Shown piece after piece: positions 1 to 43,164 of a DNA stretch of 43,164 bases (its first letter is position 1; each line of letters opens with the position of its first letter). A model generated the notes under the pieces. It was not told where the DNA came from, made no database searches, and worked only from the letters and a program-made list of their open reading frames with translations. Source of the stretch: a virus; the IMG/VR virus record IMGVR_UViG_3300046506_000165, positions 1 through 43,164 of that record. The stretch is one strand, 5' to 3'. The position numbers and the translations under genes were made by a program.

Positions 1-494
1 TATACGACAGCACCGGCCTCGTCATGAGGCAGGTCAATGTTCTCGGCTATGGCTTAGGCACGACGGGCGCCAACGGTATCGTAACCACCGGATCGTTTAC
101 GACGACCGGAGCTGTGATTGAAGGATGCCTGGTCGCTCCACTGACCGGTTCGGCGGCATATGGCATCCGCACCCTCGCCCTGACCGGTAGCGCCGTGATC
201 GACAACAAGGCCATGGGAACGTTCTCCGCCGCATCATTCAGTCTCGGTGCAAACATAGACCTTGGCAACAAACGAATCGATGGATCGGTTCCGCAGGTCA
301 GACTTGACAGCACTACGTCGGCTGTCCGTGCAACAGGCCCAAGCACAAACCATGATCTACTCCTTTTACCACAAGGGACCGGCGGAGTTGTCCGATTCGG
401 AACGTTTGCTTCGGAAGCAGACGCTCCGATCGTAGGCTCGGTATCCATTAAAACGGCTGATGGCGTCACTCACAAGCTGGCGACAATATCGTGA
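1..494 (+). CDS. tail spike/fibre protein, C-terminal part (5' truncated by window edge)
   Basis: The frame is open from the first bases of the window, so the internal ATG at 24 is not the true start and the gene begins further left. The visible 160 or so residues are rich in Gly, Thr, Ser and Ala with regular short beta-strand periodicity, as in beta-helical phage spikes. The end has the pattern (PQGTGGVVRFGTF, then a short segment ending KLATIS) that closes many spike or fibre proteins of rhizobial phages. It probably binds or degrades surface polysaccharide. A terminator follows about 60 bp downstream. Enzymatic activity cannot be judged because the N-terminal part is missing. Confidence 0.6.
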   Translation, partial: YDSTGLVMRQVNVLGYGLGTTGANGIVTTGSFTTTGAVIEGCLVAPLTGSAAYGIRTLALTGSAVIDNKAMGTFSAASFSLGANIDLGNKRIDGSVPQVRLDSTTSAVRATGPSTNHDLLLLPQGTGGVVRFGTFASEADAPIVGSVSIKTADGVTHKLATIS

Positions 495-556
495 TGCTGA
501 ACGTTGAGCCGCGACATGGTGACAATAACGAAGGTTCATATCTGAATGACATCACT

Positions 557-581
557 AAGGCTCGCTTATGCGGGCCTTTTT
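557..581 (+). terminator. rho-independent terminator after the spike gene
   Basis: A 9-bp stem (557-565 with 570-578, one G-T pair) closes a TTAT loop and runs into TTTTTC. It lies between the spike gene and the DUF2612 gene, which is unusual inside a tail operon. It may be leaky or may mark a module boundary. Confidence 0.7.
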
Positions 582-596
582 CTATGAGGGATTCCC

Positions 597-1385
597 ATGG
601 TTCAAACTGATGTGGCGATCCGAACAATCACATCGGATAAGCTGCTCATTAACTCTTCCATGACGAGCTATACGGCAGACAATGACTATGGTCTGGGGGA
701 AGCGCTGACGGAAGTCAGCATGGATAAGGTCCTCACCCAATATCGAGAGAGCCCCAACCTTCTAGCGCTGATCAGGCATGACTTAGGCCAGATCAGCGAC
801 TTATACGAGAATTCCTATAGGCTTCCGAGCAAATTTGACGTTCTCGATGCTGTAGGTGACCAGCTTACTTTGATCGGAAAGCGCCTTGGATGGCCACGAT
901 GCCATTGCATTTGCGTTCCTGTGCCGACGTTTGGCTTCCAATGCGATGTACCAGATCCAAACAGGCCTATCGTTGGCCTTTGCCAGAACGGGGTTTGGGT
1001 TGGATGCCAAGCATATGGGGACGGTGATATCTGCCTTGATGACGATGAAACTTATCGTAGCTATCTACTCGCCCGTCGATATCAGGCTCGTCAGCTTTGG
1101 GACATCGATAGCTTACAAGCCGCCGTCGAAGATATCTGGGGACCGACGGCAACAGTTGTCAATATGGGCGACGCACGCGTGGCAGTCCAACCAGGTCGGC
1201 CGTTAACCAGCCTTGAGACAATTCAATTACCAGTCGCCTTTCGGGTTTTGCCTTTGGCGCCTGGCATCTCCCCGTTCATCTCATACGCATCTGGAAAGAT
1301 TTTCGGATTCGGAACGGGATGGGGTGGGTTGTGTGAAAATGCAAATTGGCTCTGCCCCCAAGAGCTAGACCCATACAACTGCTAG
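597..1385 (+). CDS. DUF2612-family baseplate protein
   Basis: This 262-residue protein matches the DUF2612 family of contractile-tail phages. The N-terminal half carries an LDAVGDQLTLIGKRLGWPR-type segment, and after residue 140 come the family blocks DDETYRSYLLARRYQARQLWDIDS and a following stretch on a possible PTATVV turn. The family is thought to be a baseplate component comparable in position to Mu gp48 or P2 gpI. The middle insert is unusually Cys-rich (CHCICVP, CDVPD, CQNG). A GAGGG ribosome site lies 5 bases before the ATG. It starts just after a terminator and is followed by the tail-fibre gene, as expected for a baseplate-to-fibre order. Confidence 0.75.
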   Translation: MVQTDVAIRTITSDKLLINSSMTSYTADNDYGLGEALTEVSMDKVLTQYRESPNLLALIRHDLGQISDLYENSYRLPSKFDVLDAVGDQLTLIGKRLGWPRCHCICVPVPTFGFQCDVPDPNRPIVGLCQNGVWVGCQAYGDGDICLDDDETYRSYLLARRYQARQLWDIDSLQAAVEDIWGPTATVVNMGDARVAVQPGRPLTSLETIQLPVAFRVLPLAPGISPFISYASGKIFGFGTGWGGLCENANWLCPQELDPYNC

Positions 1386-1401
1386 CAAGGAAGACAGCCA
1401 A

Positions 1402-2676
1402 ATGAGTGTATTTACCGAAGGCCAGGTCGCATGGAACAGCCTGGACGACAACACGCGCCTCCCTTTGTCCTCAGAGTTAGAGAGTGGCTATCCATGCGGT
1501 GAAGCCGACCAGCAGCTCTTCAACTTCACAGCCTCCTATGCAATGAGTCAGATTTACAATGTTCTGATTCAATCTGGGATAGCTGTCCCAGATCCTGCAA
1601 AGCTTCTTCAACTGGCTAGGGCAATTCAATCTCAGAAGATGAATTATGCCATCGCCGGCGGAACTGCCAATGCCATCACTGCATCACTAACCCCGACCCC
1701 ATCGGCCTATTCAGCCGGTATGACCATCCGCCTTCTGATCACCGCCACCAATACCGGCGCGGCCACTCTGAACGTCAATGGTCTCGGCGCCATTGCTATC
1801 ACCACCATGCGCGGCGCTGCTTTGGGGCTCGGGGATCTCTATATCGGATCCGTCGTCACCCTGAACTATACCGGCTCGACCTGGGTGCTAGCTGGAATCG
1901 CCTATTCGGAAGTACCGATCTTCGGCAACACGACGATTTATGTCCGAACCGATGGCTCCGATAGCAATGATGGGTCCGCCAACAATTCGGCCCACGCACT
2001 CCTCACGATCGGTGCCGCTTTGGCTATCGCTCAAAAGGCGGCTTCCGGCTCTACTGTCACCATCCAGCTCGGCAACACCGGTACGTGGGCTGAACGAATC
2101 GTCGCGGCTGGAACATCGGCGAACATCCTTATCAAGGGTGACCCTGCCAATCCGGCGAACTATAATATAGCGGCAGCCGGGGCCATATTCAGCGCCGTTG
2201 ACGCGTCTGGAGTGAGCTTGGCGCTTAGCGGCGTTCGCGTAGTTCCCTCTGGCACGGTTTCGCATGAGATATACGCGTCCAACAATGCAATCGTCACGTT
2301 CGACAATTGTCAGTTTTCCTCAACTGGCACGATATCGGGTGGCGTTCTCACCGCGTCAGTTGGGGCGGCCATCATCATAAACGCAGGCAACACTATTTTC
2401 GCAAGCGCAGGCTCTGCGCTCAACGTCAATGGCGGCACTATTGCGCTCAATAACAACCTCACCGTGGGCACGCCTACATATTCCGGTGCTTTCGCGACAG
2501 CTTCAAACACGGGTGCCATTCTCAGGGCATCGACCGCGCCGACAATTAGCGGATCTGCGACAGGCACCCGGTATTCTGCTTCCATGAATGGCATCATCCA
2601 AACCAATGGGGCAGGCGCTAACTACTTCCCCGGCACAGTTGCTGGCACTACTGCGACCGGAGGCCAATACGCATGA
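1402..2676 (+). CDS. tail fibre protein
   Basis: This 424-residue protein has a conserved-looking N-terminal attachment segment (about 1-75), then a beta-rich stretch (about 85-160) of the ATNTGAATLNVNGLGA type seen in many phage fibres. A long Gly/Ser/Thr/Ala-rich region follows, from about 175 to the end. That region includes a YVRTDGSDSNDGSANN motif typical of the start of right-handed beta-helix (pectate-lyase-like) domains, so the distal part may be a receptor-binding or depolymerase helix. An AAGGAAG ribosome site precedes the start. It overlaps the next gene by 4 bp (ATGA), so the two are probably translationally coupled. Confidence 0.75.
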   Translation: MSVFTEGQVAWNSLDDNTRLPLSSELESGYPCGEADQQLFNFTASYAMSQIYNVLIQSGIAVPDPAKLLQLARAIQSQKMNYAIAGGTANAITASLTPTPSAYSAGMTIRLLITATNTGAATLNVNGLGAIAITTMRGAALGLGDLYIGSVVTLNYTGSTWVLAGIAYSEVPIFGNTTIYVRTDGSDSNDGSANNSAHALLTIGAALAIAQKAASGSTVTIQLGNTGTWAERIVAAGTSANILIKGDPANPANYNIAAAGAIFSAVDASGVSLALSGVRVVPSGTVSHEIYASNNAIVTFDNCQFSSTGTISGGVLTASVGAAIIINAGNTIFASAGSALNVNGGTIALNNNLTVGTPTYSGAFATASNTGAILRASTAPTISGSATGTRYSASMNGIIQTNGAGANYFPGTVAGTTATGGQYA

Positions 2677-3224
2677 ATTATGATCCTTTTAACTGGTACT
2701 GGCTTGCGGATGATGGTCGTCTCTACGCCTCTTCATCCCAGACATTGGTAAACAAGACCGATAACGCATATGTTGCGTGGAGTTCAGCCGGCTCGAAGCC
2801 GACACCATGGCCTCAGGATGAAAACGGAGAGCAGAGTAATGCTGCGCTTCAGGAAGTGCTGTCACCTTACGGCCGTTTCGTCGATCTAGCCGCCTATGCG
2901 GCCTCGAAGCGCTATTCGGTCGAAACGGGCGGCCATACCTTCAATGGTCATCTGATTGCCACTGACCGAGACAGCCAGGGAAAAATAACCAGTGTTGCAG
3001 TTGCTGCGACCACCGTCGGCTCATCCTTCTCAACGGAATGGAAGTGCGTAGACGGTACGTTCCTCACGCTCAATCATGACGACGCAATCTCCATGGCTAC
3101 TGCCGTGATGATTTTTGTCAGCAACTGCTTTGCCACCGAAGCTTCTGTCGTTGGCGCAATCACAGCCGGTACGACCACGACTATGGCGGCGATCGATTCC
3201 TCCGATTGGCCAACTGGCAGCTAA
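2673..3224 (+). CDS. DUF4376-like tail-fibre-associated protein
   Basis: This 183-residue protein begins with a short NWYWLADDGRLYAS segment. It ends in a domain resembling DUF4376 (about residues 85-183: W-K-C-V-D-G-T-F-L-T-L followed by a helix with MATAVMIFVSNCF), which is common in proteins encoded directly after phage fibres. Its function is not established; a fibre accessory or assembly role is inferred from position. The start overlaps the fibre stop (ATGA). Its stop codon overlaps that of the convergent FkbM gene (positions 3221-3224). Confidence 0.6.
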   Translation: MNYDPFNWYWLADDGRLYASSSQTLVNKTDNAYVAWSSAGSKPTPWPQDENGEQSNAALQEVLSPYGRFVDLAAYAASKRYSVETGGHTFNGHLIATDRDSQGKITSVAVAATTVGSSFSTEWKCVDGTFLTLNHDDAISMATAVMIFVSNCFATEASVVGAITAGTTTTMAAIDSSDWPTGS

Positions 3225-4045
3225 GAAAAGGCCGCAGCCACGCCTTCAAGGTTCGTGCACAACAAATCGTCGACGTTGTTGTTCACCATATTGCTGTGAA
3301 GGAACGACCACTTTTCTACGTCGGAGACAATCTGTCGATATGATTGACTCGCATGGTCGTACACATGCACATACCTGAAACTTGAGAAAATTGCAGACAG
3401 TGCGTCCTCGGGGAAAGTTCTGGCGAGGGAAGTCAGGCACCAATGATTGAACTCGAGGAGGACAAGGTCGGTCGTATAAAAGTTTGCAACACCACCTTTG
3501 AGTACATCTAACTCGAAGCCTTCGACGTCGATTTTAGCAAGGTTGATGCGGTGGCCTGACGCAATATTCAAGTTGTCCAGTCGTTCCACGGTCACTGATA
3601 TGGAGCTTTGCGCCCTATGCGCGAGGGACCCGTCAATGAGAAACGAATTGCCGCCATTGTATTGGTCAATGTCTCTGAACTTAACTGTAGTTTTTTCTTT
3701 TCCGAGCGCAAATGGAAAGAGGGAAATCTCATTATTTCCGCTTTTGTTTAATGTGATATTTCTCTCAAGTTGACGATACGTCTTCGGATGCGGTTCGAAC
3801 GCGAATATTTTCCCATTCGATAAGAGTTGATCCATGAGGATGGATGTCATGCCTATGTTAGCGCCAATATCCAGACATATAGGGGCAGGTAACACTTTGA
3901 CATATCGCTCCAAGGCAATCGTCAAGTGGGATAGCTCTCGGAGGCCGATGTGGGCGGCGTACTCGCTGGAACCCATAATTTCTATCGGCCCGTTTGGGAA
4001 ATCTTTTTTATAAATCGTCTCGACGTTGTTCAAGGCGTACCCCAT
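3221..4045 (-). CDS. FkbM-family SAM-dependent methyltransferase (moron)
   Basis: This 274-residue protein has the FkbM methyltransferase signature: motif I DIGANIG at 59-65, the acidic post-I motif FEPHP at 83-87, and KIDVEGFE at 171-178. FkbM-type enzymes transfer methyl groups from SAM to hydroxyls of sugars or small molecules, often on surface polysaccharides or lipids. The gene is reversed within a rightward late region, has its own promoter (4064-4092) and looks AT-richer than its neighbours, all typical of a moron expressed during lysogeny. I infer that it modifies host surface glycans, perhaps to exclude related phages. No clear ribosome site precedes the ATG. Its stop overlaps that of the convergent fibre-associated gene. 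Confidence 0.85.
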   Translation of the reverse strand: MGYALNNVETIYKKDFPNGPIEIMGSSEYAAHIGLRELSHLTIALERYVKVLPAPICLDIGANIGMTSILMDQLLSNGKIFAFEPHPKTYRQLERNITLNKSGNNEISLFPFALGKEKTTVKFRDIDQYNGGNSFLIDGSLAHRAQSSISVTVERLDNLNIASGHRINLAKIDVEGFELDVLKGGVANFYTTDLVLLEFNHWCLTSLARTFPEDALSAIFSSFRYVHVYDHASQSYRQIVSDVEKWSFLHSNMVNNNVDDLLCTNLEGVAAAFS

Positions 4046-4063
4046 TCAATTGCGTAGCGAGCT

Positions 4064-4092
4064 ACTATATGAATGCTGAGGCAGATAGCCAA
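4064..4092 (-). promoter_or_regulatory. probable sigma70-type promoter of the FkbM moron
   Basis: On the reverse strand TTGGCT (4092-4087) and TATAGT (4069-4064) are separated by exactly 17 bases, 4/6 and 5/6 matches to consensus. Transcription would start near 4057, about 12 bases before the FkbM ATG. The rest of the 294-bp gap before the endolysin holds GC-rich inverted repeats (around 4110-4140 and 4290) but no convincing gene. Confidence 0.55.
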
Positions 4093-4339
4093 GCCGCCTC
4101 AAGGCTTCTTTTCTGGCCATCGCGACGGCCGTTGCGGCCATCGTTTGACCTAAACGGATCATGGTAAATCAAGAACAAACCGTGGAGCACTAGAAAAGCT
4201 TCGCGGTTGGTTGCCGTCGAAGATTTGATCCGAGTCATCTAACTGGCTCAACAATAGGAAAATCAATGAAACGGAAACTCGTCCCGAAACGGGCCGGGTG
4301 ATTGTCCGTGCCTTCATTCCCAACATCGGAGATATCGAT

Positions 4340-4765
4340 ATGCCCGTTTTCGGAGCAGCGTCGAAGGCTGCGCTGGTGAAATGCCATCCGCACCTTCAGG
4401 CGATCGCCAATGAGGCGATCAAGGAAATTGATTTTCGCGTTCTCGACGCGACTCGTGGGCGAGATGATCAGGAGCGCGCGTTTGCCGCAGGCAAGAGCAA
4501 AGTCCACTTCGGGCAGTCGGCGCACAACTATGTGCCGGCGATCGCGTATGATCTTTTTCCGGCTCCATATGACTGGAATAACCGCCAGGCTTTCATAAGC
4601 CTGTCCAAGGTTATCCTTCGTATCGCCAAGGCAAAAGACATTCCTATCCGTTGGGGTGGCGACTGGAACGGCGACGGCAATCTCGCCGACGGCTGGGACA
4701 TGCCGCATTACGAACTCAATCCATGGCGCGAGTGGGCCAAAAAGTCGAAGCTCTTTGAGGGCTGA
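4340..4765 (+). CDS. endolysin, M15-family L,D-peptidase
   Basis: This 141-residue protein carries the zinc-peptidase signature of the M15 (VanY/T5 endolysin-like) family: SAH at 60-62, a conserved D71 in AYDL, and H123 in WDMPHYEL, with an upstream RGRDDQ segment. It should cleave peptidoglycan stem peptides at lysis. A GTG start at 4298 is possible, but the ATG at 4340 has GGAG eight bases upstream and gives an N-terminus (MPVFGAASKA) that suits the family. There is no signal peptide, so release depends on the downstream holin. It opens the lysis cassette. Confidence 0.85.
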   Translation: MPVFGAASKAALVKCHPHLQAIANEAIKEIDFRVLDATRGRDDQERAFAAGKSKVHFGQSAHNYVPAIAYDLFPAPYDWNNRQAFISLSKVILRIAKAKDIPIRWGGDWNGDGNLADGWDMPHYELNPWREWAKKSKLFEG

Positions 4766-4769
4766 GAAA

Positions 4770-5060
4770 ATGAAATTTTTCATGGACCATAAAGGTTCGC
4801 CAGACTGGGCTGTGCGCCGCCGGATCATCATCCTTTCATTGATCTGGGAAGCCATCCTTATCACCTTTTTGGTGGTATTCCCCCGCCCAAACCCAATCGC
4901 CGAAGTTGCGATCATCAATCTCGCGTCACTCTTCGGGGGGACCGTTGGCAGCTATATCTTCGGCGCCGTGTGGGATCGGAAGAATGAACGAAAGGCTGAC
5001 GTTGCTCAACAGGCAGTCAGTCAAGGCGATACCGATACGACCATAGAGGTAAAATCCTGA
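4770..5060 (+). CDS. putative holin (two membrane segments)
   Basis: This 96-residue protein has two hydrophobic segments, about residues 20-38 (IIILSLIWEAILITFLVVF) and 45-65, separated by a short PRPNP turn. A charged C-terminal tail follows (WDRKNERK and beyond). Size, topology and position between endolysin and spanins fit a small holin or pinholin. GAGG nine bases upstream supports this ATG rather than longer upstream readings. The stop overlaps the next ATG (TGATG). No specific holin family is recognised with certainty. Confidence 0.6.
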   Translation: MKFFMDHKGSPDWAVRRRIIILSLIWEAILITFLVVFPRPNPIAEVAIINLASLFGGTVGSYIFGAVWDRKNERKADVAQQAVSQGDTDTTIEVKS

Positions 5061-5482
5061 TGTTTGGCATCCTCGACTATCTCAAGATGGGCGCCGCAGC
5101 GATCGCCGGCATGATGCTGTGCATCCTCTATTACGAGGGCCTGCCTGTCGTCTCGCATATCCCATATATCAACGTCATCCCGATCGTGGGCAATATCGCA
5201 GTGGGCGAGAAGCAGCGCTATGCGTCTGAGCAAGTGACGTTGGCGACGTCGAAGATGGTGACGAAGTTCGAGCGCGACACTTTGGCTTTCCAGTTGGCCA
5301 AGGAGAGGAGTGACCGCCTTCGTGCGGAGCAGATGACCACCGAAGCATCGAAGCGCGCCGACGCGGCCGTGCGGGCCAAGACGGACGCAGATCTGGCGAT
5401 TGAGGCGCGGATCAAGGCTGACACAGATCCAGACGGCGGTCGCTGGACCGAGGAGGATAACAAGTGGAATACAAAGCGCTGA
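5060..5482 (+). CDS. putative inner-membrane spanin (Rz-like)
   Basis: This 140-residue protein has one N-terminal hydrophobic segment (about 8-25, then a second weak one to about 48). A long Ala/Arg/Glu/Lys-rich helix follows, from about 55 to 128, with coiled-coil character. The 3' end overlaps the start of a Pro-rich lipoprotein-like gene in another frame, the classic Rz/Rz1 arrangement. The product would span the periplasm and disrupt the outer membrane in the last step of lysis. Spanins diverge strongly, so the call rests on architecture and position. Confidence 0.6.
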   Translation: MFGILDYLKMGAAAIAGMMLCILYYEGLPVVSHIPYINVIPIVGNIAVGEKQRYASEQVTLATSKMVTKFERDTLAFQLAKERSDRLRAEQMTTEASKRADAAVRAKTDADLAIEARIKADTDPDGGRWTEEDNKWNTKR

Positions 5483-5775
5483 TCCTCATGATCCCGATCG
5501 TCCTCGCGCTCACAAGCACGAAGGGATGCCAGACACTTGAAGGCAGGGCGGAGGCCGCCGCTCAAGCGCAAGGCCACGCACAGGCATCATCTCCACCGCC
5601 ACCTATGCCAGCCGCATGCATGGCTCATGTCGAGCGCGTCATCCCCAAGGTCGGCGAGAAGTTCCGATGGATCAATCAGCGATGGGAAGTCACCGCGGAT
5701 AATCGAGACCGCCAAGCCGACGATTGCGCGGCGTGGGATCGCGACCGGATGGCCGGCAACGCGGCAACCAAATGA
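5464..5775 (+). CDS. putative outer-membrane spanin (Rz1-like lipoprotein)
   Basis: This 103-residue product starts with GTG at 5464. The start is supported by AGGAGG six bases upstream, inside the end of the Rz-like gene. It has a hydrophobic leader ending in GC (residues 21-22), a Q/A-rich stretch and a PPPPMP run near residue 45, typical of Rz1 proteins. The lipobox is poor (STKGC, Lys at -2), so lipidation is uncertain. Overlap with the upstream spanin is 19 bp. An in-frame ATG at 5488 is an alternative start. Confidence 0.55.
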   Translation: MEYKALILMIPIVLALTSTKGCQTLEGRAEAAAQAQGHAQASSPPPPMPAACMAHVERVIPKVGEKFRWINQRWEVTADNRDRQADDCAAWDRDRMAGNAATK

Positions 5776-5858
5776 TCAACGCAGCCTATCTCATCGGCTT
5801 CATCATCACATCAACCATGCTGACGGCTTTCCTGCTGCTGGCATGGAATTCAATCTAG
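5772..5858 (+). CDS. 28-residue single-span membrane peptide
   Basis: A 28-codon frame starts with an ATG that overlaps the preceding stop (ATGA). It encodes an almost entirely hydrophobic peptide (MINAAYLIGFIITSTMLTAF, then LLLAWNSI). It would make one transmembrane helix. The overlap suggests coupled translation. It could be a lysis modulator, but no family is recognised. Confidence 0.45.
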   Translation: MINAAYLIGFIITSTMLTAFLLLAWNSI

Positions 5859-5888
5859 GTCTTTTGGAAAGTGGTGGGGAATTTATAA

Positions 5889-6164
5889 ATGGATTCAACA
5901 TCGATACCGATGGAGGTGACAAAATGGATGTTGTCAAATGGCGGTGTATTCGCTGTAACGACGCTCATCTTCATCGGCCTCTATCTCTATGAGCGGATGG
6001 AGAGGTCGAAGGACCGAAAAGCATTCGACGCCGCTCTTGCTCAATCAATTGCCGAGCATGTGTCAACACTGAAGATCGTCACTCCCCTGGCGCAGAAGTT
6101 CACCGACACCATGGACGTGGTCATGCCTCTCATCATGTCACAGTTCAATAGGAGGGCAGGATGA
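5889..6164 (+). CDS. small membrane-anchored protein of the lysis region
   Basis: The protein has up to 91 residues with one membrane helix (about residues 19-33), a charged linker (YERMERSKDRKAF) and an amphipathic C-terminal helix. The start is ambiguous. ATG 5889 has only GGGA upstream, whereas GGAGGTGA at 5912-5919 lies 8 bases before an in-frame ATG at 5928, which would give a 78-residue protein. It resembles small hemolysin-XhlA-like or holin-associated proteins in layout only. It overlaps the next gene by 4 bp. Confidence 0.5.
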   Translation: MDSTSIPMEVTKWMLSNGGVFAVTTLIFIGLYLYERMERSKDRKAFDAALAQSIAEHVSTLKIVTPLAQKFTDTMDVVMPLIMSQFNRRAG

Positions 6165-6346
6165 ACTTGATATCCTGGCTGGTCTCATCGAAGGGCATAA
6201 CGGCGGAATCAAAGGCAGATTCGGCCGAATCCGAAAAGAAAATGCTCAGAGCTGAGCTTGCCCAAACAGTCATTACCTTCGAGCGCAGACGATACCGGGT
6301 TCATAAAATCGCCGAGCAGGCACTGCAGAGAATGAGGGACGATTGA
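6161..6346 (+). CDS. small hypothetical protein
   Basis: This 61-residue highly charged protein is mostly helical (SEKKMLRAELAQTVITFERR). Its start overlaps the previous stop (ATGA) and its stop overlaps the next start (TGATG), so it belongs to the same translated unit. Function unknown. Confidence 0.5.
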   Translation: MNLISWLVSSKGITAESKADSAESEKKMLRAELAQTVITFERRRYRVHKIAEQALQRMRDD

Positions 6347-6825
6347 TGAAAAGGCTAAAAACAAGCATTGCCGCATGGTCTGCGGTTGGGGCATCGGCCA
6401 TATACTGGGCAATAGCTATATTTTTATCTCATGGGCAGATGATCGAGATTTCGTCAGATCTCGTCCTCGGCGTCACGGTAGCATGCCTGATACGCTATTC
6501 TCGCGAAGCGAGCCTGGCGCTTAGAGAAGGTCGGGGCGGACCTGATTTTCTGATTGTGGCTATTTGGTCGACCATGGCAATCCTATTCATCCATCGGGCT
6601 TATGCCATTATTATGAATACCTACGATAGGCCGATGGCATTGGTGAACTCCTATGCAGGATCTTTCATCGTCTGGATGCTTGCGTGGGCCTGCACGATGT
6701 TCCTGATCGCTCCTGACGTTGAGGACGGCCATATCCCGACACGTAGCCGTGTGCTGATTGGATTCGCGCTATTTGTCGCCGGCCTTGTGTCTGGAATAAG
6801 CATCGCTGTTTCTATCGTCACCTGA
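6346..6825 (+). CDS. four-helix integral membrane protein
   Basis: This 159-residue protein has four hydrophobic segments at about 10-27, 36-50, 68-85 and 102-157 (the last region holding two spans). GAGG eight bases upstream favours the ATG at 6346 over a TTG at 6343. It is the last gene before the terminator and attP. It could be a second holin, an antiholin or a superinfection factor; no family is recognised. Confidence 0.6.
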   Translation: MKRLKTSIAAWSAVGASAIYWAIAIFLSHGQMIEISSDLVLGVTVACLIRYSREASLALREGRGGPDFLIVAIWSTMAILFIHRAYAIIMNTYDRPMALVNSYAGSFIVWMLAWACTMFLIAPDVEDGHIPTRSRVLIGFALFVAGLVSGISIAVSIVT

Positions 6826-6892
6826 TAGCCGGTGTTCCAGGCGCTATCCTGATGGGTAGAGACAGGTTCAGTGAACCTAAAGGGAAATATGC

Positions 6893-6924
6893 AAAACGGC
6901 CTTCCATTTCTGGAAAGCCGTTTT
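6893..6924. terminator. bidirectional rho-independent terminator between lysis genes and attP
   Basis: AAAACGGC (6893-6900) pairs with GCCGTTTT (6917-6924), with four more pairs inside and an ATTTCT loop. The A and T ends give a T tract on both strands. It can therefore stop late transcription from the left and the leftward int operon from the right. A second perfect inverted repeat, AGGTTC/GAACCT at 6864-6878, lies just before it. Confidence 0.8.
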
Positions 6925-6940
6925 ACTTCAAGCAATTGGA

Positions 6941-6987
6941 TGGTGGGCGTGACAGGGATTGAACCTGTGACCCCTACGATGTCAACG
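6941..6987 (-). other. attP core: 3' half of a tRNA-Val(GAC) gene
   Basis: Read on the reverse strand, these 47 bases contain an anticodon loop TTGACAT (anticodon GAC), anticodon-stem half CGTAG and variable loop GGGTC. The T arm ACAGG-TTCAATC-CCTGT, acceptor strand CACGCCC and ACCA end follow. The 5' half of the tRNA is absent and the next bases cannot form the anticodon stem, so this is a fragment. It lies beside the integrase with phage genes on both sides, so it is the attP identity core. Integration would rebuild the host tRNA-Val 3' end. Confidence 0.8.
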
Positions 6988-7058
6988 AATGGCCCGCCGC
7001 CGCATAGCCGGAATCCCTTGGAAAAGGGCGCTTTGCGTTCGCTCTTTCAGGAGCCAAT

Positions 7059-8093
7059 TCACTTTACGTTCCCCTTTTCAGGTTCACGCGTGTCAAAGGG
7101 AACTACGTATAATCCGAAATCCAGTGCCGATGCTGCCTTGCGCAGATAGTCTGGAGAATACCTCGCGTAGACCCTTCTTGTGATCTCGACATTGCTATGC
7201 CCGAGATACTGGCTGATCTCCTCCATAGGTACCCCAGCCTCAGCCATCCAGACCGCCGATGTGTGCCGGAACACATGCGCGGAGACGTTGGGAACCTTAG
7301 CTTCCCGCGCAGCAGTAGCGATCCCTCGCTTGATGCTCTTTACCGGATCCCCACCCCATTCCACGACATAATCCGTCATCGACCCGGCATTAGCCTCGCG
7401 CAATGCCGACATCAGCGTATTGTTGATCGGCACGACGGCGCGCCCTTTGCGCTTCACCGGGTCCGATGGGTCCCGAAGGTGAATAAGCCTACGATCAAAA
7501 TCCACCCGATCCCATTTCAGTTCCAGGATTGCCGTGACGCGTGCCGCAGTTCCAAGCATCAAATGAAATGCGATTTTCAAATGAGGGACCTTTGCAGCGG
7601 CAAGCATGCGCTGCGCTTCCTCGCGCGTCAGGTGGCGCTCTTTCGGATCTGGCTTCGATGGCCGCTCGATCGCAGGCGCTTTGCCAATCAGATTGTGTTC
7701 TTCAGCCCACTTCAGGACGGTGCGAAGATGCCCAAGTTCTGTATGAATGGTGCCATCGGTGATCCCGCTCTTGCGCCTGGCTTCGATGTGGGCTTTGCAA
7801 TCTTCCTTCGTGATGCTTTCACCGTCGCGCGTGGCGAAGCGTTCACGCATTGCCTTCCACGTATGCCCCATCGTGACCAGAACGGCTTTCCCATCCTTGT
7901 CTATGGTGTATGCCGTCCATAGATCCCGCACCGTTCTCCCGGTCGGCCGCGTCAGCTCGGAGTAGATTGCCGGCGCAATGAGGTAAGCTTCGCGCGGGTC
8001 ATCGGTCCCGAGGGTATGCCGACGACGCTTGCCGTCACGTTCGAAGGTGAGGGCAAGCTTTCCTCGAAGGCGGGTAATTCTCCATTCTGGCAT
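7059..8093 (-). CDS. int: tyrosine-type site-specific integrase
   Basis: This 344-residue tyrosine recombinase has a SAM-like core-binding domain (about 52-140) and a catalytic domain (about 152-325). Catalytic residues are visible: R185 (GTAARVT), H273 and R276 (HVFRHT), H299 (YLGHSN) and nucleophile Y309 (RRVYARY). It would integrate and excise the phage at the tRNA-Val site about 70 bp downstream. It is the last gene of the leftward operon and overlaps the 3' end of the putative excisionase gene by 142 bp, so expression of the two is linked. Confidence 0.93.
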   Translation of the reverse strand: MPEWRITRLRGKLALTFERDGKRRRHTLGTDDPREAYLIAPAIYSELTRPTGRTVRDLWTAYTIDKDGKAVLVTMGHTWKAMRERFATRDGESITKEDCKAHIEARRKSGITDGTIHTELGHLRTVLKWAEEHNLIGKAPAIERPSKPDPKERHLTREEAQRMLAAAKVPHLKIAFHLMLGTAARVTAILELKWDRVDFDRRLIHLRDPSDPVKRKGRAVVPINNTLMSALREANAGSMTDYVVEWGGDPVKSIKRGIATAAREAKVPNVSAHVFRHTSAVWMAEAGVPMEEISQYLGHSNVEITRRVYARYSPDYLRKAASALDFGLYVVPFDTREPEKGNVK

Positions 8094-8251
8094 TCGAACG
8101 TCTCCACATCGCTGTCCCTAATCCGGACAAGTTTACCACCAAGCCGAAAGCATCCAAGCTTTCCTTCGTTGATCAAATTGCGAATGTGGCGCTCCGAGCA
8201 TTCCCAGCGCTTCGCCAAAGTAGCCGGGGTGAAAACTTTAACGTCGCTCAT
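7952..8251 (-). CDS. xis: putative excisionase / MerR-like HTH protein
   Basis: This 99-residue protein has a winged-helix domain at about 5-50 (FTPATLAKRWECSERHIRNL, followed by a wing with FRLGGKLVRI). This is the HTH_17/excisionase pattern. Its position directly upstream of int, with a large overlap, supports an Xis role in directing excision and perhaps controlling int. GGAGGG precedes the ATG. The Pro/Ser-rich C-terminal third lies in the overlap with int and may be dispensable. Confidence 0.75.
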   Translation of the reverse strand: MSDVKVFTPATLAKRWECSERHIRNLINEGKLGCFRLGGKLVRIRDSDVETFECQNGELPAFEESLPSPSNVTASVVGIPSGPMTRAKLTSLRRQSTPS

Positions 8252-8634
8252 CCGCCCTCCTTGCCGATGTTGGCAATTTGTTCTTGCAAAGGATTAGGGG
8301 AGGATTTCGAGATGGCACGGATGGATCTAGCGATGCCACGGCAGACTGAATAGGTGTCACCATAGTTGTCGGCGAGGTCAGCCGCTTCTTCCAAAGCTTG
8401 CCGTCTCGCTTCCTTCGCCATCTCGTCGCATAGGGCCTTGAGGGCATATGCGACGTTGACGCGAGCGACTAGTTCACGGATAAAAGTATTGGATCGCTGG
8501 CAACATACTTCGCTGTCGCTGTCGTATTCCATCCCATTGAAGCCGTCTAATTCCTTGTCGCAGAATTCCAGCGATTCCATGACTAGATCGGCATCGGGAA
8601 GGCCGTGAGCGTATGTCGGGTGCTTAAGGGTCAT
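8248..8634 (-). CDS. hypothetical early protein
   Basis: This 128-residue acidic protein contains paired cysteines (EVCCQRSN) and an Ala-rich helical middle (RQALEEAADLADNYGDTYSV). The helical part resembles the short AAD-type stretch found in many phage early proteins. It overlaps the xis start (ATGA). Function unknown. Confidence 0.6.
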   Translation of the reverse strand: MTLKHPTYAHGLPDADLVMESLEFCDKELDGFNGMEYDSDSEVCCQRSNTFIRELVARVNVAYALKALCDEMAKEARRQALEEAADLADNYGDTYSVCRGIARSIRAISKSSPNPLQEQIANIGKEGG

Positions 8635-8817
8635 CTAGCTATCCTTTGACAAGGCAACGGCAATCATGTGCGTCTTGCCCATGATCTGGACCGACTTCAC
8701 ATAACGACGCCCATTGGTGATGATCACATAATCGTTGTTGACGATTTTCTCTTCCAGGATGTCACCGGTTTCAGGATCGGAGACTGTAACTTTGACCGGG
8801 CCGGTTTTATCGCTCAT
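8635..8817 (-). CDS. hypothetical small protein
   Basis: This 60-residue beta-rich protein (VKVTVSDPETGDILEEKIV, then NGRRYVKSVQ) belongs to a type repeatedly seen in early operons of rhizobial phages. It directly abuts the next gene and overlaps the upstream gene by 4 bp. No domain of known function is recognised. Confidence 0.6.
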   Translation of the reverse strand: MSDKTGPVKVTVSDPETGDILEEKIVNNDYVIITNGRRYVKSVQIMGKTHMIAVALSKDS

Positions 8818-9206
8818 GGCTTCTCTCTCCCTCCCTCATCAGCCAAGGCGGCGCGGCCGGCGGCAGGGATGATCACTTCTGCTGTGACGCGAAGAATCGT
8901 ACCGGGCGGGAAATCCTCGGCGAAAGCTTTGTAGCCGAGACCGTATACAAAGCCGCCCTGAGCTTTGTCTTTGCCCCAATAGAGGCCATGAGGTTGCTCG
9001 AAAACGGTCAACTCGGCGATGGTCCGATTATTCTCGGAAGAAAGAACCACATCAGGATTAGCGTGTCGGACGCACCGGTATTTCCCGAAGCCGTAGCCTC
9101 GCTCAAGCTCTATGTAATGCTTCCGGTTGTCGGCCTCGTATCGCGCAAACTCGGTGCAGCCAGGATGTGCGCATGTGGCTCTGAAAATTCCGTACGGTCT
9201 AGCCAT
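8814..9206 (-). CDS. hypothetical protein with Cys pair
   Basis: The start is set at the ATG at 9206 (MARPYGIFRATCAHPGCTEF), preceded by AGGAGG. Upstream in-frame codons lie in the ASCH gene and look non-coding. The 130-residue product has a single C-x4-C pair near residues 12-17 and further Cys/His around 40 (YRCVRH), so it could bind a metal ion. Function unknown. Confidence 0.6.
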   Translation of the reverse strand: MARPYGIFRATCAHPGCTEFARYEADNRKHYIELERGYGFGKYRCVRHANPDVVLSSENNRTIAELTVFEQPHGLYWGKDKAQGGFVYGLGYKAFAEDFPPGTILRVTAEVIIPAAGRAALADEGGREKP

Positions 9207-9651
9207 TCCGCCCCTCCTGTGCCTCTGAGAGGGCGGCGCGGTCGTAAGTCGTGATCGCGCTGGCGACGGAATGCAGCGTCTCGTGCTCCAGACTGAAGAA
9301 ACCGAGTTGCCCACGGCAGGGGATGAGTGAAAGCGGAAAGGCATCGCTCAAGACAAAGCCGTAACGGCCAAAGAACCATTGGCTCTCCATTTCCGTGACG
9401 CAATCCACGATGCGGGCCATGCCGACGATACCGCCGCGTGGCAGGGCCATATGGTGATCATCGCCCGCAATCAGTTCGGACGTTGAAACGCCTGCATGGA
9501 TGATAAACCAGCCGCGCCCGTTTGTCGGCCAGTTCCTGTTTTCGACATCCTTCCCGTCATGAAAGATGTGATGTGGGTATGGCTGCTTGATGCTAAGCGC
9601 CTTGATATCGCCGGAGGCAACCCGATCTGCCAGCTTCTGAAGATCCACCAT
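9199..9651 (-). CDS. ASCH-domain protein
   Basis: This 150-residue protein has the ASCH fold signature near its N-terminus: SIKQPYPHHIFHDGKDVENR (about 19-38), followed by WFIIHAG and GGIVGMARIVDCV. ASCH domains share the PUA-like beta barrel and bind nucleic acid; some are linked to RNA binding, nucleoside hydrolysis or modified-base recognition. The ATG at 9651 overlaps the previous stop (TGATG); a GTG at 9654 is one codon earlier. Its role in the phage is unknown. Confidence 0.8.
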   Translation of the reverse strand: MVDLQKLADRVASGDIKALSIKQPYPHHIFHDGKDVENRNWPTNGRGWFIIHAGVSTSELIAGDDHHMALPRGGIVGMARIVDCVTEMESQWFFGRYGFVLSDAFPLSLIPCRGQLGFFSLEHETLHSVASAITTYDRAALSEAQEGRNG

Positions 9652-10562
9652 CACTTCGCCTCCCCTTGCTCAGGGGCGACAGCGGCGCGGACAGCATCAT
9701 AGACAGCAATCATTCGGCCGGCGATCGTATCCGCTTTCGAGTATGCGAACGCGTCGTGCATCGCCCATTGCAGCTTGCCGGTTAGTTCTTCTGGCAGAGC
9801 AGTCCGCAACCGCTCGTTCTCAGCCCTAAGCGCGTCATTCTCGTTCATGAGATTGTTCTCATGCTGTATTTCTTCGGGTTCTATCTCGGGTGCGGGGTCG
9901 CTTTGGGAGGTGGAGAGAGCGGAGCGGATGTGCTGTTCGTAATCGACTTGGGCGGCTGCTTTGGCATCATCGAGGCTATATTCGCACCCCACCCATCCAA
10001 GAGCGCTGTCGATACCATAACCAGCACCGTCGCCTTTCCAGCTTTTCCATTCTATCCGATATTCGCCGATTGAGCTTATTGCTACGCAATGGTCCTGAAA
10101 GCTCTCCTTTCCGTCCGGCTTCCGAGGATCGCTCCACTGCAGGCCCTTCACGGCCACCGGCTCTTGCACCGCTGCGGGTGGGGGTGGGGCGGCTGCTAAC
10201 ATGGCCGCGCGGACGATATAATGCTCTTTGTTTTCATCGTTCCAAGAGCAAGAGAACTCATCTTCATTCCAAAGGCGACGAGCGTGATTGCGGATATCTC
10301 TCACAAACCCACTATCCATCCATCGCTTATCATCCACCACCGGCTCCTGCGCCACCCTCCCGGCTCCAAGGGCGGCTATCAGCGTGAGGATGTAGTTCGG
10401 ATCTAAAGAACGCTGGATGCTGTTGGCAAGGCTATCTCGCGCCCATGACCCGGCCGTCTCGATCGCGTTCAGAAGCCGTTCCACATCTACGGGCTCTGGC
10501 TTAGGGGAGGCCAAAGCAGCGGCTTCATGCCGCGTAAGGCGGCCATCGGTAATCTGGGTCAT
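9651..10562 (-). CDS. hypothetical early protein with C-terminal coiled coil
   Basis: The start is placed at the ATG at 10562 (MTQITDGRLTRHEAAAL), which overlaps the upstream stop. The 303-residue protein is mosaic: a helical N-terminus, a Pro-rich linker (AAPPPPAAV), a central segment with EYRIEWKSWKGDGAGYGID and a C-terminal coiled coil (NENDALRAENERLRTAL). Such modular early proteins are common and uncharacterised in rhizobial and enterobacterial phages. Function unknown. Confidence 0.6.
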   Translation of the reverse strand: MTQITDGRLTRHEAAALASPKPEPVDVERLLNAIETAGSWARDSLANSIQRSLDPNYILTLIAALGAGRVAQEPVVDDKRWMDSGFVRDIRNHARRLWNEDEFSCSWNDENKEHYIVRAAMLAAAPPPPAAVQEPVAVKGLQWSDPRKPDGKESFQDHCVAISSIGEYRIEWKSWKGDGAGYGIDSALGWVGCEYSLDDAKAAAQVDYEQHIRSALSTSQSDPAPEIEPEEIQHENNLMNENDALRAENERLRTALPEELTGKLQWAMHDAFAYSKADTIAGRMIAVYDAVRAAVAPEQGEAK

Positions 10563-10969
10563 GACTTTAACTCCATAGCTGTCGTGAAGCGACGATCGAG
10601 AGGGTGAGGCATGAACTCGACCGGATCGACAGGGCTTTCGCCTTCCAAGTCCCACCAATATCCTTCCTTGTCGTCGGTCCATACTGCTTCATAAATCCTG
10701 CCGTCTTCATCTCGAACCCAATAAGGATCTGAGTTGCGCAAGATAACGCCGACTTCCGAGAAATCCTGAACGTCAGTTATCTCGCGGTCTGCTTGATTGA
10801 TAGGCAGCCAGCGTTCCCCATCTACGGGCTTGGCGAGATGAGGGAGGGGAGCGGAGATGGCGATAATCGCCTCTCTCGGCTCCAGATGCATCGGCAGACC
10901 ATCGATGTCTTCACCTAAGACAGTAGCTTTGCATGCAGCCTCTACGGCTTCCTTCGGTATCTTGGTCAT
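10559..10969 (-). CDS. hypothetical early protein
   Basis: This 136-residue acidic protein contains many aromatic residues (YWVRDEDGRIYEAVW, EGYWWDLEGE). The N-terminal KEAVEAACKA helix is the form often seen at the start of Ea22-type early phage proteins. ATGA overlaps occur at both ends. No function is assigned. Confidence 0.6.
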   Translation of the reverse strand: MTKIPKEAVEAACKATVLGEDIDGLPMHLEPREAIIAISAPLPHLAKPVDGERWLPINQADREITDVQDFSEVGVILRNSDPYWVRDEDGRIYEAVWTDDKEGYWWDLEGESPVDPVEFMPHPLDRRFTTAMELKS

Positions 10970-11289
10970 GATTGTTCCTTCCCGCGCACCTCAACGGCGA
11001 CAAAGCCGGGGCAGCGCTTGTTTGGCTGATCTTCATTCTTGATGAATCCGCAGAGCATGCAGCATTTGAGCTTCATCGAAGAGAAGATGCGCTCATGCCA
11101 AAGGTGGCCGTTGTCTTCCGCCGGCGGGTTGCAGCATGCGACGATATGGATTTTGCCGCTGCCTTGATGGCAATCACAGGTGCAGTTGTCGTAGGCTGGC
11201 GGAGAGAATCGGCGACCGACGCCGATTTCTAGATCGCCTTCCTGCGCGGCTCTTTTTTCGAACCATCCCTTGTCGATCGGCAGCTTCAC
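10966..11289 (-). CDS. Cys-rich putative zinc-binding protein
   Basis: This 107-residue protein has nine cysteines in three clusters (CTCDCHQ, ACC, CCMLCGF...C), consistent with one or two zinc ribbons. It starts with GTG, but the ribosome site AAAGGAGGTGA just upstream, inside the end of the previous gene, is near perfect. That suggests strong coupled translation. Function unknown. Confidence 0.6.
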   Translation of the reverse strand: MKLPIDKGWFEKRAAQEGDLEIGVGRRFSPPAYDNCTCDCHQGSGKIHIVACCNPPAEDNGHLWHERIFSSMKLKCCMLCGFIKNEDQPNKRCPGFVAVEVRGKEQS

Positions 11290-11813
11290 GCGTCACCTCC
11301 TTTCATAGAGGCGAGGAAGGAACGGGCCTTACCTTCTTCGGTTTCAAAGCGGGCATATTCCCACATCACCTTTACGGCCTCGGCAAGCTTGGCCCCAAGT
11401 TCCTCGTTTGCCCGCACAATTTCCGTAACGTGCGCTTCCGCCTTTCGCGCCCGCTCTTCCTCACCCGCTGCAATCGTGACTTGTAGATCACGGCTTGCCT
11501 TGATGTTCGCTATTTGCTGCTCAAGCTCGGCTATGCGGGAGTCGGCGGACAGTTGGAGTTCTGCATCCGCCAGAGCTGAGAGGATTACGCGCATGTTTTT
11601 CGGCTGGGTGGCGATGATGTATTCGGCGTTCTCGCCATTGCCGCAGTAGTTTAGCGCCCCACGGATTTCTGCGATGATAGTGCCATCGCAAACGATCAAG
11701 CCCCAGTCGTCGCCGGTAATCTCGCTCTTGAAGCGATCGATGCTCCACTCTTCCTGATAAGCGCCCTCCATGGCCTTCGTGATCTGGGCGGATAGTTCCT
11801 TGGCGGTGGTCAT
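11286..11813 (-). CDS. Ead/Ea22-like protein
   Basis: This 175-residue protein has the Ea22-type pattern: an N-terminal region with WGLIVCDGTIIAEI, then NAEYIIATQPKNMRVILSAL (about 63-82), followed by a long coiled coil to the C-terminus. Ea22-like proteins are accessory early proteins of temperate phages, and in lambda ea22 influences the lysis-lysogeny outcome. The gene ends in the strong ribosome site of the following gene. Confidence 0.7.
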   Translation of the reverse strand: MTTAKELSAQITKAMEGAYQEEWSIDRFKSEITGDDWGLIVCDGTIIAEIRGALNYCGNGENAEYIIATQPKNMRVILSALADAELQLSADSRIAELEQQIANIKASRDLQVTIAAGEEERARKAEAHVTEIVRANEELGAKLAEAVKVMWEYARFETEEGKARSFLASMKGGDA

Positions 11814-12037
11814 GGCTGCAACTCCTTCGCGTCCAAAACCTCGTAAGCAACCGGGATCATCGAGGAGATTTCGTCGGAAAGCTGCTGAGCCGCCTCAAGC
11901 GCCTCCGATAAGCTGTCGGTATTGTTCACGATCTGCATCATTGCGAACGAGCCAAGGGCGTCCATGACCGTCTCGTGGTCAAATCCCTCGGTAACGGCTC
12001 CAATGGCGCGAACGAGGCCATTTAGGTTTTCGCTCAC
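11810..12037 (-). CDS. hypothetical small protein
   Basis: This 75-residue acidic, helical protein is encoded with ATGA overlaps on both sides, within the leftward early operon. No family is recognised. Confidence 0.55.
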   Translation of the reverse strand: MSENLNGLVRAIGAVTEGFDHETVMDALGSFAMMQIVNNTDSLSEALEAAQQLSDEISSMIPVAYEVLDAKELQP

Positions 12038-12450
12038 TGCTCGATCCTCTCTTTGAGACGGCCGGCAAGCGCCAAGCCTTGATTGATGATGGCTGCTGCG
12101 AAAGGTTCAGCTTCCTCGCCCATGTCGGAAAACAGGCCGAAGATCGTCAGGGCGAGAACATGGGGATCGATCCCGGCGCGGCGCCAGAACTCCATCTCGT
12201 TCATGGAATGCTGGATACGGTGCTGAGCCGGCGAGAGCGGAAGTGCCCAGCGATCTGAGGCCTTCGAGCTTTTGCCTCGGCCGTAGTGACCTAGTTGCAA
12301 TGCTGGCGATGACAGATGCGCTGCCTCGACGCCATATGCGCCGGTCACGCAGCACGGCAGGGCATGGATGAAGGACAGATAATCCTTGTTCTTCATGGCC
12401 TTGCGCTTCGGCGTGGCGTCGAAATTGGTGTTGGCGATACGGAAGGCCAT
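12034..12450 (-). CDS. DUF968-like HNH nuclease
   Basis: The start is the ATG at 12450 (MAFRIANTNF). The 138-residue protein carries the DUF968/Ref-like pattern: CCVTG near residue 34, AAHLSS, a GHYGRGKSSKASDRWALPL segment, then H-x3-H in AQHRIQHSMNEMEFW. DUF968 proteins are putative HNH-type nucleases found next to phage recombination genes, as here beside NinB, RecT and another HNH gene. It probably cuts DNA during recombination or resolves branched intermediates. Confidence 0.7.
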   Translation of the reverse strand: MAFRIANTNFDATPKRKAMKNKDYLSFIHALPCCVTGAYGVEAAHLSSPALQLGHYGRGKSSKASDRWALPLSPAQHRIQHSMNEMEFWRRAGIDPHVLALTIFGLFSDMGEEAEPFAAAIINQGLALAGRLKERIEQ

Positions 12451-12947
12451 CAGAATTGATACTCCCGCTCTGGCGTCGGGACTGGCGCTGTGTTGCAGCG
12501 ATATTCCTCGTGGTGACCCTTGAGCCGAACGACCTGCCCGCAGCATTCACAAACGTGCTCGCGAAGAGCGTCACGCTTCCTCGTCCTGATCAGCGGGATT
12601 TTCACATAGCCATTGCCGTTCTTCAGCGGCTCGAAGTCGTATTGCTCGCATTCGCTTGCCGCGCCGGGCTCAATGAAAATTACGGCTTTCGATCCTTTGA
12701 TGCGGATGACCGTGCCGGGAAACTGTGCGAAGGCCTGTTCTTCACGGCCCCAACTATCGCCGCCATCTTCCCATCCGGTGAACAGGTTGGCCCAGACGGC
12801 GTCTCCTGGCTGGTAGACAGGACGGCGATATTTGCAGCGCCATTTCAGCGACGTGACGCCAATTCCCTTGACGTGAACTTTGATAGCTTCTCTGGCGTGG
12901 CAATAGCCGGTTCCGAATACACAGCCGGTGCAGGTTCTATAGGTCAT
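12450..12947 (-). CDS. hypothetical Cys-cluster protein
   Basis: The start is at 12947 (MTYRTCTGCVFGTGYC). The 165-residue protein has Cys clusters at both ends (C-x2-C-x7-C near the N-terminus; CECCGQ...C near the C-terminus) around a beta-rich middle (YQPGDAVWANLF, GTVIRIKGSKAVIFI). The middle resembles small KOW/SH3-like barrels. Zinc binding is likely; the role is unknown. Confidence 0.6.
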   Translation of the reverse strand: MTYRTCTGCVFGTGYCHAREAIKVHVKGIGVTSLKWRCKYRRPVYQPGDAVWANLFTGWEDGGDSWGREEQAFAQFPGTVIRIKGSKAVIFIEPGAASECEQYDFEPLKNGNGYVKIPLIRTRKRDALREHVCECCGQVVRLKGHHEEYRCNTAPVPTPEREYQF

Positions 12948-13297
12948 TGGAGAATATCCTCCATGTCGATCTGAGGAGACTTCCGCCGACGGGTGAGCGC
13001 CGCATTGGCGGCATGGTGCTTGGCATCCCAGCGAAGATGACAGCGCTGGCAAAGTGCACGGCAACGCTCCGGATCGGCGTGGCTCTCGTCGTGATCCATA
13101 TGCGCTATGGTCAAAACGACCTTGCTGCCGGTCACAGGATGAGGCTTGCCGTTCTCTGCTCGGCAATCTGGATGCATCGGCGTGCCTTCGCAGCGATTGC
13201 CTGCGCGCTCGAGGAGTGAGGCGCGGAAAGCCTTCCATTCCTTGGAATGCGTGCCGCCACCAAGATAGAGCGACTTTCGTTCGGCTCTTATTGGCAT
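12944..13297 (-). CDS. HNH endonuclease
   Basis: This 117-residue protein contains an HNH motif with structural cysteines: RAGNRCEGTPMHPDC, then IAHMDHDESHADPERCRALC and QRCHLRW with HH. The start is ATG 13297, which has GGAGG eight bases upstream; the longer reading to 13327 lacks this. It is a compact HNH nuclease of the type found in phage recombination modules. Confidence 0.8.
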   Translation of the reverse strand: MPIRAERKSLYLGGGTHSKEWKAFRASLLERAGNRCEGTPMHPDCRAENGKPHPVTGSKVVLTIAHMDHDESHADPERCRALCQRCHLRWDAKHHAANAALTRRRKSPQIDMEDILQ

Positions 13298-13299
13298 CG

Positions 13300-13491
13300 T
13301 CACCGCCTCCATATCCAAGAAGGCCAAAGGCCGGTGCGCTTCACAATCTCAAACAGGCGGTTGCGCTCACGGCGAGCAGCTGCGATTTCCTTCTTGAGCC
13401 GTTCCGTCGTCTCTGCTCTCTTTTCGAGGTAGTCGAGTGTCGATCGGCGGCAGTGGGGATAGCGGGTGAGGTGGCGATGGGCGGAGTTCAT
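13300..13491 (-). CDS. small basic helical protein
   Basis: This 63-residue protein is rich in Arg, Lys and Glu, with a predicted coiled coil (EKRAETTERLKKEIAAARRE). Its stop lies two bases before the HNH start, so translation is probably coupled. Function unknown. Confidence 0.5.
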   Translation of the reverse strand: MNSAHRHLTRYPHCRRSTLDYLEKRAETTERLKKEIAAARRERNRLFEIVKRTGLWPSWIWRR

Positions 13492-13823
13492 GCTGCCAAC
13501 TCCTTCGCGCTGTCGACGAAGTGCTCACGATAGGTTCGATTCAGCACAGCTTGAAACTGCGCAAGGACGGCGTCCGCATGCTGAGCATCAAGGAAGTGAG
13601 CCGCAAAGCTCGCATGCATCTGCATCATGTATGCTGCCATGCCGATGAGGATATGATCGGCGTTCGCATCTGGCCGTTGGATTTCGGCGTTCAGAAACTC
13701 GACAAGGCTTTCATGAACATCTGAAACAGACATGCGAGCAATGAGGCTGGTGATCGGGTCGTCGCAGGTCAGCGCATCTTCTTCGGACAGACTGTCGGGC
13801 AAAAGGCGTCCTATATTGCTCAT
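13488..13823 (-). CDS. hypothetical early protein
   Basis: This 111-residue acidic protein is mostly helical (FLNAEIQRPDANADHILIGM, then repeated Ala and Met). It is encoded between NinB and the HNH group with 4-bp overlaps. No domain is recognised. Confidence 0.55.
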   Translation of the reverse strand: MSNIGRLLPDSLSEEDALTCDDPITSLIARMSVSDVHESLVEFLNAEIQRPDANADHILIGMAAYMMQMHASFAAHFLDAQHADAVLAQFQAVLNRTYREHFVDSAKELAA

Positions 13824-14266
13824 GCCGCACTCCTATCGTTTGCGCCCTCATAGAAGCCGCCGCGAATTGTCTCGGTGAGGTGAATGCCGTTCGTGTCGCA
13901 GAAGGCTAATGCATAAGTAATAAGGCTCGCGGCGCGCCCGACCGACATACGGGCGGTGCTTTCGCGAATGTTGACGAACTCGTTTTCGAGGCCGGGAATG
14001 ATCTCGACTTCGCCGGCGGTCGCCACGGTATGTCCAGAGACCAGAAGAACCTTCCAAGCTTCGGCATCGCGGCGCTTGCCGGCCCACGTCATCTGTGAGT
14101 TGGCAATGTCAGTGCAAATCGCGTGGAACTTGGCGTTCTGATCAAGGCTGCGCGTCGCCGGACCAACCGTGACGGCGCTTCCTTCGGCTGCTGACCGAAG
14201 TGCAGCGATAGCATTCTCGCGCACATGGTCGTTGATGAGGATGAAGCGTTGCTTCTTCTGGCTCAT
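13820..14266 (-). CDS. NinB-like recombination protein
   Basis: This 148-residue protein matches the NinB/Orf family of lambdoid recombination mediators. It has a Arg-x-LDQNAKFHAICTDIA segment (about 39-54), MTWAGKRRDAEAWKVLLV (about 59-76) and a C-terminal STARMSVGRAASLITYALAF. Lambda NinB (Orf) binds ssDNA and helps load recombinase. It lies directly downstream of the RecT-like gene, which fits a recombination module. Confidence 0.88.
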   Translation of the reverse strand: MSQKKQRFILINDHVRENAIAALRSAAEGSAVTVGPATRSLDQNAKFHAICTDIANSQMTWAGKRRDAEAWKVLLVSGHTVATAGEVEIIPGLENEFVNIRESTARMSVGRAASLITYALAFCDTNGIHLTETIRGGFYEGANDRSAA

Positions 14267-14268
14267 GG

Positions 14269-15261
14269 TCAGCCACCATTCACAGGATGAAGCTTAGCCA
14301 GCATCCGGTCGCGGACCGCAAAGGCCGCATCGATCATGTCGGCATGGCCTTCGGTCTCAAGCACGGCAGGCGCGTCGAAATCGTTCCAAATCTCTTCGAG
14401 CGATTCTTCATCCTTGGCGCCAGCAAGCGACGTTTCCAGATATTCCATGAACTCGCCTAGATCGAACCCGCCGTTGTTCGGCTGCAATTCATCCGATGGT
14501 GCCGTCTCTTCCTTGACCGGTTCTGCGCCAGCCTTCGGCGGTCTGGGCGGCGTGAGCGACTTCTTGGCAGGAGCGGACTGATCAGCCGGGGTGATGTCGC
14601 GCATCTCCGGTTCGTCCCGCTGTGTGCTTCGGGCGATCTCACGCTCTTCGAACTCGTCACGGATACCGCCGAGGACATCGCCGAACAGTTCGCGAAGGCA
14701 GTAGCCGGCCGCGCGCCACGACAGCATGCGCTTCGGGAAGCGATACCAAGTCGCATCGTTCGGAACGTTATCGCGCCAGACCTTCTGGCCATTTTCCCAT
14801 ATCTGCTTTTTGACCGTTGCCCGATCATCCCAGAGGCGAGCGCGGATCGCGTCGTCTTGGGTGAACTCGACGCGCTTGTCCTCGCCTGTATCGAGGCGCT
14901 TGGCTTCGCACCATCCGACCATCTTCCCGTCAACGATATCGCAGCCGGTGCGCAGATAAGCGACCTTGCCGGACTGGCGAACGACGTTGATAAGGCCGTC
15001 ACCGTAAAGCGCGGGCTTGCCGTTAATGACCGTGAAGCTGCGAAGGGAGACCATAGGCTTCAGTCCAAGCTCGGAGCCGGACATGATGACGATCGCTACT
15101 GCGGCGGCGGCATCATCGCCAGTCAACTTTCCGACGAGCGATGACGGGGCGAGGCCAGAGGCAACGACAGCGCGTGCAATGCGCAGCGTCTCCTCGAAAG
15201 TTTGAGGAACGATGGCGAGGACAGTGCCGCCGCCGGAGAGTGCAGGGACGTGGCTATTCAT
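14269..15261 (-). CDS. RecT-family single-strand annealing protein
   Basis: The start is ATG 15261 (MNSHVPALSG). The 330-residue protein shows RecT features: ETLRIARAVVASGLAPSSL near the N-terminus, then MSGSELGLKPMVSLRSFTVI (about 59-78), NGKPALYGDGLINVVR and a WYRFPKRMLSWRAAGYCLRE block (about 180-199). A Pro-rich acidic tail follows, as in phage RecT proteins where tails bind SSB. It anneals complementary single strands during phage recombination. No partner exonuclease of Exo or RecE type is recognised nearby. Confidence 0.8.
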   Translation of the reverse strand: MNSHVPALSGGGTVLAIVPQTFEETLRIARAVVASGLAPSSLVGKLTGDDAAAAVAIVIMSGSELGLKPMVSLRSFTVINGKPALYGDGLINVVRQSGKVAYLRTGCDIVDGKMVGWCEAKRLDTGEDKRVEFTQDDAIRARLWDDRATVKKQIWENGQKVWRDNVPNDATWYRFPKRMLSWRAAGYCLRELFGDVLGGIRDEFEEREIARSTQRDEPEMRDITPADQSAPAKKSLTPPRPPKAGAEPVKEETAPSDELQPNNGGFDLGEFMEYLETSLAGAKDEESLEEIWNDFDAPAVLETEGHADMIDAAFAVRDRMLAKLHPVNGG

Positions 15262-15440
15262 CGCCAATCTTCCTTGTTGATTGATTTCGATCTGAAAGCT
15301 GCATTCATCTGGTGGAAGCTGATCAGCGTCTCGTTCCACGCGAACCAGACAGCACCGAGCACGCCGCAGAAGAACTCCGCGACGAAGGTCCACACGAGGA
15401 TCGGGACGGCGGACACGATGATTAGGAGCCTGATCAGCAT
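15258..15440 (-). CDS. small membrane protein
   Basis: This 60-residue protein starts at 15440 behind a GGAGAG site. Two hydrophobic stretches (about 2-18 and 22-38) are followed by a charged tail. It overlaps the RecT-like start by 4 bp. Function unknown. Confidence 0.5.
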   Translation of the reverse strand: MLIRLLIIVSAVPILVWTFVAEFFCGVLGAVWFAWNETLISFHQMNAAFRSKSINKEDWR

Positions 15441-15450
15441 AGGCTCTCTC

Positions 15451-15780
15451 CTATCGATCGACGTCGTCGAAGATCGAGCGATTGCCCTTGTCGTCGAGCA
15501 TCGTCCGGTCTTCTGAAAACATGCGCTGTCCATTGGGATACTTGGCCTGGCGCTCTTCATCGGTGCGCAGGTCTTCGACATGGCGAAGGATCGAGGCGGA
15601 AGCCATTTCGGATTCGGTCTTGATCTCCATGATCTCGACCTTTGCCTCGCCGTGCTTGGTAGGCACGTAGACGCGCTGACCGACCTCAACAGGGAAGTCG
15701 GCGAAATAGTCGTATGTCTTGCCGCTCTTTTCCCACGAAAACTTGACGCCTACGATTGTGCGGGTTGATGTCTCGGTCAT
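15451..15780 (-). CDS. hypothetical protein
   Basis: The ATG at 15780 overlaps the upstream stop (TGATG). The 109-residue product has a beta-rich N-terminal half (YDYFADFPVEVGQRVYVPTK then AKVEIMEI), reminiscent of small barrels at the N-termini of PriA-like proteins, and a charged C-terminal half. Function unknown. Confidence 0.6.
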   Translation of the reverse strand: MTETSTRTIVGVKFSWEKSGKTYDYFADFPVEVGQRVYVPTKHGEAKVEIMEIKTESEMASASILRHVEDLRTDEERQAKYPNGQRMFSEDRTMLDDKGNRSIFDDVDR

Positions 15781-16832
15781 CACGCAGCTCTCTTTTCTTC
15801 AATGCGCTCAACACCCGGAAGGGACTTGTCGGCGCGGATGGCGCGGTTTGCGAGCTGGTCGATGAGAGCCAGCAAGTCTGGGTGGTTCATCAGGACAAGT
15901 GCGGTAGCCGCAGCCTGATAATCGGTCACTCTTGCGGAGACGAAGGTCCGCAGCGCGACTTTCGCGCCGGTCCGGCCTGCGCCGGCGTTCTTGGCCAGCG
16001 CATCTCGTTCGGCATCATCGGCCTGCTGAGATAGCCGCTCGGCTTCGGCCATGCGATTGTTGTGCTCAGCTATGGCCGCAGTATCAGCGATGCCGTCGGC
16101 GATCTTCTTTGCGACTGCTTTCTCGGCGGCGATCCGCGCCTCATCTGCTTCGCGGCGCTTTCGGTCGGCTTCTTCCTGCGCCTTGCGCTGGCGTTCGTTT
16201 TCGATGCGCTGCTGTTCAAGCAGGAAATCGTCCATATGGCGCTTGAGCTTCTTGCTCAGATCGGCCGGGGCTTCCTTAAGGTCGCGCCACTTGTCATCGA
16301 TGCGGCGGCCTTCGTCGAGCGACGGCTGTTTCGCGACCTTATGGAGGTCGGTCGCCTTCTTGGCGATACCGGCGAGACGCTTGGACCAGACGGCAGCTCG
16401 GTCGGCTTGATCTTGCGTCGTGATCTTGGTCTTAAGGAAGGTGGCGGCCAATTCCTTCTCGCCGGCGAACTCTTCGGCTAGCGCCTCGAACGGATCGGAT
16501 GGCTGATTATGATCCTTCGGGGCCAGCTCGTTGATGGGCGCATCGTCGGCCCATCCGTTGCCTGCGGTCGCAGCGTCAAACGCTTCCTCGGTTACCGGAT
16601 GACGGCAGCACCAAGTCCAGATATCCTCTGGGTGTTTCACTTCCGCGCCGTTGCGGGTCGCGACGAACGCTCCGTCTTCGTCCTGCCAGATGGCAACCGG
16701 CACCCAAGGGCCGTTTTTGCCGTCGCGGACGCGGTAGAAGCCCCATTCGGGTTGGCCATCGTGGATCGGGCCAATCTTGCCCGCGAGCGCATTGCCCCAC
16801 CAGGACCAGACATTCTCAGCGGCGTGCGACAT
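15780..16832 (-). CDS. large coiled-coil early protein
   Basis: The start is ATG 16832, seven bases after AGGAG; an ATG two codons earlier is too close to the site. The 350-residue protein has an N-terminal region with repeated Trp (WSWWGNALAG, WGFYRV). A helical core follows, with a strongly charged coiled coil around residues 205-285. It sits upstream of the RecT-like gene where other phages often carry a nuclease or SSB-type partner, but no catalytic motif is seen. Confidence 0.65.
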   Translation of the reverse strand: MSHAAENVWSWWGNALAGKIGPIHDGQPEWGFYRVRDGKNGPWVPVAIWQDEDGAFVATRNGAEVKHPEDIWTWCCRHPVTEEAFDAATAGNGWADDAPINELAPKDHNQPSDPFEALAEEFAGEKELAATFLKTKITTQDQADRAAVWSKRLAGIAKKATDLHKVAKQPSLDEGRRIDDKWRDLKEAPADLSKKLKRHMDDFLLEQQRIENERQRKAQEEADRKRREADEARIAAEKAVAKKIADGIADTAAIAEHNNRMAEAERLSQQADDAERDALAKNAGAGRTGAKVALRTFVSARVTDYQAAATALVLMNHPDLLALIDQLANRAIRADKSLPGVERIEEKRAA

Positions 16833-17052
16833 GGACATTCTCCTGATTTTTGAGGTCTTGGACCCGATACACTTCGTTGGCGCTGGAAAGCGCCCCATAG
16901 CTGATCGAGATCATCAAGAGGGCAAGCATCGCCATGGCAAAGAACTGCTCTTTGGCGGTGAAGGTAATGAGAGGGGCGGCCTTGGCAGGAGCAGCGCGGC
17001 ATTCAGTTGGCCGGCATTCGCATTCAGCGCCTCGGAGATGGCAATGGATCAT
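16816..17052 (-). CDS. small single-span membrane protein with Cys-rich N-terminus
   Basis: This 78-residue protein starts at 17052. Cysteines cluster in the first 20 residues (HCHLRGAECECRPTEC). A hydrophobic helix follows at about 38-55 (FFAMAMLALLMISISYGAL). The start overlaps the upstream stop (ATGA). Function unknown. Confidence 0.5.
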   Translation of the reverse strand: MIHCHLRGAECECRPTECRAAPAKAAPLITFTAKEQFFAMAMLALLMISISYGALSSANEVYRVQDLKNQENVHVARR

Positions 17053-17222
17053 GACCGGAGTCCCTCTTCTTGAAGGGCGGCGGTGGCCTTTTCGTAGACA
17101 GAATGCCGAACAACATCCTTCCATCTGCCTTGCGATTTTAGCTCAGTGAGATGTTGGATCTCACGTAGGGTGTCCTTGAGCCTCTCGATCGCGGCCATCA
17201 ATTCAGCGCTCTTGTCCGTCAT
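17049..17222 (-). CDS. small hypothetical helical protein
   Basis: The ATG at 17222 lies behind a weak GGCGGA site; another ATG at 17228 overlaps the upstream stop. The product of about 57 residues is charged and helical (AELMAAIERLKDTLREIQHL). Function unknown. Confidence 0.5.
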   Translation of the reverse strand: MTDKSAELMAAIERLKDTLREIQHLTELKSQGRWKDVVRHSVYEKATAALQEEGLRS

Positions 17223-17224
17223 GA

Positions 17225-17617
17225 TCATTCCGCCGCAACAGAGTGAACGGAGCCGGTAGGGCTGATCTCGGGGATGCGGGCCATGGGCATGCCGCGACGG
17301 CGACGAAGCGCCGGTACGAACTCGGAGATCTGACCGGAAACCGCGTCCGACCATTCGAGCGCAGCATGTTTGCCATGCGTGGTGCGGTCGTCTTCAATCT
17401 GCTTGACGATCTCGGTGAAGAGAAAGCCGCCGACGGGATCAGAGCTGTTGATACGGCTCGGGCGCGTCAGGGTCGTCTTGCCAAGCTGGATCGACGAGAC
17501 GTAGAATTCATCGTCGCCTTCGCAGGCGCTTTCGAGCGTGGCTTCTCCGCAGAAAAGAACGCCGTCGCCGTAGAGAGGGATTTTCAGCTCTTCGAATTGA
17601 AATTGGACTATCGTCAT
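17225..17617 (-). CDS. hypothetical early protein
   Basis: This 130-residue protein has a beta-rich N-terminal half and an acidic middle. It is the second gene of the leftward operon. An AGAGGA ribosome site precedes the ATG. No family is recognised. Confidence 0.6.
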   Translation of the reverse strand: MTIVQFQFEELKIPLYGDGVLFCGEATLESACEGDDEFYVSSIQLGKTTLTRPSRINSSDPVGGFLFTEIVKQIEDDRTTHGKHAALEWSDAVSGQISEFVPALRRRRGMPMARIPEISPTGSVHSVAAE

Positions 17618-17660
17618 TGCCGTTGTCCTCTATTCAGAGAATCCGTTTCGTGGGTGGGGA

Positions 17661-18368
17661 TCAGGCTTGAACTGCAGGTTCGATCGGATCGGCTACGCCC
17701 ATGGCGATCTGAAAATCGTTCGCCCAATCGAGAGCCATCTTCGCCGCAAAGCCGCCTGCGCTGTCGTCGCCGGGCTTGTCGCCGTTGCGGATCATGGAGA
17801 ACCAGACTTCAGCCGGGTTCGAGGCGCTATGTTCGAGCTCGTCGTATGAGACATCTTTCGCATTCGCGATGGTGCCAACGAGGCAAGCGCACGGACCCTC
17901 ATATGTCGAGCCGTCGACGCGGCCTTCCGTCAGCGCAGCAATCAGCGCCGGTACTTCATGACGGTTCTGGGTGAGCGTCATCCAGAGATCGGCCTTGAAG
18001 CTTCGCAGGTTGGCGTAGCTCAGGTTGGCGGAGCTCAGGTCGGCGGAGCTCAGGTTGGCGGAGCTCAGGTTGGCGGAGCTCAGGTTGGCGGAGCTCAGGT
18101 TGGCGTAGCTCAGGTTGGCGGAGCTCAGGTTGGCGGAGCTCAGGTTGGCGGAGCTCAGGTTGGCGGAGCTCAGGTTGGCGGAGCTCAGGTTGGCGTAGCG
18201 CAGGTCGGCGTAGCTCAGGTCGGCGGAGCTCAGGTCGGCCTTTTCCTTGATCGCCCACTTCACGGCCAAGCCGAGCTTGAGAGAAGGAAGAGCAGATTCA
18301 TCGCAATCGATTTCGGCGGTAAATTTGATCTCGCCCGAAAATCGGTTGAGCACGTTAAACTTGATCAT
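17661..18368 (-). CDS. pentapeptide-repeat protein
   Basis: This 235-residue protein has an N-terminal module (1-43), sixteen uninterrupted A(D/N)LS(S/Y) pentapeptides (44-123) and a C-terminal module with GPCACLVGTIANAKD (about 159-173). The C-terminal module recurs in phage pentapeptide proteins. Such repeats form a right-handed quadrilateral beta-helix that can mimic duplex DNA; some relatives (Qnr, MfpA) protect or inhibit gyrase, but that role is only a possibility here. ATG 18368 is preferred to 18377 because GAAGGA lies nine bases upstream. It is the first gene behind the leftward early promoter. Confidence 0.85.
   Translation of the reverse strand: MIKFNVLNRFSGEIKFTAEIDCDESALPSLKLGLAVKWAIKEKADLSSADLSYADLRYANLSSANLSSANLSSANLSSANLSSANLSYANLSSANLSSANLSSANLSSADLSSANLSYANLRSFKADLWMTLTQNRHEVPALIAALTEGRVDGSTYEGPCACLVGTIANAKDVSYDELEHSASNPAEVWFSMIRNGDKPGDDSAGGFAAKMALDWANDFQIAMGVADPIEPAVQA
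18006..18240. repeat. 16-copy tandem 15-bp repeat inside the pentapeptide gene
   Basis: CAGGT recurs every 15 bases from 18006 to 18231. The commonest unit is CAGGTTGGCGGAGCT, with single-base variants (T/C at position 6, G/T at position 11). Near-identity of many units at the DNA level points to recent expansion by slippage or unequal recombination. The repeat keeps the opposite strand open in two frames, which creates artefactual reading frames. Confidence 0.95.
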
Positions 18369-18389
18369 GTCCCTCATTCCTTCGCTTCA

Positions 18390-18403
18390 GAGCCAGGTGG
18401 CTC
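18390..18403 (-). promoter_or_regulatory. inverted repeat in the leader of the leftward operon
   Basis: GAGCCA and TGGCTC flank a GG centre. It falls in the roughly 50-base leader between the predicted start of transcription near 18419 and the pentapeptide gene. It could form a small RNA hairpin or an antitermination site. Function is only inferred. Confidence 0.35.
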
Positions 18404-18425
18404 GGTAGTGGTTGGTATGAGGATG

Positions 18426-18454
18426 AAGATATGGAAAACTCATAGCTACGTCAA
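18426..18454 (-). promoter_or_regulatory. leftward early promoter (pL-like)
   Basis: On the reverse strand TTGACG (18454-18449) and TATCTT (18431-18426) are separated by 17 bases. Transcription would start near 18419 and drive all genes down to int. A copy of the repressor operator (18430-18444) fills the spacer and another (18462-18476) lies just upstream of the -35 element, so repression by the adjacent HTH regulator is expected. Confidence 0.75.
18430..18444. promoter_or_regulatory. repressor operator copy 1
   Basis: TATGGAAAACTCATA has TATG/CATA arms around a 7-base centre. It occupies the spacer of the leftward promoter and is identical to copy 4 near the cro-like gene. Confidence 0.75.
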
Positions 18455-18461
18455 TCGAAAA

Positions 18462-18476
18462 TATGGAAAAGTCATA
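18462..18476. promoter_or_regulatory. repressor operator copy 2
   Basis: TATGGAAAAGTCATA differs from copy 1 by one base. It is centred 32 bp (about three helical turns) from copy 1, on the upstream side of the leftward promoter, which would allow cooperative binding. Confidence 0.75.
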
Positions 18477-18566
18477 AATTATTTTCGGCGATCAGCGAGA
18501 TGATCGAATCGTTGATTTTTAGAGGTCGGTAATTTGTTCTTGTTGTGTTCCAATTTATGAGTCATC

Positions 18567-18848
18567 ATGCCGCAGCTTAAGGGAGAGAAAGGACGGCAGA
18601 TGATCGTCTATGAAGAGCGGAAACAATCACGGCGCGACGAGACGCTCTCGCAGCTCCGTGGACTGGCAGGAGACCTGTCGTTTTACGAGATGAGGAAAAT
18701 TGTCGAGCGCGACGCTACTCTGAAGATGATCTTACTTTTGCCGGAGCCGATTCTTGATCAGGCTCTCGCTGTTGGTAAGGCGCTGCAAGCTTGCGCAGGA
18801 CATCGGCATAGCTCTGCTGAAGATCTGGAGGCAGGCTATCGTAGGTAA
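18567..18848 (+). CDS. possible small helical protein antisense to the repressor 3' end
   Basis: A 93-residue frame (or about 82 residues from ATG 18600) encodes a plausible amphipathic protein (SFYEMRKIVERDATLKMILL, PEPILDQALAVGKAL). Its last 134 bp overlap the 3' end of the convergent repressor gene. No good promoter or ribosome site is seen. Either it is a real gene with its end in the disordered tail region of the repressor, or it is a fortuitous frame. Confidence 0.35.
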   Translation: MPQLKGEKGRQMIVYEERKQSRRDETLSQLRGLAGDLSFYEMRKIVERDATLKMILLLPEPILDQALAVGKALQACAGHRHSSAEDLEAGYRR

Positions 18849-19089
18849 GGAGAATTTCTCTATACTTCGAGGCCAGGTCGATCATTTGGCCAGCCCCGCG
18901 CATCAACCATTCAAAGCGCACCTTGAACCGACGGGCATAAAGTTCTCCCTTATCAGCTCGAAAGCCTGAGCTGCCGTTCTCATGGCCCGCATATGTCGGG
19001 TAAGGCACGCCAAGCGCCTCCGCAGCTTCCGTTGCAGATTCAAATCCTGCTTGCCGCCGGGCGGCCACTAAACGCTCGTGCAATTCCAT
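18715..19089 (-). CDS. HTH (XRE-family) phage repressor, short CI-like
   Basis: This 124-residue protein starts at ATG 19089 (MELHERLVAARRQAGFESAT). An XRE-type HTH (about 3-60) includes EAAEALGVPYPTYAGHENGS, followed by FRFEWLMRG-like residues (FKVRFEWLMRG) and a short helical tail. There is no S24 autopeptidase domain, so RecA-dependent self-cleavage is not expected and induction must work differently. It faces a divergent Cro-like gene across a 72-bp region with two operators, and probably also binds the two operators at the leftward promoter. Confidence 0.8.
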   Translation of the reverse strand: MELHERLVAARRQAGFESATEAAEALGVPYPTYAGHENGSSGFRADKGELYARRFKVRFEWLMRGAGQMIDLASKYREILLTYDSLPPDLQQSYADVLRKLAAPYQQREPDQESAPAKVRSSSE

Positions 19090-19113
19090 AGCTGTGATTA
19101 TTTCATATTTATC

Positions 19114-19128
19114 TATGGGAAACTCATT
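19114..19128. promoter_or_regulatory. repressor operator copy 3
   Basis: TATGGGAAACTCATT differs from the consensus at two positions. Its right edge overlaps the first two bases of the TTGACA box of the rightward promoter. It lies 25 bp from copy 4. Confidence 0.65.
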
Positions 19129-19155
19129 GACAAACAACTATGGAAAACTCATAGT
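19127..19155 (+). promoter_or_regulatory. rightward early promoter (pR-like)
   Basis: TTGACA (19127-19132) and CATAGT (19150-19155) are 17 bases apart. The predicted transcription start falls at about 19162, the ATG of the Cro-like gene itself, and no ribosome site is visible. The mRNA may therefore be leaderless. Operators 3 and 4 overlap the two promoter boxes. Confidence 0.7.
19139..19153. promoter_or_regulatory. repressor operator copy 4
   Basis: TATGGAAAACTCATA is identical to copy 1. It covers the -10 box of the rightward promoter. Flanking C and G extend the palindrome arms to five bases (CTATG/CATAG). Confidence 0.75.
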
Positions 19156-19161
19156 TGGCTC

Positions 19162-19377
19162 ATGCGAAACGAAATCAACGTCAAAAAACTCCGCGACGAC
19201 CTTAAAATGACGCAGGCGCAGCTTGCGGCCGAAGTCGGCGTTGACCAGAGCACGGTATCGCTTTGGGAAACGACTGACACCACGCCTCGCGGCCCGGCGC
19301 TGAAGCTACTCGCGATGCTTTCCAGCAAAAATCATCGGCGCAAGCGGCGGCTTGAGCAGGAAGGGGCGGTGGCATGA
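19162..19377 (+). CDS. Cro-like HTH regulator
   Basis: This 71-residue protein contains a clear HTH_XRE motif (KKLRDDLKMTQAQLAAEVGV, then DQSTVSLWE). Its position, divergent from the repressor and first in the rightward early operon, fits a Cro role. The start is ATG 19162; longer upstream reading would run through the operators. The C-terminus is basic (KNHRRKRRLEQEG). Translation may begin at the transcript 5' end. Confidence 0.8.
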   Translation: MRNEINVKKLRDDLKMTQAQLAAEVGVDQSTVSLWETTDTTPRGPALKLLAMLSSKNHRRKRRLEQEGAVA

Positions 19378-19388
19378 TCGCCTTTCCT

Positions 19389-19625
19389 CTATTCAACCAT
19401 TCCGGCGCTTTGATCGTCGATCAGCTCATTAAGAGCGTTCCGAAGCTCAATGGCCGTCTTCAGCCCCATGACGAATCGGGCGCCCGTAAAGCCGCTTCGG
19501 TATGCGGTCGGCGCGCGTCCGAGGCCGATCACGATAAAGCCGCCGATGACGGATCGTTCCGCGACAAAATCAACAAACTCAGCGTCTCCATTCCCATCGC
19601 TTTGAGGACTTTCCTTCGTCGGCAT
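19389..19625 (-). CDS. small conserved-looking protein on the opposite strand
   Basis: This 78-residue product has a believable fold pattern: VDFVAERSVIGGFIVIGLGR (strands) and VMGLKTAIELRNALNELIDD (helix). ATG 19625 has GGGAG six bases upstream. The overlapping rightward frame (19374-19703) is less protein-like. It lies reversed between the Cro-like and GapR genes, so it would need its own promoter, which I cannot identify with confidence. Function unknown. Confidence 0.5.
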   Translation of the reverse strand: MPTKESPQSDGNGDAEFVDFVAERSVIGGFIVIGLGRAPTAYRSGFTGARFVMGLKTAIELRNALNELIDDQSAGMVE

Positions 19626-19699
19626 GTTCTCTCCCATAAGTTAAATGCGGTTTATCATGAATACTCGCATTGGGCGAGACGAATGATGGGAGATGCGGC

Positions 19700-20323
19700 A
19701 TGACAGACGCTCACGCCATAGCCCGGGACCAGCTCAAGTCTATCGTTGAACGCGTAGAACGGCTTGAGGCCGAAATCTCGGATCTGAACGCCGACAAGTC
19801 TGACATCTACAAGGAAGCTCGCTCCAACGGCTATGACGTGAAGGCGATCAAGAAAGTCGTCTCGAAGCGCAAGCTCGACGACAACGAGCGCCAGGAGCAG
19901 GACGCCGTCTTCGATACCTATTGGGATGCGATCCACGGCACGAACCTCGTGCATGCACACGCACGAGAAAATATTGAAGAATTTGACCCGATTACGGGCG
20001 AGTTCGTCAACGAGCCTTCCGCTCCCGTCCGTTCCGACGGTGGATTGAACATCGTCCACAAGCACACCGAGATTGCTACGGCCTCTCAAGGCGAAGCCGA
20101 AGCCCCGACCGGATCGACGTCCGGCCCAACTGAAGGAGGCGTTCATGAAGAAATAGCTTCCACCCATTCGTTCGCCGCACAGGCCGGTGCCTCTGTTCAG
20201 GTCGCACCGGCCGCCAAGCTTCTGAGACCTCATTGCCTGAACAAGGAAAATTGCGGCGGCTACGGGAGAAATCATTGCCACTCGTGCCTGAGCGCAATGC
20301 GCGAACTGGAGGCTGCCGAATGA
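19700..20323 (+). CDS. GapR/DUF2312 family nucleoid protein with Cys-rich C-terminal extension
   Basis: Residues 1-80 match the GapR (DUF2312) family: RDQLKSIVERVERLEAEISD, then SDIYKEARSNGYDVKAIKKV and a following VSKRKLD. GapR of Caulobacter binds AT-rich or overtwisted DNA as a coiled-coil clamp and is typical of alphaproteobacteria. Cellular GapR proteins are near 90 residues. This one has 207, with a low-complexity linker (90-170) and a C-terminal Cys/His cluster (CLNKENCGGYGRNHCHSC) that may bind zinc. GGGAG lies seven bases before ATG 19700. Confidence 0.8.
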   Translation: MTDAHAIARDQLKSIVERVERLEAEISDLNADKSDIYKEARSNGYDVKAIKKVVSKRKLDDNERQEQDAVFDTYWDAIHGTNLVHAHARENIEEFDPITGEFVNEPSAPVRSDGGLNIVHKHTEIATASQGEAEAPTGSTSGPTEGGVHEEIASTHSFAAQAGASVQVAPAAKLLRPHCLNKENCGGYGRNHCHSCLSAMRELEAAE

Positions 20324-20481
20324 CAATCTCCGTTCCAAGCCGCAATCCGCTCCCAAGCCATTACATCGGCTGCCCCAAATGCTGGAAGCCTCTATCGATC
20401 GCAGAGCAGATCGAGCGCCATTGCGAGGAATGCGCGATGGACGTCCAGCCGGAACAAATCGCAGATCGGAGAGCAGCATGA
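20320..20481 (+). CDS. 53-residue zinc-ribbon-like protein
   Basis: Starting at the ATG that overlaps the GapR-like stop, this short protein has C-x2-C (CPKC) and H-C-x2-C (HCEEC) pairs 16 residues apart, enough for a small zinc ribbon. Function unknown. Confidence 0.55.
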   Translation: MTISVPSRNPLPSHYIGCPKCWKPLSIAEQIERHCEECAMDVQPEQIADRRAA

Positions 20482-20615
20482 GCATTATGAGTTGCACCTT
20501 CGCTGAAGCATGTCTGGTGGCCGTGGTCGTCATCTGCTTCTCGGCCACCTTCCTCTGCGCCTGCGCTCTTGGCCTATCCGGTCGCATCAGCCGTGAACAA
20601 GGGGACAGCGAATGA
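20478..20615 (+). CDS. 45-residue membrane peptide
   Basis: The ATG overlaps the preceding stop (ATGA). One Cys-containing hydrophobic helix (AEACLVAVVVICFSATFLCA) is followed by a short charged tail. Function unknown. Confidence 0.5.
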   Translation: MSIMSCTFAEACLVAVVVICFSATFLCACALGLSGRISREQGDSE

Positions 20616-20803
20616 GCTACTTCCTCCTCGGCCTTCAATACTGCGCCGGAGCGTTCGGAATGGTCGTTTTGGCGGTAATCGCCGGCAGCATCGCCTATTG
20701 GCTGTTCCGCCTGATCTACGGCCAGAGCCTCGCCAGCAAGTCGGATGACGAATCCGGAGCGCCTGAAGGCGAGATCAGCCACATCAACCGCGAGGGCTTT
20801 TGA
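20612..20803 (+). CDS. 63-residue membrane protein
   Basis: The protein has one long hydrophobic stretch (about 3-35) and an acidic C-terminal tail. It overlaps the preceding gene by 4 bp and is the last gene before a 435-bp non-coding stretch. Function unknown. Confidence 0.55.
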   Translation: MSYFLLGLQYCAGAFGMVVLAVIAGSIAYWLFRLIYGQSLASKSDDESGAPEGEISHINREGF

Positions 20804-21238
20804 ATTTCGATTGAGCGCGTCGCCCCCTCCCGCTCCGCGCGCTCAAAGAAGGTCCAGATCACTCCGTCCCCTCGGTGGTCTGGACCTGAACTTTCACCCG
20901 GATCCGCTTGTTCGCCAGTCGCATAACGACAGCTTGAGTAACGGCTCCGAGACTTTCGAAAGGTGACGACGACACTGGCGGTGTGTCGTCGTCGGCAGGG
21001 CACCGAGGCGGCGGGTTTGCCCTGCGAAATGGAATGACGGTTTGCTCCCGAGGCGGGCCGTGGGTGGAGATTGAAGGCCCTGCAAGGCTCTCGTCTCCAC
21101 CCTGATTATCTTCGATCCTGCGCATCTGTAGCTCCTGTGAACAAGGAGAAGATCGCACAGGAGAACGACAAGGTGTTGGGTTTCGAACAGGAGAACTTGG
21201 GACATCGCCCCAAGAAAAAGACCAGCAGGAACAAGGTA
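20804..21238 (+). other. 435-bp structured non-coding stretch in the early operon
   Basis: No frame here looks protein-like on either strand. It contains three hairpin-forming inverted repeats. One is 12 bp at 20851-20862 with 20875-20886 (GGTCCAGATCAC/GTGGTCTGGACC). The second is 8 bp at 21132-21139 with 21156-21163 (CTCCTGTG/CACAGGAG). The third is 6 bp at 21196-21201 with 21209-21214. None is followed by a T tract on the + strand. It could be a leader, an antitermination region, a small RNA or part of the replication origin. Confidence 0.5.
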
Positions 21239-21568
21239 ATGAGTTCGACAGTAGAAGCCAGAGTATTGATGCAGGACGCTTGGCCGACCCATCGGTTCGG
21301 CAAGCTGGACAACATTTTCTATCACGCAGTGCGGTTCATTTCTCCGCGCGTTGAAAAAGAATTCACGCCGCGCCGTGCCCGATCGATTTGGGAAGGCACC
21401 GCGCGCCGTATCGATAGCGACGAAATGGATGCCCTACGGGCAGCGATCATCGAGGAGGCCCATCGTGAGCAACAGGAATTACGCGCCCGTCTGGCTGCGC
21501 TGGACAAAAAGGTTGCCGCTTTCGCTGCGCGCACGTCTGGCCGCCCGGTGGCGGGCGCGGGCGAATAA
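21239..21568 (+). CDS. hypothetical early protein with C-terminal coiled coil
   Basis: This 109-residue protein starts at ATG 21239 (MSSTVEARVLMQDAWPTHRF), with AGGA eight bases upstream. An N-terminal domain with FTPRRARSIWEGTARRIDSD is followed by a charged helix (EEAHREQQELRARLAALDKK). Proteins of this layout recur near the replication genes of rhizobial phages. Function unknown, though the basic region may bind DNA. Confidence 0.65.
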   Translation: MSSTVEARVLMQDAWPTHRFGKLDNIFYHAVRFISPRVEKEFTPRRARSIWEGTARRIDSDEMDALRAAIIEEAHREQQELRARLAALDKKVAAFAARTSGRPVAGAGE

Positions 21569-21607
21569 GTGGGCCGACCGGGCTGAATGGATCATGGGGG
21601 ACTGACG

Positions 21608-22228
21608 ATGCCAGCCTATTACAACGAGATCGACCCAGCGGCGGCGCACATCCTCCAAGCGCTGATCGGTGAAGGCGTGATAGCGCCCGGCGTCGTCGAC
21701 ACCTCGGGCATCGGACGGAGCGAAGGGGGGGCCGAACCAAATGTTCTCGGCAGGCGGCCAACCTTTGCCAGCGCAGATGCATCAGGCGTCACCCTGGGTG
21801 ACGCCTTCGGCGAGGGACTGGAAGGATTCGGTAGGGATGGCGACGACAGCAGGCGATCGGAACAGGATCGATCAGTTGCCGCGGCAGATGGTGCAGGAGC
21901 CCCAGGCGACCTGGCCAGCGGTCACGGCCTCCAACGGCGGGAGCAACATGAATTCTCCGGCGACCGCGCAGCGCGGGCACGGCAAGAACATCGTGGGGGT
22001 GATGGTCGAAACGGCACTCAATGGTCCGACGCCGAATGGATCATTTGCCACGACGGAAAAGCGCGGCGCGCCAAACCCGGTGTTCGCCTTCTGGCTCATG
22101 GGGTTCCCGGACGAGTGGATCTCTGGCGCGTTGGCGGCAATGCAATCGTACCGGAAGCCGCGGCGGAAGTGATCGGCGCCTTCATCGATGTCTACGGGCT
22201 GCCTAGCGCATGGCGGGCAGTGGCATGA
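21608..22228 (+). pseudogene. degraded phage DNA (cytosine-5) methyltransferase
   Basis: The start (MPAYYNEIDPAAAHILQALI, 21608) is the usual N-terminus of a phage cytosine methyltransferase, but after GVVDT the homology jumps. From about 21711 a different frame encodes the C-terminal half (SDGAKGGPNQMFSAGG, WVTPSARDWKD, NPVFAFWLMGFPDEW). The catalytic region (SAM-binding FxGxG, PC and ENV motifs) is missing entirely. The original frame reopens at the end with VGGNAIVPEAAAEVIGAF, a motif-X-like stretch, and its stop overlaps the next ATG. An internal deletion with frameshift is the simplest explanation. No methyltransferase activity is expected. Confidence 0.7.
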
Positions 22229-22422
22229 CCGAACCCTCCGAGATGATTCAGTGGTTAGACAAGCGCATAGCCAGCGCCATGACCTGGCTCGACGACCACG
22301 GTCGCAGTTCCAAGCGTCCTCGTCCTGAAGGCGAGATCGCCACCAAGCTCGATGACGTGTCGAAGCTTGAGGAGATCAAGGCGGCTTATGCGAAGGCTCT
22401 GGCAAAGAGGGATGCAGTATGA
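22225..22422 (+). CDS. small hypothetical protein
   Basis: This 65-residue charged helical protein (EMIQWLDKRIASAMTWLDDH, then LEEIKAAYAKALAK) has ATGA overlaps with the methyltransferase remnant and with the next methyltransferase gene. Function unknown. Confidence 0.55.
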   Translation: MTEPSEMIQWLDKRIASAMTWLDDHGRSSKRPRPEGEIATKLDDVSKLEEIKAAYAKALAKRDAV

Positions 22423-22988
22423 CCGTCGTCGCCTCAAACTATGCCCGCAAGGAAAACGATCTGTATCAGACTGAGCCGTGGGCCACGGAAGCGCTGCTTC
22501 GCCATTATCCGGTCAATGGTGCAATCATATGGGAACCCGCAGCCGGGTGCCATCTACTGGCCGATGTGTTGCGTGACAATGGGGCGACTGTCCGGACATC
22601 TGACATCGCTGTCTATGATCGTCCGCACGATGCTATCTTCGACTTCCTCGTCGATCGTCCTCATCATGAGCCTTCGATACAGGCCATCATCACCAATCCT
22701 CCATATGGGAAGGGAAACCGGGATGCTGCGAAGTTCGCCCGCCTGGCGCTTGAGCGCTGCGACGGCCATGTAGCACTGCTGCTCACGGCAAAATTCGATT
22801 TCGGGAAAACTCGCGTAGACCTATTCGCCAACAATCGCCGCTTCGCCGCCAAGATCGCGCTGCTTGATCGCATATCATGGGCTGGCAATGGCGAGACAGG
22901 AACCGAAGACCATGCATGGTATGTGTGGGGCAAAAAGGATGTCTACCATACCCCACGCCTGATTTGGGAAGGGAAGGTGGCGTCATGA
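22419..22988 (+). CDS. N6-adenine-type SAM-dependent DNA methyltransferase
   Basis: This 189-residue protein has a SAM-binding motif I (WEPAAGCHLLADVL, about 38-51) and the catalytic NPPYGKG motif (about 93-99), typical of amino-methyltransferases acting on adenine (or N4-cytosine). It is short and lacks an obvious separate target-recognition domain, as in many phage solitary methyltransferases. It may protect phage DNA from restriction. It overlaps neighbours by 4 bp on both sides. Confidence 0.8.
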   Translation: MTVVASNYARKENDLYQTEPWATEALLRHYPVNGAIIWEPAAGCHLLADVLRDNGATVRTSDIAVYDRPHDAIFDFLVDRPHHEPSIQAIITNPPYGKGNRDAAKFARLALERCDGHVALLLTAKFDFGKTRVDLFANNRRFAAKIALLDRISWAGNGETGTEDHAWYVWGKKDVYHTPRLIWEGKVAS

Positions 22989-23206
22989 CCTTCGCCGACG
23001 CATTTTCCCTCCACGGCTGCGACACAATCGCCATCAGCATCGCTCTCGATATCCCAGAGCATGAAGCCGACCGTCAAATCAACGAAGCAATGGAAGCCAT
23101 ACACACGCAGAAGGTAAAGCGGGAAGCCCGCAAAGCCTACCAGCGGGAATGGATGGCGAAGACCCGTTCCAATCTGCGCGAAATCCGCGCCGGGAGGCAG
23201 GCATGA
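22985..23206 (+). CDS. small hypothetical protein, possibly HTH
   Basis: This 73-residue protein starts at 22985. The N-terminal part (FADAFSLHGCDTIAISIALD, IPEHEADRQIN) could form a small helix-turn-helix, and the rest is basic (KVKREARKAYQREWMAK). It overlaps both neighbours by 4 bp. Function unknown. Confidence 0.55.
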   Translation: MTFADAFSLHGCDTIAISIALDIPEHEADRQINEAMEAIHTQKVKREARKAYQREWMAKTRSNLREIRAGRQA

Positions 23207-24012
23207 GTGTTCCAGCCGTAACTTCCACACCAGATAACCAAGCTGTGGCCAAGGTCACGTCATCGGACATCAAGAAGGCGATCAGCGATGTTTTCGCGCC
23301 GCCAGCTTATCAGACATTCTTCGAGGTATCCAATGCGACCGGCTATGGCATCAAAAGCTATGCCGATGCGATTGCTATGGGCGTTTGGCCTTCGACAGGC
23401 CATGAGATCCATGGCTTTGAGGTGAAGGTCAGCCGATCGGACTTCCTCAACGAGATGAAGAATCCCGAGAAGGCCATGCCGATCATGCAATATTGCCATC
23501 GGTGGTCGCTTGTATGCCCGGCCAATATGGTCAAGGCGGATGAAGTCCCCGCGACCTGGGGGATATATTGGTTCAAGGACGGCGTCATTCGCAAGGCGCG
23601 ACAGGCGCCATTGCTGGAAGCCAAGCCACTGACCGCCGGCTTCGTTGCCGCGCTAGTTCGCCGCGCCGGACAACTGGACACAGCCTCTATCAACAAGGCC
23701 GTGGCCGAAGCCCGAGAGCGATGGGATCGGGATAAGAAGCAGGACATCGAGGACGAGGTGCGACGCCGCAGCGGTAGCCGTGACGCTGCCCTGAAGCTCC
23801 TCCATGCCATGGAAGCTGCCTACGGACACAATCTCGATAGCTGGGATGTAGAGGCACTTTGCAAGGCTGTAGCGATCACCGCGAAGCTGGGGCTGCACGA
23901 GAGTTGGTCCAGCCCAATTTCCATGCTGGCGATGATCGAGGATTCAGGCAACCGCATTCGCAAGGTTCTGTCCGAAGCTGGCGTCGAGCTTCCGAAGAGG
24001 AAGAACGCATGA
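23203..24012 (+). CDS. MmcB-like PD-(D/E)XK nuclease-family protein
   Basis: The start is ATG 23203 (MSVPAVTSTPD). The 269-residue protein has a nuclease-like core: HEIHGFEVKVSRSDFLNEMK (about 67-86) supplies the E-x-K of a PD-(D/E)XK site, and YCHRWSLVCPANMV follows. MmcB-family proteins share this core and are linked to DNA repair in alphaproteobacteria. The C-terminal third (about 170-269) is helical and unassigned. It could act in repair or in protecting phage DNA. Confidence 0.65.
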   Translation: MSVPAVTSTPDNQAVAKVTSSDIKKAISDVFAPPAYQTFFEVSNATGYGIKSYADAIAMGVWPSTGHEIHGFEVKVSRSDFLNEMKNPEKAMPIMQYCHRWSLVCPANMVKADEVPATWGIYWFKDGVIRKARQAPLLEAKPLTAGFVAALVRRAGQLDTASINKAVAEARERWDRDKKQDIEDEVRRRSGSRDAALKLLHAMEAAYGHNLDSWDVEALCKAVAITAKLGLHESWSSPISMLAMIEDSGNRIRKVLSEAGVELPKRKNA

Positions 24013-24590
24013 GCGAAGTCATGACCCGCGAGGAATATCAGGCCGCCATCACCAAGCCGAAGCGTGGCAGGGGGGGTATTGTTCCCATTTCGCGAGATGA
24101 AGTGCTGTCAATACTTTTGCTTGGTAAGCCGGGCGATGGACGACACTTTGTCAGGACGGTTGCCGCTAATGCACAAGGAGATGAATGCTTAATTTGGCCG
24201 TATGGTCGGATGCCAAGGGGCTATGGCCGCATATCCTTGAGAAGGCGATCGTTTCTGGCGCATCGTATTGTTTGTTTAGTTGCTCACGGAGAACCCGGAT
24301 CAACTTCAAGCTTGGCGTGCCATTCATGTGGCAATGGACATCTTGGGTGCGTCAACCAAAAGCACATTTATTGGGGCTCGCCGCGTACAAATCAGCTTGA
24401 TCGAGTTGAGCACGGAACAAGTAACCGCGGAGAGCGGCATGGCGCCTCCAAGCTTACTTCTAATGACGTTTTGGCAATAAGATCGCTTAGCGCCAATGGC
24501 AAAAAGAACAGAGAAATAGCCGCTTACTTTGGGGTGGCTCATCAGACGATCAGCAAGATCATGTCTGGAAAGGCGTGGTCGTGGCTGTAG
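24009..24590 (+). CDS. HNH homing-type endonuclease, apparently inserted into a DUF1064 gene
   Basis: This 193-residue protein has an HNH_3-type core (FLAHRIVCLVAHGE; CHSCGNGHLGCVNQKHIYWG; SPRTNQLDRVEHG) and a C-terminal HTH (LTSNDVLAIRSLSANG, REIAAYFGVAHQTISKI). This is the layout of phage free-standing homing endonucleases. Its first 20 residues (MSEVMTREEYQAAITKPKRG) instead resemble the N-terminus of DUF1064 proteins, and a DUF1064 body follows immediately. I infer that the endonuclease invaded that gene and captured its start. The nuclease body looks AT-richer than the flanks. Confidence 0.75.
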   Translation: MSEVMTREEYQAAITKPKRGRGGIVPISRDEVLSILLLGKPGDGRHFVRTVAANAQGDECLIWPYGRMPRGYGRISLRRRSFLAHRIVCLVAHGEPGSTSSLACHSCGNGHLGCVNQKHIYWGSPRTNQLDRVEHGTSNRGERHGASKLTSNDVLAIRSLSANGKKNREIAAYFGVAHQTISKIMSGKAWSWL

Positions 24591-24952
24591 TTTTCCAGAA
24601 ATCCCAACGCAAAAATAAATTCAACGCCAAGCGCGTGCAACATGACGGTAGGTGGTTCGACAGCGTCGCCGAACGAAACCGATACATCGTTTTGAAAGAT
24701 ATGGAGCGGCTGGGCGAGATTTCGCACCTTGAGTGCCAGCCTAGATTCAATCTCACCGCTTCCGGTCGCCCTGTAAGGTATCGGCCATCGGATCGACAGG
24801 CCTTTTACAAGGCTGATTTCAGCTACTTCAGCAAGGCTCGGAACGCCAGAATTGTTGAGGATGTCAAGGGCGTGATGACGCGGGAATTCCTTCTTAAGCG
24901 AGCGATCGTTGAAGCCGAGTTTGCCGGAATCCTCATTGAGGTGGTCAAATGA
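24575..24952 (+). CDS. DUF1064 protein, apparently lacking its original N-terminus
   Basis: This 125-residue protein contains the DUF1064 core (RKNKFNAKRVQHDGRWFDSV, then AERNRYIVLKDMERLGEISH and IVEDVKGVMTREFLLKRAI). DUF1064 proteins are small phage proteins with a nuclease-like E-D-x-K arrangement. The only upstream starts are GTG codons (24575 or 24581) lying inside the end of the HNH gene, with a poor ribosome site. Translation may depend on coupling. It ends in an ATGA overlap with the DUF1376 gene. Confidence 0.7.
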   Translation: MVVAVVFQKSQRKNKFNAKRVQHDGRWFDSVAERNRYIVLKDMERLGEISHLECQPRFNLTASGRPVRYRPSDRQAFYKADFSYFSKARNARIVEDVKGVMTREFLLKRAIVEAEFAGILIEVVK

Positions 24953-25698
24953 GCAACCGCGCCTGGATGCCACTCCACATCGCCGACTACCTCGCTGACA
25001 CGGGCCACCTGACCGCGACCGAGCATGGCGCATACATGCTGCTGATTATGCACTATTGGCAGAACGGACATCTTCCAGAGAATGAGAAGCTTATCGCCCG
25101 CGTCGGCCGTATGACGCCCGACCAATGGGAAGAGAGCCGCGATGTTCTCGCGATGCTGTTCGGGCCGAAGTGGACCCACAAGCGTATCGATGCTGAACTT
25201 TCGAAGGCAGACGACATCATTGAGAAGCGCCGCGCCGCCGCAGAGGCCAGATATGGAAGAGGAAAACCGTCGAAAGATGCAAATGAACTGCATGTGGATA
25301 GCACATGCAATGATACGGGCGAAAAACCTTTTACCGACAACCTTTCCTCACTTCGTTCGGACGACGCGAGCGCGAGCGATTTCGAAACATTCTGGTCAGT
25401 TTATCCAAACAAGGTCGGTCAGCCTGCGGCAGAGAAGGCTTTTTCAAAAGCCCTGAAGCGGTCCAGCGTCGAAACCATCGTGGCAGGAGCGGCGTCTTAT
25501 GCGGCCAAGACTGATGATCGCCAGTGGTGCAACCCGGTCAAATGGCTATCTGAGGATCGCTGGAAAGATCAGCCGGCACAGCCGCCCGATAAGCCGCCTC
25601 CAAAGCCAGACGGCCTTTCGCACCTGAAGAAAAACCAATCCAGAGAAGAATATTTGCGCCAAGAGCGCGAACTTGCCGAGAAGAGGTGGAAGCGATGA
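24949..25698 (+). CDS. DUF1376-domain phage replication protein
   Basis: This 249-residue protein begins with the DUF1376 (YdaU N-terminal) pattern: RAWMPLHIADYLADTGHLTA, HGAYMLLIMHYWQ and a RRAAAEARYG helix (residues 1-105). A Ser/Asp-rich linker follows, then FETFWSVYPNKVGQPAAEKA (about 145-164) and a KWLSEDRWKD block. Both halves are typical of phage replication initiators that recruit host helicase. It sits beside the DnaA-like gene. Confidence 0.8.
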   Translation: MSNRAWMPLHIADYLADTGHLTATEHGAYMLLIMHYWQNGHLPENEKLIARVGRMTPDQWEESRDVLAMLFGPKWTHKRIDAELSKADDIIEKRRAAAEARYGRGKPSKDANELHVDSTCNDTGEKPFTDNLSSLRSDDASASDFETFWSVYPNKVGQPAAEKAFSKALKRSSVETIVAGAASYAAKTDDRQWCNPVKWLSEDRWKDQPAQPPDKPPPKPDGLSHLKKNQSREEYLRQERELAEKRWKR

Positions 25699-26165
25699 AC
25701 ATCCAGTTTGAAACCAAGAGCTACCAGACCGGCGCAGAGATGATCGAGGAAGCCAGGGCGCGCCATCGGCGATTTGAGCAAGCGGGTCGCTTGGTGCTGG
25801 TGAAGAAAGTCGATCTCATTCCGGAAGTGCATAAGCCGTTCATGGCCCAACAGATTCCACAGTGGAAGCTTGGGAAAATGCACTTCGACGCACATGTCGT
25901 CGAGTGGGGAATGCGGCACGCCAACCCGGCTCTGGCATATCTCAAGGATCGATGCGCCGAACTCGATATTTTGTTTCGCCATATCATCGGCCCCGGCCGG
26001 CGCTATGCGGTTGTAGAGATTCGACACCTCCTCATGTGGGAAATCTACGAGAAGTTCGATCTCAGTCTACCGCAGATCGGGCGTCTGTTCGGCGGTCGTG
26101 ACCATACGACGGTTCTATATGCCGTCAACAAGATCGAAGCGCGCATGTCGGAGGCGCGCGCATGA
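25695..26165 (+). CDS. DnaA domain IV (DNA-binding) protein
   Basis: This 156-residue protein ends in the signature of DnaA domain IV: LPQIGRLFGGRDHTTVLYAV (about 125-144) followed by NKIE, preceded by the helices VVEIRHLLMWEIYEKF. There is no AAA+ ATPase domain. DnaA domain IV recognises DnaA boxes through the GRDHTTV helix, so the protein could bind the phage or host origin. ATG 25695 overlaps the DUF1376 stop, which supports a joint role in replication. Confidence 0.8.
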   Translation: MNIQFETKSYQTGAEMIEEARARHRRFEQAGRLVLVKKVDLIPEVHKPFMAQQIPQWKLGKMHFDAHVVEWGMRHANPALAYLKDRCAELDILFRHIIGPGRRYAVVEIRHLLMWEIYEKFDLSLPQIGRLFGGRDHTTVLYAVNKIEARMSEARA

Positions 26166-26455
26166 CCAATGGATATGCAGCATATCCACATCGCCTCCCA
26201 AGCGGCCGTTACTGGGCGATGATCCGCATGTGCCGTGACGCTCACCCGTCGCCGATCATGGCCGCGGGAGACCGCCCCAAGGTGTTCGACAGCAAAGGCG
26301 AAGCGGCCGAAGAGTGCCTCAAGCACATGCTGGCCTTTATGAACGGCCGGGAGATCAGAGGCGAAGTGTTCGACGGCCCGTCGGTCAAGGAGGCTAAATT
26401 TGCGATGGCTGACAAGCTGTTTCGAAACGGGGCGATGATGGAGGTAGGGCGGTGA
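26162..26455 (+). CDS. hypothetical early protein
   Basis: This 97-residue protein has no recognised domain. It contains a DRPKVFDSKGEAAEECLKHM segment resembling small adaptor-like phage proteins. It overlaps the DnaA-like gene (ATGA) and the next gene. Confidence 0.55.
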   Translation: MTNGYAAYPHRLPSGRYWAMIRMCRDAHPSPIMAAGDRPKVFDSKGEAAEECLKHMLAFMNGREIRGEVFDGPSVKEAKFAMADKLFRNGAMMEVGR

Positions 26456-27045
26456 ACGAACCGAAGAAGACAAGAAAGCGGCCGGCGCGGACCTTCAAGG
26501 GTCTGGTAGCGGCGAATACGGAGTTGGGCGGCCTCGGCAATCAGCATTCGAAGGTGAAGCTGATCGAGATCGACAACCCGCATTACAGCAAAGCTCATGC
26601 CGGGGCCGTGGGTAATCCGAAAACCATAACGGCTGCGATGAACCTTCGAGAAAGCCCGATCGCCATGATGGCGGCGAAAGGACACATAGAGCCTCACCAG
26701 CTTCAGGCGGCCGACAAGTTCCGTCGCCTGTGGGAATCTCTCGGTGGGTCTGGCGCCGGGTCATTCGATTACAGCCGGGAGCCGGTCGATGGCGGCGGCA
26801 CGCGTGAGCCGATAACGGATAGGCAGATCGATGCAGGCTTCGCTCTCAAGGCATGTCAGAGCGCACTTGGGCCAAGGCCATACGACATCGTCAGCAAAGT
26901 GGTTGGGGAAGGGCGCACGATCGCAGAACTTGGCGCATCAAAGCGCGAGCGCCACACCCTGGCCGACTACCTACGAAATGCACTCGACGACCTAGCTGTG
27001 CATTGGGGCTTTCAAAAGAGAAAAACACCAGTGAATTCGCGTTAA
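26452..27045 (+). CDS. DUF6456-like putative DNA-binding protein
   Basis: This 197-residue protein starts with GTG behind GGAGG (seven bases). A basic N-terminus is followed by RESPIAMMAAKGHIEPHQLQ and AADKFRRLWE. A C-terminal block with AELGASKRERHTLADYLRNA then LDDLAVHWGF resembles the DUF6456 domain of alphaproteobacterial regulators. As the last gene of the rightward early operon it is a candidate late-gene regulator. Family assignment is tentative. Confidence 0.5.
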   Translation: MNEPKKTRKRPARTFKGLVAANTELGGLGNQHSKVKLIEIDNPHYSKAHAGAVGNPKTITAAMNLRESPIAMMAAKGHIEPHQLQAADKFRRLWESLGGSGAGSFDYSREPVDGGGTREPITDRQIDAGFALKACQSALGPRPYDIVSKVVGEGRTIAELGASKRERHTLADYLRNALDDLAVHWGFQKRKTPVNSR

Positions 27046-27068
27046 ATGGTATTGTAAAGGTTTACCAT
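27046..27068. promoter_or_regulatory. inverted repeat after the early operon
   Basis: ATGGTA and TACCAT flank an 11-base centre directly after the last early gene. Further short palindromes (two TGCGCA boxes near 27098-27110) follow before the small gene at 27167. It may be a regulator binding site for late transcription. No strong promoter boxes were identified. Confidence 0.35.
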
Positions 27069-27166
27069 GATAGGTATGTAGGGAATATGGTGGTGATTTG
27101 CGCAATGCGCAGTGAAATTCACCCATATCCAATTCACAGTTTGGAATGATGGCCTAGAAGGTTGCC

Positions 27167-27298
27167 ATGACCGAGCGGGAAGTCCAACAGACCGGAGCAC
27201 CGGTAGGTACCGCCGCAGATAACCGTTGGAACTGGTCGTCATTCCAAAGCCAATTCGCGCAAGCGCTGGAACACCTCAGATCAGGCAATAGCCTGTAG
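27167..27298 (+). CDS. 43-residue hypothetical protein
   Basis: A short frame begins six bases after GAAGG. It encodes a polar peptide with an amphipathic C-terminal half (NRWNWSSFQSQFAQALEHLR). Composition is protein-like but no family is recognised. It lies alone between early and late genes. Confidence 0.45.
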   Translation: MTEREVQQTGAPVGTAADNRWNWSSFQSQFAQALEHLRSGNSL

Positions 27299-27312
27299 GC
27301 CGGAAACGGCAA

Positions 27313-27513
27313 TCATGAGCCAGGGGCGCGAAGCAGATCGAGCGGGATAACCGACACAATCCTATCCACCGCAGACCGGTTTATGCGGCGCTCGATACCA
27401 ATTGCATAAAATAGAACCCGCGCCGCCTCTCGTAGAAGCGCACCGTTGCGGGTCATAAATCTGGAAGGCCAGCCACAGCGGGCAGGCGAAGGCACGATAA
27501 AGAGCAATGCCAA
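27313..27513 (-). CDS. possible reverse-strand small protein (TTG start)
   Basis: A 66-residue frame has believable composition (MTRNGALLREAARVLFYAIG, ERRINRSAVDRIVSVIPLDL). A TTG start lies six bases behind GGAAGG; an internal ATG would give 47 residues. It may be a gene fragment from another replicon. Apart from this and the terminator at 27554, the 320-bp gap from 27299 to 27618 shows nothing else. Confidence 0.35.
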   Translation of the reverse strand: MALLFIVPSPARCGWPSRFMTRNGALLREAARVLFYAIGIERRINRSAVDRIVSVIPLDLLRAPGS

Positions 27514-27553
27514 GCTCTGCCTTCCGGATATCCATTCAGTTTAGCGCCAGAGA

Positions 27554-27589
27554 GCCCGTCACCGGATTGTCACCCGGTCGGCGGGTTTT
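27554..27589 (+). terminator. probable rho-independent terminator
   Basis: GCCCGTCACCGG (27554-27565) pairs with CCGGTCGGCGGGT (27574-27586), with a small internal mismatch, and is followed by TTTT. It separates the early-to-late boundary region from the membrane-protein gene. Confidence 0.6.
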
Positions 27590-27618
27590 CGTTTCCAACC
27601 CAGCAGAAAGGAAAGTGC

Positions 27619-28017
27619 ATGCGCAGTTTTCGAAGTCTGATCATCTGCGGCTTGGCGGTCTTCGCCTGTGTCGCTCTTTCTACCGCGCTCACTCTGATGC
27701 CACCCATCATCGCCCCTGTGCCTATCGCACTGTCGATCGGCTGCGCGGCCCTGGCGTTGTTCATCCTGTCGGCGCCATCGCTTCGCTTCAAGAGCGTCTT
27801 GCGCTTTGACGAGATCCAGAACCACTTGCGCCTTTTTCGGTTGATGTGGGAACGTGGCCGACCCGGCGTGCCTGGCGGCGGATACTCGGCCAAGCTTGCT
27901 ATCGGCCTTCGACCTCGATTGTTCCATCGAGATCGTGAATACGGCAAAGCCTTCCTGTTCACTATCCTCGGCCTGCGTATCCACTACAGTCGAAGTTACG
28001 GCGGCATCTACGGGTAA
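27619..28017 (+). CDS. two-span membrane protein
   Basis: This 132-residue protein has two hydrophobic helices (about 5-24 and 30-50) and a basic, Arg/Gly-rich cytoplasmic tail. AAAGGAAA precedes the ATG. Terminators lie upstream and downstream, so it forms its own transcription unit. That layout suits a lysogenic accessory or superinfection-exclusion gene. Function unknown. Confidence 0.6.
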   Translation: MRSFRSLIICGLAVFACVALSTALTLMPPIIAPVPIALSIGCAALALFILSAPSLRFKSVLRFDEIQNHLRLFRLMWERGRPGVPGGGYSAKLAIGLRPRLFHRDREYGKAFLFTILGLRIHYSRSYGGIYG

Positions 28018-28040
28018 GCGGACTGTCAAGATTGAGCACC

Positions 28041-28080
28041 ACCTCGGAAACCTTTCATCACAACGGTTTCCGAGGTTTTT
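28041..28080 (+). terminator. strong rho-independent terminator upstream of the packaging genes
   Basis: A perfect 12-bp stem, ACCTCGGAAACC (28041-28052) with GGTTTCCGAGGT (28065-28076), is followed by TTTTT. The direct repeat TGAGCACCACC flanks it (28033-28043 and 28090-28100). Confidence 0.85.
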
Positions 28081-28165
28081 ACCCCCATCTGAGCACCACC
28101 CCAATGTCCCATTCTGTGTCCTCGATCGAGGGTAGAGATTGCGACATTCCCAGCCGCGAGGCCAA

Positions 28166-28333
28166 ATGACCGAACGCGAGAAGCAAACCGAGGTAGACAA
28201 CCTCATCGCCGTCCTCAAGCAAGAGGGTATGCCATACCCGATGACGGGCGGCATAGCTTGTGGCCTCGCGCTCAACTCGGTTCTCGTGGATTGCCGGCGG
28301 TTGGTGACTGTGGCGAGGAAGGCCAGTAGGTAG
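28166..28333 (+). CDS. 55-residue hypothetical protein
   Basis: The start at 28166 lies four bases after GAGG. The sequence (MTEREKQTEVDNLIAVLKQE, then MTGGIACGLALNSVLVDCRR) is protein-like with a helical N-terminus. It directly precedes the small terminase gene. Function unknown. Confidence 0.5.
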   Translation: MTEREKQTEVDNLIAVLKQEGMPYPMTGGIACGLALNSVLVDCRRLVTVARKASR

Positions 28334-28336
28334 CCC

Positions 28337-28948
28337 ATGCCAGTCCTGAAAAATGCACGGCATGAGAAATTTGCTCAAGCGCTTTCCATCGGCAAGACAG
28401 CAGATGACGCATATGCAGAGGCTGGGTTCAAACCTGACCGAGGAAATGCGTCCAGATTACAGCAGAAAGACAACATCAGACAACGCGTCTCCGAGCTTTT
28501 GGAATGGGAGCAGACGGTAGAGCGAAAAGCCACCGAAAAAGCGATCGATAAACTTGCCATCACGAAAGAGCGCGTCCTGGCTGAGCTAGCCAAGATCGGC
28601 TTCGCTGATATCCGCAAGGCCATCAAGTGGCAGGGCACGCTTGTAACTGAAGAGGACAACCCCGATGGCGGTGATGTCCTCGTGATCAAGAATGTCGTCA
28701 CGAACAACGTGCAGCTCGTATCGAGCGATGACATCGACGATGACACGGCCGCTGCGATTGCCGAGATCAGCCAGAACTCGACCGGCGGCATCAAGCTCAA
28801 GCTTCACGACAAGAAGGGCGCGCTCGTCGATATCGGGAAGCACCTTGGGATGTTCGTTGAGCGGCATGAGCACTCTGGGCCTGACGGCGGCCCGATAGAG
28901 ACCGAGACAAGAACATGGCGGGAAGTGCTGCGCAGCGAAAAGAGCTAG
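28337..28948 (+). CDS. terS: terminase small subunit
   Basis: This 203-residue protein has the N-terminal HTH typical of small terminases: KNARHEKFAQALSIGKTADD, AYAEAGFKPDRGNASRL. A helical oligomerisation region follows (about 55-100) and the C-terminus is like that of Terminase_2 family members (KLHDKKGALVDIGKHLGMF). It recognises phage DNA for packaging. Its 3' end overlaps the large-subunit gene by 34 bp. Confidence 0.85.
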   Translation: MPVLKNARHEKFAQALSIGKTADDAYAEAGFKPDRGNASRLQQKDNIRQRVSELLEWEQTVERKATEKAIDKLAITKERVLAELAKIGFADIRKAIKWQGTLVTEEDNPDGGDVLVIKNVVTNNVQLVSSDDIDDDTAAAIAEISQNSTGGIKLKLHDKKGALVDIGKHLGMFVERHEHSGPDGGPIETETRTWREVLRSEKS

Positions 28949-30354
28949 ACGCTACCACATATCTCACCAATCCCGCGCTGCACGACTTTTGGGAGCAGGT
29001 TTTCCTCGGACAGGCAGACATTGCAGTTCTTCACGGCGGCCGGTCCAGTTCGAAGACCCGCGACACGGCTTGCCAGTTGGTTCGCCTGGTCGACCACATC
29101 AGCGTCAGAATGCGGGTGCTTTGCATCCGGCGCTTCCAGAACCGCATCAATGATTCGGTCTACACGGAACTTAAGTGGGCGATTGCTCACCTAGGCCTTG
29201 GCGATCAGTACGATATTCAGAAGACCACGATCATCCACAAGGTGACCGGGTCTGAATTCATATTCTACGGCATCGAACGAAACCTTGAGGATATCAAGGG
29301 AACGTCCGACGTCGATATCCTCTGGGTAGAAGAGGCGGAAAAGCTTACCGAAGACCAATGGACGGTTATCGGGCCGACGATCCGCAAGGAAGATAGCCTA
29401 GCGATCCTGCTCTTCAACCCGAAGTTCGTCACCGATTATGTGTGGCAGAGCTTCGTGATCAACGTGCCACCGCACTGCGTGGTTCGGAAGATCGATTATA
29501 CGGAAAATCCGTTTCTCTCGCAGAAGGCATTGCGCGACATCGCGGCGATGCAGGAGCGAAGCCCGGAGACATTCGAGCACGTCTATGGTGGCGTGCCTCT
29601 CGGGGATAGCGAGCTTTCGATCTTCAAGCGCCGTTGGCTGGACGCCTGCGTTGACGCCCATAAGGTTCTGAAGATCGAACTGACAGGCCGCAACATCATC
29701 GGCTTCGACCCTGCCGACGACGGCGAGGACAAGAGCGCGACGGCCGATAAGATTAGCGGCATCTTCGTCGATGCGGACGACTGGTCTTCGGACAAAGACG
29801 AGCTCGTCCAGAACGCCAAGCGGGTATGGGCCAAGGCAAAGAACGCTGGCGCGATGGTTTCCTACGACACGATCGGCGTCGGTGCCTTCGTCGGTGGATA
29901 TATCGATGAGCAGAACGAGGTCAACGGGGCGAAGGTAAAGCACTATGCGTTCCACGCCGGTGGAAGCGTGATGGACGGTGACAAGCCAAGCGACCCCTTC
30001 AACAAGAACAGCCCTTTGAACAAGGACGAGTATCTGAATCTGAAGTCTCAGGCTTGGGCGAATACCGCCCGGCGCGCGATGTTGACGTTCAACGCCGTGA
30101 CCAGGGGGCAGCCGATTAAGCCAGAGGACGTTCTGTCATTCTCGTCCGCCATTGAGGCCAAGAAGCTGGACGCGCTGTTTACTGAGCTCTGCGTGCCTTG
30201 GTGGGTCGAGACAGAAGGCAAAAAGCGGGTTGTTCCGAAGGCGAAGCTGAAGAAGGACTTAGGTGTCAAGTCTCACAACTTGGCCGATGCTGTGATTGCT
30301 GCCGACAACGTGCATATCACCGGATCGACCTACACGCTGGAACACATAAGGTAA
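28915..30354 (+). CDS. terL: terminase large subunit
   Basis: This 479-residue protein has a Walker A motif at 41-48 (GGRSSSKT), Walker B with catalytic Glu near 135-142 (ILWVEEAEKL) and the C-terminal nuclease residues in GFDPADDG (about 263-270), SYDTIGVGAF and SHNLADAVIAAD. It belongs to the Terminase_3/PBSX-like group. It is the ATPase and nuclease motor that packages DNA through the portal. Length is normal. Confidence 0.95.
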   Translation: MAGSAAQRKELDATTYLTNPALHDFWEQVFLGQADIAVLHGGRSSSKTRDTACQLVRLVDHISVRMRVLCIRRFQNRINDSVYTELKWAIAHLGLGDQYDIQKTTIIHKVTGSEFIFYGIERNLEDIKGTSDVDILWVEEAEKLTEDQWTVIGPTIRKEDSLAILLFNPKFVTDYVWQSFVINVPPHCVVRKIDYTENPFLSQKALRDIAAMQERSPETFEHVYGGVPLGDSELSIFKRRWLDACVDAHKVLKIELTGRNIIGFDPADDGEDKSATADKISGIFVDADDWSSDKDELVQNAKRVWAKAKNAGAMVSYDTIGVGAFVGGYIDEQNEVNGAKVKHYAFHAGGSVMDGDKPSDPFNKNSPLNKDEYLNLKSQAWANTARRAMLTFNAVTRGQPIKPEDVLSFSSAIEAKKLDALFTELCVPWWVETEGKKRVVPKAKLKKDLGVKSHNLADAVIAADNVHITGSTYTLEHIR

Positions 30355-30357
30355 CCC

Positions 30358-30510
30358 ATGGCCTGCTCTTCCTGCGAAAAGCGCCGGCAGATGCTCGCTG
30401 CTGCCAAGAAGAACGCCGGCGTCGTCGGCGTGATCAAGGCTCTACCGTCGATCGTTCGCGACACGGTGAAAAACCCGCCAAATATCAGAAGAGTGAAGCG
30501 CAATGGGTGA
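30358..30510 (+). CDS. 50-residue CxxC protein between terL and portal
   Basis: The frame begins 4 bases after terL and overlaps the portal start by 8 bp. It encodes a basic peptide with an N-terminal CSSC motif (MACSSCEKRRQMLAAAKKNA). Similar very short CxxC proteins often sit at this position in phage packaging clusters. It is easily missed because of its size. Function unknown. Confidence 0.6.
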   Translation: MACSSCEKRRQMLAAAKKNAGVVGVIKALPSIVRDTVKNPPNIRRVKRNG

Positions 30511-32326
30511 TGTGATCAAGTTCAGGGGGGTAACGGACAGCTTAAGCTCGCTCGTCGCCGGCCTTGGTGATCCCCAGCGCGACAAGATGGCAACGACATC
30601 CTATGGGTTTCAGTTGCTTGATGACCTTCAGATATTCAACATCTATCGCTCGAACTGGCTCGGCCGCAAGATGGTCGAAATCCCGGCCATGGACGCGGTG
30701 CGCAAGGGCCGTGATTGGCAGGCCCAGCAAGACCAGATCGAACTGATCGAAGCGGAAGAAAATCGCCTCGGCTTTTGGGTCAAGCTCCTTGAGGCCAAGA
30801 TCAAGGCTCGGCTCTGGGGTGGCGCTGCTATCTATATTGGAACCGGCGATGCCAACCTTATGGAGCCGCTTGATCCGGGTAGGGTTGGACGCGGCGGGAT
30901 CAAGTATCTGACTGTTCTCACGCGCCGTGATGTCATGGCCGGAGAGATCAGCCAGGACGCGACATCGCCGTTCTATGGCAAGCCGGCCTATTACCAGATC
31001 ACGGGCGAGACAGCGATGGTGAAGATCCATCCATCTCGCTTCGCTATTTTTGTCGGCGCTCCCCATTCCGACCCCTACTTGGCTATTTCCGATACGCGCG
31101 GCTGGGGCGATAGCATTCTGGAAAGCGTTTATTCGGCGATGAAGAACGCCGACGCGACGGCAGCCAACATCGCCAGCCTTGTATTTGAGGCCAATGTTGA
31201 TGTCTTCCGCATTCCGGATTTCATGTCGAGCCTGTCAGACCCTGAATATCGCAATAGATTGCTCGAAAGGTTCGGCCTGGCAGCGACAGCAAAGGGCATC
31301 AACAAGTCGCTGATCCTCGACAAGGAAGAGGAATACGAGCGCAAGCAGGTGACTTTCGCCACGCTTCCCGATGTCATGCAGAGCTTCTTACAGATGGCAG
31401 CGGGCGCCGCCGATATTCCGGTTACACGCCTCCTCGGCCAGTCTCCAGCCGGGATGAGCGCTACCGGCGACGGCGACATGAACAATTACTATGACCGAGT
31501 GTCATCTATCCAGGGCTTGGAAATGACACCGGCCCTCTACCTTCTGGATGAGTGCCTTATTCGCTCCGCCCTTGGCAGCCGACCGCCGGAAATCTTCTTT
31601 TCCTGGTCTCCGCTCAAGCAGATGACCGAGAAGGAGCTGGCTGAGATCGGCAAAATGAATGCCGAGACGGCGCAGCTCCTTCAAACATCCGGCCTGTTCA
31701 TGGCTCAGGAGCTTCGGGATGTCGTTTCGAACCAGTTTGTGGAATCTGGCTTCTATCCGGGCCTTGACCAAGTGGTTTCTGACACGGATGCAGCCGGCAA
31801 ATTTGACCTTGGGCAAGAGGCCGATCAGGAGCAGACCCAGCCGCAGCAGACAGCCGACGCCGCTCCACGGTCGCTCTACGTCAGCCGCAAGGTGACAAAC
31901 GCAGCCGAGATCATCGCATGGGCCAAGGGACAAGGTTTCGCTACGACGCTGCCCACCACCGACCTTCATGTGACGGTGATGTATTCACCCACGGCGGTCG
32001 ACTGGATGCAGGCAGGACAGGATAGCTGGAACGCTGATGGAACTCTCATCATCCCGCCCGGTGGTCCGCGCGTCGTCTCTCAGTTCGGTCAAGGTGCCAT
32101 CGTGCTTGAATTCTCCTCCGCCGCGCTATCCTGGCGCCATGAGGAGCTGAAGCGCATCGGCGCTGAGCCGACATATCCGGAATATGCGCCGCATATCACG
32201 ATCACATACGAGCCCGGCGACGTCGATGTCGACAAGGTCGAGCCGTACCGCGGCAAAATCAATCTCGGGATCGAGATCTTCGCCGAGTTGACGCCAGATT
32301 GGGCCGAAGGAGTGACAGAGGAGTGA
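30503..32326 (+). CDS. portal protein (DUF1073) with C-terminal Acb1-like 2H phosphodiesterase domain
   Basis: Residues 1-430 match DUF1073 portals (YRSNWLGRKMVEIPAMDAVR; RLWGGAAIYIG; GMSATGDGDMNNYYDRV). After a Gln/Asp-rich linker (435-455) comes a domain of about 145 residues with two H-x-T motifs, H489-V-T491 (LHVTVMYS) and H564-I-T566 (HITITYE), spaced as in 2H phosphoesterases. This pairing is known for Acb1-type anti-CBASS proteins, which hydrolyse the cyclic nucleotides that trigger CBASS defence. The portal part forms the DNA channel; the 2H part may act in the cell after synthesis. Activity is inferred. Confidence 0.9.
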   Translation: MGDVIKFRGVTDSLSSLVAGLGDPQRDKMATTSYGFQLLDDLQIFNIYRSNWLGRKMVEIPAMDAVRKGRDWQAQQDQIELIEAEENRLGFWVKLLEAKIKARLWGGAAIYIGTGDANLMEPLDPGRVGRGGIKYLTVLTRRDVMAGEISQDATSPFYGKPAYYQITGETAMVKIHPSRFAIFVGAPHSDPYLAISDTRGWGDSILESVYSAMKNADATAANIASLVFEANVDVFRIPDFMSSLSDPEYRNRLLERFGLAATAKGINKSLILDKEEEYERKQVTFATLPDVMQSFLQMAAGAADIPVTRLLGQSPAGMSATGDGDMNNYYDRVSSIQGLEMTPALYLLDECLIRSALGSRPPEIFFSWSPLKQMTEKELAEIGKMNAETAQLLQTSGLFMAQELRDVVSNQFVESGFYPGLDQVVSDTDAAGKFDLGQEADQEQTQPQQTADAAPRSLYVSRKVTNAAEIIAWAKGQGFATTLPTTDLHVTVMYSPTAVDWMQAGQDSWNADGTLIIPPGGPRVVSQFGQGAIVLEFSSAALSWRHEELKRIGAEPTYPEYAPHITITYEPGDVDVDKVEPYRGKINLGIEIFAELTPDWAEGVTEE

Positions 32327-33138
32327 TGCAAACCTATTCGATGGCCAAAATTTCCGGCCGGAAGAAGGGTGACCGCGTCATACTGCCACCGGTCAACGTC
32401 CGGCTCTCTGCGGAGAAGCAATACTATGCCGCTTTGCGGTTGATGCTGACACAGGCGGCCGCTGAGGTTCGCCAGGGCATCATCCCGAAGTATCAGAGCG
32501 AACAGGCGCAGAACCGCTTGCAGCGCTCATATCAGGCCGATGCGAGCAACGACTGGTTCATCACATTGAAGGCGCTGGTCAACCAATTGCAGCGGGTGGC
32601 GAGCGATACCGTCAATCGGATCCTGAACCTCGAGGCTGAACGGCACACCGACGCTTTCATGGCTTCGGCCAAAAGGTCGTTGGGGATCGATCTCAAGGCT
32701 GTCGTCAGGCAGGAAGACCTTGACGATTACATGCGGGCGGCGACGGCGCGGAATACCTCACTCATCACCAGCCTTGGCGATGATGTGGTCAAGCGGGTCG
32801 AGCAGACCGTCTACAGCAACAGCATCGCCGGAAATTCGGCTACGACACTGCGAAAGGCACTTCAAGAACAATTCGGGATCACCGATCGCCGCGCGAAGCT
32901 GATCGCCAGAGACCAGACGAGCAAGTTCAACGCCGATCTCAACAAGATCCGGCAGCAACAGGCCGGCGTGACCTCATATAGCTGGATGACAGCGCATGAC
33001 GAGAGAGTACGCCCTCTGCATCGATCGTTGGACGGCAAGACGTACAAATGGGGAGAGGCGACAGGCGCCGAACAAGGATTGCCACCAGGGCAGCCTATTC
33101 TTTGTCGGTGTGTCGCGCGCGGGATTGTCGAGTTCTGA
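32326..33138 (+). CDS. head morphogenesis protein (Mu F / SPP1 gp7 family)
   Basis: This 270-residue protein has the C-terminal signature of the Phage_Mu_F family: ITDRRAKLIARDQTSKFNAD, then SYSWMTAHDERVRPLHRSLD and a final LPPGQPILCRCVARGIVEF. These proteins are minor capsid components attached to the portal, sometimes ejected with DNA. ATG 32326 overlaps the portal stop (TGATG) behind a GAGGAG site. Length is typical. Confidence 0.88.
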   Translation: MQTYSMAKISGRKKGDRVILPPVNVRLSAEKQYYAALRLMLTQAAAEVRQGIIPKYQSEQAQNRLQRSYQADASNDWFITLKALVNQLQRVASDTVNRILNLEAERHTDAFMASAKRSLGIDLKAVVRQEDLDDYMRAATARNTSLITSLGDDVVKRVEQTVYSNSIAGNSATTLRKALQEQFGITDRRAKLIARDQTSKFNADLNKIRQQQAGVTSYSWMTAHDERVRPLHRSLDGKTYKWGEATGAEQGLPPGQPILCRCVARGIVEF

Positions 33139-33334
33139 TCAGTTGGCTCAGTTCGTCGCCTTCGTAGATGGTCGGATTGCTGGCCATTTCGATCGGAACC
33201 GTCTCTTGGGCTGCAAGCTCTTCGATACGGCGCTGAAGCGTTCGAACGGTCAGGGACAGCTCTTCGAGCTTGACGCCTTGGTCAAGGATCAGTTGTCGCA
33301 AGGCTCTAAATTGCTCGTCGGTCATGTCGACCAT
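33095..33334 (-). CDS. small reverse-strand coiled-coil protein in the head cluster
   Basis: This 79-residue frame (or 76 from ATG 33325) encodes a convincing coiled coil (TDEQFRALRQLILDQGVKLE, ELSLTVRTLQRRIEELAAQE) followed by a polar tail. It lies reversed between the head-morphogenesis gene, whose 3' end it overlaps by 44 bp, and the SGNH gene. No clear ribosome site or promoter was found. It could be a moron-type regulator or accessory gene. Confidence 0.5.
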   Translation of the reverse strand: MVDMTDEQFRALRQLILDQGVKLEELSLTVRTLQRRIEELAAQETVPIEMASNPTIYEGDELSQLIRTRQSRARHTDKE

Positions 33335-33399
33335 CTAAACGAACGCAAGGGTATCTGTCCATGACTGCGAATGAAGGATATAGCGCGGTGGTCTGGTAG

Positions 33400-35829
33400 A
33401 TGCTCGTCAAGACCGTCACGACCGTTGTCACCACAGATAGCACCGGCAAGCCAGTGGATGCGATCCCAGTGCGCAATGCGGTAGCAGGGGAGACGGATGC
33501 TGCAGGCCGACCGATAACTCCTATTGCGATTACTGAGGATCCTTCAGGGGTTCCAATTCGTGTGGTGGTTGGCAACGCGGCGCAGAACAGTGCGGGGCAG
33601 TGGGTCGATAGTATCCCGATCCAAGGAGGCCAGCCGGCCATCGGGGAAACGATTGGGATCGTTGGCAATCGCTTCCAAGTCGCAACAGCCGTTGGAACCA
33701 TTCAGCAGAACGCAACATTTCGTCGCGTCCATTACGCTCATCCTCTTGCCGCGATCACTGATCTCCAGTGTGTCGATAGTGCATGGTATATTTCGGACGG
33801 TACTCTTCAACCAACGGCCGCGTCCTCGCGAACAATCAAACGATATATTGAATATCCAGATGGCGTGTTCCATCAGGTTCTTTGGTCCGGTTCTGGTTCC
33901 AAACTGATAGACACCGGATCTTTCAAGTCCGATGTTGTGCTTTCATCGGTCACTGGATTGCCTCTTGTGATCGCGTCTGGCGCGAAGTTTGCCGAGCGCA
34001 CTGTAAACCTGAACGCGGCGGTAACGAGCTTCCCGTTGATCGAAATGCCGGCTGCTCATGACGTTCTTGGTCTTGAGGACGGCGGCACAGGCACGACAGA
34101 CTTAGGCAACTCGGGGACGATTTCTCCGGGTACTGGTGTTAACTCATTCGGATCTGTCGCGATCGTCGGGACAATTGCCAAAGGTCAGTCTGGCGCCTCC
34201 GCAAAGAGCTACGTCCTCGTCGGCGATAGCATCATGTTTGGCCAAGGCGATGTCTCCAGTGTTGGCCCCAAGGGCGGCAGTGGTTGGGGCGCTCGCCTGC
34301 TCGATGCGACTGCCGTGCCGTACCTTAAGATAGCTAAAAAGGGTCAAGGGGCTCAGCACTTTGCAGGGGCAACCGCTAGCATCACAGCGCTGCTCTCTCT
34401 CATTTCTTACTCTGATGTGGTCTGCGAGCACGGTGTGAACGATCTACGTCTTGGTCGCACCGCAGCGCAGATCCTCACAGACCAGCAAACCATCTATGGC
34501 CTGTTTGGGACGGCCAATATTTTCCAAGCCACCATTACTCCTCGCACCGAAAGCACGAGTGGAAACTATACCTCTGTCGCGGACCAGACACCGAAGACGG
34601 ACGGCAACATGGCCGACCTAACACCGCTTAACACATCGATACGGGCTACCCCGGCCAATGTTGACAGCGTGCTTGAAGTAGCGGACGCGGCTATGTCTGC
34701 CAGAAACAGCAACGTTTGGAGCGGACCATTCCCGCCCGTCCTCGACGGCACGCATCCGACATCAGCGAAGGCGGCTGCAATGGCTGCTTCCCTCAGTCTC
34801 AACATAATCCAAGCTCTTCCGGGCGCTGTGGGAAGCTTGGCTTTCACGGGTGCTGGCAACACCACGCTCGCCTTCTCATTCACACAGCCAACTATTGGCT
34901 CGAACCCGATAACTTATCTCGTCGAGTACAAGCGGATGATCGACAGTTCTTGGACGCAGTTCGTGACGGGCTCATCTGCCCTGACAGGCACAATTACCGG
35001 GCTGACCGCCAATACTAGCTATGATGTGCGCGTTACCCCGTCGAACAGCGCAGGCACTGGATCCGCTTCTACCATTACCCAGTCGACAATCGCGACTTTC
35101 CAGCCCCTCGATCTTGGGGCAAGCCTCGGCTACGCATGGGATACCAACGACACGGCCAAGGTTCTCGATACCTCTGGTACATTGACTCAGATGGGCGAGA
35201 AGTATTCAAGCAACGTCCTCGGCATTGGCGGCTCTCCAACCGTCATCACCAATGGCGGGCAAACTGGTAACAAGCGTGTGATCGATTTCCCCGCTGGGAC
35301 CTACCTGAAGGGAAGCTCGTTCCAAGGTATTCTTGATATCCCAGACGGGTCGACGGCTACCTCACAGTTCACAGTGGTCGAAGCCGGCAAGATGCAGGCT
35401 GGCGTCACAAACCGGCTTAGCTTCTGGGGTACCGCTGGCGCCGCTACGCTGGCTAGCTTCTCATTCCGAGCCACTACGACAAACCGTGGCCCTTCTATTA
35501 TTGAAGTGAACAGCCGAGCTGCCGTAACCGCGTTCCAAACGGCTGTTGAGACGGCAAACTATCATGTTTTCACCACGATCAAGAACGGCACAAGCATCAT
35601 ATTCAGAGTTGACGGTGTGCAGGTAGCGACAGCCTCACTCGTCGGCGATGGTAGCTGGAACTTCAACGACTTCTATATTGGCACATCTTCCGGAGCAGCT
35701 ACGCCAGGCACGCCAGCGACGGTCTTCCCGCCGGACGCATACTCAGGCCTCGTTATTGCCCGCACTGCACTAACCGGTGTGGATCTTACGAACATCGAAG
35801 CGTGGGTCGGCGCGACAGCCGGTCTTTGA
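33400..35829 (+). CDS. SGNH/GDSL-hydrolase adhesin with FnIII and lectin-like domains
   Basis: This 809-residue protein has a beta-rich N-terminal region (1-250), an SGNH hydrolase domain (about 265-470) and an FnIII domain (about 473-562, ITGLTANTSYDVRVTP). A C-terminal jelly-roll/LamG-like region follows (about 570-809). Catalytic blocks are visible: GDS at 275-277 with nucleophile S277, G-V-N-D at 345-348, and D449 with H452 in DGTHP. Such enzymes remove O-acetyl groups from polysaccharides. It lies between head genes rather than with the fibres, so it may be a capsid-borne or displaced receptor-binding esterase. Confidence 0.8.
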   Translation: MLVKTVTTVVTTDSTGKPVDAIPVRNAVAGETDAAGRPITPIAITEDPSGVPIRVVVGNAAQNSAGQWVDSIPIQGGQPAIGETIGIVGNRFQVATAVGTIQQNATFRRVHYAHPLAAITDLQCVDSAWYISDGTLQPTAASSRTIKRYIEYPDGVFHQVLWSGSGSKLIDTGSFKSDVVLSSVTGLPLVIASGAKFAERTVNLNAAVTSFPLIEMPAAHDVLGLEDGGTGTTDLGNSGTISPGTGVNSFGSVAIVGTIAKGQSGASAKSYVLVGDSIMFGQGDVSSVGPKGGSGWGARLLDATAVPYLKIAKKGQGAQHFAGATASITALLSLISYSDVVCEHGVNDLRLGRTAAQILTDQQTIYGLFGTANIFQATITPRTESTSGNYTSVADQTPKTDGNMADLTPLNTSIRATPANVDSVLEVADAAMSARNSNVWSGPFPPVLDGTHPTSAKAAAMAASLSLNIIQALPGAVGSLAFTGAGNTTLAFSFTQPTIGSNPITYLVEYKRMIDSSWTQFVTGSSALTGTITGLTANTSYDVRVTPSNSAGTGSASTITQSTIATFQPLDLGASLGYAWDTNDTAKVLDTSGTLTQMGEKYSSNVLGIGGSPTVITNGGQTGNKRVIDFPAGTYLKGSSFQGILDIPDGSTATSQFTVVEAGKMQAGVTNRLSFWGTAGAATLASFSFRATTTNRGPSIIEVNSRAAVTAFQTAVETANYHVFTTIKNGTSIIFRVDGVQVATASLVGDGSWNFNDFYIGTSSGAATPGTPATVFPPDAYSGLVIARTALTGVDLTNIEAWVGATAGL

Positions 35830-35846
35830 CGGGCAGGAGGTTATCC

Positions 35847-37001
35847 ATGCAATTCACTGATAAGCTGACGCTCGACGGAGCAATTCGTCGGACGGCTGAC
35901 GGCTACGGTGTGGTTTCGGCCAAGGTTGCCCGCGCAGGCAATGTTCAGGTTTACCTTGGCTCTGAAGTCGGGGCGAACGACAAAGCCACGGTGCGCGTCT
36001 ACCGGCCCGAAAGCGAGGTGTTCAAGAAGGACGCTATTGCGAGCTACGCCGGCGTGCCGGTAACGGTTGGTCATCCTAAGAACGGCGTATCTGCCGACAC
36101 ATGGAAGGACTTGGCCGTCGGAGAGGTCGGAGATGACGTTCTTCGCGATGGCGAGTTCGTCCGCGTCCCGATGATGCTTCGCGATGCCAGAGCCATCAAG
36201 ACGGTCGAGGACGGTGTCCGTGAGCTTTCTATGGGCTACAGCGCCGAAGTCACGTTCTCGGATGGTGAGACGCCATCGGGCGAGCGTTACGACGCCATCA
36301 TGTCCGATTTCAAGATGAATCACGTCGCGATCGTCGGTAAGGCGCGCGGCGGCGAAGAACTTCGCATCGGTGACGGTGCGGATAAGTGGGGCGCTAGTCC
36401 CGTCAACCTCCAGACAGCAGACGAAAGGACAAGCCCCATGGCTGACAATCTGCGTAAAATGCTGGTCGATGGCTTGCAGGTCGAGACGACCGATGCAGGC
36501 GCAGCGGCCATTGAAAAGCTGATGAAGGACCTTCAGTCCTCGGCGGCCAAGTTCTCCGACGCCGAAACCACGCACAAGGCAGCTATCGCCGCCAAGGACG
36601 AGGAAATTGGCACTCTCAAGGCTGAAAACCAGAAGCTGAAGGACGCAACTCCCAAGCCGGCTGATCTCGACAAGCTGGTTGCCGATCGCGCTACCCTGGT
36701 CACCACGATCAAGGCCATCGACAGCAAGATCGAAGTGTCGGGCGTATCCGATAGCGATCTGCGCCGCGCCGCCGTCAAATCCAAGCTCGGCGACGAGATG
36801 GTCAAGGACGCCTCCGACGCGGAAATCACCGGCATGTTCAAGGCGATCGCCAAGGACGTGAAGACGGCCGATCCGTTCGCCACCGTCGTCAAGGACGGCC
36901 TGAAGCAGGCCGACCCGAGCAATTCCAACGCCGCTCACGCCTCCATGGTCACTGATATGTCCACGGCATGGATGGGCAACCAGAACAAGGGAGCCGTCTA
37001 A
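35847..37001 (+). CDS. DUF2213 protein: prohead protease with scaffold-like C-terminus
   Basis: This 384-residue protein starts at ATG 35847 behind AGGAGG. Residues 1-185 match DUF2213 (VYRPESEVFKKDAIASYAGV, PVTVGHPKNGVSADTWKDLA, ELSMGYSAEVTF, MNHVAIVGKARGG). The C-terminal half is a long charged coiled coil typical of scaffolds. An internal ATG at 36438 (residue 198) has AAAGGA eight bases upstream, so a separate 187-residue scaffold could be made from the same frame, as with lambda C/Nu3. It precedes the decoration and capsid genes. Confidence 0.75.
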   Translation: MQFTDKLTLDGAIRRTADGYGVVSAKVARAGNVQVYLGSEVGANDKATVRVYRPESEVFKKDAIASYAGVPVTVGHPKNGVSADTWKDLAVGEVGDDVLRDGEFVRVPMMLRDARAIKTVEDGVRELSMGYSAEVTFSDGETPSGERYDAIMSDFKMNHVAIVGKARGGEELRIGDGADKWGASPVNLQTADERTSPMADNLRKMLVDGLQVETTDAGAAAIEKLMKDLQSSAAKFSDAETTHKAAIAAKDEEIGTLKAENQKLKDATPKPADLDKLVADRATLVTTIKAIDSKIEVSGVSDSDLRRAAVKSKLGDEMVKDASDAEITGMFKAIAKDVKTADPFATVVKDGLKQADPSNSNAAHASMVTDMSTAWMGNQNKGAV

Positions 37002-37438
37002 TGCCTGCTGTTCAGACCACTTACACTGCCCAGCATGCCCGCTGGGTTGAGGGCATGGTCCTCAACATGGAGCCGAACGTCATCGTCACCCGCGTTGCGG
37101 AAGACGTTGAAGGCATTGGCTTCGGCAAGGTCGGCGTGCAGGGCACTGCTGACAACCAGGTCGTGGACTCCGAAGCCACGGTCAAGTTCACCGGCATTGC
37201 CGTGCTCGATACGACGCAGCCCACCGGCAAGTACGAGCAGTATTCGAATGTCGCCCTGATGAAAAAGGGTGTCATCGTCGTACAGGCATCCGTCGCCGTC
37301 GCCGTCGGCGATCCGGTTTACTATGTGCCGGCCACCGGCGTCCTGACGAACGTCTCGACGTCTAACACCCTCATCGCGAACGCCCAGTGGGACACCAGCA
37401 CTTCCGGTGCTGCCCTCGCTGCCCTGCGTCTCGGCTAA
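37001..37438 (+). CDS. head decoration / structural cement protein
   Basis: This 145-residue protein starts at an ATG overlapping the upstream stop (TAATG). The pattern ARWVEGMVLNMEPNVIVTRV, then TGKYEQYSNVALMKKGVIVV and VAVAVGDPVYYVPATGVLTN, matches phage structural cement proteins that stabilise capsids. It lies directly before the major capsid gene, as usual for this group. Confidence 0.75.
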   Translation: MPAVQTTYTAQHARWVEGMVLNMEPNVIVTRVAEDVEGIGFGKVGVQGTADNQVVDSEATVKFTGIAVLDTTQPTGKYEQYSNVALMKKGVIVVQASVAVAVGDPVYYVPATGVLTNVSTSNTLIANAQWDTSTSGAALAALRLG

Positions 37439-37453
37439 GAAGGAGCGATCCCA

Positions 37454-38407
37454 ATGAACGCACACATCATGCAGGACGCTCAGCAGGTCGCGATGAGCTT
37501 TCTTATCCGTCAGGCCTCGTTGATCGAGCCGACGGTCTACGCGATCCGGTATCAGGACATTCAGTACCCCGGCCTGGTCCCGGTCGACACCACGGCGCCG
37601 GAATGGATTCAGTCCGTCACCTATTTCTCCATGGACGGCGTCGGTCAGGCGCAGTGGTTCAACGGCAACGCCCAGGACGTCCCGAAGGTCGAACTGACCC
37701 GCGAGAAGTTCGAAACCGGCGTCAGCATGGCCGCGATCGGCTATGGGTACAATCTCGAAGAACTTGGCACTGCTCAGTTGCTCGGGATGAACCTTACGCC
37801 GGACAAGGCTTCGCTCGCACGCCGAGTTGCCGAAGAAAAAATCGATACCGTCGCCTTCGTGGGCGATGCTGCGAAGGGGCTGACCGGCCTGGTCAATGCC
37901 AGCACGCCGACCGCCACCACGGCGCCGGCAGATGGCACGGCTTCCGCAACGACATTCGCCAGCAAGACGCCTGATCAGATCCTCCGGGATGTGAACGGCC
38001 AACTCACCGGCATCTTCACCGGTACGCTCGGCGCGGAAATCGCGGACACGCTGCTGTTTCCGTATTCGGTGTTGCTCGACATCTCCACTCGCCGGATTGA
38101 CTCGGTCAACCAGACCACAATCCTTGAATGGATCCAGAAGAACAACATCTACACCCTCACGACCGGCCAGCCGCTCACGATCCGCGGCATGTTCGGCTAC
38201 CTCGACACGGCAGGCGCATCGAGCACGAAGCGCATGGTTGCCTACCGCCGTTCGCCGGAAGTGCTGAAGATGCACATCCCCATGCCGTTCCGGTTCCTGC
38301 CGGCCTGGCAGACCGGGCCGCTCAAGTTCGACGTCCCGGGCATCTTCCGTCTCGGCGGTGTCGATATCCGGCGTCCGAAGTCCATCCGATACCTTGATGG
38401 GATCTGA
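37454..38407 (+). CDS. major capsid protein (DUF2184)
   Basis: This 317-residue protein matches the DUF2184 group of HK97-fold capsids: TYFSMDGVGQAQWFNG, then YGYNLEELGTAQLLGMNLTP, AFVGDAAKGLTGLVN and a C-terminal LPAWQTGPLKFDVPGIFRLG. It forms the icosahedral shell. It follows DUF2213 and cement genes, and an AAGGAG site precedes the ATG. Length is within the family range. Confidence 0.88.
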   Translation: MNAHIMQDAQQVAMSFLIRQASLIEPTVYAIRYQDIQYPGLVPVDTTAPEWIQSVTYFSMDGVGQAQWFNGNAQDVPKVELTREKFETGVSMAAIGYGYNLEELGTAQLLGMNLTPDKASLARRVAEEKIDTVAFVGDAAKGLTGLVNASTPTATTAPADGTASATTFASKTPDQILRDVNGQLTGIFTGTLGAEIADTLLFPYSVLLDISTRRIDSVNQTTILEWIQKNNIYTLTTGQPLTIRGMFGYLDTAGASSTKRMVAYRRSPEVLKMHIPMPFRFLPAWQTGPLKFDVPGIFRLGGVDIRRPKSIRYLDGI

Positions 38408-38419
38408 GGAGAAACGGAT

Positions 38420-38824
38420 ATGAAGTTCACCAACACCCAGAAGGGCCCGCGCGGCCTGAACGCAATCTCTGGCCCGGTTCTTATCGACCCGGGTCAGACC
38501 GTCGAGGTCGATGTCTACGTTCGCGAGCAGCAGCACATCGAGGCTGCAGGCTGGTTCGACGTCAAAGGCTCCTACAAGGATAACCCGGAAACATCGTCCG
38601 GTCCTGCTCTCAAGGCAGGGGCTGCAGACACGAGCGCTGAACTCGAAGACCTCAAGAAGCAGTTGGCCGAGCGTGATGCCGAACTGGCAAAGCTCAAGGC
38701 CGATGCTGGCGGGTCGGAGCGCGAAGACCTCAAGAAGCAGGCGGATGAGCTTGGCATTGAGTATGCCCGCAACATCCCGACCGAGAAGCTCAAAGAGCTG
38801 ATCGATATCAAGCTCGCATCCTGA
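38420..38824 (+). CDS. hypothetical head protein with coiled coil
   Basis: This 134-residue protein has a beta-rich N-terminal part (RGLNAISGPVLIDPGQTVEV), a charged coiled coil (about 73-100) and a C-terminal helical element (KKQADELGIEYARNIPTEKL) like HeH/SAP motifs. It follows the capsid gene and may be an accessory head protein. A GC-rich hairpin follows. Confidence 0.55.
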   Translation: MKFTNTQKGPRGLNAISGPVLIDPGQTVEVDVYVREQQHIEAAGWFDVKGSYKDNPETSSGPALKAGAADTSAELEDLKKQLAERDAELAKLKADAGGSEREDLKKQADELGIEYARNIPTEKLKELIDIKLAS

Positions 38825-38830
38825 CAATAA

Positions 38831-38855
38831 CCCCGGCGGGCAACTGCCGGGGCTT
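38831..38855 (+). terminator. GC-rich hairpin, weak terminator
   Basis: CCCCGGC (38831-38837) pairs with GCCGGGG (38846-38852) around an 8-base loop, followed by CTTTCCC. The T tract is short, so it may only attenuate transcription after the highly expressed capsid genes. Confidence 0.5.
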
Positions 38856-38877
38856 TCCCTCCTCGGAGAATATCCCA

Positions 38878-39099
38878 ATGGCCAACATCAAGAACCTATG
38901 CGAGTTTCCGATCCAGATCGGGGGCGTCAGCATCAGCCCGCGCGGCACGGCGCTGATTAAGCGGTGGGATGTGCTGCAGAATTCCGATCAGTCCAAAGCA
39001 CTCCTCAACGCAAAAGCGATTGAGGTTGTCGAGGAAGAGCAGAAGAGCAAGAAAACCAAGAAGGGCAATGCCGATGGCGTATCAGACGCCGACGCCTGA
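38878..39099 (+). CDS. small hypothetical head protein
   Basis: This 73-residue protein has a beta-rich N-terminus (CEFPIQIGGVSISPRGTALI) and a strongly charged Lys/Glu-rich tail. It overlaps the next gene by 26 bp. Such short proteins commonly sit between capsid and head-tail connector genes. Function unknown. Confidence 0.5.
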   Translation: MANIKNLCEFPIQIGGVSISPRGTALIKRWDVLQNSDQSKALLNAKAIEVVEEEQKSKKTKKGNADGVSDADA

Positions 39100-39463
39100 A
39101 ACCTTCAAAGCCCGGTATCCGGAATTTGTTTCGGTCTCCGATGCCTTGATGCAGTTGATGCTCAACGAGGCATTTGATCAGGTCGGAGAGCTTTGGTATG
39201 ATCGGGATAGAGCCAGGGCTCAGATGCTCTTGGTTGCCCACAATCTCACCATGGAAGGTGAGCCAGGGAGAAGCGCGTCTGGTCAGGGAACGGCAGGCAC
39301 GGGCACGGTGAAGCGCCGCAAGGTCGGCGATGTCGAGGTCGAGTTTGCTACTCCTGGCTCATCCTCTGGCGAAGGCGATAGTAGCGGCTATCTGGCAACG
39401 ATCTACGGCAAGGCGTTTCTCGAACTGCTCCGCAAGAATTTCCCGGCTGTGGCGGTCGTCTGA
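39074..39463 (+). CDS. DUF4054 head-tail connector protein
   Basis: The start at 39074 (MAYQTPTPETFKARYPEFVS) gives 129 residues matching DUF4054: FDQVGELWYDRDRARAQMLL, LVAHNLTMEGEPGRSASGQG, VGDVEVEF and a final FLELLRKNFPAVAVV. Family members are connectors placed under the portal. AAGGG lies about eight bases upstream. Confidence 0.75.
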   Translation: MAYQTPTPETFKARYPEFVSVSDALMQLMLNEAFDQVGELWYDRDRARAQMLLVAHNLTMEGEPGRSASGQGTAGTGTVKRRKVGDVEVEFATPGSSSGEGDSSGYLATIYGKAFLELLRKNFPAVAVV

Positions 39464-39936
39464 TGTTCACCATCGGTGTCAAACGCAAGGTTGTTGGTTC
39501 GGTATATGCCAATCTCGGCCAATCATTGGTTGGTCCAAAACAGGTCAAGGTCGGGTTCCCGGCCGGCGAAGCTGATCAAGACAACATTCAAAAGGCGATC
39601 TGGAACGAGTTCGGTACGCGCGGCGGCGCATCCGGCGGTGGCTGGGGTGGACCTATCCCAGAGCGCCCCTTCATGCGCAACGCGGTACGCGACAACAAGT
39701 CGAAATATCGAAACGCGCTTCGGACGTCGGCGGCGAAAATACTGACCGGGCAGACTGGCCTTAAAACGGTCCTTTCCAAGCTCGGCATACTCGGGCAGGG
39801 CGATATCCAAGCCGAAATCACGGCGCTGATGTCGCCACCGAATTCACCGGTTACCGTCGCACTCAAAGGCTCGAGCAAGCCGCTGATTGACTCGGGCGAG
39901 ATGCGCGGCGCTGTTACCTACAAGGTGGATGAATGA
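39463..39936 (+). CDS. virion morphogenesis / tail completion protein (HK97 gp10-like)
   Basis: This 157-residue protein has the gp10-like pattern: KVGFPAGEADQDNIQKAIWN, EFGT, then GPIPERPFMRNAVRDNKSKY and a C-terminal KPLIDSGEMRGAVTYKV. These are neck or tail-completion proteins. Its start overlaps the upstream stop (TGATG) and its stop overlaps the next start (ATGA). Confidence 0.75.
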   Translation: MFTIGVKRKVVGSVYANLGQSLVGPKQVKVGFPAGEADQDNIQKAIWNEFGTRGGASGGGWGGPIPERPFMRNAVRDNKSKYRNALRTSAAKILTGQTGLKTVLSKLGILGQGDIQAEITALMSPPNSPVTVALKGSSKPLIDSGEMRGAVTYKVDE

Positions 39937-40265
39937 TTGACGTTGCCATTGCGATAGACGGTGAGGCGGTCAACGTTCAGCGTACCAGGCATGCGGCTGG
40001 AGCTTACAACGCCGACGGGGATTTTATTCCCGGTATCCCAGAAACCGTATCGATCCGTGCAGCCATTCAGCCGGTCAAAGGCAATCAGCTTATGGATATG
40101 CCGGAAGGCATTCGAGCCGAGGCCGGATGGATTGCGTGGAGCCGATCAGACATGGCGCTTGATGACCAGATCGTCAGTGCGACCATAACGTACCGCGTTC
40201 TCTTCGTATGGCCACGAGCCGAAGGCGCGTTCTGGCGCGCGGCGCTCGGCAGGATGCAGAAATGA
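39933..40265 (+). CDS. hypothetical neck/head-closure protein
   Basis: This 110-residue beta-rich protein (YNADGDFIPGIPETVSIRAA, IQPVKGNQLMDMPEGIRAEA) has the look and position of a head-closure or neck protein. 4-bp overlaps join it to both neighbours. The specific family is not recognised with confidence. Confidence 0.6.
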   Translation: MIDVAIAIDGEAVNVQRTRHAAGAYNADGDFIPGIPETVSIRAAIQPVKGNQLMDMPEGIRAEAGWIAWSRSDMALDDQIVSATITYRVLFVWPRAEGAFWRAALGRMQK

Positions 40266-40765
40266 CGGACAACGAAGTCCATGGGACATTGGTGCAGTGG
40301 GTCGCGGCGATCACCGGCAAGACTACCATCAAGGCTCATCAGAGCGGGCCGGCGCCGACATTGCCGTACGTCATGGTGAATTTCACCGGATCTAATCAGG
40401 TTCGGGATCATGAGCAGACTGTGGAATATACCGATACCGGCGTGCCAAACACATCCGGGAAGAACAAGATCAGCGCTGCACCGGTCATCGAAATGGAGTG
40501 GCGTTTCTCGGTTCATGCCTATGGGCCTACGCCTACCGACATTCTCCGCCCTATCGTCTCGGCCGCCAAGCTCTCGCAAGTCATGGAGCCGATGTATCCG
40601 GGCCTTGTCATCCATGAGGTATCGAGGATCAGGAGCGTTCCAGACTGGATCGATAGCCAGTGGGAGCCCCGCGCCCAAATTGACATCATGGTTCATGGCC
40701 TGACGCGCGACGGGTTCATCATCGATACGATCGACCAATACAGTCTCGATATTCAGCGAGACTAA
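40262..40765 (+). CDS. neck/tail terminator protein (gp12-like)
   Basis: This 167-residue protein starts at 40262. It carries the pattern of LIC_12616-like or gp12-like neck terminators: LPYVMVNFTGSNQVRDHEQT, EMEWRFSVHAYGPTPTDILR, then RAQIDIMVHGLTRDGFIIDT. These proteins cap the tail tube and bind the connector. It lies directly before the sheath gene as expected. Confidence 0.65.
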   Translation: MTDNEVHGTLVQWVAAITGKTTIKAHQSGPAPTLPYVMVNFTGSNQVRDHEQTVEYTDTGVPNTSGKNKISAAPVIEMEWRFSVHAYGPTPTDILRPIVSAAKLSQVMEPMYPGLVIHEVSRIRSVPDWIDSQWEPRAQIDIMVHGLTRDGFIIDTIDQYSLDIQRD

Positions 40766-40813
40766 TCCCAACATCAACCGCCCGGTTTGGGCCTTTCACG
40801 AAAGGACAGCAGA

Positions 40814-41956
40814 ATGGCTATTCTGCCGTATAATCGCGTTGTCAACGTGACTTTGTCGCGAAACGACGCTTTCCCGAGCCGTCGCGGTTTCGGTACGCAA
40901 CTCATGCTTACGACCGTCGCGCTGGCGGGAAAGGTCGATGCTACCCATCGGACGAAGCTTTACGGCTCCCTCGACGAAGTGGTCGCAGATTGGGCGACGA
41001 CGACGGACGTTTACAAGGCGGCGCTGTCTGCATTCTCGCAGAACCCGCGCCCGACACAGATCAAGGTCGGATTCGTCGCCATCGATGTCACTCCGACGGC
41101 GGCAGAGTTGCAGACGGAACTCAATTCTCTCTACGATTCCGACCAGGATTGGTACTTCATCACGACGGACAGTGTTCTTCGCGATATCGCCGCCGCTGAC
41201 GGACTCGTCGCCTGGACGCAGGCTAAGAATAAGCTTGCCGTTCTGGACAGCAACGCAGTCGCCACTCAGTCGCCATCGGATACGACGTCCATTGCAGCCC
41301 GCAACAAGGGCGAATTCGACCGCACCGGCATCTTCTACCATCCGAATGCCGCGATGTACTCTGCGGCCTCGATTGCGGCCTATATGTCAACGCGGAATTT
41401 CGATGACGCAAATACGGCATATACCGCGAAGTTCAAAAACCTCCCAGGTATCGAGGCGGTCAATCTCGGCTATGCCGCCATTACGGCAATCACCGGCTTT
41501 ACGCCCGGCGTTGGTCAATCCGAGACTGTTGGCCACATGGCCAATACCTATATCGACATCGGCGGACGGAACTTCATGGTGGAAGGCTCAACCCTTACCG
41601 CCAACGTCTTTCTCGATGAAATCCACACCACGGACTGGATCGTCGCGCGCACCGAGGAAGAGGCATTGGGTATCATGCTCAACAATGCCCGTATCCCGTT
41701 CACCGATCAGGGCATGCAGATGCTTGCCGGCGCAGCGCGCACCGTCATGCAATCTGCGACGCGCGCCGGTCTTATCGCTCAGGACCTCGATCCAACGACC
41801 GGAGATTATGCCCCTGCCGTTGTGATCACGGTTCCTTCGGTGTTCGACGTTCCGGAAAGCCAGCGAAAAGCACGTATCGCCCCAGCGATCTCCGTGCGGT
41901 TCCGCTATGCCGGCGCCGTGCATTACACGACCATCAACTACATCATGACCTTCTGA
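40814..41956 (+). CDS. tail sheath protein (DUF3383)
   Basis: This 380-residue protein starts at ATG 40814, seven bases after AAAGGA. It matches DUF3383 sheaths: RVVNVTLSRNDAFPSRRGFG, TQIKVGFVAID, FYHPNAAMYSAASIAAYMST, AAITGFTPGVG-like residues, and a C-terminal VRFRYAGAVHYTTINYIMTF. It forms the contractile sheath, which establishes the phage as a myovirus. Confidence 0.9.
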   Translation: MAILPYNRVVNVTLSRNDAFPSRRGFGTQLMLTTVALAGKVDATHRTKLYGSLDEVVADWATTTDVYKAALSAFSQNPRPTQIKVGFVAIDVTPTAAELQTELNSLYDSDQDWYFITTDSVLRDIAAADGLVAWTQAKNKLAVLDSNAVATQSPSDTTSIAARNKGEFDRTGIFYHPNAAMYSAASIAAYMSTRNFDDANTAYTAKFKNLPGIEAVNLGYAAITAITGFTPGVGQSETVGHMANTYIDIGGRNFMVEGSTLTANVFLDEIHTTDWIVARTEEEALGIMLNNARIPFTDQGMQMLAGAARTVMQSATRAGLIAQDLDPTTGDYAPAVVITVPSVFDVPESQRKARIAPAISVRFRYAGAVHYTTINYIMTF

Positions 41957-41970
41957 TCGGAGACTGACAG

Positions 41971-42405
41971 ATGGCTACCACCACAGCATATTCGTTCATC
42001 AACGTCAGCGCGACGGTCGATGGCCAGCAGGTACAATCCCCGTGGGATGGTGATGACGCACTTGTCGTCACCCAGGGGGCTGATGCTGGTCAGGGTATTG
42101 TCGGTGCCGACGGTTCCGGCATCTTCTCCATCTCGGCTGACAGGTCGGCAACGATCAGCGTCAAGCTGATGCACACAAGCGCGACCCACAGGCTTCTGAT
42201 GCAGAAGGAAAAGCGTCAGAAAGCTCTTGGTTCTGCTGCGGCAGCCTTCCCGTTCTCGTTCATGGATAGCGGTTCTGGTGAGGGCGGATCAGCCGACAAG
42301 TGCTTCATCATGACGCGTCCCGTCGACCAGAAGGGCAAGAACGCCAATGTCCGAGAATGGACGCTCTGGACCGCTGACTGGACCCCGGAGATCCCCAATG
42401 GCTGA
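41971..42405 (+). CDS. tail tube protein (DUF3277)
   Basis: This 144-residue protein matches the DUF3277/KPP10-type tube: YSFINVSATVDGQQVQSPWD, IFSISADRSATISVKLMHTS and a final EWTLWTADWTPEIPNG. It polymerises into the inner tube. It follows the sheath gene and precedes the tail assembly chaperone, the canonical order. Confidence 0.88.
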   Translation: MATTTAYSFINVSATVDGQQVQSPWDGDDALVVTQGADAGQGIVGADGSGIFSISADRSATISVKLMHTSATHRLLMQKEKRQKALGSAAAAFPFSFMDSGSGEGGSADKCFIMTRPVDQKGKNANVREWTLWTADWTPEIPNG

Positions 42406-42850
42406 AAAAAAGATCGGCTCGGAGACCTATAAGGTAGATCCGCTGCTCGCCTCTGAGGCGCTTATTCTACAGGCACGGTTACTGCGGGCCGCCGGGCCTC
42501 TTGCGGCAAAACTTCCGGCTATCCTCGCATCTCGCCGGCCTGACGCCTCCGTTGAGGAAAAAGAGGCCGCCGAGGCCGCTGCGCTGGCAGCTATCACCGA
42601 CGTTTTCTCCGGTATGTCTCCAGTTGACTTTGCTACTCTGGTCAAGGATGTCGTGGAAATTGCCATGATCAAGCGTCCATCCGGCCAATACGATCAGGTT
42701 GACCTCGACGGTGATCTTTCCAGCCGCAAGGGCGATATCCTGCCGCTGGCTATCCTTGTGTTGCGGGAACAGTTTGGGGATTTTTTCTCCGCCGCCCTGG
42801 CGAATGGAGCCCGCGCGATGGCGGCAAAGGGCTCACAGAGCGTGAAGTAG
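42398..42850 (+). CDS. tail assembly chaperone, short form
   Basis: This 150-residue protein starts at 42398 (MAEKKIGSETYKVDPLLASE). It fits the helical tail assembly chaperones found between tube and tape-measure genes of DUF3383 phages. Near codon 129 it contains the heptamer T-TTT-TTC at 42781-42787 in the correct phase for -1 slippage. The -1 frame stays open to 43020, so a longer form of about 207 residues is expected, as for lambda G and GT. Confidence 0.75.
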   Translation: MAEKKIGSETYKVDPLLASEALILQARLLRAAGPLAAKLPAILASRRPDASVEEKEAAEAAALAAITDVFSGMSPVDFATLVKDVVEIAMIKRPSGQYDQVDLDGDLSSRKGDILPLAILVLREQFGDFFSAALANGARAMAAKGSQSVK

Positions 42851-43020
42851 ACAAGATAGCGCCAAACATCAATCTCTGGTTATGGCGTCCTATTCTGTCA
42901 GACCCACCAGTATACACCATGTCCGATCTCAAGACGTGGGTTACCCTAGTGGATGTGATGGACGCGCATGAGGCACTGGATCTAAAGGCCGCGATGTCGG
43001 AGAAGTCAGCCGAAACGTAG
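42787..43020 (+). CDS. -1-frame extension of the tail assembly chaperone
   Basis: After slippage at TTTTTTC the -1 frame reads 77 codons, including VDKIAPNINLWLWRPILSDP and YTMSDLKTWVTLVDVMDAHE, clearly protein-like. It has no ribosome site of its own; an internal ATG at 42919 would give only 33 residues. The segment resembles the small DUF6889-type product found after chaperones in related phages. It would help load the chaperone on the tape measure. Confidence 0.6.
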   Translation, partial: LRRPGEWSPRDGGKGLTEREVDKIAPNINLWLWRPILSDPPVYTMSDLKTWVTLVDVMDAHEALDLKAAMSEKSAET

Positions 43021-43031
43021 CCGAGCGCCAA

Positions 43032-43164
43032 TTATTTTTTGATGATACCAAAGGACTGAGCTGTCCCTTTTACAATGGTGCATTCTGCATCAGAAGCCTT
43101 CTCGGCCGTTCCAGAATCCACCGAAACCTTGATGGAAATAAACCCGAACGCGCCTGGATTATCC
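43032..43164 (-). CDS. C-terminal end of an unknown reverse-strand protein (truncated by window edge)
   Basis: The reverse strand is open from the right edge to a TAA at 43034-43032 and encodes about 43 residues (NPGAFGFISIKVSVDSGTAE, then CTIVKGTAQSFGIIKK). The composition is protein-like, with alternating strands. It converges on the chaperone extension 11 bp away. A reversed gene between chaperone and tape measure suggests another moron. Function unknown. Confidence 0.5.
   Translation of the reverse strand, partial: DNPGAFGFISIKVSVDSGTAEKASDAECTIVKGTAQSFGIIKK

Follow-up and report, generated by a model that had tools for sequence, protein, structure and literature searches.

A phage portal protein with a predicted C-terminal Acb1-type phosphodiesterase domain, an optional module repeatedly gained or lost among related portals

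DNA is packed into the virus head through a ring formed by the portal protein, and one open reading frame in a virus record of 43,164 bases (hereafter the window, meaning this whole stretch of DNA) joins such a protein by a flexible tether to an intact-looking enzyme of the kind that breaks down bacterial alarm molecules. This raises the questions of whether the appended domain is an intact enzyme, whether the portal needs it, and when and where an anti-defence enzyme tethered to a portal would work.

The open reading frame at 30503-32326 (this and the following coordinates are those of the window, on the plus strand unless otherwise indicated) is intact, starts with ATG and encodes a portal-Acb1 fusion protein of 607 amino acids. 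Residues 43-391 (30629-31675) form the portal core of the Phage_portal_3/DUF1073/HI1409 family; the Pfam profile PF06381 was matched with an E-value of 4.7e-105 (351.6 bits, cut-off 33.8), consistent with the original prediction of a complete DUF1073 portal, and the NCBIfam profile TIGR01555 was also matched above its cut-off (288.9 bits). PHROGs and NCBIfam agreed that the portal is of the HI1409/phrog_146 kind, and the core gave a fold match to 8hds_A (E = 2.7e-34). The full-length profile, the portal fold and the gene context between the large terminase subunit and MuF place the protein in Phage_portal_3. Residues 457-602 (31871-32308) match the Acb1 profile PF23474 (E = 1.9e-38, 131.9 bits, cut-off 27), and this 2H domain lies C-terminal to the portal domain within the single open reading frame. 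When the domain alone was searched, a check suggested with the original prediction, it matched phrog_755, a family that carries the label 'RNA ligase' in PHROGs, and the sequence of FBB1 Acb1 (E = 6e-11). The full two-domain protein matches the portal of phage Pam3 over residues 11-604 (E = 1.7e-174), and this match and that to FBB1 Acb1 put the two-domain assignment far beyond chance. PADLOC returned no matches for ten proteins of the window, the portal among them.

We modelled the domain with AlphaFold2 using 68 sequences, and obtained a confident 2H fold (mean pLDDT 92.0, pTM 0.86) in which both His-x-Thr motifs stand at the starts of strands. The two best matches among solved structures were FBB1 Acb1 entries, 7t26 (E = 1.5e-9, TM 0.68/0.75) and 7t27 (E = 2.9e-9), with TM scores of 0.67-0.75 over the two; the phage BCSR5 phosphodiesterase came next, then Escherichia coli LigT (E = 1e-4) and human Usb1 (4h7w, E = 4e-3). 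This comparison, which had also been proposed as a check, excluded an unrelated fold. There are only three H-x-[TS] triplets in the whole protein, and two of them, H489-V490-T491 (31967-31975) and H564-I565-T566 (32192-32200), are aligned with H44/T46 and H113/T115 of T4 Acb1, respectively, so that the two catalytic motifs that had been proposed hold up. We examined their conservation in an alignment of the window domain with T4 and FBB1 Acb1 and 147 portal-fused relatives. In the first motif the histidine is present in 145 and the threonine in 146 of the 147 relatives; in the second, the histidine is present in 146, and the threonine position holds threonine in 120 and serine in 26. One relative (L110) is truncated before the first motif; of the 146 complete rows that remain, 145 retain the tetrad, even though the mean column identity is no more than 58%. 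In one fused relative (L170:4001-5845) the first catalytic histidine has been lost (H489R) with the rest intact. The curated profile, the fold and the conserved tetrad bear out the proposed Acb1-type 2H membership, and point to an intact phosphodiesterase domain of the Acb1-type 2H family at the C-terminus, with predicted catalysis.

The residues that contact the nucleotide in T4 Acb1, including the base-stacking aromatics Y12, W74, F107 and W147, are partly retained. Y459 (31877-31879) is the equivalent of the base-stacking Y12 (PMC9117128) and is tyrosine in 146/147 relatives, and the alignment places Y558 as an aromatic residue at the position of F107. W600 (32300-32302) corresponds to the lid residue W147, with tryptophan in 90/147 relatives and a gap in 49, in which part of the lid is missing. 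The position of E141, which contacts adenine in T4 Acb1 (PMC9117128), is occupied by A594 (32282-32284), with E595 adjacent; glutamate was found there in 105 and alanine in 21 of the 147 relatives. The window protein thus departs from T4 Acb1 at a specificity residue that defines neither the fold nor the tetrad. The column of W74 holds S526, in a hairpin that is aligned uncertainly, and the fused clade has invariant residues of its own (D500-W501, R523 and W544-R545). Judging from these replacements and clade-specific invariants, the substrate of the window domain may differ from that of T4 Acb1.

The gene lies among packaging and head genes, and its nearest portals from sequenced genomes belong to Rhizobiaceae. 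The upstream neighbour encodes the large terminase subunit (28915-30354; phrog_3717, phrog_2), and the small terminase subunit is also encoded upstream. Downstream, the ATG of a MuF-type head morphogenesis gene (32326-33138; PF04233, E = 1.8e-17; phrog_324) overlaps the portal stop codon in TGATG, although the ORF list begins this frame at an upstream TTG (32299). An 809-residue GDSL-esterase-like/fn3 protein (33400-35829; phrog_8480) separates MuF from a DUF2213 head maturation protease (35802-37001; PF09979, E = 1.2e-50; phrog_530), which is a candidate for cutting the linker described below; a lysophospholipase L1-like esterase is encoded near the portal in Rhizobium phage RHEph04 as well. 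Along with the genes for the tail sheath and the major head protein, these neighbours make up a myophage head operon. Elsewhere in the window, we noted on the minus strand a pentapeptide-repeat protein (17661-18377; PF00805, E = 2.9e-21) with a long repetitive open frame opposite (17958-18503), and an FkbM-type methyltransferase (3221-4045; PF05050, E = 1.4e-15) that adjoins a tail fibre gene of the other strand.

To see how constant the fusion is, we scanned genomes with the full-length portal alignment and obtained 80 loci. The domain was present in 35 and absent in 45 (46 domain-less ORFs, L054 being counted twice in the raw tally). Where the domain is missing, the portal reading frame stops just past the acidic linker and is followed by the next gene. 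No Acb1 remnant was detected within 2.5 kb downstream of them in three frames of an unfiltered search, apart from one spurious 5-bit match. A tree of 150 portal cores required at least 23 changes in domain presence, 18 of which were forced by well-supported branches alone; these counts do not separate gain from loss, and, with viral loci chosen for their resemblance to the window, the share of portals that bear the domain is not to be read as an unbiased frequency. Portals with and without the domain can be nearly identical in the core, as in the pairs L022/L053 (95%), L158/L044 (97%) and L168/L080 (97%), and what sets L093 apart from L104 is a single in-frame block that lies between linker and stop codon, with the same TGATG overlap with the MuF gene in both. 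Rhizobium tropici PTD1 has both kinds in one genome (L014 with the domain and L070 without). The domain is therefore dispensable for the portal, and is an optional module that has been gained or lost repeatedly. Where present, it evolves under constraint. The median pairwise dN/dS (Nei-Gojobori) was 0.097 for the domain and 0.074 for the portal, or 0.063 and 0.052, respectively, on the 72 pairs usable for both, showing that the domain is maintained by purifying selection nearly as tightly as the portal.

We also compared the histories of the two parts. Over 145 fused relatives, identity of the domain to that of the window showed no positive relation with identity of the portal (Spearman -0.39). 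The nearest domain (93%, an identical contig aside) is found in L102 on a portal of only 51% identity, and the nearest portal (77%), that of L011, bears a domain of 52% identity. In a set of 46 rows, AU tests found the portal data to contradict a supported domain clade of ten (P = 6e-7) and the domain data to contradict a portal clade of eleven (P = 3e-46). As the groups were chosen after the identities had been viewed, these P values are descriptive; the differences in log-likelihood, at about 400 units, are nonetheless very large. The comparisons indicate that the domain and the portal have different histories and that the domain has been traded between otherwise different portals.

The scan brought up some further arrangements. 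Two relatives (L198:1848-4223 and L245:2591-4996; 792 and 802 amino acids) are portal-Acb1-PBECR3 triple fusions, in which the PBECR3 phage nuclease domain following Acb1 was detected with E-values of 7e-12 (above the cut-off) and 7e-5 (below it). In L125:4001-5638 and L057:4663-6225, Acb1 is replaced by another short C-terminal module with a common LNGAQ...ALxLIxxAFP motif, for which no Pfam match was obtained in L125. Two genes annotated as 'prohead protease' proved to encode free-standing Acb1-type proteins: one in Edwardsiella phage ZHS (L005:2116-2712; Pfam Acb1, E = 2.8e-22), where it belongs to the packaging operon and directly precedes a PF06381 portal, and one in Roseobacter phage DSS3P8 (L004:4989-5438), assigned by a match to our own profile.

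The way in which the domain is attached bears on its place of action. Residues 431-456 (31793-31870) are rich in acidic residues and glutamine, in accordance with the Q/D-rich linker described originally, and vary in sequence and length among relatives; residues 433-452 fall below pLDDT 50 in the full-length AlphaFold2 model, as expected of a disordered linker. At the junction with the domain there is a D-A-A-P-R motif (residues 452-456; 31856-31870) that is constant although the preceding linker is variable (D452 in 143/143 fused relatives, P455 in 137/143, R or K456 in 136/143). This motif may be a protease site or, just as well, the margin of the domain fold. The Pam3 portal sequence includes an Acb1 domain at residues 472-618; however, the deposited chain (8hds) models only 442 of the 621 residues, none of them from the domain, and our domain, used as the query of a fold search, recovered weaker relatives but not this chain. 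In that virion structure the Pam3 domain is thus flexible, has been averaged out or was removed. A disordered tether, together with the absence from the Pam3 model, suggests that the enzyme can act on its own, apart from the ring. In portals generally, the C-terminal crown faces the capsid lumen, and whole subunits are not known to be ejected. A late role in the cytosol is therefore the simplest reading, and delivery by the virion would need cleavage of the linker.

Taken together, we consider that the domain is probably an accessory anti-CBASS-type phosphodiesterase displayed on portal subunits and acting mainly in the cytosol late in infection; activity, substrate, timing and place are all inferred, and the original interpretation, which left open late cytosolic subunits or the portal ring of the virion, is partly supported as a whole. 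The domain would hydrolyse the cyclic dinucleotides or trinucleotides with which CBASS-like defences signal alarm, presumably by the metal-free HxT/HxT mechanism of T4 Acb1. T4 Acb1 and nine homologues cleave 3'3'-cGAMP and cAAA (PMC9117128); for portal-fused Acb1, we found no assay in the literature searched, which lacked most subscription papers and preprints. Since the portal would be expressed from the late packaging operon, free or freshly assembled subunits in the cytosol could display the enzyme on its flexible tether just as structural proteins build up, and the tethered domains that end up in or next to the capsid lumen after incorporation of the ring into heads would be incidental. 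The combination of a conserved tetrad with purifying selection, dispensability and horizontal exchange would be expected of an accessory counter-defence enzyme, and lifts the functional interpretation beyond simple membership of the family.

Hosts gave no clear signal. SMODS CD-NTases (PF18144) were found above the cut-off in 5/34 hosts of domain-bearing prophages versus 4/44 of the others (Fisher P = 0.49), and in 8/34 versus 4/44 at the looser threshold of E <= 0.001 (P = 0.11), a comparison in which host CD-NTase content is a weak proxy of CBASS pressure and prophage hosts stand poorly for attacked hosts. We also considered Panoptes as a possible force selecting for loss of the domain. Plasmid-expressed acb1 lowered colony formation, but deletion of T4 acb1 left Panoptes defence unchanged (PMC12657218).

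Other readings have to be weighed against a late cytosolic enzyme. The twelve domains might instead be packed inside the head, released from the portal when the head maturation protease cuts the linker, and injected along with the DNA in the manner of T4 internal proteins, so as to destroy alarm nucleotides as infection begins. A similar proposal, for packaging and injection of MuF- or portal-fused 2H domains against nucleotide-based immunity, is made in the available part of Iyer et al. 2022 (PMC9503650), and delivery by the virion would fit the DUF2213 protease in the window, the disordered linker with its invariant junction motif, the domain missing from the Pam3 model, and the related portals that end in Acb1 and PBECR3, the latter a domain type thought to be injected (PMC5512222, in the part available). 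However, an intact subunit stays in the capsid, making cleavage indispensable, flexibility alone accounts for the missing Pam3 residues, and DAAPR may be merely a domain edge; we therefore regard virion delivery as unlikely. A broader version sees the portal C-terminus as a docking place for interchangeable counter-defence modules (none, Acb1, Acb1 with PBECR3, or the other short module). In the virion, cleavage by the head maturation protease at the conserved motif that closes the linker would release Acb1, which would leave together with the DNA and disarm nucleotide alarms before any phage gene is expressed; this proposal as a whole is unlikely.

The domain could also be an RNase or a 2',3'-cyclic phosphodiesterase working on RNA ends, in RNA repair or decay of host RNA, rather than on cyclic oligonucleotides. 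The 2H superfamily includes LigT and Usb1, the weaker fold matches above, the PHROGs label points the same way, two base contacts of T4 Acb1 are not conserved, and RNase action is offered as an alternative in the accessible text of Iyer et al. 2017 (PMC5512222). Nevertheless, sequence and fold are far nearer to Acb1 than to LigT or Usb1, and the equivalent of Y12, almost invariant among relatives, and the aromatic residue at F107 are retained, so that an RNA-directed role seems decidedly unlikely. It is highly improbable that the domain is structural, serving packaging or the architecture of the crown, or is a decaying inactive remnant: it is a covalent part of an essential structural protein and L170 has lost the first catalytic histidine, but the many related portals without it, the Pam3 portal model in which it is not resolved, the tetrad kept in all but one of the complete relatives and the dN/dS of about 0.10 argue otherwise.

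Portals that are almost the same except for one in-frame cassette encoding a predicted immune-evasion enzyme amount to a clean natural experiment. Such pairs allow one to test when a tethered anti-defence enzyme works, late in the cytosol or early from the virion, and what selects for its carriage or loss. In addition, the annotation 'portal protein' can hide an immune antagonist, and counts of anti-CBASS genes limited to free-standing Acb1 miss many.

The portal-Acb1 architecture itself is already known, and the window is a further instance. In the parts of the two papers available, Iyer et al. described fusions of 2H domains to MuF or portal proteins and suggested RNase action or degradation of defence nucleotides (2017; PMC5512222), and again reported the portal fusion and proposed action against SMODS, cyclic mononucleotide and CRISPR signalling (2022; PMC9503650). 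The architecture and the idea of countering nucleotide signalling are the same as ours; those parts deal with 2H domains in general, without repeated gain and loss or exchange between portals. Acb1 was characterized by Hobbs et al. 2022, in whose text the word 'portal' does not occur (PMC9117128). Repeated gain, loss and exchange of portal-fused Acb1 had no earlier report in the literature that we searched, again mostly without subscription papers and preprints. What is added here is the conservation of the tetrad, the purifying selection, the repeated gain and loss, the exchange, and the absence of the domain from the Pam3 portal model.

Compared with known proteins, the window domain shares with T4 and FBB1 Acb1 (7t26, 7t27) the PF23474 profile, the 2H fold, the HxT/HxT tetrad, Y12, the aromatic residue at F107 and the lid residue W147, whereas those are free-standing proteins of 152 amino acids, and at the aligned positions the window protein lacks E141 and W74 of T4. 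The portal of the Pseudanabaena phage Pam3 (PDB 8hds) is a full-length homologue with both domains, and differs in having an HxT/HxS tetrad. The domain-less portals (for example L019, L104 and L053) have cores that reach 97% identity with the cores of relatives bearing the domain, and the same neighbouring genes, but stop directly after the acidic linker, without a remnant of Acb1.
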